64,000 bases of DNA from Roseobacter sp. MH60115 (GTDB lineage Bacteria; Pseudomonadota; Alphaproteobacteria; Rhodobacterales; Rhodobacteraceae). Shown here piece by piece: positions 1 to 64,000 of this stretch. Positions within the stretch are counted from its first letter, which is position 1. Each line of letters begins with the position of its first letter. A model generated the notes under the pieces. That model saw nothing but the letters and a program-made list of their open reading frames with translations, ran no database searches and was not told the origin of the DNA. A program made the position numbers and the translations under genes. The DNA lies in the NCBI RefSeq assembly GCF_015644665.1, contig NZ_JADOBQ010000004.1:193501-257500 (forward strand). The letters are read 5' to 3'.

Positions 1-840
1 AATGTCGATTTTCTCGCCCTGCAGCTCGTTCACAACGGCCTGCACACGAGACCCCCGCATACCGACGCAGGCACCCACCGGGTCAATCGACCCGTCATAA
101 GAAATCACTGCAATCTTCGCCCGGGACCCCGGATCACGGGCCACCGCCTTGATCTCGATGATGCCGTCGTAGATTTCGGGCACTTCCATCTTGAAGAGCT
201 CCGCCATGAATTCCGGTGCCGTACGGCTGAGGAAAATCTGCGGGCCGCGCTGCTCGCGGCGCACGTCCTTGATGTAGACGCGGATGCGGTCATTGGGGCG
301 GTAGCTTTCGCGGCCAATCTTCTCGTTGCGGCGCAGGATCGCCTCACCGGCGCCCACGTCGACGATGACGTTGCCGTATTCCTCGCGTTTGACGAGACCG
401 TTGATGATGGTGCCCGCGCGGTCCTTGAATTCCTCGAACTGACGGTCCCGCTCGGCTTCGCGCACCTTCTGCAGGATCACCTGTTTCGCGGATTGCGCGG
501 CGATGCGGCCCATCTCCACGGGCGGGACTTCCTCGATGAACTCCTGCCCGACTTCGGGGTTTTCCATGTACTGCTTGGCCTGCTCGACCGTGAATTCGGC
601 CTGATAATTCTCCAGCTCTTCATCCTCGACCACGGTGCGCACGCGGGTGAACGTGGCGCGGCCGGTCTTGCGGTCGATGGAGACGCGAATATCCATCTCC
701 GCGCCGTAGCGGGACTTGGCCGCGCGGGCGAGCGATTCTTCCATCGCCTCGACCACCAGACCGGGGTCGATCATCTTTTCGCGGGCCACGGCCTCAGCCG
801 TTTGCAGCAGTTCAAGCTGGTTTGCAGAAGTAATTGCCAT
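1..840 (-). CDS. nusA: Transcription termination/antitermination factor NusA (3' end outside window)
   Basis: Reading the minus strand from the ATG at 840 gives an uninterrupted frame of 280 codons that runs off the window start, so the C-terminal part is missing. NusA binds RNA polymerase and modulates pausing, termination and antitermination. The visible part has the NusA N-terminal RNAP-binding domain (about residues 1-130), then the S1 RNA-binding domain (from about 137, with motif NVIVDVG) and the start of KH1 ([16 protein letters not shown]). The start follows the rimP stop with no gap, and a GGGAGACC Shine-Dalgarno lies inside the rimP end, so the two genes are probably translationally coupled. 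The rimP-nusA order is the classical operon; infB would be expected downstream, outside the window. Confidence 0.95.
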
Positions 841-1431
841 TTATTGGTCTCCCTCAGCGGAATTCTCCGATGACACCTCATCGGAAATTTCGTCAAATTT
901 CGTCTCGTCAATTGCGCCGCTTGCTTTGCGCTGGCGCAGCATTTCCTTGATCAGATCGTCCGTCAGCACCAGTTTCGCATCCGACAGCCAGTCGAATTTC
1001 AAACCGATGGTGCCTTCGGCGACATTGATCAGAACTTCGTCGTCCTCAATGCCTGCCAACTCGCCCTTGAAGCGGCGGCGGCCGTCAATCATCTCGCCCG
1101 TCTCGATCTTGGCCTCATAGCCTTCGAACATCTCGAAGTCCTTGAGCCGTGTCAGCGGACGGTCGATCCCGGGGCTGGACACCTCTAGCGTATATTCGTC
1201 GAGAATAGGGTCTTCGACATCGAGAATAGCGCTAACCGCCTGGCTGATCTCGGCGCAATCATCGACCTCGATACCGCCGTCGGGCTTGTCGGCCATAATC
1301 TGCAGGATCGTGGATTTCCCCGACATCAGGCGCACGCGCACCAGTTCAAACCCCATATCCTCGATCACCGGGGTGATGATCTCGGCCATGCGGCGATCAA
1401 TGGCAGCTTTTGCAATCAGGTCGTTTGTCAT
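841..1431 (-). CDS. rimP: Ribosome maturation factor RimP
   Basis: A 196-residue protein starting [18 protein letters not shown]. RimP is needed for late maturation of the 30S subunit in the cytoplasm. The N-terminal domain carries [12 protein letters not shown] and the conserved [11 protein letters not shown] segment, followed by the SH3-like C-terminal domain. The frame is open back to a GTG at 1446, but that start would lie inside the U-tract of an intrinsic terminator at 1446-1469, so the ATG at 1431 is preferred. The length fits the family with a slight acidic C-terminal tail rich in E, D and S. It abuts nusA directly. Confidence 0.93.
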
Positions 1432-1445
1432 CAGTCTTTCAGGCA

Positions 1446-1469
1446 CAAAAAAACGGGCGCGCGGCCCGT
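1446..1469 (-). terminator. Intrinsic terminator in front of rimP
   Basis: On the minus strand ACGGGC-CGCGC-GCCCGT (1469-1453) forms a 6-bp GC-rich stem with a 5-nt loop, followed by seven T (1453-1447). It lies between the substrate-binding protein gene and rimP and ends 15 nt before the rimP ATG. It may end the upstream gene or act as an attenuator in the rimP leader. Confidence 0.8.
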
Positions 1470-1524
1470 ATCGTGTTTCGGTGGTGCGTCTGGTTTGGAC
1501 CCGAACGCGCCGCTGTTACCGCAG

Positions 1525-1553
1525 GATATACGCGCGCGGACCTGAGTCTGCAA
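1525..1553 (-). promoter_or_regulatory. Candidate sigma70-type promoter for rimP-nusA
   Basis: On the minus strand TTGCAG (1553-1548) and TATATC (1530-1525) are separated by 17 nt. Transcription would start near 1518, upstream of the terminator at 1446-1469 and about 87 nt before the rimP start. This is pattern matching only. Confidence 0.4.
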
Positions 1554-1565
1554 CCCCTGATCAGG

Positions 1566-2462
1566 TCAGCCCATCCACCACCGTTCCGCCGCGCGCAGAT
1601 TGTCCAGAGGCGCACGGCTGCCAACCATTTGCCGCATGTGCAGATTTAGGGCTGCGGCAGAGGTGATCTGTTTGGAGTCCGGCAGCAGGGCAACATCCGC
1701 CACACCCTCCAGCAGCCCCGCCTCGGCCAGATCGACCGCATCGACATAGCCGTCGCGCAAGGCTTCGGCACGCACCGGCTCGGCGGGCACGGAAACAAGC
1801 TCGACGCTGTCAAACCAGCCTGCCGCGCCGTCCTTGTAGTGCTGATCGACACGTCGGCCGATCAACTGCCGGCCGGGCAGAAACTTGTGCACCCGGTAGA
1901 GACCGGTGCCGATTCCGCCCACAATCGCCTCGGCCATGTGGTTTGACGGGTAGATCACCAGCTCAGGCGCGGACAGACGATATGGGAAGTCCGGATCAGG
2001 GTCGGTCAACGTAATCCGGATCTGATGGGCACCCACCGCGTCGATCTCTACGACATCTGACAGGAGGGCGTCTCGATGCAGCGCCAAGGAGGCCAGCACA
2101 TCCCCCGAGGCAAAGGGAGCATCATTGTGAAAAGTGACGCCGGGACGCAGGTCGATATGCCAGACCCTTGCGTCCGCGCTGCCCTGCCAATGCGTTGCAA
2201 GCTCTCCGCGCAGGGTGCCGTCGGCGCCGACCTCGGTGAGCGTGTCAAACACCATACCCACCATGGCGACCTGCATAAAAAGGCCCTTTGATAACCGTGT
2301 ATCGAAGCTATCCGAGCGCATCGCGCCGGATAGCGCCAATCGCAACCGCCCGCCGCGCACCGGCGACGGGCCAGCCGATACACCGGTCGCCGCCAGCAAT
2401 GCCGCCGCCGCACCGGAAGCAAAAAGCGCCCGCCTGTCGATATGACGCAAGGCCCGGCTCAT
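1566..2462 (-). CDS. Half-size peptide/nickel-type ABC substrate-binding protein (SBP_bac_5-like)
   Basis: 298 residues from the ATG at 2462, which overlaps the pip stop (ATGA). The N-terminus has a twin-arginine-like signal (HIDRRALFASGAAAALLA, cleavage near VSA-GP), so export to the periplasm is likely. The body resembles family 5 substrate-binding proteins: a GGRLRLALSG first strand, TLTEVGADGTLRGELATHW, and DLRPGVTFHNDAPFASGDV. Family members are usually about 500 residues; this one stops after roughly the first lobe and a short second part, and no permease or ATPase gene is nearby. It could be a dedicated short family or a decayed transporter component; the ligand cannot be told. The longer open frame back to 2813 is a shadow of pip. 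Confidence 0.75.
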   Translation of the reverse strand: MSRALRHIDRRALFASGAAAALLAATGVSAGPSPVRGGRLRLALSGAMRSDSFDTRLSKGLFMQVAMVGMVFDTLTEVGADGTLRGELATHWQGSADARVWHIDLRPGVTFHNDAPFASGDVLASLALHRDALLSDVVEIDAVGAHQIRITLTDPDPDFPYRLSAPELVIYPSNHMAEAIVGGIGTGLYRVHKFLPGRQLIGRRVDQHYKDGAAGWFDSVELVSVPAEPVRAEALRDGYVDAVDLAEAGLLEGVADVALLPDSKQITSAAALNLHMRQMVGSRAPLDNLRAAERWWMG

Positions 2463-3430
2463 TTGCCGCCAATCCGGTCCATCGTGCGTACTAGTTCCGC
2501 ACTGATACCGGGCTCCGACAGGGCGTGACCGGCGTTGCGCACCATCTTGAGATCGCAATTGTCCCACTTCTGCGCCAGAGCATAGGCGCTGTCCGGGGGG
2601 CAGATCATATCGTAACGACCCTGCACAATCACGCCGGGGATATGTGCAATCCGCCCGACATGGGCGAGGATCTGGCCATCGAACTCCAGAAATCCGTTGT
2701 TCGAGAAATAGTGATTCTCCAGCCGGGCAAAGGCGCGCGCATATTCGCCGGGGCTTTCCCCGGTGGCGCCTGACGAATGAATCGAGGCCAACGCGTTTTC
2801 CCAGGCGGACCATGCTTTGGCGTATCGTGTCTCCAGCCCGATATCGCCGGAGAAAAGGCGGCGGCGGTAAGCCTCGATCAGATCACCAAGCTCGTCTTCG
2901 GGGATCAACGCCGTGAACCGCGCCCAGACCTCGGGCCAGAACTTGCCCGCCCCGCCACCGTAAAACCAGTCCAGCTCGGCGCGGGTCATCAGGAAAACGC
3001 CCCGCAGGACGATGTGGCGGACATGATCGGGATGCGCCTGCGCATAGATCAGCGCCAGCGTCGCCCCCCAGCTGCCGCCAAAGACGATCCAGTGATCGAC
3101 GTCCAGCGCGTGCCGAATGAGCTCGATATCATCCACCAGATGCCACGTGGTATTGTGCGTGACGCTGGCATGCGGGCGCGAGCGGCCACAGCCGCGCTGA
3201 TCAAACAGAATCACCCGGTAGACTTCCGGATCGAAATAGCGCCGCATCGCCGGGCTGCAGCCGCCGCCCGGACCCCCGTGCAAAACAATGACCGGGATGC
3301 CATCGGGGTTACCACATTGCTCCACATAGACCTTGTGCCCCTGACCCACGTCCAGCATCCGCTGATCGAAGGGATCGATCGGCGGGTAAAGATATTGCAC
3401 TGCGCGCTTTTGGTCCGAGAATTTGTCCAT
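2459..3430 (-). CDS. pip: Proline iminopeptidase
   Basis: 323 residues starting MDKFSDQKRAVQYLYPPIDP, an alpha/beta hydrolase of peptidase family S33 that removes N-terminal proline from peptides in the cytoplasm. The oxyanion-hole motif HGGPGGG is at 51-57, the nucleophile elbow GGSWGA has Ser120, and the late NAGHALSEPG supplies the catalytic His; QGRYDMICPP carries the likely Asp. Length is normal. The open frame extends further upstream, but the added residues are not protein-like for this family. Its stop overlaps the start of the substrate-binding protein gene, so the two are probably co-transcribed. Confidence 0.92.
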   Translation of the reverse strand: MDKFSDQKRAVQYLYPPIDPFDQRMLDVGQGHKVYVEQCGNPDGIPVIVLHGGPGGGCSPAMRRYFDPEVYRVILFDQRGCGRSRPHASVTHNTTWHLVDDIELIRHALDVDHWIVFGGSWGATLALIYAQAHPDHVRHIVLRGVFLMTRAELDWFYGGGAGKFWPEVWARFTALIPEDELGDLIEAYRRRLFSGDIGLETRYAKAWSAWENALASIHSSGATGESPGEYARAFARLENHYFSNNGFLEFDGQILAHVGRIAHIPGVIVQGRYDMICPPDSAYALAQKWDNCDLKMVRNAGHALSEPGISAELVRTMDRIGGK

Positions 3431-3478
3431 TACAGGCCTATATAATACGAAAACGCACTTGAGCACATGGAGATCAGA

Positions 3479-4225
3479 ATGCAAGCGCCTCAAACCACGG
3501 TTGACCCCTCGGAGATCGCTAAATTCGAGGCGATGGCGGCGGAGTGGTGGGACGAGAACGGCAAGTTCAAACCGCTGCACATGCTGAACCCCTGCCGGCT
3601 CGACTATATCACCACCCAGATCGCCGCTGAATTCGACCGTGATCTGAAGGCGCCAGCGCCGTTCAAGGGGCTACGCATTCTAGATATCGGCTGCGGCGGC
3701 GGCTTACTGGCGGAACCCATGGCGCGGCTGGGTGCCGATGTGGTCGGCGCGGATGCGGCAGAGCGGAACATCCCCGTGGCGCAGATCCACGCGGAGCAAT
3801 CCGGGCTGGTGATCGACTATCGCCATACCACCGCCGAGGATATGGCCGAAGTGGGCGAGCAATTCGACGTGGTGCTGAACATGGAGGTGGTCGAACATGT
3901 CGCCTCCCCCATCGACTACCTGATCGCCTGCCGGAAACTTCTGAAACCCGGCGGGCTGCACATCTGCTCCACCCTGAACCGCAATCCAAAGTCCTACATG
4001 ATGGCGATCATAGGGGCCGAACATGTGATGCGCTGGCTGCCCAAAGGCACCCATGAATGGTCAAAGTTCATCACACCGGATGAACTTTACGACCTGATGC
4101 GCGATGCGGGCCTCGATCCGGTGGACCGCAAGGGGTTCGTCTTCAACCCACTCACCTGGTCCTGGCGGCTGTCGGATCGGGATCTGAGCGTGAACTACGT
4201 GACCGCCAGCGTAAAGCCAGCCTGA
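3479..4225 (+). CDS. ubiG: Bifunctional 2-polyprenyl-6-hydroxyphenol methylase / 3-demethylubiquinol 3-O-methyltransferase
   Basis: 248 residues; performs both O-methylations of ubiquinone biosynthesis. The SAM-binding motif DIGCGGG is at 69-75, and the N-terminal [19 protein letters not shown] is a UbiG signature. ATGs lie at 3467 and 3479; the second is chosen because GGAG at 3469-3472 gives it a proper Shine-Dalgarno and the family starts there. A TATAAT at 3441-3446 could be the -10 box, although no convincing -35 was found. It diverges from pip. Confidence 0.94.
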
Positions 4226-4269
4226 TCACCCGGCGAAAGTCTGCACCCGCCCTCTGATCCCGGGCGCCC

Positions 4270-4318
4270 GGCCAGCATCGCTGGCCAGCGTCCGACCCCC
4301 TTCGACGGGGGGGGAGGG
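4270..4318. repeat. Palindrome-rich intergenic segment
   Basis: Between the convergent ubiG and marR genes lie two inverted repeats: GGCCAGC-ATC-GCTGGCC at 4270-4286 and CCCCC-TTCGA-CGGGG shortly after (about 4296-4310). Neither is followed by a T-run on either strand, so they are not simple intrinsic terminators. No second copy was seen in the window. Confidence 0.4.
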
Positions 4319-4358
4319 CGCTCCCTCGCCAAGATCGGCACAGCATGACAAACGCGGC

Positions 4359-4802
4359 CTAGGCGTCCTCGCCCAACTGGCGGCGCATCTCCCGCAGGAT
4401 CGGCAGCGCCTCGCGCACCTGGGCATCGCCCAGTTTCTCCACCACCTGATTGATCAGCGGCGTGATCGAGCCCACCGCATGATCCCGCGCCTGCCGCCCC
4501 GCCGGGCTGATCGCGACCATCTTGCGCCGCGCGTCGTCCCAATCGGGCCGGATATGTACATAGCCCGCCCATTCCAGCTTGCTCAGCGTGTTGGTCATCG
4601 CACCACGGGTCACATGAAACGTCTCTGCCAGCTGCGCAGGCGTGCGTTCATCCATCGTGCGCGCCAGATGGTTCAACACCGAAAAGTGAGAGATTTCCAT
4701 GCCTTTCGGCAGCACTTTACTCAGCCGCGCGCGCACCATCTGATCCGCTGCAAGCACCTCGCTAAAGAGCGCAATCGCCAAGGCATTTCTGTCTTCGGTC
4801 AT
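4359..4802 (-). CDS. MarR-family transcriptional regulator
   Basis: 147 residues from the ATG at 4802, which shares one base with the TGA of the nitrilase gene (TGATG). A TTG one codon upstream is also open but less likely. The winged-helix domain is visible: TPAQLAETFHVTRGAMTNTLSKLEWAGYV as helix-turn-helix, then the wing DWDDARRKMVAISPAGR. MarR proteins are homodimeric DNA-binding repressors, often released by small phenolic ligands or oxidation; the ligand here is unknown. As the last gene of the comF-grxC-nitrilase run it may regulate a distant target or its own operon. Confidence 0.88.
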   Translation of the reverse strand: MTEDRNALAIALFSEVLAADQMVRARLSKVLPKGMEISHFSVLNHLARTMDERTPAQLAETFHVTRGAMTNTLSKLEWAGYVHIRPDWDDARRKMVAISPAGRQARDHAVGSITPLINQVVEKLGDAQVREALPILREMRRQLGEDA

Positions 4803-5632
4803 CAAGGTCCATCAAAAGGTCGCGCATTCTCAAGGCTGGGCACACGTCCCCGCGCCTTGGCCACTTCTCCCATATCGAGGTCCGTGATGTAAACGCCCGG
4901 CACGTCCCCTGCGTCCATTTGGACCTCGCCCCAAGGGGTTACGACCAGCGAATGCCCATAAGTGCGGCGCGTTTTGTGGGCCGCGCTGGCGTGCAAACCG
5001 GTCTGCGCTGGAGCGAGGACAAAGCATCCGGTTTCAATGGCGCGGGCCCGCAGCAACGTATGCCAATGCGCGGCACCGGTGACGGGCGAAAAGGCGGCAG
5101 GAACGGTCAGGATATGCGCCCCCGCGCCGGCCAGCGCGGCGTGCAGTTTGGGGAATCGCAGATCGTAGCAAATGGTCAGCCCCACCGGGCCAAAGGCGGT
5201 TTCGGCCACAACCGCCTGCGTGCCCGGGCGGTACCCTTGCGATTCGCGCCAGGTCTCTTCGGGGGAAACATCGACATCGAACATGTGGATCTTGTCATAG
5301 CGCGCGACGACATCGCCCAGCGGGTCGATCATGAAGGAGCGGTTGGCAAACCGCCCGTCCGCATCCCGCGTCTTGAGCCCCAGCGATCCGATGAGCAACC
5401 AAATGCCCAAAGCCTTGGCCTCGGCCTGCAATGCGGCCAGGGTGATATCATCCTCTTCATGCTGCAACACAGCATTTTGATGCGTCCGACTGGTTGAGAC
5501 ACAATTCGTGACCTCGGGCGTCAGGACAAACTCCGCCCCCTCCGCAGCCGCCTGTCGCAGATACCCGAGCGTACCCTCAAGGTTCGCCACGGGATCATCC
5601 GAAACATTCAGCTGCAGGAGGGCGGTTCTCAT
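4802..5632 (-). CDS. Carbon-nitrogen hydrolase (nitrilase superfamily, Nit1/Nit2-like)
   Basis: 276 residues with the full catalytic set of the nitrilase superfamily: Glu40 (TPEVTN), Lys114 (RYDKIHMFDVD) and Cys155 (LTICYDLRFP). The RYDKIHMFDVDV and CYDLRFPKLH signatures are those of the Nit/omega-amidase branch, whose members hydrolyse deaminated glutathione or alpha-ketoglutaramate; deaminated-glutathione repair is the most likely role. This fits its neighbour glutaredoxin, whose stop overlaps this start by ATGA. The protein is cytoplasmic with no signal peptide. Confidence 0.88.
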   Translation of the reverse strand: MRTALLQLNVSDDPVANLEGTLGYLRQAAAEGAEFVLTPEVTNCVSTSRTHQNAVLQHEEDDITLAALQAEAKALGIWLLIGSLGLKTRDADGRFANRSFMIDPLGDVVARYDKIHMFDVDVSPEETWRESQGYRPGTQAVVAETAFGPVGLTICYDLRFPKLHAALAGAGAHILTVPAAFSPVTGAAHWHTLLRARAIETGCFVLAPAQTGLHASAAHKTRRTYGHSLVVTPWGEVQMDAGDVPGVYITDLDMGEVAKARGRVPSLENARPFDGP

Positions 5633-5886
5633 GCCGCCAGAAGTGTGTCGAGTTTCCCGGCCCGTTCGAGCGCGTAGAGATCATCGCAACCGCCCACATG
5701 GGTTTCACCCACAAAAATCTGCGGCACGGTGCGGCCGCCATTGGCCCGCTGGATCATCTCCGGCTTGCGGTCCGGGTTGGCCCAGACATCGACTTCGGCG
5801 AAGTCGACGCCTTTCTGTTTCAGCAGGCGTTTGGCCGCGTGGCAAAATCCACAGAGCGGCGAAGTGTAAATTTCAACGGTTTGCAT
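5629..5886 (-). CDS. grxC: Glutaredoxin 3
   Basis: 85 residues, a single thioredoxin-fold domain. The dithiol active site is C12-G-F-C15 in YTSPLCGFCHAAKRLL; the cis-proline loop (RTVPQIF) and the GG(C)DDL glutathione-binding motif are present. It reduces protein disulfides and glutathione adducts in the cytoplasm using glutathione. It lies between comF and the nitrilase gene and its stop overlaps the latter's start, so the three are probably one transcript. Confidence 0.93.
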   Translation of the reverse strand: MQTVEIYTSPLCGFCHAAKRLLKQKGVDFAEVDVWANPDRKPEMIQRANGGRTVPQIFVGETHVGGCDDLYALERAGKLDTLLAA

Positions 5887-5925
5887 CGTGGCTTTTCCTC
5901 ATTGCGCGAAGCGTTGGTGAGGAAC

Positions 5926-6657
5926 TTAGGCATCCTTGACCACGCGTGCCAGTGTTACGACGTATACCGGCCCTGACCCTGCTGCAAGGCAGGCATCCGC
6001 GGCCGCCGACAGCGTCGCCCCGGAGGTGAACACATCATCAACGATCAGCACCGGACGGGACACCAGCCGGTGCCTGCGCCGAGGATGCACCGAGATCGCG
6101 CCCTTAACGGAGGAGAATCGTATTTCCCGGGTCATGCCTTCCATCGGAAGGGTGCGCTTCTGTCGCTGCAAAAGATCCGGGCAAACGGGCAATCCTGTTT
6201 GTTTTGCAAGGGCTTGCGCGAGGAGTGCCGATTGATTGTAGCGCCGTTTCACCATCCGCGTCCAATGCAGCGGCACCGGGGCGACAATCATGTTGTCCTT
6301 GGGCAGATCCGCCATGGCCTGCGCCATCCACTGGGCCGCCGGCTTTGCGATCTCCTGCCGGTCACCGTGTTTCAGGCCCAGCACCAGCCGCCTGCCGTTA
6401 TCCTTGTAGATCAGCGCTGATCGCCCCTGTTTCCAGGGTCGCGGGGTGCGCATGCAATCATCACATTTAAGTGTATCCGAATGATCCTCCCCCGGCAGCG
6501 GCGTCCCGCAGCAATCGCAGATCGACCCGCCGATAAAGAGCGTGTCGCGCCAACAGGTCCCGCAAAGGCCGAAATCGCTCAGCACCTTGCCGCCACAGCC
6601 CAGACACCGGGGCGGATAGATCATCGAGACCGCTGTTTGAAAACTCAGTTCCGCCAC
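5926..6657 (-). CDS. ComF family protein (amidophosphoribosyltransferase-like)
   Basis: 243 residues if the GTG at 6657 is used; an internal ATG at 6624 (MIYPPRCLGC) is the alternative. The N-terminal part is a double zinc-ribbon-like region with Cys pairs (PRCLGCGG, GLCGTC, CDCCGTPL, CDDC), followed by a type I phosphoribosyltransferase fold with the PRPP-binding motif VLIVDDVFTSGATL near the C-terminus. ComF proteins take part in DNA uptake in naturally competent bacteria; in alphaproteobacteria the role is untested. Upstream frame extension to 6750 runs into the divergent methyltransferase gene and is rejected. Confidence 0.85.
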   Translation of the reverse strand: MAELSFQTAVSMIYPPRCLGCGGKVLSDFGLCGTCWRDTLFIGGSICDCCGTPLPGEDHSDTLKCDDCMRTPRPWKQGRSALIYKDNGRRLVLGLKHGDRQEIAKPAAQWMAQAMADLPKDNMIVAPVPLHWTRMVKRRYNQSALLAQALAKQTGLPVCPDLLQRQKRTLPMEGMTREIRFSSVKGAISVHPRRRHRLVSRPVLIVDDVFTSGATLSAAADACLAAGSGPVYVVTLARVVKDA

Positions 6658-6672
6658 CCTATTGTTCCCTTC

Positions 6673-7485
6673 ATGACTGACCCAAAAATCCTGACGGACA
6701 TCCCTGCATTGCAGCGACATCGCGCGCGCGCCGACGCGCTCTTTCTGCAAGAGGCCGCAGCGGACGAAGTGCAGGATCGCCTCATGATGGTTAATAGGTC
6801 GTTTACATCACCCGCTGTTGTGACGCCTTTCTCGAAAGTCTGGACGCCAAGACTACCGAATGCGGTGATCTGCACAGACAGTGATCGGCTTGCTCTGTCC
6901 GAAGGTGCCCATGATCTGGTCATCCACGCCATGGGACTGCATTGGGCAAACGACCCGGTGGGCCAGCTGATCCAATGCCGCCGCGCTTTGAAACCCGATG
7001 GCATGCTGATCGTGGCCAGCCTGGGCGGGCAAACACTCGAACAATTGCGCAGCTGTTTAGGTCAGGCAGAAATCGCCCTGACCGGCGGGCTGTCACCGCG
7101 CATCGCGCCCATGGGCGAAATCCGCGATCTGGGCGCCTTGCTGCAGCGCGCGGGCCTCGCTCTGCCCGTGGCAGATAGTCTCACCCTGACGGTGGAATAC
7201 CGCGACGCCTGGCACCTGATGCGGGATCTGCGGGCGATGGGGGAAAGCAACGCGTTGCACGACCGGCATAGGACACCCGCGCGGCGCGCTCTTTTTGAAG
7301 AGACATCGCGGCTCTATACTGCACATTACGCGACGGCGGAGGATCGCGTCCCGGCCACCTTTGAAATGGTGTTCCTGACCGGATGGGCCCCGGATGAAAG
7401 CCAGCAAAAACCGCTGCGCCCCGGCTCCGCCCGTCAGCGTCTGGCGGACGCTTTGGCGGTCCCTGAAACTCCCCTGCGCGATTGA
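6673..7485 (+). CDS. SAM-methyltransferase-like protein (BioC/NDUFAF5 family, degenerate SAM loop)
   Basis: 270 residues from the ATG at 6673. The C-terminal two thirds match the family annotated as BioC- or NDUFAF5-like methyltransferases in Rhodobacterales: DLVIHAMGLHWANDPVGQL, RRALKPDGMLIVASLGGQTL, and GLSPRIAPMGEIRDLG. The usual glycine-rich motif I (DxGxGxG) is not seen where expected; VVTPFSKVWTPRLPNAVIC occupies that place. Either SAM binding is by a modified loop or the protein is no longer a methyltransferase. It diverges from comF and is followed by hemH on the same strand. Confidence 0.8.
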   Translation: MTDPKILTDIPALQRHRARADALFLQEAAADEVQDRLMMVNRSFTSPAVVTPFSKVWTPRLPNAVICTDSDRLALSEGAHDLVIHAMGLHWANDPVGQLIQCRRALKPDGMLIVASLGGQTLEQLRSCLGQAEIALTGGLSPRIAPMGEIRDLGALLQRAGLALPVADSLTLTVEYRDAWHLMRDLRAMGESNALHDRHRTPARRALFEETSRLYTAHYATAEDRVPATFEMVFLTGWAPDESQQKPLRPGSARQRLADALAVPETPLRD

Positions 7486-7540
7486 CGCCCGCGTAAAACT
7501 GTCTATCTGAGGCCAATACTTGCTGCACAAGGACCATATC

Positions 7541-8611
7541 ATGCTGGACAGCCGCGCCTCCGCGCCCGTGACCGTGCGCCCGGCACATGCCAAAAATGAC
7601 CACCCGGCGATTGCAACCCCGAAGGTCGGCATCCTGCTTGCGAATCTCGGCACGCCGGACAACTACGATTACTGGTCCATGCGCCGCTATCTGAACGAAT
7701 TCCTGTCCGACCGCCGGGTGATCGACTACAGCCCGTGGATCTGGCAGCCGCTTTTGCAGCTGATCATCCTGTCGAAACGTCCGTTTTCCAGCGGCGCCGC
7801 CTATAAATCCATCTGGAACGAGGCAGAGGGCGAAAGCCCGCTGATGACGATCACCAAGGCGCAGGTCGCCAAGATCACCGCCGAAATGCACAAACGCCAC
7901 GGTGACGAAGTGATGGTGGATTTCTGCATGCGCTACGGCAACCCGTCGACCCGGTCAAAGGTGGCCGCAATGACCGCAGCGGGATGTCGGAAAATCCTGT
8001 TTTTCCCGCTCTATCCGCACTACGCGGGGGCCACATCGGCTACGGCAAACGACGAATTCTTTCGCGCGCTGACCTATGAAAAGTGGCAGCCGGTGACCCG
8101 GACAGTGGAGCCCTATTTCGACCGAACGGACTACATTGAGGCGCTGGCGCAATCGATTGAGCGGGCCTATGGCCACATGGAAAAGAAGCCCGATATCCTG
8201 GTCTGTTCCTATCACGGCGTGCCTATCCGCTACCTGATGGAAGGTGACCCCTACCACTGCCAATGCCAGAAAACGACACGGCTGCTCAAGGAACGTCTGG
8301 GCTGGGAAGATACTGAAATCACAACGACATTCCAGTCGAAATTCGGGCCCGAAGAGTGGCTGCAGCCCTATACGGTCGAAGAGGTCGCGCGGCTGGCGGA
8401 AGCGGGCAAGAAGAACATCGCGGTCTGTGCCCCGGCCTTCTCAGCCGACTGTATCGAGACGCTCGAAGAGATCAACGAGGAGATCAAGGAGAGCTTCGAG
8501 GAAGCAGGCGGCGAAACCTTCACCTATATCCCCTGCCTCAACGATGACCGGGCCCATATAGAAGCCTTGTCGAATGTCATCGACGACAATCTCAAGGGTT
8601 GGATCGGCTGA
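7541..8611 (+). CDS. hemH: Ferrochelatase
   Basis: 356 residues; inserts Fe2+ into protoporphyrin IX, the last step of protoheme synthesis. The signature GILLANLGTPDN near the N-terminus, the active-site His region LVCSYHGVPIRYL and the late PAFSADCIETLEEI segment are present. A TTG at 7520 opens the frame, but the ATG at 7541 has AAGGA at 7529-7533 and fits the family. The other heme genes in this window, hemW and hemJ, are not adjacent. Confidence 0.95.
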   Translation: MLDSRASAPVTVRPAHAKNDHPAIATPKVGILLANLGTPDNYDYWSMRRYLNEFLSDRRVIDYSPWIWQPLLQLIILSKRPFSSGAAYKSIWNEAEGESPLMTITKAQVAKITAEMHKRHGDEVMVDFCMRYGNPSTRSKVAAMTAAGCRKILFFPLYPHYAGATSATANDEFFRALTYEKWQPVTRTVEPYFDRTDYIEALAQSIERAYGHMEKKPDILVCSYHGVPIRYLMEGDPYHCQCQKTTRLLKERLGWEDTEITTTFQSKFGPEEWLQPYTVEEVARLAEAGKKNIAVCAPAFSADCIETLEEINEEIKESFEEAGGETFTYIPCLNDDRAHIEALSNVIDDNLKGWIG

Positions 8612-8635
8612 TTATAGTGCGCGACACTGGTGGAC

Positions 8636-8668
8636 AAAAAAAGGCGGCGCTAAAAGCACCGCCTTTTT
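8636..8668. terminator. Bidirectional intrinsic terminator between hemH and the 58-aa peptide gene
   Basis: Seven A (8636-8642), a 9-bp stem GGCGGCGCT / AGCACCGCC with loop AAA (one mismatch on plus, a G-U wobble on minus), then five T (8664-8668). It is well placed to end both convergent genes. Confidence 0.85.
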
Positions 8669-8691
8669 AGACTGTAGAACTGAGTTTCCGA

Positions 8692-8868
8692 TTAGGAAAC
8701 AGCAGCAGCCACGATGATCAGAAGCAGGATCGGCAGCAGAACGCCAGTAGACGAACCTTCAGCTTCCTGAACCACAACCGGTGCCTCAACGACTGGCTCT
8801 GCAAGCGAACCTGCGTATGCTGTCGATGCGGCAGCTGTCAGAGCAGCGGCGAGAACGAGTTTTTTCAT
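8692..8868 (-). CDS. Small secreted, membrane-anchored peptide (58 aa), function unknown
   Basis: 58 residues beginning MKKLVLAAALTAAASTAYA. A Sec signal peptide (cleavage likely AYA-GS) is followed by a short Glu/Val-rich linker (EPVVEAPVVVQEAEGSS) and a C-terminal hydrophobic segment (LLPILLLIIVAAA), so the mature product is only about 39 residues with one membrane-spanning stretch. A strong GGAGG Shine-Dalgarno (8876-8880) and the shared terminator downstream argue that it is a real, well-expressed gene. I do not recognise a function. The longer frame to 8919 is not supported by a ribosome site. Confidence 0.85.
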   Translation of the reverse strand: MKKLVLAAALTAAASTAYAGSLAEPVVEAPVVVQEAEGSSTGVLLPILLLIIVAAAVS

Positions 8869-9007
8869 ATCATAACCTCCAGAATCGGCGAGCCACGCAA
8901 AGCGACGGCACGCACTCAAGACTTACCTCGTGATTTTGGTAAAGCATCATAAGATGATGTTTGCAAACTGGATTCCCGTGCAATTCGACAGATGAAAGTT
9001 AATGTCG

Positions 9008-9619
9008 TCAAATTAGCAACACTTGCGTGCCGACCTTCGTCAGACCGAAAAGCTCGGCGATATGTTCGTTGTAAAGACCGATGCAGCCGTTCGACGATTG
9101 CCGCCCGATTTTGCGCGTATCATGCGTCCCGTGGATGCGGTAGTAGGTCCAGCTGAGGTAAAGTGCGTGTGTTCCCATCGGGTTATCCGGACCGGGTCCG
9201 ATGTATTCCGGCCATTCCGGATTGCGCTTGAGCATGGAGGGTGTCGGGCGCCAGCTGGGGCCCTCGACTTTGCGCACGACTTTCGTGCGTCCACGCCGCG
9301 TCAGCTCTTCGGTCAGCGGAACGCTTGAGGGGTATAGTTTGTAGAAGCTTTCGTCCTCGGCCCAGTAATGCAGGGCCCGGCTGTCGATATCGACCAGGAC
9401 GGCACCGTTTCTGAGGTTGGAGAAATAGGGCCGCCAGTCCAGCGTGCGAAAGCTGGAAATGTTCCGGCGCACCACTTCGCTCAGGTCGCGCTCGCCCTGT
9501 GTGGTCGCAGCGGAGTTCACAGATGACGCGTCCTGCGCAAGCGCAGGTGTGGCCAGCATCGCCGCGCTGCCTGCGAGAAAGGACCGGCGACTCGGGGTTG
9601 TAAAACGTTTAACAGACAT
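9008..9619 (-). CDS. L,D-transpeptidase (YkuD), Tat-type signal
   Basis: 203 residues from the ATG at 9619 (GGAGGC just upstream). The N-terminus SRRSFLAGSAAMLATPALAQ is a twin-arginine signal peptide with cleavage after about residue 29. The YkuD domain has His163 (IHGTHDTRK) and catalytic Cys179 (SSNGCIGLYN); the usual Arg two residues after Cys is Gly. YkuD enzymes cross-link peptidoglycan 3-3 or attach proteins to it in the periplasm. A weak hairpin, CATCAT-AAG-ATGATG at 8945-8959, lies downstream. Confidence 0.9.
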   Translation of the reverse strand: MSVKRFTTPSRRSFLAGSAAMLATPALAQDASSVNSAATTQGERDLSEVVRRNISSFRTLDWRPYFSNLRNGAVLVDIDSRALHYWAEDESFYKLYPSSVPLTEELTRRGRTKVVRKVEGPSWRPTPSMLKRNPEWPEYIGPGPDNPMGTHALYLSWTYYRIHGTHDTRKIGRQSSNGCIGLYNEHIAELFGLTKVGTQVLLI

Positions 9620-9784
9620 CGGATGCCTCCATATGCACGATCGACAGGGAATTCCGCGCATTTTATTGCGCGAAAGTCGCAGTCGCAAATCAAACACTTG
9701 TCATCTGAACCTCATGCCCTGATGTGCGTTTGAATTACAACGCATTGCAAGATATGCGGTAAAGCAACGCTTAAGGAGTGCAAA

Positions 9785-10312
9785 ATGATCCGCCTGATTT
9801 CGATTTTTCTCGCGCTAGGGTTAACATTGGCGGCATGTGCGCCCGGTCCGGTGATCACAGATGGCACGGATGCACCCCAGCTTTATCGAATCAGTCGCGG
9901 GGATACGGGCAAGATCCAGTTCCGCATGCTGGACTCCGTGAATGCGCTGCGCAGTGCCTCCGGTCAGGCCCCGCTCGAACTTGATTCCAAGCTCAACGCA
10001 GCCGCCGCAACACACTCCCGCGACATGTCCATCCAGAACCGCCCGTGGCACTTTGGCTCAGACGGATCCTCGCCAATTGATCGGGTGCAGCGCGTGGGAT
10101 ACCCCGGCGTTCTCATCGGCGAGAACATCTCCGAGACATATGAATCCGAGTTGGAGACACTGGGGGCCTGGATGGAAAAACCGGATACCCGCCGCGTGAT
10201 CCTGTCGCCGGATGCGACCCAGATGGGATTTTCCTGGTATCAGGAACGCAACGGTAAAATCTGGTGGACCCTGGTCACTGGCAGTACGATCCCCGGCGCC
10301 GGTCCGGTCTGA
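9785..10312 (+). CDS. CAP/SCP-domain lipoprotein
   Basis: 175 residues with AAGGAG at 9772-9777. The N-terminus is a lipoprotein signal with lipobox LTLAAC, so the protein should be lipidated. The rest is a CAP (cysteine-rich secretory/antigen 5/PR-1) domain: LDSVNALRSASGQAPLELDSKL, AAATHSRDMSIQNRPWHFG, GENISETYES and the late QMGFSWYQERNGKIWWTLV. Family members bind lipids or act on the envelope; the bacterial role is poorly known. It sits between two L,D-transpeptidase genes and converges on the second with a 3-bp gap. Confidence 0.88.
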   Translation: MIRLISIFLALGLTLAACAPGPVITDGTDAPQLYRISRGDTGKIQFRMLDSVNALRSASGQAPLELDSKLNAAAATHSRDMSIQNRPWHFGSDGSSPIDRVQRVGYPGVLIGENISETYESELETLGAWMEKPDTRRVILSPDATQMGFSWYQERNGKIWWTLVTGSTIPGAGPV

Positions 10313-10315
10313 GGA

Positions 10316-10846
10316 TCAGGCGTTCAGGACGATCAGAGTGTCGTCACGCACCATCGCATAGATTTCTTCCATCTCGTCATTGGTCACCGAAATACAGCCC
10401 CAGGTCCAATCCTTCTTGTCCCGCCTGAACGGATTTCTCTGACCGTGGATAAAGATGTCGCCTCCCGGAGATTTCCCCATGGCTTTGGCCAAGGCAACAT
10501 CGTTAACGTTCGGGTAGGAGATACCCAGTGACAGGTGAAACTGAGAGTTGGGATTGCGGCGGTCGATCCGGTAGACGCCTTCCGGCGTTTTGCCGTCACC
10601 TTCGATCTGCTTGTGGCCGACAGGCGCAAATCCCAGGTTGATGTCATAGCTTTTCAGCAGCGCGTCGTGATGCAAAAGATGCATCCGGCGCTGACCCTTG
10701 TTGACCACGACATAGGTGACCTCCGGCCCATCATACCGGCGAAACTTTGAACTGCCTGCACATCCACCCAACGCCATTGCGGCGACCGTGGTGATCATCA
10801 AATCTCTGCGACGCATTTTCTGCTGTCCCGTTTGTCTTTTCGACAT
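10316..10846 (-). CDS. L,D-transpeptidase (YkuD) lipoprotein
   Basis: 176 residues from the ATG at 10846; an internal ATG at 10816 (MRRRDLMITT) is an equally good start. The N-terminal RRRDLMITTVAAMALGGC is a signal peptide with lipobox ALGGC and a Tat-like double Arg. The YkuD domain follows: MHLLHHDALLKSYDINLGFAPVGHK, GDGKTPEGVYRI, then His134 (FIHGQRN) and Cys151 (WTWGCISVTN). It probably modifies peptidoglycan in the periplasm while anchored to a membrane. It is of the YafK-like type and clearly different from the paralogue at 9008-9619. Confidence 0.88.
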   Translation of the reverse strand: MSKRQTGQQKMRRRDLMITTVAAMALGGCAGSSKFRRYDGPEVTYVVVNKGQRRMHLLHHDALLKSYDINLGFAPVGHKQIEGDGKTPEGVYRIDRRNPNSQFHLSLGISYPNVNDVALAKAMGKSPGGDIFIHGQRNPFRRDKKDWTWGCISVTNDEMEEIYAMVRDDTLIVLNA

Positions 10847-10902
10847 TCTGCTCTTGTGGCACGGATACCATGGAAAATCGGTTAAACCACCTCACAAATT
10901 TG

Positions 10903-11682
10903 TCAGGTATCTGATTTTTTCGCCAGTTGTTTTTCGATTGCAATCAAACGGCTGAGCACTTCGTCGCGGTAGGCGTCGGTCACCGCGCCCGCCTCTTCCT
11001 GATGCGCGTCCTGCATGGAGTTCACGATCAGACCGACCAGCAGGTTTACCACGGCGAAGGTGGTGATCATGATGAAGGGGACGAAGAACACCCAGGCATA
11101 GGGGTAGACTTCCATCACCGGGCGCACGATGCCCATGGACCAGCTTTCCAGCGTCATGATCTGGAACAGGGTGTATCCGCTCAGCGCCAGCGAGCCGAAC
11201 CAGTCGGGGAAACTGGCGGCGAACAGTTTGGTTGCGATCACCGCCCCGATGTAGAAAATGATCGCCATCAACAGGAACACGCTCGCCATGCCCGGCAGCG
11301 CGGTCACGAACCCCTCGACCACCCGGCGCAGGCGCGGTGCCACCGAGATGACCCGCAGCACCCGCAAAATCCGCAGGGCCCGCAGCACCGACATGGTCTG
11401 TGACCCCGGGATCAGCGCAGCGGTCACGATGGCGAAATCAAAGAGGTTCCAGCCGCTTTTGAAAAACCGCTTCCCCCGCGCGAAAATCTTCAACAGAAGC
11501 TCTGCGATGAAAAACCCCAGACAGGCCGTATCCAGCGCAACGATCAACGTGCCCGCCTGCGCCATCAGGGTCGGCGACGTCTCCATCCCCAACAGGATCG
11601 CATTGAAAATGATCACCCCCATCACAAGGTTGATCACCCAGGTCTGATCCAGCCAGACATCCAGTTTTTGGCGCAACGTCAT
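10903..11682 (-). CDS. Bacterial voltage-gated sodium channel (NaChBac/NavAb family)
   Basis: 259 residues from the ATG at 11682, with GAGGAG upstream. One six-helix subunit: S1-S4 voltage sensor with gating arginines R101, R104, R107 and R110 in S4, then S5, pore and S6. The selectivity filter TLESWS (177-182) followed by MGIVRP is the BacNav signature, so Na+ selectivity is expected for the tetramer in the inner membrane. The C-terminal tail (residues 222-259) is a short charged helix likely to form the tetrameric coiled coil. It follows the RNA methyltransferase gene by 17 bp and is probably the last gene of that transcript. Roles in motility, pH or pressure response have been described for relatives; none can be read from here. 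Confidence 0.92.
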   Translation of the reverse strand: MTLRQKLDVWLDQTWVINLVMGVIIFNAILLGMETSPTLMAQAGTLIVALDTACLGFFIAELLLKIFARGKRFFKSGWNLFDFAIVTAALIPGSQTMSVLRALRILRVLRVISVAPRLRRVVEGFVTALPGMASVFLLMAIIFYIGAVIATKLFAASFPDWFGSLALSGYTLFQIMTLESWSMGIVRPVMEVYPYAWVFFVPFIMITTFAVVNLLVGLIVNSMQDAHQEEAGAVTDAYRDEVLSRLIAIEKQLAKKSDT

Positions 11683-11699
11683 CGATCTCTCCTCAAGAG

Positions 11700-12929
11700 C
11701 TATCCGCGCATATGGGGGGCGGTGAAGCTGGCGGCAAGCTCTACATGCGCCGACCAGCGGAATTGATCGACCACTTGTACCCAATCAAGCGTAAAGCCCG
11801 CGTTTAGCAGGACCTTCGCATCTCTGGCGAAACTCACCGGGTTGCAGGATACATAGGCGATGCGAGGGGTTGTTGTCTTTGCCAGTTCAATGATCTGCGC
11901 CTCCGCGCCCGCGCGCGGCGGGTCCAGCACAATCGCCTGTGCCTTTGTCATCTCGTCCGGCAAAAGCGGCCGCCGGAACAGGTCGCGCACTTCGGACGTG
12001 ACCTGTTTCAGCCCTTTGGCCTTGCGCCATCCCTGATCCAGTGCGGCGATCATCTCGGACGCGCCCTCCACCGCATGCACTTCGGCGGTCCGCGCCAAGG
12101 GCAAGGCAAAAGTCCCACACCCTGCAAAGAGGTCAATGATCCGCGTGGCCCCGTCGGTGATCTCCTGCACGGCGGCCAGCAGTGCCGCCTCTCCATGGGC
12201 CGTGGCCTGCAAAAAGGCACCCGGTGGCGGCGTGATGTCGATACTGTCCAGACTATGCACCGGCGGGGTGCGCATCGCCACAACCTCATCCGCCCACGTC
12301 AGACGCGCCAACCCCATCTGATCGCAGATCGCCGCGAGCTGCTGACGCAAGGGGCCGTCCAGCGGTTTGCCATTGCTGACCGCCACATCGAGGCCGGTTT
12401 TGGTTGTCGTGACCATGACGGAAAGTGGCGTTTTGCGGCTGGCACCGATACCGGCAAGCGCCTCAGCCACGGCCATCCCGTCCAGCACCTCCGGCGCCAC
12501 CAATTTACAATCCGGAATGGCCACAATGGTATCAGACGCGCGCCCGTGGAACCCCGCCAAGGCCCCTTTCTTGGTGCGCCGCGCGGCAAAGCCCGCGCGT
12601 CTGCGGGACTGGGCGGGCGACGTCTGGATCGGCCTGAAAACAGTCTCTAATCTCTGCGCTTCCAGCGCACGCCGTACCACATCGACCTTCCACGCGGCGA
12701 CAAAATCATCATCCGCATGCTGCAGCTGGCAGCCGCCGCAGGATTTGAAATGGCGGCAGGGAGGGGCAACACGGCGGTCAGAGGGGGTCAGGACCTTCAC
12801 ATCCTGCAAGGAGGACCCCTCCAACCGCCCGGTGACAATTTCCCCCGGCAGGGTCAGCGGTGCAAAAACAGGGCCCTCGGCCACGCCATCGCCCTGAAGA
12901 CCCAAATGCTTAATCACGAATTCCGTCAT
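11700..12929 (-). CDS. Class I SAM-dependent RNA (uracil-5-)methyltransferase, TrmA/RlmC/RlmD family
   Basis: 409 residues. An N-terminal TRAM-like beta-barrel (to about 50) precedes the iron-sulfur motif CRHFKSCGGCQLQH; the SAM domain has DLFAGCGTFALPLA, and the catalytic Cys is in YVSCNP. DPPRAGA is the family motif before it. The closest role is 5-methyluridine formation in 23S rRNA (RlmD type, U1939), but the exact target cannot be read from sequence. It lies between the ABC exporter pair and the sodium channel gene. Confidence 0.88.
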   Translation of the reverse strand: MTEFVIKHLGLQGDGVAEGPVFAPLTLPGEIVTGRLEGSSLQDVKVLTPSDRRVAPPCRHFKSCGGCQLQHADDDFVAAWKVDVVRRALEAQRLETVFRPIQTSPAQSRRRAGFAARRTKKGALAGFHGRASDTIVAIPDCKLVAPEVLDGMAVAEALAGIGASRKTPLSVMVTTTKTGLDVAVSNGKPLDGPLRQQLAAICDQMGLARLTWADEVVAMRTPPVHSLDSIDITPPPGAFLQATAHGEAALLAAVQEITDGATRIIDLFAGCGTFALPLARTAEVHAVEGASEMIAALDQGWRKAKGLKQVTSEVRDLFRRPLLPDEMTKAQAIVLDPPRAGAEAQIIELAKTTTPRIAYVSCNPVSFARDAKVLLNAGFTLDWVQVVDQFRWSAHVELAASFTAPHMRG

Positions 12930-12969
12930 GCCGCCTGCCTTACGGCAGGATCAGCCCGCGCAAAAGCCC

Positions 12970-14802
12970 CTATTCCGCAGCCTGTGTCCGAATGAACCCA
13001 CCCGATTGCCGGTCCCAATACTGCGCGTAGAGCCCACCTTTGGCCAGCAATTCCTCATGGCTGCCATTCTCGACGATCTGCCCGTCATCCATGACGATGA
13101 TCCGGTCCATTTCGGTGAGCGTCGACAGGCGGTGCGCAATGGCCAGAACGGTCTTGCCGTCCATCACACGCTCAAGTGCGGCCTGAATCGCGGCCTCAAC
13201 CTCGCTGTCCAGCGCGCTTGTCGCCTCGTCCAGCACCAGAATGGGCGCGTCCTTGAGAATCGCCCGCGCCAGAGCAATCCGTTGACGCTGCCCGCCCGAA
13301 AGCTTCACGCCGCGCTCACCCAGATGCGCGTCATAGCCGGTGCGCCCCCGGTGATCGACCAGATCGACAATGAAGTCATGCGCTTCGGCCTTTTTTGCCG
13401 CCTCGATCACCGCGTCCTCACCCGCGTCAGGCCGCCCGTAGATGATGTTGTCCAGCGCGGAGCGATTGAACATGGCCGTTTCCTGCGTGACAATCCCGAT
13501 GTTGCGGCGCAGGCTTTCCTGCGTCACGGCGGTAACATCCTGCCCGTCGATCTCGATGGCACCCTCTTCGGCATCGTAGAGCCGTAAGAGCAACGCCACC
13601 AACGTCGATTTACCCACACCGGAGGCGCCAACGATCCCCAGCTTTTCGCCGGGCTTGATGGTCAGATTGATGTCCCGCACGCCGCCGGTGTCCCGCCCGT
13701 AGGCAAAGCCGATATCGCGCAGCACGATCTGCCCGTCAGGCACCTGTAAGGCGCTGGCCTCGGGGTCATCCTCGACACGGTTGCGCGGGGTCAGCGTGCG
13801 AATGCCGTCTTCGATCTCGCCGATGTTGGAGTAGATCGCCATCAGCGTGAAACTGACCCAACCGGTCATCTGCGCGATGCGGATGGCCACTGCACCTGCC
13901 GCCACGATATCCCCCTGGCTCGCCTGCCCCGATTGCCAGAGCAGGATCGTGCCGCCCAGCAGGAGCACGGGCAGCAACCCGGCCAGCGTCATCAGCGAAA
14001 ACCGAAAGCCCGCAGCGAGGTATCCGAATTCCAAAGCCCGCGCGCGAAAGGTCTGCATCGCGCCAAGGGCGGCGCGGTCTTCGTGATCCGCATGGGCAAA
14101 AAGCTTGACCGTCTTGATGTTGGTGATCGTGTCCACCACCTGGCCCGAGACCATCGCCCGCGCCCCCGCCCGCCCGGCGGAGCGTTTGCGGACGCGTGGC
14201 AGGAACCAGTTGATCATGGCAAAGTAAAGCACCAGCCAGACGGCAAACCCCAGCGCCACGCGCGGATCAATCGCCAGCAACAGCAGCACCGACCCGGCCA
14301 GCGAGGCCAGCGCAAAGGCCACGACGTTGATGGCTTCGGACACCACATCCGTGACGGCGCGCGCCGCCTGCATCTGCTTCTGCGCGATCCGGCCTGCGAA
14401 ATCATCGTCGAAAAACCCAACCGTCTGCCCCAGCGTCCAGCGATGCAGGCGCGACAGGACCAGCGGGTTCACATTGGGCTGCACGATGATCGCATTGGCC
14501 GAGGCCGAGAGACCAAAGAATATCGGCCGCGCCACCATGAAAAACGCCACCGCCGCGACGATCATCCCGATGTTCCGACCGTCAAAAAACGCCTCTGGCC
14601 CAGCGCTCGCCGTGGCATCAATGACAAGGCCCAGGATCAGCGCCGTGCCCGCCTCCATCGCCCCGGCGGCGGCGGAGAGGAAAGCGGCGAGCCAGAGCGC
14701 AGGCCAGGACCCGCTCAGGCACCACCGCATGAAGGCGCCAAGCGTCTGTGGTGGTGGGCCTTCCGCGGGCCGGAAGGCGTCAATCCAGTCCGATATCTTC
14801 AC
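12970..14802 (-). CDS. ABC exporter half-transporter (permease-ATPase fusion), second of a pair
   Basis: 610 residues. An N-terminal six-helix exporter membrane domain (to about 330) is followed by the ATPase: Walker A GASGVGKST, signature LSGGQRQRIALARA, Walker B ILVLDEATSALD with the catalytic Glu, and the H-loop AIAHRLSTL. The start overlaps the stop of the first half (ATGA), so the two are made together and probably form a heterodimer; both ATP sites keep the catalytic Glu, unlike many heterodimeric exporters. The substrate is unknown; lipids, peptides and drugs are all possible. Confidence 0.9.
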   Translation of the reverse strand: MKISDWIDAFRPAEGPPPQTLGAFMRWCLSGSWPALWLAAFLSAAAGAMEAGTALILGLVIDATASAGPEAFFDGRNIGMIVAAVAFFMVARPIFFGLSASANAIIVQPNVNPLVLSRLHRWTLGQTVGFFDDDFAGRIAQKQMQAARAVTDVVSEAINVVAFALASLAGSVLLLLAIDPRVALGFAVWLVLYFAMINWFLPRVRKRSAGRAGARAMVSGQVVDTITNIKTVKLFAHADHEDRAALGAMQTFRARALEFGYLAAGFRFSLMTLAGLLPVLLLGGTILLWQSGQASQGDIVAAGAVAIRIAQMTGWVSFTLMAIYSNIGEIEDGIRTLTPRNRVEDDPEASALQVPDGQIVLRDIGFAYGRDTGGVRDINLTIKPGEKLGIVGASGVGKSTLVALLLRLYDAEEGAIEIDGQDVTAVTQESLRRNIGIVTQETAMFNRSALDNIIYGRPDAGEDAVIEAAKKAEAHDFIVDLVDHRGRTGYDAHLGERGVKLSGGQRQRIALARAILKDAPILVLDEATSALDSEVEAAIQAALERVMDGKTVLAIAHRLSTLTEMDRIIVMDDGQIVENGSHEELLAKGGLYAQYWDRQSGGFIRTQAAE

Positions 14803-16637
14803 GACGCCTCCTCAATGGCCAGAAATCCGCCCGACTGCCGGGCCCAGAAATCTGCATATAGTCCGCCTTGGGCCAAAAGCGCGTCATGGCTGCCATCTTC
14901 GACAATGCGCCCCTGATCAAGCACCAGAATCCGGTCCATCTGGGCAATGGTCGACAGGCGGTGGGCAATGGCGATCACGGTTTTGCCCTTCATCATGCCA
15001 TAGAGCGTATCCTGAATTGCCGCCTCCACTTCGCTGTCGAGCGCGCTTGTCGCCTCATCCAGCAGCAGGATCGGCGCATTTTTCAGAATGACCCGCGCCA
15101 GCGTAACCCGCTGCCGCTGACCACCCGACAGTTTCACGCCGCGTTCGCCCACCTGCGCGTCATAGCCCCGGCGGCCCTGCGGGTCCTCCAAATCGAGGAT
15201 GAATTCATGCGCCTGTGCCTGCCGGGCGGCAGAATACATGTCCTCTTCGGTCGCATCCACACGTCCGTAGAGGATGTTGTCCCGCACCGAGCGATGCAGA
15301 AGCGAGCTGTCCTGTTGCACCATGCCAATCGCCAGACGCAACGTGTCCTGCTGAACCTTGGTGATGTCCTGACCATCGATCAGGATTTGCCCTCTCTCCG
15401 GGTCATAGAACCGCAGCAGCAGCTTCACCAGCGTCGATTTCCCGGCACCGGACCGGCCCACGAGGCCGATTTTTTCGCCCCGCCGGATGGTCAGATCGAT
15501 GCCGTCCAACCCGCCGGACTCGCGCCCATAGTGATGCGACAGACCTTTGACCTCGATGGTGCCATCGGTCAGTTTCAGTGGCGTCGCGTGCTCATCATCG
15601 GTCAGGGTCACGGGCTGCGCAATGGTCTCCATCCCCTCGGACACCACGCCGAACTCGCGGAAAAACGTGGTCAGCGCCCACATGATCCAGCCCGTCATGG
15701 CGTTCAGCCGCAGTGTCAAGGCCGTGGCCGCCGCAACAACACCCACACTGGTGGTCCCTTGCATCCACAGCAGAATAGCCCAGCCTACAACGCCGACGAT
15801 CAGCAGACCGTTGAGCAGGACAAGCGAGACATCCATGATCGTGAAAATCCGCATCTCGACCTGGAAGGTCTTGCGCGTCTCCTCGATAGCCTCTTTGGCG
15901 TAGTCCAGCTCCTGCTCATGATGCGCGAACATCTTCACCGAATGAATGTTGGTATAGGCGTCAACCACACGTCCGGTCACAACCGACCGCGCGTTGGAGG
16001 CCGCCTGCGAGGCCGGACCCACCCGCTTGATGGTCCACCGCAGCAATAGGCCGTAGAGCAGGAACCACCCCAGCAACGGGATCAGCAACCGTGGATCAGA
16101 GGATGACAACAGGATCGCCGCCCCCAGAAGATAGGCCAGCGAGAAGGAAATCGCGTCAAAGACCTGAAACACCACCTCCCCCGCGGCGGACGGTGTCTGC
16201 ATGATCCGGTTGGCGATCCGTCCGGCGAAGTCGTTCTCGAACCAGCCCACCGATTGCCGTAACACCTGCCGATGTGCCCGCCAGCGGATCATCGTGCCGA
16301 AATTCGGCAGAATCGCGTTGTTCAGCAGCAAGACATCCAGCGCCTGCAACAGAGGCCGCGCGGTCAGGATGAAAATGGCCATGAGAATCAACTCGGTGCC
16401 ATAGGTTTCCCAGACGGTTTCGGGCGCACCCTCCAGCACGTCGACGACGCGGCCCATGTAAAAGATCAGGCTGATTTCAATCGCGGCCACAATGACCGAC
16501 ATAATGCCTGCCCAGACAAAGACCTTTTTGAACGGCTGGGCGTATTGCAGCATGAACGGCCACAGCGTCTGCGGTGGGTTATTTGTCTCTGTATAGGGGC
16601 AATAGGGGTCTACAAGACGTTCAAAGAAACGGAACAT
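14799..16637 (-). CDS. ABC exporter half-transporter (permease-ATPase fusion), first of a pair
   Basis: 612 residues, with the same architecture as its downstream partner: membrane domain to about residue 330, then Walker A GRSGAGKST, LSGGQRQRVTLARV, Walker B ILLLDEATSALD and AIAHRLSTI. The N-terminus MFRFFERLVDPYCPYTETNN precedes the first helix and is typical of this alphaproteobacterial pair. The 165 bp in front contain a perfect inverted repeat (16766-16777) that could be an operator. Confidence 0.9.
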   Translation of the reverse strand: MFRFFERLVDPYCPYTETNNPPQTLWPFMLQYAQPFKKVFVWAGIMSVIVAAIEISLIFYMGRVVDVLEGAPETVWETYGTELILMAIFILTARPLLQALDVLLLNNAILPNFGTMIRWRAHRQVLRQSVGWFENDFAGRIANRIMQTPSAAGEVVFQVFDAISFSLAYLLGAAILLSSSDPRLLIPLLGWFLLYGLLLRWTIKRVGPASQAASNARSVVTGRVVDAYTNIHSVKMFAHHEQELDYAKEAIEETRKTFQVEMRIFTIMDVSLVLLNGLLIVGVVGWAILLWMQGTTSVGVVAAATALTLRLNAMTGWIMWALTTFFREFGVVSEGMETIAQPVTLTDDEHATPLKLTDGTIEVKGLSHHYGRESGGLDGIDLTIRRGEKIGLVGRSGAGKSTLVKLLLRFYDPERGQILIDGQDITKVQQDTLRLAIGMVQQDSSLLHRSVRDNILYGRVDATEEDMYSAARQAQAHEFILDLEDPQGRRGYDAQVGERGVKLSGGQRQRVTLARVILKNAPILLLDEATSALDSEVEAAIQDTLYGMMKGKTVIAIAHRLSTIAQMDRILVLDQGRIVEDGSHDALLAQGGLYADFWARQSGGFLAIEEAS

Positions 16638-16765
16638 GGTGGGGGCCTTCGTCGGAAAATTCGAAATGATCGGGCACTGCGGAGCAGGCCTTCAGGAGCG
16701 TGGTTATGACAAAGTCAGTTGAACCAAATCCCACGATACATTTCGTATTCCTCCGTCTTGATGAT

Positions 16766-16777
16766 TTGTATGTACAA
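16766..16777. promoter_or_regulatory. Inverted repeat, possible operator in front of the ABC exporter genes
   Basis: TTGTA-TG-TACAA is a perfect 5-bp inverted repeat in an AT-richer 165-bp intergenic stretch (16638-16802), 129 bp upstream of the exporter start. No matching regulator is adjacent. Confidence 0.3.
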
Positions 16778-16802
16778 AAGATGTGGCGGCTTGTCGACCA
16801 CT

Positions 16803-17975
16803 TCATTCCGATGTCATCAATTCTTCACGTGTGAGCCGGAAGTCAGACGCGATCCAGCGCTGTTCCAGCGCTTCCAGCCGCGCCCCTAACGCCTTGCCGC
16901 TGAGGGCGGGCATCAGATCCTGCGCGCGTATGGGAAACCGGGCGCTGGCCGCTGTTTTCAAAGGTTCAAGAGCGTCCAAGTCCACCGATTGATTGGCCAA
17001 AGCCGCACGCAGAATGACCACTGAGGCGGCGATGTCGAACCCCTGCCGGTAGGCGATTTCAGGCACTGGCGTCATCTCGCCCATGGCGGTTTTCAAGGCC
17101 GCCAACACTTTGGCGTCCTTGCTGCTGAGCCGCAGCCGGTCCCGCACATCGGAACCGCCCAGTGCTGCAAGGCGCAGGCGCCAGTCGGGGCGGCGGTTCA
17201 ACCGCTCTTCCAGATGCACAACCGGCCCCAGCAGGGTTGGATCCCCCCCCGGCAACACGCGGGACAGAACGCCCGACTGATGCATCACGGCGACAGCAGG
17301 CACCGGATTGGGTGCGGCCAGCAGCTTGCGCATCTCCATGCCCACGCGTTCTGCCGACAACCTCTCCAACCCATCGGTGTTGGAGGCAATCGCATCCAAA
17401 GCCTCGGCGTCGAACCCGTTTTCGGGGTCCGCGTACCAGGCATGAAACCGAAAGAACCGCAACACCCGCAGATAGTCTTCGCGAATGCGGTCCTGCGCGT
17501 TTTCAATGAAGCGGATGCGCCGCGCCAGACAATCCGGCAAACTACCCAGCGGATCGATAATCCGACCCTCCGGGGTGGCATAGAGCGCGTTAAGCGTGAA
17601 ATCCCGGCGCCGCGCGTCTTGGGCGATGTCGGTTGAAAAGGCGACCGTGGCGCGCCGGCCATCCGTGTCCACATCTTGCCGGAAGGTGGTGACCTCAAAA
17701 CCGGTGCCCTGCGCGACGACGGTGACCGTGCCATGATCTATCCCGGTGGGCACGGTTTTCAGCCCCGCCGCCGCCGCCCGCCGCACCACCTCCTGCGGCG
17801 TCAGAGCGGTGGACATATCGACGTCCGACCCATCGAGCCGCAACACCGCATCGCGTACGCAGCCGCCGACCATGAAAACCTGATCCACACCCAAGGCCTC
17901 ACAGACGGCCCGCACCGCCGGGTCGGTCAGCCAGGGGGTTTCTGCGGGGACTATTGCGAAATCTGGTCGGTCCAT
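16803..17975 (-). CDS. CCA tRNA nucleotidyltransferase
   Basis: 390 residues from the ATG at 17975 (MDRPDFAIVPAETPWL). A class II nucleotidyltransferase/poly(A) polymerase head domain: VFMVGGCVRDAVL with the metal-binding DVD (GSDVDMST), the RRDFTLNALY motif, and EDYLRVLRFFRFHA. It adds or repairs the 3' CCA of tRNAs. The first codons overlap the end of the upstream Nudix gene by 25 bp, so they form an operon. The frame is open to 18059 but the extension is a shadow. Confidence 0.92.
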   Translation of the reverse strand: MDRPDFAIVPAETPWLTDPAVRAVCEALGVDQVFMVGGCVRDAVLRLDGSDVDMSTALTPQEVVRRAAAAGLKTVPTGIDHGTVTVVAQGTGFEVTTFRQDVDTDGRRATVAFSTDIAQDARRRDFTLNALYATPEGRIIDPLGSLPDCLARRIRFIENAQDRIREDYLRVLRFFRFHAWYADPENGFDAEALDAIASNTDGLERLSAERVGMEMRKLLAAPNPVPAVAVMHQSGVLSRVLPGGDPTLLGPVVHLEERLNRRPDWRLRLAALGGSDVRDRLRLSSKDAKVLAALKTAMGEMTPVPEIAYRQGFDIAASVVILRAALANQSVDLDALEPLKTAASARFPIRAQDLMPALSGKALGARLEALEQRWIASDFRLTREELMTSE

Positions 17976-18547
17976 GCCCGCAACATACGCGCAGTTGCGC
18001 CCCAGATGTAATAGGGGCCGTAAGGCACCGCGAAATAGGATCGTTGCTGCCCCCGCCACCGGCGCGACTGGATCACGTAATTCGCCTCCGTCATCACATG
18101 GGTCAGCGGCACGGAGAAAACTTCCTCCACCTCTCCCCGCTCGGGCACAATCTCGAAAGGGCTTGTCACAAGGCCGATGATTGGCGTGACAATGAACCCG
18201 GTGACCGTTTCATGCGCGGGCAGTGTGCCGAGCACCTGGACATTATCAGACGGCAGTCCGATTTCCTCATGCGCTTCACGCAGGGCGGCGGCGGTGACAT
18301 CCGCATCCCCCTCGTCCTGCTTGCCGCCCGGAAAGGCAATCTGACCCGGGTGGTGTTTCAGCGCGGAGGAGCGTTTGGTCAGCAGCAGATGCAGCCCGTC
18401 GTCCTGTGCCACGATGGGCGCCAGAACACCCGCCGGACGCAATTTGCGCCCGGCGGGCAGAACCGTCTCCGGGTTCAGGTCAAAGTCAGACGAGGAGCGA
18501 CCGGGACGGCCCAGCGCCGCGCGCAGCGTTTCCAGATCAGGCGTCAT
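17951..18547 (-). CDS. CoA pyrophosphatase (Nudix, NudL type)
   Basis: 198 residues from the ATG at 18547, overlapping the hslO end by 11 bp. The CoA-pyrophosphatase signature LLTKRSSALKHHPGQIAFPGG runs directly into the Nudix box, with REAHEEIGL as its metal-binding end. The family cleaves CoA and acyl-CoA to phosphopantetheine and 3',5'-ADP. The hslO, Nudix, CCA-transferase order suggests one transcript. Confidence 0.9.
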   Translation of the reverse strand: MTPDLETLRAALGRPGRSSSDFDLNPETVLPAGRKLRPAGVLAPIVAQDDGLHLLLTKRSSALKHHPGQIAFPGGKQDEGDADVTAAALREAHEEIGLPSDNVQVLGTLPAHETVTGFIVTPIIGLVTSPFEIVPERGEVEEVFSVPLTHVMTEANYVIQSRRWRGQQRSYFAVPYGPYYIWGATARMLRAWTDQISQ

Positions 18548-19526
18548 CGCCGCTTTTTTCAGCTTCGAACCCGACGGACAACGGGTCCAGATCGTAATGG
18601 GCACCGCAGAACTGGCAGTCCGCCGTGACGCGCCCCGCATCGGTGGTCATCTTTTCGATATCGCGCGCCGAATAGATCGACAGGCTCTGACGCACGCGAT
18701 CTTCCGAGCAGGTGCACCCGAACCGGACGGTTTGCGCGTCAAAAACCCGCGGCTGTTCCTCGTGAAAGAGGCGCAGCAACAGATCGTTCGGCGCCAGCGT
18801 CGGACCGATCAGCTCGATCTCTTCAACTGTGTCGAGCAGGATGTTCGCGCGGTTCCAGTTCTCAGCCTCGTCGTCCTGCACCAGATCCGCCGCGGTGAGC
18901 GTTTCCCCGTTGCCGTCGCCCTCGGCCACAAAGGGCGAGGCCTTGGGCATATGCTGCAGCATGACGCCCCCGGCGCGCCAATGCTCGGCCACACCGGGTT
19001 CGGTCGATTTCCCAAAGCTCAGCGAGAAACGCGTCGGCAACTGTTCAGACTGCGCAAAATACGTCTCTGCACAGGCCGCAAGCGATCCGCCCTCGAGCGG
19101 CGTGATGCCCTGATAGGGGGTCATGCCCTTACCCTGATCGATCATGATCGCAAAATACCCTTCGCCGACCTGATCGAACGGAGCCGCATCGGTCAGCCGA
19201 TCCGCATCATAGCTCGCATAGGCCCTGATCCGCGCGGGTTCGCCTTCGACCTCGGGACCGTAGTAGTCCGTGGCAATCATGCGCACCGCGCCCTTGGACT
19301 GGACCTGCAGCTGCAGTTTCCAGCGCAGTTTGATCGTTTGTCCGATCAAGGCAGTCAGCAACGCCATCTCGGCCACCAAGGCTTCGACCTGCGGCGGGTA
19401 ATCATGCTGTTTCAGAATACCATTCAACGCCCCGTCCAGCCGCGCAACACGGCCGCGGATGTCGCTGGCATCAAGTTGGAAAGGCAGGACCGTATCGTCC
19501 CACGCGATCTGGTGTCCGAGTGTCAT
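18537..19526 (-). CDS. hslO: Redox-regulated chaperone Hsp33
   Basis: 329 residues from the ATG at 19526, with AAGGA upstream. The C-terminal redox switch is intact: a C-x-C (FGCTCSEDR) and a C-x2-C (ADCQFCGAHY), which bind zinc when reduced and unfold on oxidation to activate holdase function. The N-terminal core contains LDASDIRGRVARLDG, GQTIKLRW and the MLQHMP segment. It is slightly longer than the E. coli protein. The start is chosen over the 34-codon longer frame because of the ribosome site and family length. Confidence 0.93.
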   Translation of the reverse strand: MTLGHQIAWDDTVLPFQLDASDIRGRVARLDGALNGILKQHDYPPQVEALVAEMALLTALIGQTIKLRWKLQLQVQSKGAVRMIATDYYGPEVEGEPARIRAYASYDADRLTDAAPFDQVGEGYFAIMIDQGKGMTPYQGITPLEGGSLAACAETYFAQSEQLPTRFSLSFGKSTEPGVAEHWRAGGVMLQHMPKASPFVAEGDGNGETLTAADLVQDDEAENWNRANILLDTVEEIELIGPTLAPNDLLLRLFHEEQPRVFDAQTVRFGCTCSEDRVRQSLSIYSARDIEKMTTDAGRVTADCQFCGAHYDLDPLSVGFEAEKSGDDA

Positions 19527-19607
19527 TGGGGTTTCCTTATCGCCAAGGGGTTGGCATACCGGCTCCATATAACCGTCTTGGGTCGGTTGAAAAGAGGGCA
19601 AGCCAGA

Positions 19608-20045
19608 ATGATAAGACGCGTCGGCCATGCACCCCGTGCAGACCAGAGATATGTTGCACGGCCCGGCGCCTATGCCATCCTGCCCCTTGAACGCTCTGTT
19701 TTATTGACCGCTCAGATGGGAGAGAGGGTGGATATCCAACTGCCTGGCGGCGGTATTGATCCGGGTGAAAGCCCGGTGCAGGCGCTGCACCGCGAGGTGA
19801 TGGAAGAGACCGGCTGGCGCATTGCAAACCCTCGGAAACTGGGCGCGTTTCGCCGGTTCGTCTATATGCCCGAGTACGACATGATGGCGGAAAAGATCTG
19901 CCATATCTATGTCGCGCGTCCGGTGTTTTGTATGACCGCGCCGTCGGAACCGGATCACGAAACGCTGGTTCTGTCCGCGCAGGATGCCGTGGACGCCTTG
20001 GGCAACGATGGGGATCGCCTGTTTCTTGCGCGCTATTTTTCCTGA
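19608..20045 (+). CDS. Nudix hydrolase
   Basis: 145 residues from the ATG at 19608. A complete Nudix box starts at GGGIDPGESPVQALH and ends REVMEETGW; the preceding strand is RPGAYAILPLERSVLLTAQM. The substrate is unknown: the family includes NTP, ADP-ribose and dinucleoside polyphosphate hydrolases. It diverges from hslO (81-bp gap) and its end overlaps the end of the response-regulator gene by 13 bp. The very long frame upstream (from 18375) is antisense to hslO and not real. Confidence 0.85.
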   Translation: MIRRVGHAPRADQRYVARPGAYAILPLERSVLLTAQMGERVDIQLPGGGIDPGESPVQALHREVMEETGWRIANPRKLGAFRRFVYMPEYDMMAEKICHIYVARPVFCMTAPSEPDHETLVLSAQDAVDALGNDGDRLFLARYFS

Positions 20046-21313
20046 TGTTGTCCGGTAAATTCAAAGAGGACACCTGAGACATCGTCCGGGAACTCCGACA
20101 GACCGGAGATCTCCGTCAGCGACGCGACCAGCGAGTCGAAGAGGTCTGGGCCTTTGACCTCGCCCAGCCCGTCCAGGATTTCCTCCAACCCCTCCTCACC
20201 GATCAGGGCGCCGCAACCGTCCGGACATTCCGTTATCCCGTCCGAGAAGATCATCAGCCTGTCACCGGGGTGCAGCTGCATCTCGAACTTCGAAAACGTC
20301 ACACCGGACATCAGGCCGACCGGAAAGCCGCCCGTGCCGTCCTGCTCCATCGTGCCGTCCACGCGTTGAATAACCGGGTGCGGATGGCCTGCCTGCCCGA
20401 GCACCACTTTGCCGGTCTTCAGATCAACATCAGCCAACATCAGAGTGAAGTAGTGTTCGGTTTCCATTTCATCGAGAACAAGCTCGTTCAGCGTCTCGAT
20501 AGCCTCATCCGGCGGTCGCGACCTGTACCCGTCTTCTGTTTTCTCCAGCGCGATGTTCTGGTCCAGCGCGCTGGCCGACAAATACCCCGCCAGTCGGGCC
20601 GTCATCAGCGCGGAACTGATCCCGTGGCCTGATACATCAATGGAATAGAGGCCAAGGTGCCCGGGCGCGGCAGGATAAAACCCGACCAGATCGCCGCCCA
20701 CATGACCACTGGAGCGCAGCAGGAGGGACAGATCCCCACCCTCAAAGGTTTTGAACCGTTCGCGCACCAGCGACTGTTGAAGCTGTTTTGCCTCAATCAG
20801 ATCGCTGTCGAGGGAATCGTAAAGCCGCTGCAATTCGTCCAGCGTGTCGGTAATGACGCGGTTCTTCAGCGTCAGTTCCCGCTGCATTTCCAGAATGCGG
20901 GTCCCGGCGGTCATACGCGCGCGCAATTCATGGCCATCCACCGGTTTGGTCAGAAAATCATCGGCGCCCGCGTCCAATCCTTCGGCCACGTCGTTTTTTT
21001 CACTCTTCGAGGTCAGCAGGATAAAATAGCCATAGTGTTCGCCCGACATCTCGCGAAAGGCCTTGCAGAACTCGATCCCGGACATCCCGGGCATCATCCA
21101 ATCGCTCAACACCAGATCCGGCGCGCGAATTTTGCAGGCCGCCAAAGCAGCCTCGCCTGAATCCGCCTCCACCACCCGGTATCCCCAGCGTTTGAGCGAG
21201 CTGGACAGGATTTTACGCTGCAACCGGCTGTCATCGACGACCAGAACGAGTCTGGGGCCGTCCGAAGGATCGGACAGCTTATCGGTCTCCGGAAGAAGTA
21301 ACTTATTCGCCAT
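20033..21313 (-). CDS. Response regulator with C-terminal PP2C (RsbU/SpoIIE-type) phosphatase
   Basis: 426 residues. The receiver domain (about 20-140) has acidic residues D27/D28, phosphoacceptor D71 (LVLSDWMMPGMSG) and K123 (FLTKPVDG). A helical linker (about 145-190) leads to a SpoIIE-type PP2C domain with GGDLVGFYP, YSIDVSGHGISSALMT and MIFSDGITE, the usual Mn-binding aspartates. Such proteins dephosphorylate anti-sigma-factor antagonists in partner-switching stress pathways. No STAS or anti-sigma gene is visible here; the divergent neighbour is an Hpt protein, a plausible phosphodonor. Confidence 0.9.
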   Translation of the reverse strand: MANKLLLPETDKLSDPSDGPRLVLVVDDSRLQRKILSSSLKRWGYRVVEADSGEAALAACKIRAPDLVLSDWMMPGMSGIEFCKAFREMSGEHYGYFILLTSKSEKNDVAEGLDAGADDFLTKPVDGHELRARMTAGTRILEMQRELTLKNRVITDTLDELQRLYDSLDSDLIEAKQLQQSLVRERFKTFEGGDLSLLLRSSGHVGGDLVGFYPAAPGHLGLYSIDVSGHGISSALMTARLAGYLSASALDQNIALEKTEDGYRSRPPDEAIETLNELVLDEMETEHYFTLMLADVDLKTGKVVLGQAGHPHPVIQRVDGTMEQDGTGGFPVGLMSGVTFSKFEMQLHPGDRLMIFSDGITECPDGCGALIGEEGLEEILDGLGEVKGPDLFDSLVASLTEISGLSEFPDDVSGVLFEFTGQHQEK

Positions 21314-21465
21314 TTAATGCTCGAAACTGGAGTGCACGCTGTTTACGCCGCGAAAGCTTAAGGTGTGATGAAATCTAAAGTTTGCGATAAAAACCAGGCG
21401 CTGCACACCAACTGTTAGCCCTTTTTGGCGACACTGACGGTTCACATTGGTCGGAGAGTACGGTC

Positions 21466-21798
21466 ATGATCGACTGGGACAGAGTGGCAACGCTGAAAGA
21501 AGAAGTTGGTGCGGAAGATTTCGAGGAGGTGGTTGAGCTCTTCCTGGACGAGGTGGATGCAGCCATTGACGCGCTTGCCGCACAAAAGCAGCATGACGAT
21601 CTTGAGGAAAAGCTTCACTTCCTGAAAGGCAGCGCGCTCAGCCTCGGATTCCGGTCGTTTTCTGATCTGTGCCACGCCGGGGAAAGCGCTGCGGCGCAAT
21701 CAGCAACCCCAATGGTCGATCTCGACGAAATCCTGCAATGCTACGCCCAGTCGCGGCAATCCTTCCTCACCGATCTGCAGACCAAGGTTGCCAGTTAA
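21466..21798 (+). CDS. Hpt-domain phosphotransfer protein
   Basis: 110 residues, a single histidine-phosphotransfer four-helix bundle. The phosphorylatable His51 is in KLHFLKGSALSLGF. Acidic N-terminal helix (EDFEEVVELFLDEVD) and C-terminal helices are as expected. GGAGAG lies before the ATG. It is 152 bp from, and divergent to, the receiver-PP2C gene, so the two may be one phosphorelay; the feeding kinase is not in the window. Its last four bases overlap the end of the SDR gene. Confidence 0.88.
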   Translation: MIDWDRVATLKEEVGAEDFEEVVELFLDEVDAAIDALAAQKQHDDLEEKLHFLKGSALSLGFRSFSDLCHAGESAAAQSATPMVDLDEILQCYAQSRQSFLTDLQTKVAS

Positions 21799-22607
21799 TC
21801 CAACCGGTAAAGCTCTGCTTGGTGAGCGTCGCCCAATTCGGACACCGATTTCTGCTGCAGGCGGCGCATACCGTCGATCCACCGGTCGTGGTCCTGCGCC
21901 CGCCGCTGCGCATGTTGCGCCACCTCTGCATGGGGCAGGATCAGAAACTGGCCGTCCTCAACACCGGCAACAATCGACTGCGCCACTTCCTCGGCTGTCA
22001 GTAACGCCGGTCGCGCCTCTGCGTCCGGGGCGGTCATGCCAATCAGCGGGGTCGCCACATATTGCGGGCACACCACCGACACGCCAATGCCCTGCGCCCC
22101 ATGGCTGATGGCCAGAGATTCCGCGAAACTGACCGCGGCGTGTTTCGTGGCAGAATAGGCCGCATCCCCGATCTGGTTGAGCAGACCGGCAGCTGAGGAC
22201 ATATTCACAAAATACCCCGCCCCCCGCGCCAGCATATCCGGCAGCAGGCATCGCGCGGCGTAGACATGTGCCATGACATGCACCATCCAATTTTGCATCC
22301 ATACCGCGTCGGCGGCGGATGCGGCGTGCCCCTCCTGACCGCGAAAAACACCTGCGTTAGAGACAAAAACATCAATCCGGCCCAGCGCCGTGGTCGCATC
22401 GCGAATGCAAGCCTCGATCTCCGCTTCGACAGTCACATCGCAGGTGAGCCCAAGACAGCCCATCTCTTCTGCCGCATTCCTGACCCCCGCCGCATCCCGA
22501 TCCGCAATGGCGACCCGCGCGCCCTTTGCCTGAAGGGCGCGCGCCAGCGCCGCGCCGATCCCACTGGCACCCCCGGTGATAACAACTATTTTGCCGTCAA
22601 GCTCCAT
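21795..22607 (-). CDS. SDR-family oxidoreductase
   Basis: 270 residues, a classical short-chain dehydrogenase: cofactor loop ITGGASGIGAALA at the N-terminus, VSNAGVF (NAG motif), and the active-site YSATK with an upstream Ser. The loop after the second strand contains ADRDAAG; the Asp suggests NAD(H) preference. The substrate cannot be told. It follows ilvA by 9 bp on the same strand, so probably co-transcribed. Confidence 0.87.
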   Translation of the reverse strand: MELDGKIVVITGGASGIGAALARALQAKGARVAIADRDAAGVRNAAEEMGCLGLTCDVTVEAEIEACIRDATTALGRIDVFVSNAGVFRGQEGHAASAADAVWMQNWMVHVMAHVYAARCLLPDMLARGAGYFVNMSSAAGLLNQIGDAAYSATKHAAVSFAESLAISHGAQGIGVSVVCPQYVATPLIGMTAPDAEARPALLTAEEVAQSIVAGVEDGQFLILPHAEVAQHAQRRAQDHDRWIDGMRRLQQKSVSELGDAHQAELYRLD

Positions 22608-22616
22608 TATCGCCTC

Positions 22617-23852
22617 TCAAATGACGAATTGCGCTAGTGTTTCGTCGTTGGTGATGTCGGTGTAGGTAAAGCCCGCCGCATCCAGCTCCGCCAGAAACCG
22701 GTTGAAGTTTTCCGGACGGGTGGTTTCAATCCCGATCAGAACCGAGCCGAAGTTCCGCGCGGATTTCTTGAGATATTCAAACCGGGCGATGTCGTCATCC
22801 GGCCCCAGGATGGACAGGAACTCCTTGAGCGCCCCGGGCCGCTGCGGCATGCGCAGGATGAAGTACTTCTTTATCCCCGAATAGCGCTGCGCCCGCTCCT
22901 TCACCTCGGGCAGACGTTCAAAATCGAAATTCCCGCCGGAGGCCACGCAGACAATAGTCTTGCCCCTGATTTGCTCTGCAAGGACCGACAGGGCTTCGAT
23001 GGCCAGCGCACCAGCAGGCTCCAGCACGATCCCTTCGACGTTCAGCATCTCGACAATCGTCGTGCAAATCCTGTCTTCGGACAGGTGAATGACGTCCACC
23101 GGGTCGACCCCGCGCAGCCGCGCAAAGGTGCGCGCGCCCAGCTTGGCAACCGCCGCCCCATCCACAAAACTGTTGATCGGGGAGACATCGACCGGTTCGC
23201 CTTCGCGCAGCGCAAATCCAAGACTTTGCGCACCGGTGGGCTCGACAAAGGTATAGGCGCAAGTCTCGCCAAAGAAACTGCGCACACCGGCCGAGAGACC
23301 GCCACCGCCCACCGGCAGGATGATCCGATCCGGCGCGCGGCCCAGCTGCGCTTCGATTTCCACGGCAACGGAGGCCTGCCCTTCGATCACGTCTTCATCG
23401 TCGAAGGGCGACAGGAAATGCGCACCTTCCTTGGCGCAAAACCCCTGCGCCTCGCTGAGCGTCTGGTCAAAATAGTCTCCAACAAGGCGAATTTCCACGT
23501 GATCGCCGCCGAACATCCGCGTTTTCTGCACCTTTTGCTGGGGTGTCGTGACCGGCATGAAAATCACCCCGCGCACCCCGAAATGACGGCACATGAAGGC
23601 CACGCCCTGCGCGTGATTGCCCGCGCTTGCACAGACAAAAAGCGACTGCGCCGGGATCACCTTGCGCATCGCGTTGAAGGCCCCGCGCAGCTTGTAGGAC
23701 CGCACCGGGCTGAGGTCTTCGCGTTTCAGCCAGACATCGGCACCATAGCGATCCGACAGGTGGTCGTTGCGCAACAAAGGCGTGGGCGGAAACACGGCGC
23801 GCATTTCAAGCTCCGCCGCGCGTGCAGCCTGTGCAAATGCATCTGCCTTCAT
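22617..23852 (-). CDS. ilvA: Threonine ammonia-lyase (threonine deaminase)
   Basis: 411 residues; converts threonine to 2-oxobutanoate, first step of isoleucine synthesis. Fold type II PLP enzyme: Lys54 (RSYKLRGAF), Asn in SAGNHAQG, and the phosphate-binding loop PVGGGGLSAG. A single C-terminal ACT-like regulatory domain begins at about 325 (KKYFILRMPQRPGALKEF), so isoleucine feedback is likely. Shorter than the two-ACT E. coli enzyme, as is common in alphaproteobacteria. It diverges from argG. Confidence 0.93.
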   Translation of the reverse strand: MKADAFAQAARAAELEMRAVFPPTPLLRNDHLSDRYGADVWLKREDLSPVRSYKLRGAFNAMRKVIPAQSLFVCASAGNHAQGVAFMCRHFGVRGVIFMPVTTPQQKVQKTRMFGGDHVEIRLVGDYFDQTLSEAQGFCAKEGAHFLSPFDDEDVIEGQASVAVEIEAQLGRAPDRIILPVGGGGLSAGVRSFFGETCAYTFVEPTGAQSLGFALREGEPVDVSPINSFVDGAAVAKLGARTFARLRGVDPVDVIHLSEDRICTTIVEMLNVEGIVLEPAGALAIEALSVLAEQIRGKTIVCVASGGNFDFERLPEVKERAQRYSGIKKYFILRMPQRPGALKEFLSILGPDDDIARFEYLKKSARNFGSVLIGIETTRPENFNRFLAELDAAGFTYTDITNDETLAQFVI

Positions 23853-23985
23853 CCACCGGGTCCTTATATCTGCAGGGTCCCTGTTCAGTAGGCGCGCAGA
23901 CCCTGGCGGTCAACGCGCATCGACCTTGCCGCCCCTGTCAAAACCCGATATCGCAGCCGGGATTTCGTGACGAAGGAAGATGCTC

Positions 23986-25203
23986 ATGTCCGCGCCCAAA
24001 AAAGTCGTGCTCGCCTATTCCGGCGGTCTTGATACCTCGATCATCCTGAAATGGCTGCAAACTGAATACGGCTGCGAAGTGGTGACTTTCACCGCCGATC
24101 TGGGCCAGGGCGAGGAGTTGGAACCGGCGCGCAAGAAGGCCGAGCAGATGGGCGCATCGGAGATCTACATCGAGGATGTACGCGAGGAATTCGTGCGCGA
24201 TTTCGTCTTTCCGATGTTCCGGGCCAATGCGGTCTACGAAGGGCTCTACCTGCTGGGCACCTCCATTGCGCGCCCGCTGATTTCCAAACGTCTGGTCGAG
24301 ATTGCCGAAGAAACCGGCGCAGATGCGGTGGCGCATGGGGCCACCGGCAAGGGCAACGACCAGGTCCGCTTTGAGCTGGCCGCCTATGCGCTCAACCCCG
24401 ACATCAAGGTCATCGCGCCCTGGCGTGAATGGGACCTGTCGAGCCGCACCAAGCTGCTGGATTTCGCCGAGAAAAACCAGATCCCCATTGCCAAGGACAA
24501 ACGCGGCGAGGCGCCGTTCAGCGTCGACGCGAACCTGCTGCACACCTCCTCCGAGGGTAAAGTGCTGGAAGACCCGGCCGTGGACGCGCCCGACTATGTC
24601 TATCAACGCACGGTGAACCCGGAAGATGCGCCAGACACACCCGAATACATCGAGGTCGGGTTCGAGAAAGGCGACGCGGTCAGCATCGACGGCGTTGCCA
24701 TGTCCCCCGCCACGATCCTGACAAAACTAAACGAGCTGGGCGGCAAGCATGGCTGCGGCCGTCTCGATCTGGTCGAGGGCCGTTTTGTCGGGATGAAATC
24801 GCGCGGCATCTACGAGACGCCGGGCGGTACCCTGCTGCTGGAGGCGCACCGGGCCATTGAATCGATCACGCTCGACCGGGGGGCTATGCACCTCAAGGAC
24901 GAGCTGATGCCGCGCTATGCCGAACTGATCTACAACGGCTTCTGGTTCTCGCCCGAACGCACGATGCTGCAGGCGGCGATCGACGCCAGCCAGACCCATG
25001 TGACCGGCACTGTGCGGTTGAAACTATACAAGGGGCACGCGCGGACAGTGGGCCGCTGGTCAGACCACAGCCTCTATTCCGAAGCGCATGTAACGTTCGA
25101 GGATGACGCAGGCGCCTACGATCAGAAAGACGCCGCCGGGTTCATCCAGTTGAACGCGCTGCGCCTGAAGCTACTGGCCGCGCGGGATCGTCGGTTGAAG
25201 TAG
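23986..25203 (+). CDS. argG: Argininosuccinate synthase
   Basis: 405 residues; joins citrulline and aspartate using ATP in arginine synthesis. The N-type ATP pyrophosphatase loop AYSGGLDTS is at 10-18, and [10 protein letters not shown] lies further on. Of two in-frame ATGs, 23986 is preferred over 23980 because AAGGA at 23973-23977 is 8 nt from it. No arginine operator was identified in the 133-bp region shared with ilvA. Confidence 0.95.
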
Positions 25204-25224
25204 TAAACTTAGAAGAGCTGGCCG

Positions 25225-25240
25225 AATATTCTGGACTCAA
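25225..25240 (+). repeat. Left copy of an imperfect direct repeat flanking the 44-codon gene
   Basis: AATATTCTGGACTCAA. The right copy at 25576-25590 is AATATTTGGACTCAA, which differs only by the missing C. The copies are 335 bp apart and bracket a low-GC segment with one small gene and its terminator. Confidence 0.5.
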
Positions 25241-25325
25241 CATAAACCCCAACACTACCATATGTATTAGTAGAATCACTGCCGACCCCAACTTGTTGTC
25301 TGATGAGGGCGGACGACAGTCCGGG

Positions 25326-25337
25326 AAAGGAGGTGAT
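25326..25337 (+). promoter_or_regulatory. Perfect 12-nt Shine-Dalgarno of the 44-codon gene
   Basis: AAAGGAGGTGAT is fully complementary to the 3' end of bacterial 16S rRNA and lies 5 nt before the ATG at 25343. A CGGAC-GACA-GTCCG stem-loop (25310-25323) stands directly before it. Confidence 0.85.
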
Positions 25338-25342
25338 GCCAG

Positions 25343-25477
25343 ATGGCTAAATCTACTCGCAAGGTAGGCCGTAGCGCGATCACTGGTCGTTTCACTACGG
25401 TAGCCACGGCCCGACGCAGGAGTAAAACTCATGTCGTCGAGACCGTGAAAAACTCAAAGCCCAGAAAGGGCAAGTAA
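25343..25477 (+). CDS. Small basic protein (44 aa), function unknown
   Basis: 44 residues, starting MAKSTRKVGRSAITGRF and ending VETVKNSKPRKGK. Very basic, with Lys and Arg throughout, no Cys or Trp and no hydrophobic segment, so a cytoplasmic nucleic-acid- or ribosome-associated protein is possible. The S-A-I-T-G-R-F and T-x-V-x-E-T elements remind me of short uncharacterised proteins found in many bacteria; I know no function. Reality is supported by the perfect ribosome site, a strong terminator 5 bp after the stop and AT-richer composition than its neighbours. It stands alone between argG and a sulfotransferase-like gene and is bracketed by direct repeats. Confidence 0.8.
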   Translation: MAKSTRKVGRSAITGRFTTVATARRRSKTHVVETVKNSKPRKGK

Positions 25478-25481
25478 GGTT

Positions 25482-25520
25482 CAGGGCGGTTATCTCTTGC
25501 AGGGGTGACCGCCCTGTTTT
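25482..25520 (+). terminator. Intrinsic terminator after the 44-codon gene
   Basis: CAGGGCGGT (25482-25490) pairs with ACCGCCCTG (25508-25516) across a 17-nt loop and is followed by TTTT. The stem starts 5 bp after the stop codon. Confidence 0.8.
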
Positions 25521-25575
25521 CATACTACAGCGTAGTGTACGAGATTCAATCAATAAATTCAAAGGGTTAATTCTC

Positions 25576-25590
25576 AATATTTGGACTCAA
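25576..25590 (+). repeat. Right copy of the imperfect direct repeat flanking the 44-codon gene
   Basis: AATATTTGGACTCAA, matching 25225-25240 except for one missing base. It ends 10 bp before the stop of the sulfotransferase-like gene. Confidence 0.5.
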
Positions 25591-25600
25591 TTTCAGTCAC

Positions 25601-26296
25601 TTAGCTGATCTTACGCTCAAACAACGCACTATAGTAAGGCTGCGCGGCATCCAGAAGATCGGCCAGACTTCCCTCAAGCGCGGGTAATTCACCTTCCGCA
25701 CCCGCAAACCCGGTGCTCTGATGCACCGCGCCGTACCAATGTTCCGCCCAGATACCGTCCTCCGCGCGCGGCCCGGCGGGCCAGCTGAGCATCGCGGGAT
25801 CAAAGGGCAGGTCAATCGCGTCACACAAAGCCCGCAGCATATGTTCGGGACGCGCGCGGATATCCGTGCTGTCGATCACGACGCCACCCAGTTTCTCATA
25901 GAGCGCATGTTGCTGGACAAAGCCGATGTCCTCCAACGTGGGCGCCTCGCGTTTGGCCGCATAGCTGGCGATGACGCGCGCGGGGTGGCGGATCAGGTGC
26001 ACATTCACACAGTCCTGCGCCCAGTCGAGCGGGAAGCCCTCCAGCATGTGATGCGGCATGTGTTTCATGTAGAGATGCGGCGTTGGAAAGGGCGCGCGGC
26101 ACAGGGCGGCAACCTCATCCGGATCGGTGGCCTGCGCTGCGAGGATCTCCTCGCGCATCGGATGGTCTGCGCCGGACTGTGCGAGGTAGGCCGCGTAAAA
26201 CGGCTCATCCATCACGGTGAAATCCGACCGCGCGCCAAAGCTGTACATCATCGCGGTTGAGAGGTTCCGCGGCCCCGACCACATCGCAATCTTCAT
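25601..26296 (-). CDS. Sulfotransferase-like protein
   Basis: 231 residues. The N-terminal MWSGPRNLSTAMM resembles the 5'-phosphosulfate-binding loop of PAPS-dependent sulfotransferases, and HLIRHPARVIASY resembles their 3'-phosphate-binding motif. A D-E-P-F segment (FTVMDEPFYAAYL) follows the first motif. Sulfotransferases move sulfate from PAPS to alcohols or amines; the acceptor is unknown and some relatives of this small type may not be true sulfotransferases. It stands alone, with 190 bp before the divergent msrA. Confidence 0.75.
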   Translation of the reverse strand: MKIAMWSGPRNLSTAMMYSFGARSDFTVMDEPFYAAYLAQSGADHPMREEILAAQATDPDEVAALCRAPFPTPHLYMKHMPHHMLEGFPLDWAQDCVNVHLIRHPARVIASYAAKREAPTLEDIGFVQQHALYEKLGGVVIDSTDIRARPEHMLRALCDAIDLPFDPAMLSWPAGPRAEDGIWAEHWYGAVHQSTGFAGAEGELPALEGSLADLLDAAQPYYSALFERKIS

Positions 26297-26486
26297 CAGC
26301 GCCTTGCCTTCACATGTTTTGTTTCAACCCACGTGCCCGGCACGATGAGATGTTTCAGAACAGCGTAGAAACCACGCCCCGGAATGCCAAGTCCGTAAAC
26401 TGTTTTCACCTGCCCGTGACATCGCAAGCTCGTGAATTGTTTGAACGATCTGGATTGGACAGATTGTTGCGCAAAGGAGACGCGAT

Positions 26487-27149
26487 ATGTTCACACGGGA
26501 AACGTTCAAATCCATTGCCCTTGCCGGGATGATCGCCCTTGGCTTTGTTGCACAGGGTAAAAATGCCCATGCGGCGGACCTGCAGACGCTGACGGTTGCG
26601 GGCGGCTGTTTCTGGTGTGTCGAGGCCGATTTCGAAAAGGTCAAAGGCGTGAAGGAGGCCGTCTCGGGCTTTACCGGCGGCACCGTTGCGAACCCGACCT
26701 ACAAGCAGGTGACCTCGGGTGGCACGGGGCATTATGAGGCAGTGCAGATCACCTTCGATGCAGATGTGGTCAGCCGCCGTACCCTGCTCGATCTGTTTTT
26801 CCGGTCGGTTGATCCGACGGATGCGGGCGGACAATTCTGTGATCGGGGTGAAAGCTATCGGACCGCGATTTTCACCAACACCCTGGCCGAAAAACAAGCG
26901 GCACAGGCCGCGAAAACCAAGGCCACTGCTGATCTCGGCCAGAAAGTTGTAACCCCGATCCTTGATGCAGCGGAATTCTATCCCGCCGATGCCTACCACC
27001 AGGACTATTATAAAGGCCGTCAGCTGGTGATCACCCGGTTTGGCCCGAAACGTCAGGCCTCAGCCTACAAGGCCTATCGCGAAGCCTGCGGACGCGACGC
27101 GCGGGTCAAGCAACTCTGGGGCACTGACGCGCCTTTCGTGAACAGCTGA
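26487..27149 (+). CDS. msrA: Peptide methionine sulfoxide reductase MsrA, exported
   Basis: 220 residues with AAAGGAG before the ATG. An N-terminal signal peptide (cleavage near AHA-AD, residue 29) puts the enzyme in the periplasm. The active site GCFWC has the catalytic Cys41; FTGGTVANPTYKQVTSGGTGHYEAVQI and YHQDYYKG are MsrA signatures. It reduces methionine-S-sulfoxide in proteins; electron donors in the periplasm would be a dedicated thioredoxin-like system, not seen here, and no MsrB is adjacent. Confidence 0.93.
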   Translation: MFTRETFKSIALAGMIALGFVAQGKNAHAADLQTLTVAGGCFWCVEADFEKVKGVKEAVSGFTGGTVANPTYKQVTSGGTGHYEAVQITFDADVVSRRTLLDLFFRSVDPTDAGGQFCDRGESYRTAIFTNTLAEKQAAQAAKTKATADLGQKVVTPILDAAEFYPADAYHQDYYKGRQLVITRFGPKRQASAYKAYREACGRDARVKQLWGTDAPFVNS

Positions 27150-29405
27150 TCAGCCGACCTTGCAGGCGGCAAGCACGGCCATGTTCAGGATGTCGTTGGC
27201 CGTAGACACGGTGGAGCAAATCTGGATCGATCCGTCGACGCCTGCAAGGATCGGTCCGATCACCGTGGCGCCCGCCATCTCCTGCATCAGCTTGACCGAG
27301 ATACTCGCCGAATGGCGCGCGGGCACGATCAGGATATTCGCCGGCCCTGTCAGGCGGGAGAACGGATAGGCCTCCTGCGCCAGCGCGTTCAGCGCCACAT
27401 CGACGGTCATCTCGCCTTCGTACTCAAAACTGACGCCGCGCTGATCCAACACATCCGCCGCCTTGGCCATCTTCTCCGCCCGTTCCGAGACCGGGTAGCC
27501 GAAGGTCGAGAAGCTCACAAAGGCCACGCGCGGCTCCAACCCCATGTTCTGTGCAACCGTGGCGGCGCGTTCGGCGATATTGGCAAGGTCTTCTTCGTCG
27601 GGCCATTCGTTCACGATGGTATCCGCGATGAACACAATCCGACCCTTGTGCAGCACTGCCGTGATGCCCGCAACGCCATGGTCCTTATCCGCGTCATAGA
27701 CGTGATTGATCCGGTCGAGGATATGCGCCGACTTGCGCGTCGCCCCGGTGACCAACCCATCCCCATGCCCGTGCTGCAACATCAGCGCCGAGAACACATG
27801 CCGGTCGCGCGCCGCCAGCCGGTGAATGTCCTGCGCATCGAAACCGCGCCGGTGCAAACGGTCGTAGAGGAACTGCTTGTAGGTCTCCAGATGCTGGGTG
27901 TTCGCCGCATTCACAATCTCGATCTGGCGATGCGCGTCTTCCAGACCTGCCGCCTCCAGCTTGGTTTTCACGTCATCTTCACGGCCAACAACCAGCGCCT
28001 TGCCGAACCCGGCACGCTGATACATCACCGCAGCACGCAGAACCCGTGGATCATCCCCTTCAGCGAAAATCATGCGCGCCTGATTGGCGCGGGCGCGGGC
28101 ATTGATGCCGCGCAGAATGCTGGCCGTCGGGTCCATGCGAGACTTGAGCGACAGCTCGTAGGCTTCCATGTCGATGATCGGGCGGCGGGCAGCCCCGGTG
28201 TTCATCCCCGCCTGCGCCACGGCGGGCGGTACCCGGTGGATCAGGCGCGGATCGAACGGCGTCGGAATGATGTAATCGCGCCCGAAGCTGAGATTCTTGC
28301 CATAGGCCAAGGCCACTTCGTCCGGCACATCCTCGCGCGCAAGATTGGCTAACGCATGAGCGCAGGCGATCTTCATCTCGTCATTAATCGCGCGCGCGTT
28401 AATGTCGAGCGCACCGCGGAAGAGGTAGGGAAACCCAAGCACGTTATTGACCTGATTGGGATAATCGCTGCGCCCGGTCGCCACAATCGCATCGGGCCGC
28501 ACCTCATGCGCATCTTCGGGCGTGATCTCCGGATCCGGGTTCGCCATGGCGAAAATCACCGGATTATCGGCCATGCTGGACACCATATCCTGCGTCACCG
28601 CCCCTTTCACGGACACACCCAGAAAAACATCCGCGCCCTTCATCGCCTCTTCCAGCGTACGCAGATCCGTGGCCACCGCATGGGCCGATTTCCACTGGTT
28701 CATACCTTCGGTACGGCCCTGATAGATCACGCCCTTGGTGTCGCACATGATGCAGTTCTGATGCTTGGCGCCCATCGCCTTCAGCAGTTCCAGACAGGCA
28801 ATGCCCGCAGCTCCTGCCCCGTTCAGCACAATGCGCACGTCCTCGATTTTCTTGCCCGACAGCTTCAGCGCATTCAGCAGACCGGCGGCGCAGATCACCG
28901 CCGTCCCATGCTGATCATCGTGAAAGACGGGGATGTCCATCTCCTCTTTCAGACGCTGTTCGATGATAAAGCATTCGGGTGCCTTGATGTCTTCAAGGTT
29001 GATGCCGCCAAAGGTCGGCCCCATCAGCTTGACGGCGTCAACAAACGCATCCGTATCTTCGGTGTCCAGCTCGATATCGATGCTGTTCACATCGGCAAAG
29101 CGTTTGAACAAAACCGCCTTGCCTTCCATCACCGGCTTTGACGCCAGCGCCCCAAGGTTCCCGAGGCCCAGAACCGCCGTCCCGTTGGAAATCACCGCAA
29201 CCAGATTGCCTTTGTTGGTGTAGTCATAAGCGGTCTCTGCATTTTCCGCGATCGCCTCGCAGGGCACGGCCACACCAGGCGAATAGGCCAAGCTCAGATC
29301 CCGCTGTGTGGTCATCGGCACCGTCGCGGTGATTTCGAACTTGCCGGGGGTCGGCTCAAGGTGAAAGGCCAGCGCCTCTTCGGGCGTCACGCGGTTTTTG
29401 GACAT
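27150..29405 (-). CDS. maeB: NADP-dependent malic enzyme (MaeB type with phosphotransacetylase-like domain)
   Basis: 751 residues. Residues 1 to about 430 are malic enzyme: the catalytic region SLAYSPGVAVPCEAI, FHDDQHGTAV, and the cofactor loop LNGAGAAGIACLELL. From about 430 to the end is a phosphotransacetylase-like domain (EGDDPRVLRAAV, GMVTGATR-like GDGLVTGATRKSA, PARHSASISVKLMQ), which usually acts as an acetyl-CoA-sensing regulatory domain. It oxidises malate to pyruvate and CO2 in the cytoplasm. The gene ends one base from the msrA end. Confidence 0.94.
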   Translation of the reverse strand: MSKNRVTPEEALAFHLEPTPGKFEITATVPMTTQRDLSLAYSPGVAVPCEAIAENAETAYDYTNKGNLVAVISNGTAVLGLGNLGALASKPVMEGKAVLFKRFADVNSIDIELDTEDTDAFVDAVKLMGPTFGGINLEDIKAPECFIIEQRLKEEMDIPVFHDDQHGTAVICAAGLLNALKLSGKKIEDVRIVLNGAGAAGIACLELLKAMGAKHQNCIMCDTKGVIYQGRTEGMNQWKSAHAVATDLRTLEEAMKGADVFLGVSVKGAVTQDMVSSMADNPVIFAMANPDPEITPEDAHEVRPDAIVATGRSDYPNQVNNVLGFPYLFRGALDINARAINDEMKIACAHALANLAREDVPDEVALAYGKNLSFGRDYIIPTPFDPRLIHRVPPAVAQAGMNTGAARRPIIDMEAYELSLKSRMDPTASILRGINARARANQARMIFAEGDDPRVLRAAVMYQRAGFGKALVVGREDDVKTKLEAAGLEDAHRQIEIVNAANTQHLETYKQFLYDRLHRRGFDAQDIHRLAARDRHVFSALMLQHGHGDGLVTGATRKSAHILDRINHVYDADKDHGVAGITAVLHKGRIVFIADTIVNEWPDEEDLANIAERAATVAQNMGLEPRVAFVSFSTFGYPVSERAEKMAKAADVLDQRGVSFEYEGEMTVDVALNALAQEAYPFSRLTGPANILIVPARHSASISVKLMQEMAGATVIGPILAGVDGSIQICSTVSTANDILNMAVLAACKVG

Positions 29406-29461
29406 GAGAAAAGGCCTTTACTGCAGTTCCGAGCGCATAACCTCTAGCCCAGCGCGCAGGT

Positions 29462-29491
29462 AGCCTCAAGCAGGCAGCATTTGAGGCTTTT
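29462..29491 (+). promoter_or_regulatory. Stem-loop with short T-run in the mutS leader
   Basis: AGCCTCAA (29462-29469) pairs with TTGAGGCT (29481-29488) and is followed by TTT, 49 bp before the mutS start. No plus-strand gene upstream needs a terminator here, so it may lie in the mutS leader. Confidence 0.4.
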
Positions 29492-29539
29492 CCCCACCCG
29501 CCCGCGTTTGTAAGGTCTGCCGAAACTGCGGGGGTGCCC

Positions 29540-32176
29540 ATGACCGTCACGCCGATGATGGCGCAATATCTCGATCTGAAAGCCGGTTACGCGGATGCCC
29601 TGCTGTTCTACCGCATGGGCGATTTCTACGAGATGTTCTTTGACGATGCGGTGGCCGCGGCCGAGGCGCTGGACATCGCCTTGACCAAGCGTGGCAAGCA
29701 CGACGGCGCGGATATCCCCATGTGCGGGGTGCCCGTGCATGCCGCCGACGGGTATTTGTTGACGTTGATCCGCAAGGGCTTCCGCGTTGCGGTCTGTGAA
29801 CAGATGGAAAGCCCGGCAGAGGCGAAAAAACGCGGCTCTAAATCGGTGGTAAAGCGGGATGTCGTGCGTCTGGTGACGCCGGGCACACTGACCGAAGAGG
29901 CCCTGCTGGAAGCGCGACGGCACAACTATCTGACCGCCTTTGCCGAGGTGCGCGATGCGCAGGCGCTGGCCTGGGTCGACATCTCCACCGGGGCGTTTCA
30001 CGTGATGCCGCTGACGGATTTGCGGCTGGGTCCGGAACTGGCACGGCTGGCCCCGTCAGAGTTGATCGTATCGGAAGCACGCGAAGCGGACCTGCGTGAG
30101 ATGGTCGAGGAATTCGGGATCGCCCTGACCGGGATTGCACGCTCTGCCTTTGACAGCGCGGGCGGTGAAAAGCGCCTTTGCGATCTTTTCGACGTTGAAA
30201 CGCTGGATGCCTATGGCAGTTTCACCCGCGCCGAGATCGCCGCAATGGGCGCAATCCTGCAGTATCTGGAGATCACGCAAAAAGGCAAACTGCCGCTGCT
30301 CCGCCCACCCCAGAAAGAGGCAGAAGCCCGCACGGTGCAGATCGACGCCGCCACGCGGCGCAACCTTGAACTAACCCAGGCGCTGTCTGGGGGCCGCGCC
30401 GGTTCCTTGCTCTCCGTCATGGATAAAACGGTGACTGCCGGGGGTGCCCGCCTGTTGGAACGGCGGCTCTCCAGCCCCTCAAGGGTTCTGGACGTGGTGC
30501 AGAACCGGCTGGCCGCCGTGCGCTGGGCAGTCTCGGAAACACAGGAGCGGCACAGTACCCGCGATACCCTGCGCAAAGTGCCCGATCTGGACCGCGCACT
30601 CTCACGTCTGTCACTGGATCGCGGCGGGCCGCGTGACCTTGCCGCCATTCGAAATGGCTTGTCTCAGGCGGAAAATCTCTGCGCGTCTTTGGGAACATCG
30701 GAGTTACCGCCGCTGCTGACCGAGGCCCTGCGCGCCATGTCCGGTCATGATGCACTGATCGATCAGCTGGACGCAGCATTGGTGGCCGAGCCTCCGCTCC
30801 TGACCCGCGACGGTGGCTTCATCGCCCCGGAACATGATGCAGAGCTCGATGAGGCCCGCAAACTCCGCGACGAAGGCCGCAGTGTGATTGCGCAGATGCA
30901 GTCCGAATTCGTCTCTAACACGGGGATTTCGTCTCTCAAGATCAAACACAACAACGTCCTGGGTTACTTTATCGAAACGCCGGCGACCCATGCGGAAAGG
31001 ATGCTGTCACCGCCACTGTCGGAAACCTTCATCCACCGCCAAACTACCGCGAACCAGGTGCGTTTCACCACGGTTGAACTTTCCGAAATGGAGACAAAGA
31101 TCCTCAACGCCGGTGCACGGGCGCTGGAGATTGAGAAGCGCCTCTTCGAAGTGCTGCGCGCAAATGTGTTGGTGGCCGCAGGGCCCGTTGCGGAAGCCGC
31201 CCGTGGCTTGGCAGAACTTGATCTGACCACAGCGCTGGCGGAATTGGCCGTATCCGAAAACTGGGCAGCCCCCAAGGTCGACAATACGCGGGCGTTCGAT
31301 ATCTGCGGCGGGCGTCACCCGGTGGTGGAGCGCGCGCTGAAGGATAAGTCAGGCGAACCGTTCATCGCAAACGACTGCAATCTGAACGCCGAGGCGGATC
31401 AGGCAAACGTCTTGCTGCTCACCGGTCCGAACATGGCAGGTAAATCCACTTTCCTGCGGCAGAATGCGATCATCGCCCTGCTGGCACAAATGGGCAGCTT
31501 CGTACCGGCAGAGAGCGCCCATATCGGGCTGATCAGCCAGCTCTTCAGCCGCGTCGGGGCCTCGGATGATCTGGCGCGCGGGCGCTCCACATTCATGGTC
31601 GAGATGGTCGAAACCGCAGCAATCCTCAATCAGGCGGACGACCGGGCGCTGGTGATTCTCGATGAGATTGGGCGCGGAACAGCCACTTATGACGGGCTGT
31701 CGATCGCCTGGGCGACACTTGAACATCTGCATGACGTAAACAAGAGCCGCGCACTTTTCGCCACACATTATCACGAAATGACCGCGCTGGCCGGGAAACT
31801 GGCAGGCGTGGACAATGCGACCGTTGCGGTGAAGGAGTGGGAAGGCGAAGTGATCTTCCTGCACGAGGTGCACAAGGGCGCCGCCGACCGATCCTACGGT
31901 GTGCAGGTGGCACAGCTTGCCGGGCTTCCAGCGCCAGTGATCGCCCGCGCCCGCGTTGTTCTGGATGCACTGGAAAAGGGTGAACGAGAAGGCGGCGCGA
32001 CCCAGAAAACCCTGATCGACGACCTGCCGCTCTTCTCCACAACACCGGTCGCCGCGCCGCCAAGACAGAAAACATCCGAAGTCGAGACGCTTCTGGCCGA
32101 CATCCTTCCGGACGAACTCACACCCCGGCAAGCGCTGGACGCGCTGTACAAACTGAAAGACGCGGCCAAATCCTGA
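29540..32176 (+). CDS. mutS: DNA mismatch repair protein MutS
   Basis: 878 residues from the ATG at 29540; a GTG two codons earlier is also open. The mismatch-recognition Phe-x-Glu is in GDFYEMFFDDA near residue 35. The ATPase has Walker A LLTGPNMAGKST, the Walker B LVILDEIGRGTATYDG and the conserved His in FATHYHEMTAL. It recognises mispairs and recruits MutL. It diverges from maeB and converges on grpE. Confidence 0.95.
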   Translation: MTVTPMMAQYLDLKAGYADALLFYRMGDFYEMFFDDAVAAAEALDIALTKRGKHDGADIPMCGVPVHAADGYLLTLIRKGFRVAVCEQMESPAEAKKRGSKSVVKRDVVRLVTPGTLTEEALLEARRHNYLTAFAEVRDAQALAWVDISTGAFHVMPLTDLRLGPELARLAPSELIVSEAREADLREMVEEFGIALTGIARSAFDSAGGEKRLCDLFDVETLDAYGSFTRAEIAAMGAILQYLEITQKGKLPLLRPPQKEAEARTVQIDAATRRNLELTQALSGGRAGSLLSVMDKTVTAGGARLLERRLSSPSRVLDVVQNRLAAVRWAVSETQERHSTRDTLRKVPDLDRALSRLSLDRGGPRDLAAIRNGLSQAENLCASLGTSELPPLLTEALRAMSGHDALIDQLDAALVAEPPLLTRDGGFIAPEHDAELDEARKLRDEGRSVIAQMQSEFVSNTGISSLKIKHNNVLGYFIETPATHAERMLSPPLSETFIHRQTTANQVRFTTVELSEMETKILNAGARALEIEKRLFEVLRANVLVAAGPVAEAARGLAELDLTTALAELAVSENWAAPKVDNTRAFDICGGRHPVVERALKDKSGEPFIANDCNLNAEADQANVLLLTGPNMAGKSTFLRQNAIIALLAQMGSFVPAESAHIGLISQLFSRVGASDDLARGRSTFMVEMVETAAILNQADDRALVILDEIGRGTATYDGLSIAWATLEHLHDVNKSRALFATHYHEMTALAGKLAGVDNATVAVKEWEGEVIFLHEVHKGAADRSYGVQVAQLAGLPAPVIARARVVLDALEKGEREGGATQKTLIDDLPLFSTTPVAAPPRQKTSEVETLLADILPDELTPRQALDALYKLKDAAKS

Positions 32177-32191
32177 CCGCGTCTTCATTGT
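32158..32191 (+). terminator. Probable mutS terminator
   Basis: AGACGCGG (32158-32165) pairs with CCGCGTCT (32177-32184) across an 11-nt loop containing the mutS stop, followed by the T-rich TCATTGTT. The T-run is imperfect. Confidence 0.5.
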
Positions 32192-32233
32192 TCCGAAAAA
32201 TATGCCCCCCGGAGGGTCGCACTCAAAAAGCGC

Positions 32234-32797
32234 TCAGCTCGCCGGTGTCGACGACACCCCAACCTGCGCCGGGCGCAGCAGCCGGTCATGCAGCATAAAC
32301 CCTTCGGCAGCAACCTGGATGATATCCCCTGCCTTGGTGCCGGGCACCGGCGCTTCGAACATCGCCTGATGCTGCTGCGGGTCAAAGCGGTCCCCCACTT
32401 CAGGCGCAATGATTTCGATCCCGTGCTTTTTGAAAACACTCAAAAGCTCACGCATGGTCAGCTCGATGCCTTCGATCAAAGCAGAATTCGCTTCTTTCTG
32501 CTCTTCCGTGATGGTTTCAATTGCACGCTTCATGTTGTCATAGACGGGCAACATATCGCGCGAGAGTTTGGAACCACCGTAGTTCTCGGCCTCGCGCCGG
32601 TCCCGATCCGAGCGTTTGCGCGCGTTTTCGGCATCTGCCAGCGCCCGCATGAAACGGTCGCGAAACTCATCCCGCTCGGCGCGCAGCTGGTCCAGCTCCA
32701 GCGCTTCGTCGTCAATCTCTTCCATTTCATCCGCAAAAGCCTGCGCTTCCGCATCTTCAATATCGTCCAGAAACTCTTCGTTCTTGGGCTCTGCCAT
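32234..32797 (-). CDS. grpE: Nucleotide exchange factor GrpE
   Basis: 187 residues; nucleotide exchange factor for DnaK. An acidic N-terminus (EEFLDDIEDAEAQAFADEME) leads into a long coiled coil (about 35-90) with RDRFMRALADAENARKRSDRDR, then the beta domain with GVVPFEP-like residues around IIAPEVGDRFDPQQHQAMFEAP. It follows hrcA by 9 bp and its ribosome site AGAGGTGAA overlaps the hrcA stop, so they form an operon. dnaK and dnaJ are not in the window. Confidence 0.95.
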   Translation of the reverse strand: MAEPKNEEFLDDIEDAEAQAFADEMEEIDDEALELDQLRAERDEFRDRFMRALADAENARKRSDRDRREAENYGGSKLSRDMLPVYDNMKRAIETITEEQKEANSALIEGIELTMRELLSVFKKHGIEIIAPEVGDRFDPQQHQAMFEAPVPGTKAGDIIQVAAEGFMLHDRLLRPAQVGVSSTPAS

Positions 32798-32806
32798 AGT
32801 TCACCT

Positions 32807-33871
32807 CTAGCTCCGGTCAGAGATCAGCTTTCCGACCAGCTGTGCCGTGTAATTCACAATCGGCACAATGCGTCCATAATTCAGTCTCGTCGGACCAATA
32901 ACACCCACGGCGCCAATGATCTTTCGATCAGCGTTCATATATGGGGAAACCACCAGAGAGGAACCCGAAAGTGAAAAAAGTTTGTTCTCAGAACCGATAA
33001 AAATGCGCACACCGTCGCCTTCTTCAGCAAGTTCAAGGAATTCGGCAATATCACGTTTGCGTTCAAGGTCATCAAAGAGGCGTCTGATGCGCTCAAGATC
33101 CTCAGTTTCGCCATCTTCGCTGAGGAGATTCGACCGCCCGCGCACGATCAGACGTTCAATCTGATCGCCCTCACCCTCCCAGACCGCCAAACCGCTTTCC
33201 ACAAGATCGCGGGCCAGCGAATCAATCTCCTGACGACGGGTGGCGATTTCCCTCTGGATCGTGCTGTGCACCTCGCTGAGCGTTCTGCCTTCGATCAGCG
33301 CATTGAGGAAGTTCGCCGCCTCGCGCATGGAGCTGGGTGTCTGTCCGGGCGGTGGCGTGAAAAGACGATTTTCAACATGTCCATCCGCAAAAACCAGCAC
33401 CACCAGCGACCGATCGGGCGAGAGCGACACGAATTCAATGTGTTTGATCGGTGCTTCATGTTTCGGGGTCAGCACCAGCGACGCCCCATGGGTCACGCCG
33501 GAGAGCGCGGAGCCCACACGATCCAGCAACCCGCTGACATCCTGCTCATTCGACCCCAGGGTTGCGTCGATCTTTTCGCGGTCCGTTTCATCCGGGTTCC
33601 CAATCTCCAGCAGCCCGTCCACAAACATGCGCAGGCCCATCTGTGTCGGAATACGCCCCGCGCTGACATGGGGGCTGTCCAGAAGACCCAGATATTCAAG
33701 GTCCTGCATCACATTACGGATGGTCGCCGCGCTCACCTTTTCGCTGAAATCACGGGTCAACGTTCGCGATCCAACCGGGACGCCGTCCTCCAGATAGCCC
33801 TCGACCACCCGGCGAAACACTTCGCGGGATCGGTCGTTCATCTCTCCAAGGATGTTTGGCACGTCACTCAT
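32807..33871 (-). CDS. hrcA: Heat-inducible transcription repressor HrcA
   Basis: 354 residues. An N-terminal winged helix (EVFRRVVEGYLEDGVPVGSRTL, SAATIRNVMQDLEYLGLL) precedes the GAF-like effector domain; VIGPTRLNYGRIVPIVNYTAQ at the C-terminus is the family signature. HrcA binds CIRCE inverted repeats, usually at groESL and dnaK operons. No CIRCE element is visible in the 114 bp upstream, so it is probably not autoregulated by CIRCE at this site. Confidence 0.95.
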   Translation of the reverse strand: MSDVPNILGEMNDRSREVFRRVVEGYLEDGVPVGSRTLTRDFSEKVSAATIRNVMQDLEYLGLLDSPHVSAGRIPTQMGLRMFVDGLLEIGNPDETDREKIDATLGSNEQDVSGLLDRVGSALSGVTHGASLVLTPKHEAPIKHIEFVSLSPDRSLVVLVFADGHVENRLFTPPPGQTPSSMREAANFLNALIEGRTLSEVHSTIQREIATRRQEIDSLARDLVESGLAVWEGEGDQIERLIVRGRSNLLSEDGETEDLERIRRLFDDLERKRDIAEFLELAEEGDGVRIFIGSENKLFSLSGSSLVVSPYMNADRKIIGAVGVIGPTRLNYGRIVPIVNYTAQLVGKLISDRS

Positions 33872-33893
33872 GATCAGATCCCGATTGAACCGC

Positions 33894-33922
33894 TATAAAA
33901 GCATGAAACCCGCAGAATTCAA
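33894..33922 (-). promoter_or_regulatory. Candidate promoter of hrcA-grpE
   Basis: On the minus strand TTGAAT (33922-33917) and TTTATA (33899-33894) are 17 nt apart, 23 bp upstream of the hrcA ATG. The elements resemble a housekeeping promoter more than the CTTGAAA/CCCCAT heat-shock type. Confidence 0.45.
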
Positions 33923-33985
33923 TCGGGGTTGCATCTTCACACCGCTGGACGGTATCGGGGGGGCGTACACAGCAAAGGATATTCC

Positions 33986-34699
33986 ATGCGCCCTTCTGGT
34001 CGAGCTCTGGACGAAATGCGTACCGTTTCCATCGAAACAGGTTTCACGAAACACGCCGAAGGGTCGGCCCTGATCAAGATGGGCGATACGCATGTGTTGT
34101 GCACCGCCACCATCGAGGATCGCGTGCCCCCGTTCATCAAGGGATCGGGTCTGGGTTGGGTCACCGCAGAATACGGCATGCTGCCCCGCGCCACCAACAC
34201 GCGGATGCGCCGCGAAGCCGCCGCTGGCAAGCAAGGTGGACGCACAGTGGAAATTCAACGGTTGATTGGCAGATCCCTACGCGCCGGTGTCGACCGTGTG
34301 GCGCTGGGAGAACGTCAGATCACCGTGGATTGTGACGTTCTACAGGCCGACGGCGGCACCCGCTGCGCCTCGATCACCGGCGGCTGGGTTGCACTGCGGC
34401 TGGCGGTGAACAAGCTGATGAAAGCGGGCGATGTGATCAGCGACCCGATGGTTGACCCCGTGGCGGCGATCAGCTGCGGCATCTACGCGGGCCAGCCGGT
34501 GCTGGATCTGGACTATCCAGAGGATTCCGAAGCGGGCGTCGACGGCAATTTCATCATGACGGGCTCGCATCAATTGATTGAAGTACAGATGAGCGCCGAA
34601 GGCTCCACCTATTCGCGCGACCAGATGAACGCCCTGATGGATCTGGCTGAAAAGGGCGTGTCGGAACTCGCCGCTGCACAGAAAGCCGCCACCGCATGA
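33986..34699 (+). CDS. rph: Ribonuclease PH
   Basis: 237 residues from the ATG at 33986 (AAAGGA upstream). A phosphorolytic 3' exoribonuclease of the PNPase/exosome fold that trims tRNA 3' ends. Motifs [38 protein letters not shown] and [18 protein letters not shown] are those of RNase PH. It diverges from hrcA and overlaps rdgB by ATGA. Confidence 0.95.
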
Positions 34700-35307
34700 C
34701 CCGCAAGTTCGACGGCAAGCGCATCCTGATTGCCACGCATAACGCGGGCAAGCTCGACGAGATGCGGCAGTTGTTCGAACCTCACGGCGTCACGGTTGTT
34801 GGTGCTGCGGAAATGGACCTGGCCGAACCCGAAGAAACCGAAGACAGTTTTGTCGGCAATGCCCGGATCAAGGCGCGCGCCGCGGTGGAGGCGACGGGCC
34901 TGCCTGCGTTGGCGGACGACTCCGGGATCGAGATCGAAGCCTTGGACAATGCCCCCGGCGTCTATACTGCCGATTGGGCAGAGACACCGAACGGGCGTGA
35001 TTTCGTCATGGCCATGACCAAGACGCACAACCTGCTTGAAGAGAAAGCCGCCCCGCATCCCCGCAAGGCCCGTTTCTGCGCGACCTTCGTGCTTGCCTGG
35101 CCTGACGGACATGAAGAGATTTTTGCCGGGCGGGCAAATGGCACGCTGGTCTGGCCCATGCGCGGCGAAACCGGCCACGGATATGACCCGATGTTCCAAC
35201 CCGATGGCTATGACATCACCTATGCGGAAATGGACCCGGCTGAGAAAAACAGCATCAGCCACAGGGCGGATGCTTTTGCCAAGCTGATTGCGGGCTGCTT
35301 TGGCTGA
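34696..35307 (+). CDS. rdgB: XTP/dITP diphosphatase (RdgB/HAM1)
   Basis: 203 residues; hydrolyses non-canonical purine nucleotides (dITP, XTP) to monophosphates. [11 protein letters not shown] is the nucleotide-binding motif, and [19 protein letters not shown] carries the metal-binding Asp. [10 protein letters not shown] ends the family fold. It is coupled to rph by a 4-bp overlap and its end overlaps the hemW start. Confidence 0.95.
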
Positions 35308-36457
35308 GGATTGGGAAGCAGGCGGTTTCGGACTTTACCTGCACTGGCCCTATTGCGAGGCCAAATGCCCCTACTGCGATTTCAACAGCCATGTGTCGCG
35401 GCAGATTGACCACGCCGCCTGGTGCGATGCCTATCTGAAAGAATTGGACCGCGCCGCATCGGAAACGCATGGCCGCGTCCTGCGGTCGGTGTTTTTCGGC
35501 GGCGGCACCCCCAGCCTCATGCAGCCAGAAACGGTGGGCCGGATCATCGAAAAGATTCACAGCCTGTGGCCCGTGGCAAATGATCTGGAGATCACACTGG
35601 AGGCAAATCCGGGATCGGTCGAGGCAGGTAAGTTCCGTGCCTTTCGCGACGCGGGTGTCAATCGCATCTCCATGGGCGTGCAGGCCCTGAACAATGCAGA
35701 TCTGAAGCGTCTCGGGCGTATTCATACCGCTGATGAGGCGATGAAGGCCTTTGACATCGCGCGCGCCACCTTCGACCGGGTCAGTTTTGATCTGATTTAC
35801 GCGCGGCAGGGTCAGTCGCTGGCGGACTGGCGCGCAGAACTTGAACAAGCACTGTCCATGGCGGTTGATCACCTGTCGCTCTACCAATTGACGGTCGAGC
35901 AAGGCACCGCCTTTGGGGATCGTTACAACGCGGGCAAGCTGCGCGGGTTGCCGGATGAGGATTTGGGCGCAGACCTCTTTGCGATGACGCAAGACATCTG
36001 TGGCGCGCATGGGTTGCCTGCCTACGAGGTGTCCAACCACGCGCGGGACGGCGCGCAATCGCGGCACAATCTGATCTACTGGCGTTACGGCGACTATGTG
36101 GGCATCGGTCCCGGCGCCCATGGCCGTTTGACATTGGAAGGACAACGCTGGGCAACGGAATGCGTCTCCAACCCGAACCGTTGGCTTGAAGATGTCGCCA
36201 AGACAACGCCGGAGAAGCGCAGAACACCCTTATCCGCATCCGATCAGGCAAGCGAATTCCTCCTGATGGGCTTACGCCTGAAAGAAGGGGTCAGCCTGAA
36301 CCGTTTCGCGCAATTGAATGGCCGAGGTTTGGCACCTGAAAAGCTTCAGGACCTCGAAGAACTGGGTATGATCTCAGTAAGAGGTGAAAATTTAATCGTT
36401 TCAAATCAAGGGTTTATGGTTTTGAACGCTGTGATTGAAAACCTGCTGCAGACTTAA
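35300..36457 (+). CDS. hemW: Radical SAM protein HemW (heme chaperone)
   Basis: 385 residues if the TTG at 35300 is the start, which aligns the protein with relatives beginning xAEDWxxGGFGLYLHWP; another TTG at 35288 adds four codons. The radical SAM cluster motif is C-x3-C-x2-C (YCEAKCPYC). Later motifs FFGGGTPSLM and GVQALNNADLKRLGR are typical. Formerly called oxygen-independent coproporphyrinogen III oxidase-like; the class is now thought to insert heme. No ATG start is available without losing conserved residues. Confidence 0.88.
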   Translation: MAEDWEAGGFGLYLHWPYCEAKCPYCDFNSHVSRQIDHAAWCDAYLKELDRAASETHGRVLRSVFFGGGTPSLMQPETVGRIIEKIHSLWPVANDLEITLEANPGSVEAGKFRAFRDAGVNRISMGVQALNNADLKRLGRIHTADEAMKAFDIARATFDRVSFDLIYARQGQSLADWRAELEQALSMAVDHLSLYQLTVEQGTAFGDRYNAGKLRGLPDEDLGADLFAMTQDICGAHGLPAYEVSNHARDGAQSRHNLIYWRYGDYVGIGPGAHGRLTLEGQRWATECVSNPNRWLEDVAKTTPEKRRTPLSASDQASEFLLMGLRLKEGVSLNRFAQLNGRGLAPEKLQDLEELGMISVRGENLIVSNQGFMVLNAVIENLLQT

Positions 36458-37353
36458 GACCCACTGAGAATGCGGCAAAGCTCGTCCAGGTCATCCAACG
36501 ATTTGTAGTGCAGTGTCATCTGACCGGATTCCTGACCCGGCTTGTGCGACAGAACCACCTTCATCCCGAGCGTCGCGGAAAGATCACCTTCCAGCGCCTT
36601 GGTGTCCGCATCCTTCGCCTCTTTCATCGGCTTCGCTTCAGGCGTTCCAAAACTGTTCTCGCCACCCGCCGCCTGCTTTTTCACCAAAGCTTCGGCCGCC
36701 CGCACCGACAGACCACCTTTCACAATCATCTGCGCCAGCTTCAGCGGATCGTCCGCCGGGATCAACGCGCGGGCATGACCCGAGCTCAACTCTCCCTTGC
36801 GGACCATCTCCAGCACGGCTTCCGGCAGGTTCAGCAAGCGCAGCAGATTGGCGATATGACTGCGGCTCTTACCCAAGGCTTCGGCCATCTTTTCCTGGGT
36901 GTGGCCAAACCGATCCATCAGTTGACGGTACCCCGCCGCCTCTTCAATTGGGTTCAGATCGGCCCGCTGAATGTTCTCGATGATGGCAACTTCGAGCACT
37001 TCGACATCGGTGAAGTCCCGCACCACCACCGGCAGCTCATGCAGCTTGGCCATCTGCGACGCTCGCCAGCGGCGCTCGCCCGCCACGATCTCGTAACGAT
37101 CATCCCCCACGGCCCGCACGATCAATGGCTGAATGACGCCTTTCTCCTTGATGGAAGCCGCAAGATCATCCAGATCGCCCTCCGCAAAACGTTTACGCGG
37201 CTGATCCGGGTTGGGCGCAATCTGTTCAATCGGGATCAGACGCTCAGCCGCCGACGGTCCCGCACTGGTCGCTTTCTCCGTCTCCGCCACATCCGACATC
37301 AAGGCCGACAGACCCCGTCCAAGGCCCCTTTTGCGATCCGCTCCACCTGCCAT
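36454..37353 (-). CDS. parB: Chromosome-partitioning protein ParB
   Basis: 299 residues. N-terminal GLGRGLSALM, then the ParB/Srx CTP-binding domain with PNPDQPRKRF and the GERRWRAS motif, then the helix-turn-helix (TQEKMAEALGKSRSHIANLLRLL) that reads parS, and a C-terminal dimerisation domain. ParB loads at parS, spreads as a CTP-dependent clamp and works with ParA in origin segregation. Two perfect parS sites lie 1.4 and 3.3 kb away. Its end overlaps the hemW end. Confidence 0.96.
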   Translation of the reverse strand: MAGGADRKRGLGRGLSALMSDVAETEKATSAGPSAAERLIPIEQIAPNPDQPRKRFAEGDLDDLAASIKEKGVIQPLIVRAVGDDRYEIVAGERRWRASQMAKLHELPVVVRDFTDVEVLEVAIIENIQRADLNPIEEAAGYRQLMDRFGHTQEKMAEALGKSRSHIANLLRLLNLPEAVLEMVRKGELSSGHARALIPADDPLKLAQMIVKGGLSVRAAEALVKKQAAGGENSFGTPEAKPMKEAKDADTKALEGDLSATLGMKVVLSHKPGQESGQMTLHYKSLDDLDELCRILSGS

Positions 37354-37362
37354 GTCAGCCCC

Positions 37363-38172
37363 CTATGCCACTTTTTCGCTATTTCTGCTCAAAACTTCCC
37401 GCGCAAGCGCCCGGTAGGCCTGCGCCCCCTTGGATGCGGTGTCGTAGGTCAGGACCGGCATCGCAAAAGACGGTGCTTCGCTCACCCGCACATTCCGCGG
37501 AATTCGAGTGGAAAACACCAATTCCCCCAGATTGTCCCGCGCATCCTGTTCCACCTGTAGGGACAGGTTGTTGCGTCTGTCATACATGGTCAACACAACA
37601 CCTTCGATCCGCAAGTCTTTATTGCCACTCTGCCGAACCTCTCGAATGGTCAGCATCAGCTGGGACAATCCCTCCAATGCGAAGAACTCACTTTGCAATG
37701 GCACCAACACCGAATCCGCCGCGATCATTGCATTCACCGTCAGCAGATTCAGCGACGGTGGGCAATCAATGAGGATATAGTCCAGCTCAAATACATCCAT
37801 AGCCGTCTGGCGCAGGGCGTCATGCAGCAGAAAACTACGCTTTTCGTTCGAAATCAGCTCAATATCAGCAGAACTCAGGTCAACGGTCGCCGGCACGATC
37901 ATCAACCCCGGCGTCACTGTGGGCAAAACAACAGACTTGAGGTCGACATCCTCCAGCAGAAGCTCATATGTGGTGAACTCACGATCCCCCAGCTCAATGC
38001 CCAGGCCGGTAGACGCATTCCCCTGCGGATCGAGGTCAACAACAAGGACCCTTTTGCCCGCCTCCGCCAATGCGGCGGCAAGATTGATGGTGGTTGTCGT
38101 TTTGCCAACCCCGCCCTTCTGGTTCGCAACCGCAATGATTTTCGGACCCACAGGGCGTGAAAAGTCAGACAC
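37363..38172 (-). CDS. parA: Chromosome-partitioning ATPase ParA
   Basis: 269 residues with a GTG start at 38172 that overlaps the rsmG end by 8 bp. Deviant Walker [17 protein letters not shown] near the N-terminus and Walker [15 protein letters not shown]. It binds DNA non-specifically as an ATP dimer and is released by ParB, moving the origin region. Followed by parB with a 9-bp gap. Confidence 0.96.
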
Positions 38173-38770
38173 GTTCGATTTCCCTCACCTCAAGGATGGC
38201 AGCATTTGGGTTCGTTTTGCTTGTATGGCTCACGAGGTCAAAAGACCACGCCTTACGCGCCTCATCGACCTCTTTTTGCCAAGTCTCACCCTTGAAGAAC
38301 AACGCCTGGCCTGTTGGGCTCAAATGACGATCCGCAAAAGACAACAGCGAAGACAGATCAGCAAGCGCCCGCGCAGAGAGGACATCCGCATTCAGAGGAT
38401 CAGTTTGTTCAATTCGGGAGGTGAGAACCGTCGCCGTCAGGCCCAACTCGCGTATCACTGTTCGCAGGAACGTCGCTTTGCGCATATCGCTTTCGATCAT
38501 GGTCACATGAAGCTCGGGATCCAATTCCCGCGCAATAATCGTAATGACCAACCCCGGCAAACCACCACCGCTGCCCATATCAACCCAGTTCCGGCAGATG
38601 CCAGCAAGAGGGTACATTTGTGCTGAATCCCGAATGTGTCGGTCCCAGACCTCAGCAAGGCTGGTCTTGGAAACAAGATTGATTTTGGGATTCCACTTGG
38701 TCAGAAGATCATGAAAACTGGACAGCCGATCCAATGTTTCACGTGAAACATCCAAATCCAGTACTGTCAC
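38165..38770 (-). CDS. rsmG: 16S rRNA (guanine527-N7)-methyltransferase RsmG
   Basis: 201 residues with a GTG start whose GTGA overlaps the mnmG stop. The SAM motif is [28 protein letters not shown] is the family signature. It makes m7G527 in 16S rRNA; loss gives low-level streptomycin resistance. Codons 7-12 (VSRETL) contain a perfect parS site. Confidence 0.95.
38735..38750. promoter_or_regulatory. parS site 1 (in rsmG)
   Basis: TGTTTCACGTGAAACA, a perfect 16-bp palindrome identical to the widely conserved chromosomal parS consensus. It lies in codons 7-12 of rsmG, 1.4 kb from parB. Confidence 0.93.
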
Positions 38771-40638
38771 GCAGATTGCTTTCTTTTGAGGGACCGCAAC
38801 CGAGCAAGGATGAGCGTCAATGCGGCAGGTGTCATTCCATCGATACGCGCTACCTGCGCAAGCGAACTTGGCTGCGTCGCAATGAGTTTTGCTTTTAGTT
38901 CGTTAGACAGCCCTTCCATCGCCGCGTAGTCAAAACCCTTTGGAATCAGCAGGTTTTCGTCCTTCTGCATCAATTCAATGTCTTTTTGCTGGCGCAGAAT
39001 GTAATTGGCATAGAGCGCTTCCCGCTCCATTTGCGCCCGCGTTTCGCCGTCGATCTCCCCGAAAGCAGGATCAAGATCTCCAACCTCGGAGAAACACACA
39101 TCCGGGAATGCAAGAAGCTGCATCGCTGTCCGCCTGGATCCGTCCTGGTTGATTTTGATCCCAACGGATGCGGCTTGCGAGGGCGTGAAGGTTGCGCCGG
39201 TCAGGATATCGCGTGCTTTTTCCAGTCTGTCCAACTTATGCGCAAAGGTTTTTGCCCGCGCGGCACCAACACATCCGATCTCAATCCCCAAAGGCGTCAA
39301 GCGCTGGTCTGCATTGTCCGCGCGCAATGACAGCCGGAATTCAGCGCGGGAGGTGAACATGCGGTAAGGCTCGCTGACACCGCGTGTTGTGAGATCGTCG
39401 ATCATCACCCCGATATAGCTCTGCGCCCGCGAAAACTGCAGGGGCTCCCGGCCAGATGCTCTGAGCGCTGCGTTCAGCCCGGCAACAAGCCCCTGTGCTG
39501 CCGCCTCTTCATACCCGGTTGTTCCGTTGATCTGCCCAGCCAGGTAAAGACCTGGAACCGTTGGAAGCGCGAGCGTCGCATCCAGCGCGCGCGGATCGAC
39601 GTAGTCGTATTCAATGGCATATCCCGGCTGCAGAATGACAGCTTGCTCAAGCCCGAAGATTGAGCGCACATAGTCCTCCTGCACAGCTTCCGGCAACGAC
39701 GTCGAAATACCGTTAGGATACACCGTTTGGGTGCTAAACCCTTCCGGCTCAAGAAAAATCTGATGCGAGTCTTTATCTGCAAACCGCACGATTTTGTCTT
39801 CTATGGAGGGGCAATACCGTGGGCCGATCCCATCGATATGACCGCCATACATCGCAGAGCGATCCAGATTTTCCCGAATGATATCATGGGTTTTTGCGTT
39901 TGTATGCGTGATCCCGCAGGACACCTGGCGCGCATAGGTGCCCTTTGACAGGAAGGAAAAAAGCGTTGGCTCGTCATCACCGGGTTGGTTTTCAAGATCG
40001 TCCCATCGAATTGTCTTCCCATCTAACCGTGGTGGCGTCCCGGTTTTCAGACGTCCAAGCGGCAGATCAAAGGAATCGATACGGTCCGCCAGCTTGATCG
40101 ACGCCTTTTCGCCCATGCGCCCGCCTGAGCGCGAGACATCCCCGATATGGATAACGCCCCGCAAGAACGTGCCCGTAGTGAGCACAACGGACGTTGCCTT
40201 GATCTCGCTGTCATCCTGTAGCCGGACACCGATAACACGCGGGCCATCCATCAGGAAATCAACGACCTCCGCCGTCAAAACAGTGAGATTTTGCTGCGCT
40301 TTGACTTCCGCAAGCATTTCAGTTCGGTAGATGAGCCGGTCAGATTGCGCCCTCGGGCCTTGCACCGCCGGACCCTTGCGCCGGTTGAGCAGACGAAATT
40401 GGATGCCCGCTTTATCTGCGACCCGACCCATCACACCATCAAGGGCATCAATTTCCCGCACGAGGTGGCCTTTTCCCAACCCACCAATGGCCGGGTTGCA
40501 AGACATCGCGCCGATCCCATCTTCGGATAGTGTAATCAGGGCTGTGCTTGCCCCCATGCGCGCGGATGCATGTGCGGCCTCACAGCCCGCATGCCCGCCA
40601 CCGATGATCACAACATCAAAATGTTTCACGTGAAACAC
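38767..40638 (-). CDS. mnmG: tRNA U34 carboxymethylaminomethyl-modifying enzyme MnmG
   Basis: 623 residues with a GTG start at 40638, 4 bp after the mnmE stop, giving the N-terminus (M)[17 protein letters not shown]. The FAD-binding loop [10 protein letters not shown] is next; the two MnmG signatures [15 protein letters not shown] and [17 protein letters not shown] are present. With MnmE it makes cmnm5U34 in tRNAs. The longer open frame to 40698 is upstream of the natural start. The first six codons form parS site 2. Confidence 0.95.
40622..40637. promoter_or_regulatory. parS site 2 (at the mnmG start)
   Basis: TGTTTCACGTGAAACA, identical to parS site 1 and 1,887 bp from it. It encodes residues FHVKH at the MnmG N-terminus. 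Confidence 0.93.
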
Positions 40639-40642
40639 TCCG

Positions 40643-41929
40643 CTACTTTCCCAAGCAAAAACTCGAGAATATTTCGTCCAACAGGTTTTCGACGTCAATA
40701 CGACCTACCAGCGCTTCCAACGCTCGAATCGCACTCCGAAGCTCTTCCGCTGCTATATCATACTGCTCTGGCCCCCGCGCGACGATATCCAAAGCCCGAT
40801 CAAGCGCACTTCCTGCCCGCTCCATCGCCAACCGATGCCGCGCATGCGTCGCAAGGCCAGCTCCCGCCGTGCGCTGCTGCAAGGTGTGTTGAATACGGTC
40901 CACAAGCTCCGAAACACCAGTACCCGTTTTGCCAGATATGCCATTCTCAACCGCGTCGACCAAATCGGCCTTGGCGTGCAAAACCAGGTCATCCTCGACA
41001 GGCGACAACATCAATTCTTCGCCGGGCACAGAAAGAAAAACGCGCAGATCCGCTGACTTTGCGCGCTCTACCGCGCGCGCAACACCGATGGATTCGATTT
41101 CGTCCTCGCTGTCCCGCAGACCTGCGGTATCCAAAAATGTGACAGGCAGACCTTTCAGATCCATGCGAACTTCGATGACATCCCGGGTTGTCCCGGCGAT
41201 ATCGGAGGTGATGGCGGCATCGCGTCCTGCCAGCCGATTGAGGAGCGTTGATTTACCCGCGTTGGGTGGACCCACCAAGGCAACCTCAAACCCCAGCCGA
41301 ATACGTTCCGCCACAAAGGTTCCGGCGATTTCGCTTTCCAGGTCGCTCTTGACCTGCCCGAGCAAATCCAGAACTTCAGGACTCACATCCACGGGAACGT
41401 CTTCGTCAGCAAAATCTATGGTGGCTTCAAGTAGCGCCGCGCTGCGGATCAGCTTACTGCGCCAACTCTCGACGCGATCCCCCAGCGCGCCGGAGAAAAC
41501 CCTGACGGCTTGCTTGCGCTGTGCCTCGGTCTCCGCGTCAATGAGATCTGCGAGACCTTCGACCTGCGCGAGATCCAGCTTGCCGTTTTCCAGCGCACGC
41601 CGTGTGAATTCACCGGGTTCCGCCAGCCGCAAATCATCTTGCAACCCAAGCTCAGCCAAGACCACCTGCACCACAGAAATGCTGCCATGCACATGCAGCT
41701 CAACCACGTCTTCGCCGGTGAAACTGCGTGGTCCTTTGAAGCAGACAACCAGGGCATGATCGAGAATCTCACCATGGTGATTCCGCAGGATACGCGTGGC
41801 CGCCTTGCGCGGGTCCGGCAGAGGACCAGCCAGTGATGCACCTGCGGAGAAAGCCGATGGGCCGGATATCCGGATCACCGACACCCCGGCACGGCCCTGT
41901 GCCGAGGCCAGTGCATAAATCGTATCCAT
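40643..41929 (-). CDS. mnmE: tRNA modification GTPase MnmE
   Basis: 428 residues. N-terminal folate-binding domain ([20 protein letters not shown]), helical domain, and an inserted G domain with G1 GPPNAGKST, the switch [13 protein letters not shown], and C-terminal FCLGK whose Cys is conserved. Works with MnmG on tRNA U34. Slightly shorter than the E. coli protein. Confidence 0.95.
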
Positions 41930-41958
41930 ATTTTAACCCACTGTAATTAAACAATAAG

Positions 41959-43266
41959 TTACGTATTCATGGAGTCGAAGAAATCCGAATTCGTCTTGGT
42001 CTGTTTCAGTTTCGAAATCAGGAATTCAATCGCATCCGTGGTGCCCATCGGATTGAGAATGCGACGCAGCACAAAGGTCTTCTGCAGATCAATCTTGTCG
42101 ACCAGCAGATCTTCTTTCCGTGTGCCGGATTTCAGGATGTCCATCGCCGGGAAGACGCGCTTGTCAGCGATTTTGCGATCCAGAACGATTTCGGAGTTAC
42201 CCGTGCCTTTGAATTCCTCAAAGATCACCTCGTCCATCCGGCTGCCGGTGTCGATCAGCGCTGTGGCGATGATGGTGAGCGAACCGCCCTCCTCAATGTT
42301 CCGAGCAGCACCAAAGAACCGCTTGGGGCGTTGCAAAGCGTTGGCATCCACACCACCGGTCAGAACCTTGCCCGACGACGGCACAACCGTATTGAAGGCC
42401 CGGCCCAGACGCGTGATGGAATCGAGCAGGATCACCACGTCGCGTTTGTGTTCGACCAGACGTTTGGCTTTTTCGATCACCATATCCGAGACGGCCACGT
42501 GCCGGGTCGCAGGTTCATCAAAGGTGGAGGAGACAACCTCCCCCTTCACCGACCGCTGCATGTCCGTCACCTCTTCGGGCCGCTCGTCGATCAGCAGAAC
42601 GATCAGGTAGCATTCCGGGTGGTTGCGTTCGATGGAATTGGCGATGTTCTGCAACAGCACCGTCTTACCCGTCCGCGGCGGCGCCACAATCAGCGACCGC
42701 TGGCCTTTCCCGATCGGCGCCACCAGGTCGATAATCCGCGAGGACCGATCCTTGACCGTCGGGTCGTCGGTTTCCATCGTCAGACGCTCGTCCGGATACA
42801 GCGGCGTGAGGTTTTCGAACGCCACCTTGTGACGCGCTTTTTCAGGGTCTTCGAAGTTGATCTGCGTGACGTCCAGCAGGCCAAAATACCGCTCGTTGTC
42901 ATCCGGGGCCTTGATCACCCCTTCAATCGTGTCACCGGTGCGCAGGGAGAATTTGCGGATCATTTCCGGGGACACATAAATATCATCGGGACCCGGCAGA
43001 TAGTTCGCCTCGGGGGACCGCAGAAATCCGAACCCATCCTGCAGCACTTCCAGCACGCCATCCCCGGAGATTTCCCAGCCCTCATCCGCACGTTCGCGCA
43101 GGATCTGGAACATCATCTCGCCCTTGCGCATGGTGGAGGCGTTTTCGATCTCCAAATCTTCCGCCATGGACAGCAGGTCCTTGGGGCTTTTGCGCTTCAG
43201 ATCCGCAAGGTTCAACGTCTCAAGCGTTTCAGGAACAGAGGGTGTGTCGGTCATATCTGTGGTCAT
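41959..43266 (-). CDS. rho: Transcription termination factor Rho
   Basis: 435 residues from the ATG at 43266 ([18 protein letters not shown]). The N-terminal helix bundle is followed by the cold-shock-like RNA-binding domain ([22 protein letters not shown]) and the RecA-type motor: Walker [13 protein letters not shown], Walker [15 protein letters not shown], and the loop [22 protein letters not shown] second ATG at 43254 is possible. The leader carries a stem-loop (43280-43307). Same strand as hemJ upstream and mnmE downstream. Confidence 0.95.
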
Positions 43267-43279
43267 GGAAATACCCGTG

Positions 43280-43307
43280 ATCAGCCGCAGCACAGTTGCC
43301 GGCTGAT
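43280..43307 (-). promoter_or_regulatory. Stem-loop in the rho leader
   Basis: ATCAGCCG / CGGCTGAT, an 8-bp perfect stem with a 12-nt loop, ends 13 nt before the rho ATG. There is no T-run after it on the minus strand, so it is not a normal terminator and may affect translation or Rho loading. Confidence 0.4.
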
Positions 43308-43392
43308 GTAATTCTGGAATGTCAGGTCTGCGCCATCCCCGGACGGGGTGGTACTGGGTACATAGGCGCGCAGGCCGGGTGAGTCAATTGAT

Positions 43393-43842
43393 TCAGAACC
43401 GCACAACCACCGAGAGGACAATCAGCACCATCAGCAAGGTCGGCACTTCGTTCATCAGGCGGTATTGCCGCCCGGTCAGCTTGTTCTCGCCTCTCATGAA
43501 GTCCTTGCGTCGCAGCCCCAGCCAATGGTGAAACCATGTCATCGCCAACACGCCCGCCGTCTTGGTCCAGGGCCAGATGGCCGACCAATCGACAATCCCC
43601 GGGGTAAAGACCAGACAGAGACCCAGGATCCAGGTGGCGATCATCGCGGGGTTCATGATCACCCGCAGCAGTTTCAATTCCATGGTCTGAAAGAGATCAT
43701 GCGTCTCCCCGCTTTGTCCGACCTGCTCTGCGTGGTAGACAAAGAGGCGAGGAAGATAGAACAGACCTGCCATCCAGGCGATCACCGCCATGATGTGAAA
43801 TGCCTTCGTCCATGGATAGGCAAGAGCGAGCAGGTCCGACAT
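43393..43842 (-). CDS. hemJ: Protoporphyrinogen IX oxidase HemJ
   Basis: 149 residues from the ATG at 43842, CGGAG upstream. Four transmembrane segments: AYPWTKAFHIMAVIAWMAGLFYLPRLFVYH carries the conserved heme-liganding His and an Arg; FHHWLGLRRKDFMRGENKL and RLMNEVPTLLMVLIV follow. The family replaces HemG and HemY in most alphaproteobacteria and oxidises protoporphyrinogen before HemH. It lies next to the proposed origin on the replicating-away strand. Confidence 0.92.
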   Translation of the reverse strand: MSDLLALAYPWTKAFHIMAVIAWMAGLFYLPRLFVYHAEQVGQSGETHDLFQTMELKLLRVIMNPAMIATWILGLCLVFTPGIVDWSAIWPWTKTAGVLAMTWFHHWLGLRRKDFMRGENKLTGRQYRLMNEVPTLLMVLIVLSVVVRF

Positions 43843-43924
43843 TGAGAACTCCGATCCGTTTGCTCCTCTTATTAATAATAAAAGAAAGATAAAAGGATGA
43901 TGATTTTGTAGGGGGCGTCCTATC

Positions 43925-43933
43925 TGTGGATTA
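43925..43933 (-). promoter_or_regulatory. DnaA-box-like 9-mer
   Basis: Reads TAATCCACA on the minus strand, one mismatch from TTATNCACA, in the candidate oriC. Confidence 0.35.
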
Positions 43934-44091
43934 CGTGGTTTTACGTCCATTTATCCGCCTGGGGAGAAGAGTTTTCCTTTGAGGTTGAGAACTCAGGACG
44001 TGAGATTTAATATAATGTAATCAATGTATTGGGCTGAATTTCGACGGATTGACGGTGGGATAAGCCTGTGCATGGATCTGCCAAAACCGGC

Positions 44092-44100
44092 TTATGCATA
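44092..44100 (+). promoter_or_regulatory. DnaA-box-like 9-mer
   Basis: TTATGCATA, one mismatch from TTATNCACA, in the candidate oriC. Confidence 0.3.
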
Positions 44101-44208
44101 TCTCGCAGCTTGTCCTTTTCCGCACTGGAGCAATTCCTGCGTGAACCTGGGCTGCGCACAGGATAGCTTTTGCTTGCAGGATCACGCTGTTTTGCCCAGA
44201 AGAACATA

Positions 44209-44224
44209 TTAAGAAATCCTTAAC
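44209..44224 (+). promoter_or_regulatory. CtrA-type binding box
   Basis: TTAA-GAAATCC-TTAAC matches the CtrA consensus TTAA-N7-TTAAC exactly, 22 bp before the maf ATG and inside the candidate oriC. The palindromic halves and spacing are perfect; occupancy is not shown. Confidence 0.6.
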
Positions 44225-44237
44225 CCTGTTCACAGGT

Positions 44238-44246
44238 TTACCCACA
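44238..44246 (+). promoter_or_regulatory. DnaA-box-like 9-mer at the maf start
   Basis: TTACCCACA, one mismatch from TTATNCACA; its last base is the A of the maf ATG. Confidence 0.3.
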
Positions 44247-44845
44247 TGTCCCGCCCCCTGATCCTGGCGTCCACCTCCTCTATCAGAGCGCAGCTGCTGC
44301 GGCAGGCAGCGGTTGAATTCACCGTGGAACCCGCTCGCGTGGACGAGGAAATGATGCGCGAGGCCCTGCTGGCAGAAGACGCGCCGCCTCGGGATATTGC
44401 CGATACGTTGGCGGAAATGAAGGCGCGCAAGGTGAGTGAGAAACATCCCGATGCCTTGGTTCTGGGGTGTGATCAGGTTCTGGATCACAAGGGCACCCTG
44501 CTGGCAAAACCCGCTACGCCTGAAGAAGCGACCACGCAGCTGCGGTCCCTGCGGAACGACCGTCACATGCTGTTGTCCGCGGCGGTGATCTGTGAGGCGG
44601 GTAAACCGATCTGGCGGCATGTGGGTCAGGTTCGGTTGCGGATGCGGGACGCCTCCGACGGGTTTATCGATGGCTATGTTGCGCGGAACTGGCAGAGCAT
44701 CCAACACGCCGTCGGCGCCTATAAGCTGGAAGAGGAAGGCGTGCGGCTTTTCACCCGGATCGAAGGCGACTATTTCAATGTGCTCGGCCTGCCCCTGCTG
44801 GAATTGCTGGCATATCTGACGCTGCGCGGAGATCTTGAACAATGA
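44246..44845 (+). CDS. Maf-family nucleotide pyrophosphatase
   Basis: 199 residues. The N-terminal LASTSSIRAQLLRQA phosphate-binding motif and GCDQVLDHKGTLLAKP with the catalytic Asp are present; IEGDYFNVLGLPLLEL ends the fold. Maf proteins hydrolyse modified or canonical pyrimidine NTPs (7-methyl-GTP for the YceF branch). First gene of the maf-aroE-coaE-dnaQ run moving away from the proposed origin, with a CtrA-type box just upstream; no clear Shine-Dalgarno was seen. Confidence 0.92.
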   Translation: MSRPLILASTSSIRAQLLRQAAVEFTVEPARVDEEMMREALLAEDAPPRDIADTLAEMKARKVSEKHPDALVLGCDQVLDHKGTLLAKPATPEEATTQLRSLRNDRHMLLSAAVICEAGKPIWRHVGQVRLRMRDASDGFIDGYVARNWQSIQHAVGAYKLEEEGVRLFTRIEGDYFNVLGLPLLELLAYLTLRGDLEQ

Positions 44846-45690
44846 GCGACACTCAAAAAGCCCCGGCAAAGATTCCCCTGGCCGGGGTCATCGGCGCGCC
44901 GATTGCGCATTCCAAATCTCCGCAACTGCATCGTCACTGGCTGAACAAGCATTATGTCAGAGGCTTCTACGTGCCCATGGATGTCAGCGCGCGGGATCTG
45001 CGCGATGTGCTGATGACCCTGCCCAAGGCTGGATTTGTCGGCGTGAACGTGACCATCCCGCATAAAGAGGCGGTTCTGGACATCGCTGATCTGATCACCG
45101 ACCGCGCGACCCTAATCGGGGCGGCCAACACGCTGATTTTCCGAGAAGACGGCAAGATACATGCGGACAATACGGATGGGTATGGTTTTCTCGAAAACCT
45201 GAAAGCAGGCGCGCCCGACTGGCAGCCGACGCAGGGCCGGGCAGCACTGCTGGGGGCGGGTGGCGCTGCGCGCGCGGTAATCGCGTCTTTGCTCGAAGCA
45301 GGGGTGCCGGAAATTCTGCTCTCCAACCGCACCCGCGTCCGGGCGGAGAAACTGCAGGCGGATTTTGGCAATCGGATCACCGTCGTGGATTGGGTGCAGG
45401 CGGGCAACATGCTCGAAGACGCCAGCCTTGTGGTGAATACGTCATCCCTTGGCATGGTGGGCAAGCCGGAGATGCGGGTGCCGCTGGATGGGTTGCGCAA
45501 ATCCACCATCGTAACGGATCTCGTCTATACGCCGCTGAAAACCAGATTGCTGGAAGTCGCTGAGGAAAAGGGCTGCGTCACGGTCGATGGGCTGGGGATG
45601 TTGCTGCATCAGGCGGTGCCGGGATTTGAACGCTGGTTCGGTCCCCGCCCCGAGGTGGATGACGAAGCGCGCCAGGCGGTGCTGCGCTGA
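44842..45690 (+). CDS. aroE: Shikimate dehydrogenase
   Basis: 282 residues; NADPH-dependent reduction of 3-dehydroshikimate in aromatic amino acid synthesis. Substrate-binding S-K-S (IAHSKSPQLH), the catalytic Lys in NVTIPHKEAV, Asp in DNTDGYGF, and the cofactor loop GAGGAARAV with downstream NRT are all in place. Coupled to maf by ATGA and to coaE by a 1-base overlap (TGATG). Confidence 0.95.
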   Translation: MSDTQKAPAKIPLAGVIGAPIAHSKSPQLHRHWLNKHYVRGFYVPMDVSARDLRDVLMTLPKAGFVGVNVTIPHKEAVLDIADLITDRATLIGAANTLIFREDGKIHADNTDGYGFLENLKAGAPDWQPTQGRAALLGAGGAARAVIASLLEAGVPEILLSNRTRVRAEKLQADFGNRITVVDWVQAGNMLEDASLVVNTSSLGMVGKPEMRVPLDGLRKSTIVTDLVYTPLKTRLLEVAEEKGCVTVDGLGMLLHQAVPGFERWFGPRPEVDDEARQAVLR

Positions 45691-46280
45691 TGTTTCGATT
45701 GGGGCTGACCGGCTCGATCGGGATGGGCAAGACCACCACCGCGCAGATGTTTGTGGATGAAGGCTGTGCGCTGTGGGATGCGGATGCCGCCGTGCATCGG
45801 CTCTATGCCAAAGGTGGCGCGGCTGTGGCTCCAATCCGAAAAATCTTCCCGGACGCGATTCAGGACGATGCGATCTCTCGCGATGCGCTGCGCAGGATTG
45901 TCGGTGCGGACCCAGACGCCTTGCAAAAAATCGAGGCCGTGGTGCATCCACTGGTCGCCGCAGATCGCGCAGAATTCGTCGAGACGGCGGATGCCGAAAT
46001 TATCGTTTTCGACATCCCCTTGCTGTTTGAAACCGGTGGCGATGCGCAGATGGACGCCGTCGCCTGCGTGTCCATTCCGCCGGAAATTCAGGAACAGCGG
46101 GTGTTGGCACGCGGCACCATGACCCGCGCCGATTTCGAAAAAATCCGCGCCAAACAGATGTCGAACGCCGAAAAATGTGCCCGGTCCGATTTTGTGATCA
46201 TGACAGACACGGTTGAACATGCCCGCGCGCAGGTTCAGGATGTGGTCAGGCAGATCAGGGAAAGAATACGCGATGCGTGA
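45690..46280 (+). CDS. coaE: Dephospho-CoA kinase
   Basis: 196 residues; last step of CoA synthesis. P-loop GLTGSIGMGKTTTA at the N-terminus, WDADAAVHRLY, and the lid region with RADFEKIRAKQMSNAEK. Starts on the last base of the aroE stop and overlaps dnaQ by 8 bp. Confidence 0.95.
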   Translation: MFRLGLTGSIGMGKTTTAQMFVDEGCALWDADAAVHRLYAKGGAAVAPIRKIFPDAIQDDAISRDALRRIVGADPDALQKIEAVVHPLVAADRAEFVETADAEIIVFDIPLLFETGGDAQMDAVACVSIPPEIQEQRVLARGTMTRADFEKIRAKQMSNAEKCARSDFVIMTDTVEHARAQVQDVVRQIRERIRDA

Positions 46281-46959
46281 GGTAGTGCTCGACACGGAAA
46301 CCACCGGTTTTGATCCGGAAACCGGCGACAGGATTGTCGAGATCGGGGCGGTGGAACTGATGGGCCACATGGCCACGGGCAAGACCTACCATCAGTACAT
46401 CAACCCCGAACGCAGCATGCCCGAAGAGGCCTTTCAGGTGCATGGGTTGGGCGATGATTTTCTGCGCGACAAACCGAAATTCGCGCAGGTGGGTCAGGCG
46501 TTTCTGGACTTCATTGGCGATGCAAAGCTGGTGATCCACAATGCGTCTTTCGACATCAAGTTCTTGAATGCGGAGCTGAAATGGATGGGGCTGCCGCAAA
46601 TTCCGTGGGAACAGGCCATCGATACGCTGGAGATTGCACGCAAACGCTTTCCCGGCTCGCCTGCCTCCCTCGATGCGCTGTGCCGGCGGTTCAATATCGA
46701 CAATTCATCGCGGACGCTGCACGGCGCCTTGCTCGACAGTGAAATTCTGGCTGAGGTCTATCTGGAACTGATCGGCGGGCGGCAGCCGGATTTTGGCCTG
46801 TCGACCGCGTCGCAGAACACCACAGGGGCCGGTGGCGAGGAATGGACCCCGCGCCCGCGGTCGGTGCCGCTCAAATCCCGGATTTCGGAAGAGGAAGCCG
46901 CCGCCCATACCGACTTCGTGGCGAAACTGGGCGACGATGCAGTGTGGTTGAAAGCCTGA
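46273..46959 (+). CDS. dnaQ: DNA polymerase III epsilon subunit (proofreading 3'-5' exonuclease)
   Basis: 228 residues from the ATG at 46273 (AGGGAAAG upstream). DEDDh exonuclease with Exo I VLDTETTGFDPE, Exo II HNASFDIKFL, and Exo III HGALLDSEILAEVY. The C-terminal tail after about 185 is the linker and polymerase-binding region. Overlaps coaE by 8 bp; converges on secB with a 3-bp gap. Confidence 0.95.
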   Translation: MREVVLDTETTGFDPETGDRIVEIGAVELMGHMATGKTYHQYINPERSMPEEAFQVHGLGDDFLRDKPKFAQVGQAFLDFIGDAKLVIHNASFDIKFLNAELKWMGLPQIPWEQAIDTLEIARKRFPGSPASLDALCRRFNIDNSSRTLHGALLDSEILAEVYLELIGGRQPDFGLSTASQNTTGAGGEEWTPRPRSVPLKSRISEEEAAAHTDFVAKLGDDAVWLKA

Positions 46960-46962
46960 GGC

Positions 46963-47448
46963 TCAGGCGTCCATCTTGGGCTGGTCTTCGGAGTCGGATT
47001 TACGCCGCGCCAGCTCGTTCCGGTAAAGCGACAGGAAGTCGATGTTTTCCAGGTTCAGCGGCGGGAAGCCACCGTCGCGGGTCACATCGCTGACCACGCG
47101 GCGCAGGAACGGGAAGATCATCCGCGGGCATTCGATCAGCAGGAACGGGTGCAGCTGGTCCTCGGGCACATTGTCGATGCTGAAGATCCCGGCGTAGTCA
47201 ATTTCGAGCACAAAAAGCGTGGCATCGCCATCCTTGGCCTTGGACGTCACATTCAGCTTGATCGAGCTCTCGTACTGACCTTCGGTGCTGCGCTTTTTCG
47301 CATCCAGATTGACCTGAACCTGAACGTCCGGGGTCACATCGGCAGGCGCACCCTTTTGCGCCATGATGTTTTCAAACGACATGTCACGAATGAATTGTCC
47401 AAGAACGCGCATCTGCGGTCCTTGCGGTTGTGCTTCGGCTTCAGCCAT
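46963..47448 (-). CDS. secB: Protein-export chaperone SecB
   Basis: 161 residues, GGAGACC before the ATG. SecB tetramers keep preproteins unfolded and deliver them to SecA. Motifs QFIRDMSFEN, YAGIFSIDNVPEDQLHPFLLIECPRMIFPFLRRVVSDVTRDGGFPPL are characteristic. Acidic C-terminal tail as usual. Confidence 0.95.
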   Translation of the reverse strand: MAEAEAQPQGPQMRVLGQFIRDMSFENIMAQKGAPADVTPDVQVQVNLDAKKRSTEGQYESSIKLNVTSKAKDGDATLFVLEIDYAGIFSIDNVPEDQLHPFLLIECPRMIFPFLRRVVSDVTRDGGFPPLNLENIDFLSLYRNELARRKSDSEDQPKMDA

Positions 47449-47507
47449 CGAGGTCTCCTAGCGTGAATATGAAATCAGGCGAGCCTTACCAGCTTGGCCC
47501 TGGGTTC

Positions 47508-47978
47508 TCAATGGTCGGTCCACTTGGACGGGCGGCTCACCCGATCCCGATCCGGCTGGACCTCGGAATACTCGCCATCGATGATGTCGCCCCGCGCCGG
47601 TCTGCGTGCCGGGCCTGTCTCGAAGGTCTGAACCTTGATGCGCGCCCGAATGGCCTTGAAGAGCGCAATGCGGACGGCGGGGACCAGCAGCAAAAAGCCG
47701 ACAGCATCGGTGAAAAACCCCGGTGTCAGCAGCAGAGCGCCGGAAAACAGGATCATCGCGCCATGCACCAAGGGCTCCGTCGGGTCCCGCAGATCGGAGA
47801 AGGAGGACTTGAGTTGACTGAGCGCCAGGACACCCTGATTGCGTACCAGCCACGTGCCCGCAATGGCCGTCAGCACCACCGTCACCAGGGTCCAGCCGAG
47901 CCCGATGGCACCGCCGATTTGGATGAACAGCGTGATTTCAATCAGTGGTACCGCAAGAAAAGCGATAAATAGCCACAT
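47508..47978 (-). CDS. fxsA: FxsA family membrane protein
   Basis: 156 residues from the ATG at 47978 (AAAGGACG upstream). Two hydrophobic hairpins (LFIAFLAVPLIEITLFIQIGG and the GALLLTPGFFTDAVGFLLLVP region) are the FxsA hallmark, followed by a soluble tail. FxsA affects F-exclusion of phage T7 in E. coli when overproduced; the normal role is unknown. It is divergent to the Tim44-like gene and lies 60 bp upstream of secB. Confidence 0.9.
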   Translation of the reverse strand: MWLFIAFLAVPLIEITLFIQIGGAIGLGWTLVTVVLTAIAGTWLVRNQGVLALSQLKSSFSDLRDPTEPLVHGAMILFSGALLLTPGFFTDAVGFLLLVPAVRIALFKAIRARIKVQTFETGPARRPARGDIIDGEYSEVQPDRDRVSRPSKWTDH

Positions 47979-48083
47979 TTTGGTACGTCCTTTCGTGGAG
48001 CGCGGAGTGGACTTGCGCAGGCCCGACACCTACATAAGGGGGATATACGCGTGTTTCCATGATTTACCCCACATGAGGTCCCT

Positions 48084-48743
48084 ATGAATTCGTCCTTGAT
48101 ACAGCTTTTGGTGCTGGCCGGCATCGCTGTTTTTCTGATTCTGCGACTCAAGAACGTGTTGGGGACACGGGAAGGGTTTGAACAGCAACCCTTGCCAAAG
48201 CCTCAAGCGCGCGAACGGTCCGGCCCCGATTTCGAAGTGATCGAGGGGGGTCCCGACCTTGATATCGTGGATCACGTGGATGAGGACAGCGACGCGGCCA
48301 AGGCGCTGGCGTCGATGAAACGGGTTGAGCCATCGTTCAATGTGACGGATTTTCTGGGCGGTGCGCGCAGCGCCTACGAGATGATTGTCATGGGATATGA
48401 GAAGGGCGAGCTTTCCGACATCCAGCCCTTTCTGGCCGAGGACATTTACGAATCCTTTGTCGATGGCATTGCCGTACGTGAGGATCAGGGGCTGACGGTG
48501 GAATCGACCTTCATCGGTGTGCGCGAGCTGAAGCTGATGGATGCCACGTTTGATGACGCCACGCAGGAAGCCGAACTGACGATCCGCTTTGTTGCCGAAC
48601 TCACCTCCGTTGTGCGCAACGCCGAGGGTGAAATCGTCGATGGCGATCCCAAGGAGATCAAGCGGCAGAAAGACACATGGGCCTTTGCCCGCGATATGGG
48701 GTCGGATGATCCGAATTGGCTGCTTGTTTCCACGGACGCATGA
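48084..48743 (+). CDS. Tim44/TimA-like domain membrane-anchored protein
   Basis: 219 residues: one N-terminal transmembrane helix (LIQLLVLAGIAVFLILRL), a variable charged linker, then a Tim44-like domain (from about 85: FNVTDFLGGARSAYEMIVMGYEKGE to the end). The family is the bacterial relative of the mitochondrial import component Tim44; in bacteria its role in the inner membrane is only poorly known. The TGA overlaps the mltA start. Confidence 0.85.
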   Translation: MNSSLIQLLVLAGIAVFLILRLKNVLGTREGFEQQPLPKPQARERSGPDFEVIEGGPDLDIVDHVDEDSDAAKALASMKRVEPSFNVTDFLGGARSAYEMIVMGYEKGELSDIQPFLAEDIYESFVDGIAVREDQGLTVESTFIGVRELKLMDATFDDATQEAELTIRFVAELTSVVRNAEGEIVDGDPKEIKRQKDTWAFARDMGSDDPNWLLVSTDA

Positions 48744-49777
48744 AGCCTGCCCTTGCGGCTGTGCTTTTCGCCGGGATGCTCTCCATGATCAGCCCCGCCA
48801 ATGCTGAGACGCGCATAGAGGTTCTATCCTTCGATGATCTCGATGGGTGGGCGCGGGATGATCACGCCGCCGCTTTCGAGACCTTTCGCAACACCTGCCA
48901 GGACATGGATGACCCGGATTGGCGCGCGGTCTGCGCCTATGCGACGTCGGACCCTGATCCGAAATCCTTCTTTGAGCTTCTGTTCCGTCCGGTTCTCATC
49001 GAGGATGGGGAGCCAGCCCTTTTCACCGGGTATTTCGAGCCCGAACTGAATGGCGCGCGCCAGCCGACAGGGCGCTACCGCTATCCGCTCTACGCGATGC
49101 CGCCCGAGGCAAAGGATACAGCGCGCTGGTATTCGCGCCGCCAAATCCTGGAGGGGCAAGTGCTGGAAGGACGCGGGCTGGAGATTGCCTGGGTCGATGA
49201 TCCGGTGGAGCTGTTCTTTCTGCAGATTCAGGGCTCGGGCCGGGTGAACCTGCCGGGCGGTGGCAAGCTGCGCGTCGGCTATGCCGGGGCCAATGGGCAC
49301 ACATATCGGTCCATCGGGGCAGAACTTGTCCGGCGCGGCACCTATGCCGCCCATCAGGTCAGCGCCGATGTGATCAAGAACTGGGTACGGCGCAACCCGG
49401 CGGCGGGCCGCGAGCTATTGTTTCATAACCCGTCTTACGTATTCTTCCGTGAAGTAAGCGAAGTGCCGGCAGACAAGGGTCCGCTTGGCGCCATGAACCG
49501 GTCGGTCACGCCGATGCGTACCATTGCGGTCGATCCGTCTTTTGTGCCGCTGGGCGCGCCGGTCTGGATCGAGAAAGACGGCAAGAAACCCCTGCGCCGC
49601 CTGATGATCGCGCAGGATACCGGCTCGGCGATCAAAGGGGCGCAACGCGCGGACGTGTTTTTTGGCACAGGTGACAGGGCCGGGCGTGCGGCGGGCAAGT
49701 TGAAAGACCCCGGACGCATGGTTGTCCTGCTGCCGATCCAGCGCGCCTTTGCCATGGCGCCGGAGGGCGCGCTGTGA
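48740..49777 (+). CDS. mltA: Membrane-bound lytic murein transglycosylase A
   Basis: 345 residues from the ATG at 48740 with a Sec signal peptide (AVLFAGMLSMISPANA, cut near residue 22). The MltA/3D fold shows FTGYFEPELNGARQP, FFLQIQGSGRVNLPGG, and the 3D-domain aspartates in LMIAQDTGSAIKGAQRADVFFG. It cleaves glycan strands to 1,6-anhydro ends in the periplasm. No lipobox is seen. Overlaps both neighbours by 4 bp. Confidence 0.92.
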   Translation: MKPALAAVLFAGMLSMISPANAETRIEVLSFDDLDGWARDDHAAAFETFRNTCQDMDDPDWRAVCAYATSDPDPKSFFELLFRPVLIEDGEPALFTGYFEPELNGARQPTGRYRYPLYAMPPEAKDTARWYSRRQILEGQVLEGRGLEIAWVDDPVELFFLQIQGSGRVNLPGGGKLRVGYAGANGHTYRSIGAELVRRGTYAAHQVSADVIKNWVRRNPAAGRELLFHNPSYVFFREVSEVPADKGPLGAMNRSVTPMRTIAVDPSFVPLGAPVWIEKDGKKPLRRLMIAQDTGSAIKGAQRADVFFGTGDRAGRAAGKLKDPGRMVVLLPIQRAFAMAPEGAL

Positions 49778-50370
49778 CACGGCGCAAACTCTCCGCCGAA
49801 GAAGCAGCGCTTTGGCGGAAAGTGACGGAGAGAACCGAGGCCCTCGAACAGCGCCAGACCTTTGATCCCGCCGCCTTTGCGCCCCAGCCGAAACCCAAGC
49901 GTGCCGATCCCCCGAATCCGGACTTTGGCAAGCTGGCAAAGAGTTTCCCGCCCAAGCCGGAACCGCGCAAGACCAGCTTCAACCTGACACCGTCCCTGCC
50001 CGACCGTTTGCGCAATGCGCCGGTGCAGATGGATCAGAAAACCTTTGGCAAGATGAAACGGGGCAAGCTGAAACCCGAAGGACGCATCGACCTGCATGGC
50101 ATGACCCTGGACCGCGCCCATGCGGCGCTGACCAAGTTCATCCTCTCCGGCCATGCATCGGGTAAACGATTGGTGCTGGTCATCACGGGCAAGGGCAAAA
50201 ACCGCGATGAAGGGGGCCCGATCCCGGTACGTCACGGGGTTTTGCGCCATCAGGTGCCGCAATGGCTGAGCGCGCCGCCGCTGGCCTTCGCCGTGATGCA
50301 GGTCAGCGAGGCGCATATCAGCCACGGCGGCGGCGGCGCCTATTACGTCTATCTCAGGCGCCAGCGCTAG
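49774..50370 (+). CDS. Smr-domain protein
   Basis: 198 residues with a GTG start at 49774 overlapping the mltA stop. A proline- and lysine-rich N-terminal half is followed by an Smr domain from about 105 (IDLHGMTLDRAH, LVLVITGKGKN, and GGAYYVYLRR). Smr proteins carry nicking endonuclease activity; the small stand-alone type is uncharacterised. Its end overlaps the MFS gene end by 17 bp. Confidence 0.88.
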   Translation: MTRRKLSAEEAALWRKVTERTEALEQRQTFDPAAFAPQPKPKRADPPNPDFGKLAKSFPPKPEPRKTSFNLTPSLPDRLRNAPVQMDQKTFGKMKRGKLKPEGRIDLHGMTLDRAHAALTKFILSGHASGKRLVLVITGKGKNRDEGGPIPVRHGVLRHQVPQWLSAPPLAFAVMQVSEAHISHGGGGAYYVYLRRQR

Positions 50371-51580
50371 GTAGATCGCGCTGGTATCGCAGAATGCCCA
50401 CGGTGGCGAGCGCCGCGCCTACGAGGTAGAACCCGGCGTAAGGGATCATCTGCTGCGGAAAGGTGATACCATAATCGATCAGCGCTCCGCTGATCCCCGG
50501 TCCGATGGCGGAGCCAAAAACCATAAAGGCCGCGGCTGCCGCTTTGATCGCCCCAAGGTTTCGCGTGCCGTAAAACACTGGCCAAAACGCTGTGATGGCT
50601 GTGCCATGCATGCCCTGTCCGATTCCAAAGATCATAAGGCCGATACCGGCGGCAAAGAGGGTATCGGCAAGGCTGAGCACGGCGAAGGCCAGTGCGAAGG
50701 GCAAAAGCTGGAAGGGCAGAACGCGTGTCACCCCAAAGCGGTCTACGGCCCAGCCCGTCAGGAAGGTAAAGACGATCATCGACAGAGTCAGGAGCGGCAA
50801 AAGCGAAACGAAAGCCGTCAGGCTCCAACCCTTCACCTCTGTCAAATGAACCAGCTGAAAGAAAAGCGCCGTCCCCCAGACCGGTGGACCGACCATCAGG
50901 GGGATGAGCAGGTAAAAGAGCGGATGCCGCAACACCTCGATCCGCGTCCAGTGCCGGTCCGCCATCCCAAGGCTTGTGCTGCTTTCGGCAAGCGATTGTG
51001 GGGTGCGTTCCCGCCGCAACAGGCTCTGGATCACGGGGATGGTCAGCGCGACCAACACAGCCGCCACAATCCACAAGGTCCGCCACTCCGCGATGGCGAG
51101 CAGTGCGACAAAGAAGATCGGCAGCACCGCTTGCCCAACCGCAAAACCCATGGAGGCAATCGAGATCGCGCGCCCCCGCGCGGCGACAAACCAGCGGGAC
51201 ATGGCGATATAGGCAAGCTCGGACATAATGCCCTGTCCAAGCAGTCGCAGCACATAGATGGTGAGGATGAGAGCGACCCATCCCCGCGCGGCGGTCATGG
51301 CGAGGCAGGCAAGCGCCAACAGCACCATCACGCCCAGAGATAGATTGCGGACCCGGAACCGGTCCGTCAGCACGCCCGCCCAGATCATTGTCACCGCAGA
51401 CAGCGTCGTGCCCAGGGTGTAGAGCCCACCCCACTGCCCGTCAGTCAGGCCGAAGTCGCGCATGATATTCCCGGCGAAGAGCGCGATGAAAAACGTCTGC
51501 CCGTAGGAGGAGGTGAACGACAACAGAAACCCTGCCAGCAGGAAAAGCCGGTTGTCGATCAGGAAGCGGATGTAACCCAT
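50354..51580 (-). CDS. MFS transporter
   Basis: 408 residues, twelve predicted transmembrane helices. The loop 2-3 motif is DRFRVRNLSLG, a variant of the MFS motif GxxxDRxxR. NIMRDFGLTDGQWGGLYTLGTTLSA is typical of the oxalate/formate or nitrate/sugar-like subfamilies. Substrate unknown. No regulator or enzyme gene is adjacent that would hint at one; hslU begins 39 bp upstream on the same strand. Confidence 0.85.
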   Translation of the reverse strand: MGYIRFLIDNRLFLLAGFLLSFTSSYGQTFFIALFAGNIMRDFGLTDGQWGGLYTLGTTLSAVTMIWAGVLTDRFRVRNLSLGVMVLLALACLAMTAARGWVALILTIYVLRLLGQGIMSELAYIAMSRWFVAARGRAISIASMGFAVGQAVLPIFFVALLAIAEWRTLWIVAAVLVALTIPVIQSLLRRERTPQSLAESSTSLGMADRHWTRIEVLRHPLFYLLIPLMVGPPVWGTALFFQLVHLTEVKGWSLTAFVSLLPLLTLSMIVFTFLTGWAVDRFGVTRVLPFQLLPFALAFAVLSLADTLFAAGIGLMIFGIGQGMHGTAITAFWPVFYGTRNLGAIKAAAAAFMVFGSAIGPGISGALIDYGITFPQQMIPYAGFYLVGAALATVGILRYQRDLPSAGA

Positions 51581-51618
51581 ACGCCTGATGTCGCAGGCGC
51601 ATGGGCGAAAGGGAAGCG

Positions 51619-52923
51619 CTAAAGCACGTAGCGGCTGATATCCGTCGATTTCGTCAGTGCGCCGAGGTTCTTGTCGACAAATGAGGCATCGACGACAACT
51701 TCGTCACCCGCCCGGTCCGGGGCGTTGAACGACAGCTCCTCGAACACCCGTTCCATCACGGTATAAAGCCGCCGCGCCCCGATGTTTTCCACGGACTGGT
51801 TCACATCCGCCGCGATTTTCGCAAGGGCTGCGATCCCTTCGGGCTCAAACCGGACATTGACCTGTTCGGTGCCCATGAGGGCGGTGTACTGCAGGGTCAG
51901 CGCATTGTCGGTTTCCGTCAGGATACGCACGAAATCCTCTTCCGTCAGGGCGCGCAGTTCCACCCGGATCGGCAGGCGGCCTTGAAGCTCGGGCAGCAGG
52001 TCCGATGGTTTGGCGATGTGGAACGCACCCGACGCAATGAAGAGCACATGATCGGTTTTCACCGGCCCGTGTTTGGTGCTGACGGTGGTGCCTTCGATCA
52101 GCGGCAACAGATCGCGTTGCACGCCTTCGCGGCTGACATCGCCGCCGCGCGCATCCGAGCGGGCACAGACCTTGTCGATCTCATCCAGAAACACGATGCC
52201 GTTCTGTTCCACCGCCTCGATGGCGGCCTTGGTCACGGTCTCATCGTCCAGCAGCTTGTCCGCTTCCTCGCCGATCAGCACATCATAGCTTTCGGCCACG
52301 GACAGGCGCTTGCGTGTTGTACGGTTACCCATCGCCTTGCCGAAAATATCGCCGAGATTCATCATGCCCATCCCGCCGGGCTGGCCGGGAATATCCATCA
52401 TCGGGAAGGGGTTGGAGGTATCGGCCACGTCGAGATCGATCATCTCGTTGTCCAGCTCCCCCGCTTTCAGCTTCTTGCGGAACATCTCGCGGGTGCCTTC
52501 GCGGGCATCGGCACCGGCAATCGCATCGATCACCCGTTCCTCGGCGGCGTGGCGGGCATTGGCTTTTACATCCTCGCGCATGTAATCGCGGGTCATGGCA
52601 ATGGCGCTGTCCACCAGATCGCGGATGATCTGCTCCACATCGCGCCCGACATAGCCCACTTCTGTGAATTTCGTCGCCTCGACCTTGAGGAAAGGCGCGC
52701 GGGCCAGTTTCGCCAACCGGCGGCTGATCTCGGTTTTACCGACACCCGTGGGGCCAATCATCAGGATATTCTTGGGATAGACCTCGTCCCGCAGATCATC
52801 GGCCAGCTGTTTGCGCCGCCAGCGGTTGCGCAGCGCCACGGCGACCGCGCGTTTGGCGTCTTTCTGCCCGATGATGAAACGGTCGAGCTCGGAGACGATC
52901 TCGCGGGGCGTCAGGTCAGTCAT
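51619..52923 (-). CDS. hslU: ATP-dependent protease ATPase subunit HslU
   Basis: 434 residues, AAA+ unfoldase of the HslUV protease. Walker [16 protein letters not shown]; pore motif [10 protein letters not shown]; Walker [12 protein letters not shown]; the I domain is in between, and the sensor-2 region is [15 protein letters not shown]. Start overlaps the polytopic membrane gene by ATGA, separating it from hslV by 1.08 kb. Confidence 0.96.
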
Positions 52924-54002
52924 TGGAAAACCTTTGTCACATGTGAAGGGGGCAACCGATGCAGCGGGATGAAGCCCGGCAACAGGGCCAGCAGACGGGC
53001 GCGGATCGCTTCCCAGCGTGCGCCGAGGAAAAGCAGAACCACACCGAGGAAGAAGACGGTATAGACGGCGCCGTCCCCTTCGAAAATCGTGGTGGTGAGG
53101 ATCACCGTGTAGCCGATGGCGGCAATCAGAAACGATCGGCGGTCGATGATGATGGCGACCAGCGCAATGAGCATCAACACGGCAATCAGCGTGGTATCGG
53201 CCCAGCTGCCTTCGCGGTCAAGCAGGGTAAGCGCAAGCGTGTTCACCAGGGCGGGTGCGGCCACCACATGCAGCCAGAACCCGTTTGCCGCGCGCCGCGT
53301 GACCCGGTGCGGATCAGACATGTCGAACGTCATCGCAATGGCAAAGACCACAAGGCCCAGGGCCAGCGTGATCCATGCAAACGGGCCCCCGGCGGAGAGC
53401 AGGAAGAGCTCTTCAATCGATTGGGGCGAACCGCTGCTGTTCCCCGCGATCAGAAGGGCGACCCCGAAAGCCGCAAGCGCGATGAGCGCCAGTGCAAAAG
53501 GGACGCGGAAGCGGAACCAGTAGAGAAGCAGCGCGATGGTTGCGAGCGCGAAGGGTAGTGGCAGGCTGCTGTTATCACCCTGCGCCACCATCAGGATTTC
53601 CGAAAAGGCCCCCGCCAGCCCGTAGGCGGCGTTGATGGCAAAGAGGATGGCCAGTGCGATGGCTGGCGCGACCATACGGCGGCGGCGGATGAAGTATTCC
53701 GACAGCAGCCATAGCACGACGGCGGCCGCGAGGCTGGAGGTGATCAGCGTCTGCCTTGTGTCGAGCGGGTCATTGGCAATCCCGAAGGTGACAATGCCGA
53801 TCCAGCCGAATGCGAGGATCACCATGCCGACCACGATGAAAATCTCGTTGAAGCCTTTGAAGAGTTCGAAAGGTTCGTCGCCCGGTGCCAGGTTTTCGCG
53901 CGCACCACTGCGGCTATGCGCAAGGCTCATCAACGCCGCGGCCTGCGCTTCGGTCACGATTCCCGCGCTGACGGACGCCCGGAGATCGTCTTTGTCAATC
54001 AT
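52920..54002 (-). CDS. Polytopic membrane protein between hslV and hslU, function unknown
   Basis: 360 residues. An N-terminal soluble region (about 50 residues; [27 protein letters not shown]) then about ten hydrophobic segments, for example [22 protein letters not shown] and [12 protein letters not shown] do not recognise the family; there are no obvious transporter motifs. It overlaps both hslV and hslU by 4 bp, so its translation is probably coupled to both. A role in membrane quality control with the protease is only a guess from position. Confidence 0.8.
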
Positions 54003-54556
54003 GCGCTGATTTTCTCCACGGTCAGGTTGCCGTTGGTATAGACACAGATATCGGCGGCAATCGCCATGGCGTCGCGGGCGACCTCTTCGGCGGATCGGTC
54101 GCTGTCCATCAACCCGCGTGCGGCGGCGAGCGCAAAGTTTCCGCCCGACCCGATGGCCGCCACATCATGTTCAGGTTCCAGCACGTCACCCGCACCGGTG
54201 ATGACAAAGATATCCTTGCCATCGGAAACGATCAGCATCGCTTCGAGCTTTTGCAGGTATTTGTCCGTGCGCCAGTCCTTGGCCAGATCGACGCTGGCAC
54301 GCGCCAGTTGACCTGGTGTTGCTTCCAGCTTGGCCTCCAGCCGTTCCAGCAGGGTAAAGGCATCCGCGGTGGACCCGGCAAACCCGGCCACGACATCAAA
54401 CCCGCCGGGGCTCAGCCTGCGCACCTTGCGCGCCGTGCCCTTGATCACCGTCTGCCCGAGAGAGACCTGACCGTCACCGGCAATCACGACCTCACCGGCC
54501 TTTTTCACCCCGATGATCGTCGTCCCATGCCATCCGGGGAAATCGTCCTGTGCCAT
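53999..54556 (-). CDS. hslV: ATP-dependent protease peptidase subunit HslV
   Basis: 185 residues with AAGGAG before the ATG. The N-terminal threonine is exposed after processing [11 protein letters not shown] to give Thr12 (TTIIGVKK); the nucleophile is the usual HslV Thr. [24 protein letters not shown] is the family signature. Forms a double hexamer with HslU. Candidate promoter upstream (54582-54610). Confidence 0.96.
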
Positions 54557-54581
54557 TCTGGTCTCCTTTCGCGTGCTGCTC

Positions 54582-54610
54582 TATATGGCCTGCGCTCTTT
54601 GAGGGTACAA
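54582..54610 (-). promoter_or_regulatory. Candidate promoter of hslV
   Basis: On the minus strand TTGTAC (54610-54605) and CATATA (54587-54582) are 17 nt apart, 26 bp before the ATG. The extended elements CCCTTGTAC and GGCCATATA partly resemble a heat-shock promoter. Confidence 0.45.
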
Positions 54611-54647
54611 GGGCGCGCAAAGGCGCATTGGCGGATTGCCGGGCATG

Positions 54648-54673
54648 AAAAAGGGCGCCCGATCCGGACGCCC
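54648..54673 (-). terminator. Intrinsic terminator after trxA
   Basis: Minus strand GGGCGTCC-GGATC-GGGCGCCC forms an 8-bp stem (one G-U) followed by TTTTT, 28 bp after the trxA stop and upstream of hslV. Confidence 0.88.
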
Positions 54674-54701
54674 ATCTCATCTGCAGATCACTTAGCCGGG
54701 A

Positions 54702-55022
54702 TCAGAGGGAGTCTTCGATCCAGCTTTGCAGCGCGGCCTTCGGCTTGGCGCCCGCCATATTGGAAATGACCTGACCATCCTTGAAGATAAACAGCGCCGG
54801 AATGCCACGCACGCCCATCTGCGCGGGTGAATTCGGGTTCTCGTCGACGTTGACCTTCACGATCTTCACCTTGCCGTTCATCTCGTCCGACAGCTCTTCG
54901 AGCGAGGGGCCGATCTGCTTGCAGGGGCCGCACCATTCCGCCCAGAAGTCGACAACCACGGGGATGTCGGAATTCTTGACCTCGGAGTCGAATGTTTCGT
55001 CTGTTACAGCAAGGGTGGCCAT
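54702..55022 (-). CDS. trxA: Thioredoxin
   Basis: 106 residues, active site W-C31-G-P-C34 and the cis-Pro loop [13 protein letters not shown]. Reduces protein disulfides in the cytoplasm. Last gene of the tsaE-to-trxA run (36-bp gap after addA), ended by an intrinsic terminator. Confidence 0.96.
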
Positions 55023-55058
55023 GGTGCTCTCCTGACAGGCTATGCTTGGAGGATGAAC

Positions 55059-58000
55059 CTATGTAGCCCTCGGTCCGAGGTCAAGATGTTGCGGGCTTTC
55101 TAACACCTGCGTCACGATTTCGTGCGGCAGATGCATCAGGCCGCAGGTCTTTGTCCACAGAATCGCCGTCTCTATGCGCTTGTCGGGATAGATGTGTCGC
55201 AGCCCTTCGGCATAGGCCGCCATCTGTCGGAGCAGCCCCAGCGGGCAGCTCTCCGCAGTCTCCGGCACAACGCGGTTGGTTTTGAAATCCACGGCAAGGA
55301 CCAGATCGTCGGTGATGACCAGCCGGTCAATGACACCGTTCATACGGGCCTGCCCCAGCGGGGCGGAGATCGCGACCTCCGCCAGAGTCGTCGGGGCAAA
55401 AACATGCCGCAACGTGGGTGTTTGCAACACGGCTTGCGCTTCGGCCAGTGCTTCGGCTTCATCCGGCTGTCCGGTCGACAGGGTTGCTGCCACGGCTGGC
55501 CATGCCGATGCCGCCGTCCGACCGAGGTGTTCGAGGTAAAGGTGCACAAGGCTGCCATAGGCTTTGGCCGCCTCTTCATTACGCCCCTGCTCGCCTGCAA
55601 GTGCTTTTGGTCCGCCGAGGTCGGAAGGTGAAATCGTCTCCACAGGCTCAGATCGGGGCGGCGCTTTGCGATGGAAGAGCGGATCAAGCGTTGCGCTGGG
55701 CGGGGGTGGCGTGTCTGCCTGGAGCATTGGCAGCGCGTCCCACGATCCATGGCTGTGTCGTTTGAGGGTCAGGCCCTGAAACGCGATCTCTTCCGTTGGC
55801 ACTTGCTCAAGTGCTGCATCGACAATCTGGTAAAGGCTGTCGTTCTGCTTGGAAAGTTCTCCGGCTGCTGCCACAATCAACCACTTTTCCGCCCGTGTTA
55901 GAGCCACATAGAGCAATCGCAACCGTTCTTCGAACTGCGCCTCTTTTCGTGTGGTGACTTCCGTTGCGATAACCTGCGGCATTTCAGCGGCGTTGGTTTT
56001 CCAAACCGGGTGCTCCCCGATTTTCAGGATGTCATCCTTGATCTGGATGTCGCGCTTGCCTGTATCTGGCAGGATCACGATGGGCGCTTCCAGCCCCTTG
56101 GCGCCGTGGATCGTCATCACCCGGATCTGGTCCGAGGCGCTGTCGATCTGGCGTTTGATTTCCAGATCGTCGGTGTCCATCCAGACCAGAAACCCGGTGA
56201 GACTGGGGATCGCGTTGCGTTCATAAGACAACGCCTGCGAGAGCAGCGCGTTGATCCCATCCTCCGCCTCCCGTCCCAGCCGGGCCAACAGCCGTCGCCG
56301 CCCGCCATGCCGTGTCAGCACCCGCTCGATCAGATCATAGGGCCGCAAGAAATCCACATTGGCACGCAGGTCGTTCAGGATGCCCAGCGTTTCGGGGTAG
56401 GTGTCGGGTTTGGTGCGCAGGGTCTGCCAGAGGTGGTCTTCGCTGCGGCCATGGGCGAGATCAAAAAGCTCCTTTTCCGTCCAGCCGAACAGCGGGGATC
56501 GCAAGGCTGTGGCAAGCGACAGGCTATCTTCGGCCACGGCCAGAAAGGACAGCAGCGCGGCGAGGTCACGCACCGCCAATTCGCCGCCAACCTTCAACCG
56601 GTCGGCACCTGCAATGGGCAGATCATGATTTTTACAGGCACGGATGATCTCGGCAAAAAGATCGGACCGACGTTGCACCAGAATGAGAAAGTCACCCGGT
56701 CGCACCGGGCGTCTGGCATGACCACCGTCCAGATCGACGGGAATAGTCTGGCCGGTGTCGATCATCTGCTTGATCTGATCCGCAACTTGATTGGCCAGGA
56801 TCACCGTGTGATGGCGAGTACCGCGACGATCCAGCGGTTCGTACCACAGACGGTCGTCCGCATCGTCCTGCTTTTCGATCACCGGCCAGATGTCCACGCG
56901 CCCGGGCAAGGCGTCCTTGAAGGCGATATGGCGGGCGTCTTCGGTGAACCCGGCTTCCTCGCGATGCTCAAAGGCGGCATCGACCACCCCCAGCACGGCA
57001 GCAGAGGATCGGAAGGAATATCCCAGTGTTAGGCTCTGAAATTGCTGATCCGCCGCCTCCATCTTGGTCTTGAACTCCGCATGCATCCGGTCGAATTCGC
57101 GCGGGTCGGCACCCTGGAACGAATAGATCGACTGCTTTTTGTCACCTACCACGAAAAGCGTGCGCGCGATGTCCTTGCGCGCGCCTTCGCCGCTGGTGAA
57201 TTCAGCGGCCAGTTTGCGGATCACATCCCATTGCGTGGGGCTGGTGTCCTGCGCCTCATCTACGAGAATGTGGTCAATGCCACCGTCGATCCGGAAAAGC
57301 ACCCAGGCGGCCACCGCCGGGTCGTTCAGCAGATCGCGCGCCTTGAAAATCAGGTCGTCGAAATCCAGCCACCCGCGCAGCAGTTTGCGCTCCTCGTAAT
57401 GCGCAATGAACCGGGTGGCGAAATCACGGAGGGCCTGCGTTTTCCGCGCCGCATTCAAGGCAAGGCGTGCTTCCCGCGCGGTCTCCACCCGCTCCATGAA
57501 GGCATTGAGTGCGGGCATGTGATCACTCAACACGCTCTGTGTCGGTTTGGTTGGCAGGCTGCCTGTCTTTGCGGTGAAGGGGGATTTCGCCGTGGCACCG
57601 GTCAGAAAGACCCCTTCGAGCCCCGGAAGCGCCGCAAAGCCCATCGGCCCGAGCGCGGCGAGCTTCTCTGCGGCCTTTCCGTCATTCCCGCCCTTTTCCC
57701 GCATGGCCGGCAGGATCGCGGCGATCAGATCATCCTCTCCCCCAAGAAAGACATCCTGCGCAATCTGCTCCTCTGACAGCGTGGCTGGCTGCCCAAAGAC
57801 TGCAAGGATTTCAGGCCATGTCAGGGGCTGGGACAGCAGTTCGCGATGCTGGACAATGGCGCGGGTCAGCTTGGAAAAATCTTCACCCGTATAGTGCCGC
57901 GCGATGCCATCGATCAGGGCGCTGTCGTTGCCTTCGGCCATCTGGTCCACAATCTCGGCGCGCAGCAGGTCGGCGGCGCGGTCTTCGATCTCGGTGAACT

Positions 58001-58430
58001 GCGGGCTGACCTGAGCTTCCAGCGGGAACCGTCGCAGGAGCGAGGCACAAAACGAATGGATCGTCTGGATTTTCAACCCGCCCGGCGTTTCGATGGCACG
58101 GGCAAAAAGCGTGCGCGCGCTGCGCAAGCGAGAGCTGTCGATCTCCCCATCGATACCGAGGTCGCGCAGCGCGGCATGCAGCGCTGGTTCGGGCAGCATC
58201 GCCCAGGCACCCAGCCGTTTGAACAGCCGGTTCTGCATCTCGGAGGCCGCAGCCTTGGTGTAGGTCAGACAGAGGATGTGCTGGGGTTCCACCCCATCCA
58301 GCAACAGCCGTGCCACCCGGTCGGTCAGCACACGTGTCTTGCCGGATCCGGCATTTGCCGCCAGCCAGGTGGAGGCGTCGGGCCGCGCGGCGCGCACCTG
58401 CGCTTCTGTGGCATCGTCCCGCCGGATCAT
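55059..58430 (-). CDS. addA: Double-strand break repair helicase-nuclease AddA
   Basis: 1,123 residues from the ATG at 58430. UvrD-like superfamily 1 helicase: Walker A AANAGSGKTRVLTDRV at the N-terminus, HILVDEAQDTSPTQW (Walker B), MTIHGAKGLEAPIVIL (motif V), and the C-terminal RecB-type nuclease motif LVLAVDFKTNRVVP. With AddB it processes double-strand ends for RecA. Its ATG overlaps the addB stop. The longer frame to 58469 lies inside addB. Confidence 0.95.
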   Translation of the reverse strand: MIRRDDATEAQVRAARPDASTWLAANAGSGKTRVLTDRVARLLLDGVEPQHILCLTYTKAAASEMQNRLFKRLGAWAMLPEPALHAALRDLGIDGEIDSSRLRSARTLFARAIETPGGLKIQTIHSFCASLLRRFPLEAQVSPQFTEIEDRAADLLRAEIVDQMAEGNDSALIDGIARHYTGEDFSKLTRAIVQHRELLSQPLTWPEILAVFGQPATLSEEQIAQDVFLGGEDDLIAAILPAMREKGGNDGKAAEKLAALGPMGFAALPGLEGVFLTGATAKSPFTAKTGSLPTKPTQSVLSDHMPALNAFMERVETAREARLALNAARKTQALRDFATRFIAHYEERKLLRGWLDFDDLIFKARDLLNDPAVAAWVLFRIDGGIDHILVDEAQDTSPTQWDVIRKLAAEFTSGEGARKDIARTLFVVGDKKQSIYSFQGADPREFDRMHAEFKTKMEAADQQFQSLTLGYSFRSSAAVLGVVDAAFEHREEAGFTEDARHIAFKDALPGRVDIWPVIEKQDDADDRLWYEPLDRRGTRHHTVILANQVADQIKQMIDTGQTIPVDLDGGHARRPVRPGDFLILVQRRSDLFAEIIRACKNHDLPIAGADRLKVGGELAVRDLAALLSFLAVAEDSLSLATALRSPLFGWTEKELFDLAHGRSEDHLWQTLRTKPDTYPETLGILNDLRANVDFLRPYDLIERVLTRHGGRRRLLARLGREAEDGINALLSQALSYERNAIPSLTGFLVWMDTDDLEIKRQIDSASDQIRVMTIHGAKGLEAPIVILPDTGKRDIQIKDDILKIGEHPVWKTNAAEMPQVIATEVTTRKEAQFEERLRLLYVALTRAEKWLIVAAAGELSKQNDSLYQIVDAALEQVPTEEIAFQGLTLKRHSHGSWDALPMLQADTPPPPSATLDPLFHRKAPPRSEPVETISPSDLGGPKALAGEQGRNEEAAKAYGSLVHLYLEHLGRTAASAWPAVAATLSTGQPDEAEALAEAQAVLQTPTLRHVFAPTTLAEVAISAPLGQARMNGVIDRLVITDDLVLAVDFKTNRVVPETAESCPLGLLRQMAAYAEGLRHIYPDKRIETAILWTKTCGLMHLPHEIVTQVLESPQHLDLGPRAT

Positions 58431-61384
58431 GACAGATCCTCCGGCGCGGGGTCGTCCGTCGCGTCCCATTCACCGAAACGGGCAAGCTGGTCATAGTCAC
58501 CTTCGATCTTGTCCTGCAGCATCATGCGGCGCGAAGTGAACCCCTGCCCGGTGTCAAGATAGGCGTCGATCAGCGCACGCAGATTGCTCAGCGTTTCCTG
58601 CGGGGGTTCCGTCTCCAGCGGGGCGAAAACCTCCTCCGGATGTGAGCCTAACCCGATGAAAATCGCCGATGCGACCGAAGAAACGCCGAACGTGTCAAAG
58701 GCACCTTCTTCGATCATTGCCGCCTCGATCAGCAGCTGTTTGTCAAAGGTGGCCTGTTGTTTGGCCGTGGGCGGTTTGCCGGTCTTGTAGTCGTAAATCA
58801 GGATGTCGCCATCCCCGGTCCGGTCGATCCTGTCGGCGCGGGCGCTGAGGGTAAAGCCGATGTCAGGCCAGACCAGCTGCCCCTTGGCCTGCGCCTCGAA
58901 GGCGACGGGTGTGGAATAGCTTTGCCGCAACGCCTCACGGGTGACAAACCAATCGGCGATCTTTTCGATCCGGGCCAGCCACATGGCGCGTGCGGCGGGC
59001 CAGGGCACCTCCTTTGTCATCACCCGGCGGGCCACGGCGATCAGGTGATCGGCGCAGAGCAGAGCCGGGTCCTTCAGCGTGTCCTGCACAAAACCTTCCA
59101 TGATCTCATGCGCCAGGGTGCCGCGCATCAGCGCGTCAGGGCTTTGCACCAGCGGCCCAAGGCGTGAGAGTTTCAACACATGCCGCGCGTAGATTGCATA
59201 AGGATCGCGGATCAGACGTTTGATTTCGGTGACCGACAAGGCGCGCGGCCGGGCTTCCAAGGGCGGTTTTGGCGAGGGCCGTTTTGCCGGGTCGGTGGGG
59301 TCAACGCTCTCAAAACGGGCGGCGCGAGCGAGCCAGAGATCACCGCGCGCCAGCATATCGGCCAGGGCCTGCGGCCCGCCCTGATCCCGCAGCCCGTCCA
59401 GCAGGTTACGCAACCGGTTCAGCCAGCGAGACGTGACGGTTTCCGCGTCATCGGAGCGGATGGAGCGGGTGAGCCAGACCTGCTTGGCGCCGATGGCCTG
59501 TTGGTAATCATGCGCAGACAGCCCAATGCGGCGTTCCGGCAAGAGCAGCCCGGCCTGATGTCGCAGCGCGCGATTGAGCCATGGGTCGGGCGCTGGGGCT
59601 TCGGGCCAAGTGCCATCGTTGAGACCGGCGAGGATGACAAGATCGGCCCCCTGCACCCGCGCCTCCAGCGTGCCCCAGATCATGATGTCGGGATGCGGCG
59701 CGTCCCGGTCGCGGACTTCCTCACCGGACAGGAGCGCACCGATCAGATCGCCGTAGTCCGCAGCGGTCATGGTGGTGCCATGTTCAGCCTGCGCCGCGAC
59801 ATTCTGCATGACCTGCAGCGCTTTCTGCCCGCCTTTCTTTTGCCATAACGCGCCGGGTTCCGTGTATCCGACGCCTGCAGAAATAGTCTCTGACAAGGCG
59901 ATATGGCGATCTACCCAAGTAGCAAGCGGTTGCGCCTCGGACATCACTTGCCCGGTGAAAGTCTGACCAACCCACTGCGCCCAGTCTTGCAGCGCCTTCT
60001 GATCTTCGGGTTTTGCGACGGTCTTTTCCAGCAGACGCACAAGGCCCGTGTGATCGGGATAGGGCAGCCCGTGTTTCCGGATGCGCAGCTCCAGCCGTTG
60101 CGTGTTGAGCACATGCGGGCCGCGCGCCACACCGCTGTGGGTCAAGGGGTGTTTGAGCAGCGTCAGCAAGGCTTCGGCATCCAGGCGGCGGGTGAACAGG
60201 TTGGCGACATGGCGCAGGAAACGCCCCGGCGGGGAGAGATGCAGCGGCATGCCTGCGGAATCGTCCGGCAGGATATCCCACTGGTCCAGCGCGGCTGTGA
60301 CCTGCCGGGTCAGCACCCTGTCGGGCGTGATCAAAGCGGCGGTTTCCCCAACCTCGGCGGCCTGACGGAGCCGTAACGCGATGGCCAGCGCCTCGTCCCG
60401 GGGGCTGGGCGCGTCCAGCAGTGTCACATCTGCCGTGGCTTCGGCGATGTTGGTGAGCTTGGCACCTTCGGTCAGCCAGGCGTCGGTGACCGGCGCGGGG
60501 CGCAAGGAGAGGGATACCAGAGCGTTGCGCGCGGGCGATGGTGCGGGCGTGTCATGCCAAGGAGTGACATCGGCGGGCGTCACCGCCATCTCGGCCATCA
60601 TCTTGTGAAACCGGTACTGCGGGTGATCCTCCGACACCATGGCGTTGCCCAACTGCGCCCAGACGTCCGGCGGCATGTCAAAGTCGAACCCCGGCAGGAT
60701 CAGCGCGCCCTGCGGCAGCTTTGCCACCGCCTGCATCAGCAGCATTGTGGTGCCCCGCGACCCGGTGGAGCCCGCGACCAGCACCGGATCACCCGGCGGT
60801 TCGCGGTCCCATTTTTCGGCCAGGGCCGTTACCAGCAGACGTTGGCGCGCTTCCTGATCCGGTGCCGTGTCGGTTTGATCCAGATAGGCCTGCGCAATTT
60901 GGATGAATTGCTGCGCGCGTTGCCAGTGCCCGGATTGATCCGTCACGTCGAGATTGGCAATGGTCTGGGCCGTCACGCCTTCGCCCTGCATCTCATCAAT
61001 GAGGCCCGCAAGGCTGTCGGTGAGATCATAGAGCGAGGATTGCGGGGCGAGGTCCTTTTGCTGTGCAATCAGACGCGAGACGAGGGCGATCAACTCCAGC
61101 CGCCGCCGCAGTGGCGAGACGGGGGGCGGCAGCACGAGGCTGGGCTCGATGAGGTCGAGATCGGTGATCAACCTGATCTGCGGCAGCAGCATCGCGGGGT
61201 GCGTATCGAAGAGAGCGCGCAACCGGCGCTGCATCCGGCGCGTGTTTACGATAAGCTGCACCCGTGCCATGGCGTCCGGTGGCCGTCCAGCCATCCGCGT
61301 GACCAGCCCATCGACCAGCGCGCGCGGAAAATCAACGCCGGGTGAAACACCAAAAAGCCTCGGGTTAGAGCCGCTTTCAAACAT
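58427..61384 (-). CDS. addB: Double-strand break repair protein AddB
   Basis: 985 residues, the alphaproteobacterial AddB type. A helicase-like body without a usable Walker A (GSTGSRGTT instead of GxxxxGKT) and a C-terminal PDDEXK nuclease with DILIYDYKTGKPP. Only one cysteine is present (LLCADH), so the Fe-S cluster that pins the nuclease domain in Bacillus AddB cannot form here. Overlaps addA by 4 bp and the murU-like gene by 8 bp. Confidence 0.93.
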   Translation of the reverse strand: MFESGSNPRLFGVSPGVDFPRALVDGLVTRMAGRPPDAMARVQLIVNTRRMQRRLRALFDTHPAMLLPQIRLITDLDLIEPSLVLPPPVSPLRRRLELIALVSRLIAQQKDLAPQSSLYDLTDSLAGLIDEMQGEGVTAQTIANLDVTDQSGHWQRAQQFIQIAQAYLDQTDTAPDQEARQRLLVTALAEKWDREPPGDPVLVAGSTGSRGTTMLLMQAVAKLPQGALILPGFDFDMPPDVWAQLGNAMVSEDHPQYRFHKMMAEMAVTPADVTPWHDTPAPSPARNALVSLSLRPAPVTDAWLTEGAKLTNIAEATADVTLLDAPSPRDEALAIALRLRQAAEVGETAALITPDRVLTRQVTAALDQWDILPDDSAGMPLHLSPPGRFLRHVANLFTRRLDAEALLTLLKHPLTHSGVARGPHVLNTQRLELRIRKHGLPYPDHTGLVRLLEKTVAKPEDQKALQDWAQWVGQTFTGQVMSEAQPLATWVDRHIALSETISAGVGYTEPGALWQKKGGQKALQVMQNVAAQAEHGTTMTAADYGDLIGALLSGEEVRDRDAPHPDIMIWGTLEARVQGADLVILAGLNDGTWPEAPAPDPWLNRALRHQAGLLLPERRIGLSAHDYQQAIGAKQVWLTRSIRSDDAETVTSRWLNRLRNLLDGLRDQGGPQALADMLARGDLWLARAARFESVDPTDPAKRPSPKPPLEARPRALSVTEIKRLIRDPYAIYARHVLKLSRLGPLVQSPDALMRGTLAHEIMEGFVQDTLKDPALLCADHLIAVARRVMTKEVPWPAARAMWLARIEKIADWFVTREALRQSYSTPVAFEAQAKGQLVWPDIGFTLSARADRIDRTGDGDILIYDYKTGKPPTAKQQATFDKQLLIEAAMIEEGAFDTFGVSSVASAIFIGLGSHPEEVFAPLETEPPQETLSNLRALIDAYLDTGQGFTSRRMMLQDKIEGDYDQLARFGEWDATDDPAPEDLS

Positions 61385-62069
61385 CGGAGCGGGTCAGCAG
61401 GGCTTCGGCGATGTTGATGCCACCGGGGTGACCGACATCGCACCAATGTCCCGGATAGCGCAGCCCGAAGAGCCGGTTGTCTGCCGCCATCAAATCCCAC
61501 AGAACGTTCAGCGAGAACCGGGTGGCGGCGATCTCCTGTAGCCTGTCGATCTTGATGATCTGCGCGCCGCTGTAGACGTAACCGTGGCCCCGGTGCAGCC
61601 TGCCGTCTGGGTCGATTTCAAAATCGCCCTGACCGGAATAGGCGTGCGCTTGCGCCACCGGGATGCACATCAACAGGGCGTCCATGTCGTCCGGGCGCCA
61701 GGCATCTCGCAACAGCGCCAGCGGGCCAGGTCCCTTCCAGATTGAATCGCTGTTCAGGGTAAAGACCGGCCCCTGCCCCAAATGTGGCAGCGCATGGCGC
61801 AGCCCGCCACCGGTATCGAGGATCTCGGGCTGCTCCATCACGGTCCGCACGCCGCGTGTTGCCAGATGTTCTTCCAGTTTCGCGGGTTTGTAGTGCAGGT
61901 TGGCGACAATCCGGTCCACAGGCAGGCCAATTGTCTGATCCAGCGCATGATCGATGAGTGGTCGACCCGCCACCGGGATCATCGGTTTCGGCAGCGTGTC
62001 GGTCAGCGGTCGCATGCGCGTGCCAAACCCGGCTGCGAACAGCATTACCGATCCGGGAAGGTCGCGCAT
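61377..62069 (-). CDS. murU: N-acetylmuramate-1-phosphate uridylyltransferase-like nucleotidyltransferase
   Basis: 230 residues from the ATG at 62069; an internal ATG at 62045 overlaps the kinase stop as TAATG and is an alternative. The nucleotidyltransferase loop MLFAAGFGTRMRPLT, with PKPMIPVAGRPLIDHAL, and VFTLNSDSIW (metal Asp) are present. Next to an AmgK-like kinase and upstream of addB it matches the amgK-murU pair that recycles peptidoglycan MurNAc to UDP-MurNAc. A different NDP-sugar role cannot be excluded. Confidence 0.8.
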   Translation of the reverse strand: MRDLPGSVMLFAAGFGTRMRPLTDTLPKPMIPVAGRPLIDHALDQTIGLPVDRIVANLHYKPAKLEEHLATRGVRTVMEQPEILDTGGGLRHALPHLGQGPVFTLNSDSIWKGPGPLALLRDAWRPDDMDALLMCIPVAQAHAYSGQGDFEIDPDGRLHRGHGYVYSGAQIIKIDRLQEIAATRFSLNVLWDLMAADNRLFGLRYPGHWCDVGHPGGINIAEALLTRSDV

Positions 62070-63067
62070 TTCGATCTCAACAGGGTCAGGGCGTCCGAGG
62101 TTGGAGGCGGTAAGGATTGATGGATGTGCTTGGCCAGATCTGCGAGGGCCGGGTGTTTCAGATTGGTCTGAACATGGCCCCATACGCGTGGGATCAGGTC
62201 AATGTAATGTGCCTTGCCGTCACGCAGGCAGAGCCATGAGAAAACCCCCAGAATGCGCAGGTTCCGCTGTGCTCCGAGGACCGCGTAAGCCATGGTAAAT
62301 CTCTCCCGGTCATGCGGGCTCTGATCCAGGAAATGGTCAATCATCTGGCGCTCCAACTCGGGGGGCACGTCCCGGCGGGCGTCTTGCAGCAGCGAGACCA
62401 GATCGTAGGCCGTATGCCCCAGCACCGCGTCCTGAAAGTCCAGCACTCCGACGCGCGCAAGCCCTTCCCGGTCGGGCAACCAGAGCAGGTTTTCTGCGTG
62501 ATAGTCTCTTTGAATGAGCACTTTTGGCTGCGTGTCGAGCGGTGCGAGATGCTTTTCAAACAGCTTTGAAAACTCAGTGCGCGCATCGTCGTCGATCTCT
62601 CCCGCTATGCCGAACTGATACCAGTCAAAGGTCGGCGCCGTAAGGGACGTGAGCGTTGCGGCGTCATAGGTTGCCAGCGGTGGCGGCGGCGCACGATGCA
62701 GATGCACCAGCACATCAACAGCGGCTTCATAGAGCGCTGCCTCGCGCTGCGGTTCCCGTTCCAGAACGCGGGCAAAAAGATCATCCCCCAGATCTTCGAG
62801 CAGCAGGAACCCCCGCCGGTCATCCTGAGCAAAAATGCGTGGCGCGCTGAGCCCGATGCCTGCGAGATAGGCGGCGATGCGGGTAAAAGGACGGATGTCA
62901 TTGCCCTTGGCGGGCGGCGCGTCCATCAGAACCGCCCGCATCCCGTCCGGCTGCACCAGCCGATCATAGCGTCGGGTGGAGGCATCACCGGCCAGCGGCG
63001 TGATCGTCGCACCACCCCACCCTGCCCGCTCGACGAAAGCCTCAAGATCGTGATCGCGCGACGTCAT
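62045..63067 (-). CDS. amgK: Aminoglycoside phosphotransferase-like anomeric sugar kinase (AmgK type)
   Basis: 340 residues from the ATG at 63067, overlapping the tsaE stop. A kinase fold of the APH family: the loop LAGDASTRRYDRLV, catalytic RDYHAENLLWL and the metal-binding VGVLDFQDAVLG. AmgK phosphorylates N-acetylmuramate and N-acetylglucosamine at C1 in cell-wall recycling, which then feeds MurU. The activity is inferred from the family and the adjacent murU-like gene. It starts from the ATG nearest the family N-terminus (MTSRDHDLEAF). Confidence 0.82.
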   Translation of the reverse strand: MTSRDHDLEAFVERAGWGGATITPLAGDASTRRYDRLVQPDGMRAVLMDAPPAKGNDIRPFTRIAAYLAGIGLSAPRIFAQDDRRGFLLLEDLGDDLFARVLEREPQREAALYEAAVDVLVHLHRAPPPPLATYDAATLTSLTAPTFDWYQFGIAGEIDDDARTEFSKLFEKHLAPLDTQPKVLIQRDYHAENLLWLPDREGLARVGVLDFQDAVLGHTAYDLVSLLQDARRDVPPELERQMIDHFLDQSPHDRERFTMAYAVLGAQRNLRILGVFSWLCLRDGKAHYIDLIPRVWGHVQTNLKHPALADLAKHIHQSLPPPTSDALTLLRSKCATFPDR

Positions 63068-63537
63068 GGAGCCCAGGCTCTCATTTTTCCCGCCCACCGC
63101 GGATCCTGCCAGTCGGCGCAGAGTGTGCGGCTATCCTCTGAGGTGCCGTCTTTCAGCCAGATGTTCAGTGCGTTTTCCGGGCGCAGATCGCCCAGCCTGT
63201 CGGGCCATTCCACCAGACAGATCGCGGTGTCGAAGGCTTCCGCCAATCCAAGTTCCTCGATTTCATCGACGGTACCAATACGGTAAAGATCGGCGTGCCA
63301 AAGCGGCCCGGCGGTCGTGTCATAGGTCTGTACGAGGGTGAATGTTGGAGAAGGAACATCTTCGGGCGTGATCAGCACGGAACGGATCAGGCTCCGCGCA
63401 AAGTGGGTCTTGCCAGCGCCCACGGGGCCGCTCAGCAACACTGTATCCCCCGGTTCCAGCATGGGTCCGAGCGCCGCCGCCGCCAGAGCGGTCGCATCGC
63501 TGGTGTCAAATTGATGGGAAAATCGGTTGGCGGTCAT
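63064..63537 (-). CDS. tsaE: tRNA t6A synthesis ATPase TsaE
   Basis: 157 residues. P-loop LLSGPVGAGKTHFARSL, then SPTFTLVQTYD and LWHADLYRI, the characteristic TsaE (YjeE) motifs, and CLVEWPDRLGD. Needed with TsaB, TsaC and TsaD for threonylcarbamoyl adenosine at tRNA position 37. Its stop overlaps the kinase start by ATGA. Confidence 0.95.
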   Translation of the reverse strand: MTANRFSHQFDTSDATALAAAALGPMLEPGDTVLLSGPVGAGKTHFARSLIRSVLITPEDVPSPTFTLVQTYDTTAGPLWHADLYRIGTVDEIEELGLAEAFDTAICLVEWPDRLGDLRPENALNIWLKDGTSEDSRTLCADWQDPRWAGKMRAWAP

Positions 63538-63584
63538 GCCCCATGCTTACCGCGCGCAGGGTTGGCTGCAAGAGGTAAGAGGGT

Positions 63585-64000
63585 TCAGGCCGACGGGCGG
63601 TTGACCTTTGTCCGTCTCGGTTTGGTTTTCGCCGTCCCATTCTGGACAAACCGGATTACCGTCGCGCCGGAGGCAATGCGCGATACGCTGCAGGAAAGAT
63701 CGGTGCCATCGCTGAGCTTTGCGGGCATGTCCCACGTGGTGCGGTCGCCATAGCCGCGCACGAAATCCGTCAGTGCGGGCCAGCGCGCGCCCGGCTTGCA
63801 CAGGCGTTTCCACTCATGCACGGAATCGGCGATGGTCACATCGGCAAAGGAATTGTCGGGATCGAGCCCCCAAAGCTCCCTGTAGGCGACGTTGCAAAAG
63901 GTCAGAACACCTGTGGAGGAGAAGACAACCAAAGCCTCATCGAAGGTATCCATAAGGGACTGGCCGAGCTCCAGCTCAGCCCGGAAGTTCCGTGTCAGAG
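63585..64000 (-). CDS. PAS-domain protein, C-terminal part (5' end outside window)
   Basis: The minus-strand frame is open from the window end (64000) to the stop at 63585, 138 codons. The visible part begins LTRNFRAELELGQSLMDTFD and then has a PAS-type domain: LVVFSSTGVLTFCNVAYRELWGLDP. No histidine-kinase H-box or ATP domain is seen before the stop, so the protein ends in a PAS_7-like domain. Its position before tsaE recalls the PAS/DivL-like genes found there in other alphaproteobacteria. Larger domains may lie upstream. Confidence 0.7.
   Translation of the reverse strand, partial: LTRNFRAELELGQSLMDTFDEALVVFSSTGVLTFCNVAYRELWGLDPDNSFADVTIADSVHEWKRLCKPGARWPALTDFVRGYGDRTTWDMPAKLSDGTDLSCSVSRIASGATVIRFVQNGTAKTKPRRTKVNRPSA

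Follow-up and report, generated by a model that had tools for sequence, protein, structure and literature searches.

Where on its chromosome does this Roseobacter begin replication? The window analysed here, a stretch of 64,000 nucleotides, is C14:193501-257500 of a 4.76-Mb genome in 19 contigs, and it contains a gap between the genes hemJ and maf that the sequence-only reading had put forward as a candidate oriC. Our analysis supports that proposal: the gap holds an element shared throughout the family, which recurs at the Caulobacter-type locus of other alphaproteobacteria, and within the stretches examined from three relatives the skew minima lie near maf and far from dnaA. We are nearly certain that the hemJ-maf gap is the chromosomal oriC, and the computed basis for this is position, conservation, base composition, a single profile match and the skew in stretches from relatives. 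The location is an expected one, already predicted for the family. Coordinates preceded by C14 refer to the contig and all others to the window.

A gap of near-constant length bordered by hemJ and maf

36454..38172, minus strand: parA and parB (Pfam)
38735..38750: perfect parS
40622..40637: perfect parS
43393..43842, minus strand: hemJ (UPF0093, PF03653), left flank (Pfam)
43843..44245: intergenic region hemJ/maf, 403 bp, divergent flanking genes, proposed oriC
44246..44845, plus strand: maf (PF02545), right flank (Pfam)

Pfam assignments bore out the description of a gene-free gap between divergent neighbours, and parAB and two perfect parS sites were indeed located close by, the parS sites 3-5 kb from the gap. 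The 62-codon frame inside the gap, rightly doubted before, was rejected as a gene: it has no Pfam match and stops interrupt it in 8/8 relatives compared (at codon 3 in six). Rfam returned nothing at gathering scores across 43300-44900, there are no GANTC (CcrM) sites in 43843-44252, and GATC occurs only three times in the gap.

Conservation was followed in 75 gaps, namely that of the window and those of 74 of 80 maf loci, the six loci without a detected hemJ being left out; the nearest maf matches listed are Roseobacter isolates, and records very near to the genome under study are possibly absent from that list. Gap length hardly varies in the family (383-452 bp, median 405), and the order rho, hemJ, maf, aroE is kept in 73/80 maf loci, several of the others ending at contig borders. 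In three relatives (loci L018, L034 and L040) no hemJ was detected between rho and maf, which means that the origin has there acquired yet another left border. The order rho/hemJ/maf/aroE is the part of the claimed Caulobacter arrangement that stands; hemE and ppsR do not belong to it here, which is a family trait. Their absence had been recognized: hemE lies on a different contig (C15), and a search for ppsR (PF03618) at E<=0.001 found nothing in the genome; 113/120 genomes of a family survey likewise gave no ppsR match. Since ppsR has mostly been lost in Rhodobacteraceae and this genome carries hemE at another place, hemJ and maf are left as borders. The remaining 7/120 family genomes retain ppsR.

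Elements inside the gap

43868..43897: left AT-rich tract, proposed DNA-unwinding element (stability ranking of 30-mers)
43896..43911, plus strand: conserved GATGATGATTTTGTAG, with the first DnaA-trio at its end
43912..43924: 13-bp spacer with a G/C-rich end, from first trio to box 1
43925..43933, minus strand: DnaA box 1, TAATCCACA, 1 mismatch; at most 2 mismatches in 54/75 at the aligned place
43951..43959, plus strand: DnaA-like box TTATCCGCC, 2 mismatches; 48/75 within 2
44000..44029: second AT-rich tract, next least stable in the gap
44019..44031, plus strand: IHF-like site AATCAATGTATTG, perfect match to WATCAANNNNTTR
44055..44063, minus strand: DnaA-box place of the family, 29/75 within 2 mismatches; 3 mismatches in the genome itself
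44209..44223: perfect CtrA-like TTAA-N7-TTAA, at -37 from maf
44238..44246, plus strand: terminal DnaA box TTACCCACA over the maf start codon, 1 mismatch

Both AT-rich tracts of the sequence-only reading were recovered. No 30-mer of the 64-kb window is less stable than that at 43868, which lies 27 bp from box 1; the one at 44000 ranks in the top 0.02%, and the mean stability profile of the family also has its minimum at the left tract. By sequence, an AT-rich element predicted to open is thus found beside a DnaA box.

DnaA boxes were counted by their mismatches from the consensus TTATCCACA. A cluster of them above chance is found at the hemJ-maf gap: the six boxes within 2 mismatches are the maximum per 412 bp over the whole contig (529,659 bp), a count that about 0.02% of stretches reach, and the two within 1 mismatch are also the contig maximum per 412 bp, tied with three other places. 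One of these two lies inside the gap (TAATCCACA) and the other runs over its right border into the maf ATG (TTACCCACA), so the earlier count of at least three one-mismatch 9-mers was excessive. Over the set of 75, each gap has on average 2.09 boxes within 1 mismatch, compared with 0.11 in shuffles. At five aligned places, 25 or more of the 75 sequences have a box with no more than 2 mismatches, at 43925 (54), 43951 (48), 43939 (30), 44055 (29) and 44093 (25), where the genome itself has 1, 2, 5, 3 and 7 mismatches respectively. The terminal box at the maf ATG is within 1 mismatch in 62/75 and perfect in 30 (0.03% of shuffles). Because this box covers the start codon, the last box of the origin and the translation start of maf have bases in common, and expression of maf may be gated by DnaA through it.

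The IHF-like site is the top aligned IHF window of the gap, with a mean of 7.55 of 9 positions (next 6.11, median 2.89). At least 7 of 9 positions match in 67/75 sequences and all 9 in 8/75, this genome included; a perfect match on either strand occurs in 2.5% of shuffled gaps. The single perfect CtrA box had been read correctly, yet it is the weakest piece of the oriC argument, common to only part of the family: the full site is present in 19/75 family gaps, in 14 of these at -36/-37 from maf. CtrA control was therefore rejected as a defining part of the origin and, the site being limited to a lineage, is kept merely as an option.

The left module matches once in this genome and recurs in the class

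A sequence-only profile (R1) was built from the left 100 bp of the gap, its left third, in the 74 relatives, with the window excluded. Against the genome under study it gave a single match at E<=10, at C14:237365-237459 (E 1.7e-18), in a search that scored 150 of 248 first-look candidates; after this first-look filter the genome thus has one such element. Among 142 genomes of the class, 39 matched at E<=0.01, two from the family itself and 37 from outside it.

Of the latter, 18/37 adjoin hemE, ppsR, maf, aroE or rho, 13 of them coming from 18 non-family loci given and five found via ppsR coordinates. In all 13 loci the AT tract points the same way, to the hemE or rho side, and Pfam backed the identity of ppsR in 5/5 tested. 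The other 19/37 matches have no demonstrated position at an origin locus: 5/18 loci (L189, L190, L193, L198 and L200) had no marker genes in the fetched stretch and were treated as chance matches, and 14 further genomes showed no adjacent ppsR in a listing covering part of them. The hemE-COG1806 gap is, in the portions of PMC1914354 drawn on here, the experimentally known origin of Caulobacter. A homologous element is therefore found at the hemE-ppsR gap of other alphaproteobacteria (18/37), Caulobacter itself being compared by literature; the gap studied here is not flanked by hemE and COG1806/ppsR, and it has one CtrA site where the Caulobacter type has several repressing ones.

A first trio 13 bp from box 1

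Does the left module resemble the DnaA-trio elements of other bacteria? The trinucleotide at 43909-43911 (5'-TAG-3'), read 3' to 5', is a first DnaA-trio 3'-GAT-5' placed exactly 13 bp from box 1. On the minus strand, CTA stands exactly at +13 from box 1 in 55/75 gaps and in at most 8% at the other offsets scanned (0-44), and in some relatives the spacer holds a second tandem box. In the available sections of PMC8287927 the commonest spacer is likewise 13 bp, and 3'-GAT-5' is the most frequent trio, above all nearest the box; this is what is found both in the window and in 55/75 of the family.

Beyond the first trio the likeness to the BUS rule (a box with three or more 3'-NAN-5' trios no farther than 16 bp away) ends. 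In the window the array after box 1 reads GAT GTT TTA GTA GTA, short and irregular, and the rule does not hold there, so that canonical DnaA-trios at box 1 were rejected; NAN matches of the window begin instead at the boxes at 43951 and 44092 and are directed away from the left AT tract. In the family the rule is satisfied somewhere in 92% of the 75 gaps (29% of shuffles), with 35 matches starting from the boxes at 44092/44093 and only 9 from box 1; the rule by itself thus points mainly away from box 1. Two further candidates were discarded, GATGATGAT as a row of 3'-GAT-5' trios, its polarity being wrong, and, for Rhodobacteraceae, an array of triplets in constant register, since genera differ in their register. 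The pattern C-N-A, described below, is unremarkable in the 75 gaps of the family.

A possible variant of the trio array in class origins

It was in the profile loci that the C-N-A pattern first emerged, and since these might be biased by the profile, gaps upstream of ppsR were then taken by Pfam alone. A first set of 144 genomes, 99 with a ppsR match, gave 30 loci, of which 26 were kept, one being dropped for lack of hemE within reach and three for gaps longer than 700 bp; a second set of 40 places, 34 with hemE, gave 33. The hemE-side strand carries a run of three or more C-N-A triplets in 18/26 gaps of the first set (0/26 on the other strand, 11.6% in shuffles) and in 14/33 of the second (0 on the other strand, 11.1% in shuffles), where runs of at least four occurred in 9/33 (0.8% in shuffles). 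Taken together, an array is present in 32/59 class gaps and in 0/59 on the other strand, against about 11% in shuffles; these counts ignore kinship, and some genomes belong to one genus. Some genomes had been seen earlier among the profile loci (L263, L264, L274, L277 and L290, four of them positive, and L227, positive), and their removal leaves arrays in 10/28 gaps of the second set and 17/25 of the first. A box-like core precedes the run by 8-26 bp in 17/26 (shuffles 1.9%) and 14/33 gaps (1.8%).

The middle base of the 121 trios in these 32 arrays is A in 45, T in 43, G in 33 and C in none; a local shortage of G on the box strand may account in part for the absence of C. Three consecutive canonical trios occur in 2/32 arrays, and in seven none is canonical. 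On the array strand the strict NAN rule is satisfied in 6/26 gaps (shuffles 10.8%) and 14/33 gaps (15.8%), so this rule too exceeds chance, while 24 of the 32 array-bearing gaps (24/59 class gaps) fail it. Another triplet frame could have been chosen: with runs of at least four in the first set, the shifted frame A-C-N is found in 35% of the 26 gaps compared with 23% for C-N-A, and C-N-A was retained because it includes the known 3'-GAT-5'. In this frame the arrays of class origins seem to read 3'-G[A/T/G]T-5', without the published middle A, and their strand-opening signal would then differ from the rule.

For the protein that would read these arrays, the reference was B. subtilis DnaA as found in 8btg, the BUS structure. 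When the DnaA of this genome is aligned to it, Tyr takes the place of Asn187, Val that of Ile190, Leu that of Ile193 and Lys that of Arg202, while Glu228 is unchanged. The Asn187 position holds Tyr in 20/21 and Phe in 1/21 DnaA proteins (nine from the family and twelve from other families; one of the 14 genomes queried yielded no DnaA), and Asn and Gln in 2z4r and 1l8q. As far as the consulted parts of the two papers go, the middle adenine is contacted by Asn187, and B. subtilis tolerates C at this position whereas T or G function poorly (PMC10721633); the middle base of a trio must be A (PMC6727663). A changed DnaA residue matching a changed trio base is, from these alignments, suggestive rather than proof.

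What do the arrays mean? We give close to even weight to the view that the array beside box 1 is a mere melting tract of skewed composition, unread in triplets, in which variation of the middle base has no meaning. The short, irregular array of the window, the shifts of register inside the family, the unremarkable pattern in its 75 gaps and the enrichment of canonical NAN trios in the second class set all agree with a melting tract, whereas the constancy of the outer bases around a variable middle one in 32/59 gaps on a single strand, and the fixed 13-bp step to 3'-GAT-5' in 55/75 family gaps, argue against it. Somewhat more tentatively, alphaproteobacteria might use a second DnaA-trio code, in which the outer 3'-G.T-5' is kept, the middle base is A, T or G and not C, the DnaA pocket has changed along with it, and the origin of the window has been eroded further. 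Such a code, which we regard as possible and short of probable, would be the reverse of the published rule, where the middle A is needed and the ends are free; with the same reserve, the G-holding residues would be retained in this DnaA as the basic Lys in place of Arg202, together with Glu228. The parts of PMC10225481, PMC6727663 and PMC10797057 that we could draw on, all open-licence literature, do not describe trio arrays in alphaproteobacteria, and priority is uncertain.

Promoter region, dnaA-side origin or hemJ-maf origin

The conservation of the gap could also reflect two divergent promoters, of hemJ and maf, with the DnaA and CtrA boxes serving transcription control. We consider this very improbable. 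Boxes do overlap the maf start, the CtrA-like box stands at -37 of maf in one lineage and AT-rich DNA is usual in promoters, but in other alphaproteobacteria the left module adjoins hemE and ppsR, which are different flanks, the length of the gap and the places of its boxes are nearly fixed family-wide, and an IHF-like site occupies the middle of the gap.

The cumulative GC skew had been expected to reach its minimum at the gap. The contig has two near-equal minima, one of -5242 at C14:237,228, 115 bp from the gap, and a slightly lower one of -5263 at 293,601, 8 kb from dnaA, and at four-fold sites the minimum falls between the two, at 262,915. Skew alone, ambiguous in this genome, was therefore rejected as proof of an origin. 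Between the origin and the second minimum the skew is flat over about 55 kb (C14:240000-294000), as if by a local inversion or a mixed strand bias.

In three relatives dnaA and maf lie farther apart, 118 kb in GAI101, 265 kb in SKA53 and 433 kb in Litoreibacter 2-822. Skew was computed there over 400 kb each for GAI101 and SKA53 and over 20 pieces of 20 kb across 580 kb for Litoreibacter, with a resolution of tens of kb. Within these fetched stretches the minimum lies 14 kb, 33 kb and about 25-35 kb from maf, respectively, and about 132 kb, about 298 kb and about 400 kb from dnaA; the skew of the three relatives favours hemJ-maf over dnaA. Litoreibacter 2-822 has an additional, shallower minimum.

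Many bacteria have their origin beside dnaA. That it should lie there in this genome, about 48 kb rightwards, with the hemJ-maf gap a conserved DnaA-regulated promoter region, would fit the lowest cumulative skew 8 kb from dnaA and the flat skew at 240-294 kb, but is the least credible of the readings, since C14:283-288 kb has no DnaA box within 1 mismatch, the sole R1 match of the genome is elsewhere, and in the three relatives the skew turns nearer maf. Against an oriC in the hemJ-maf gap itself stand the lowest skew of the contig near dnaA, the distance of 14-35 kb between maf and the relatives' minima, which were sought within about 400-580 kb of each, the presence of no more than one near-perfect box inside the gap, the failure of the BUS rule at box 1 and the 19/37 profile matches with no demonstrated position at an origin locus.

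A model of origin opening and its relation to known origins

For the hemJ-maf origin we propose the following order of events. DnaA would bind box 1 (43925) and the boxes rightwards of it, the last being that on the maf start, and an IHF-like bend near 44025 would fold the right-hand boxes towards the left. From box 1, DnaA would then extend across the 13-bp spacer onto the trinucleotide strand at 43896-43911 and open the AT-rich tract at 43868-43897, where the helicase would be loaded. ParAB and the parS sites, 3-7 kb away, would afterwards segregate the new origins.

In E. coli, oriC comprises an unwinding element, an inverted box (R1), an IHF site and a direct box (R4) closing its right end. 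The gap shows the same layout, with an unwinding element, an R1-like inverted box, an IHF-like site and an R4-like terminal direct box; unlike E. coli oriC, it has other flanking genes and few GATC sites.

The gap also resembles the origins of Caulobacter crescentus and Rickettsia, as far as the available parts of PMC1914354 describe them. Shared are the neighbourhood as seen in other alphaproteobacteria (rho, hemE or hemJ, maf, aroE), a length of 384-404 bp compared with 403 here, and an AT-rich tract, DnaA boxes, an IHF-like site and a CtrA-type box, and it is to this type that the profile leads by finding the left module at hemE/ppsR gaps. Compared with Caulobacter, the gap has one CtrA box instead of five and no GANTC, hemE is elsewhere and ppsR is unmatched. 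Within the family, the accessible portion of PMC4793288 (DoriC) reports oriC beside maf as conserved in Rhodobacteraceae, and that of PMC6699656 gives 101 origins predicted with Ori-Finder. These published origins, in what could be consulted of them, have the same site by maf with parAB near; they are predictions from skew, box counts and neighbour genes, whereas here internal anatomy and homology across the class are added. The BUS of Bacillus subtilis, in the portions used of PMC8287927 and PMC10721633, resembles the gap in its box, 13-bp spacer, first 3'-GAT-5' trio and AT-rich tract on that side. It differs in that box 1 here lacks three consecutive NAN trios, in the variable middle base of the 3'-G[A/T/G]T-5' arrays of class gaps, and in the Tyr or Phe that takes the place of Asn187.

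The proposed opening element can be traced by sequence through much of the class, its triplets seem to depart from the stated DnaA-trio rule, and the DnaA residue that faces the odd base differs in step. Swapping one residue and one base would thus be enough to test what makes origin opening specific, and origin-finding programs could detect the BUS elements that the NAN rule misses (24/59 class gaps). As a minor observation on the contig, its first 10 kb (C14:1-10000) are 40% G+C, compared with about 60% over most of its length.
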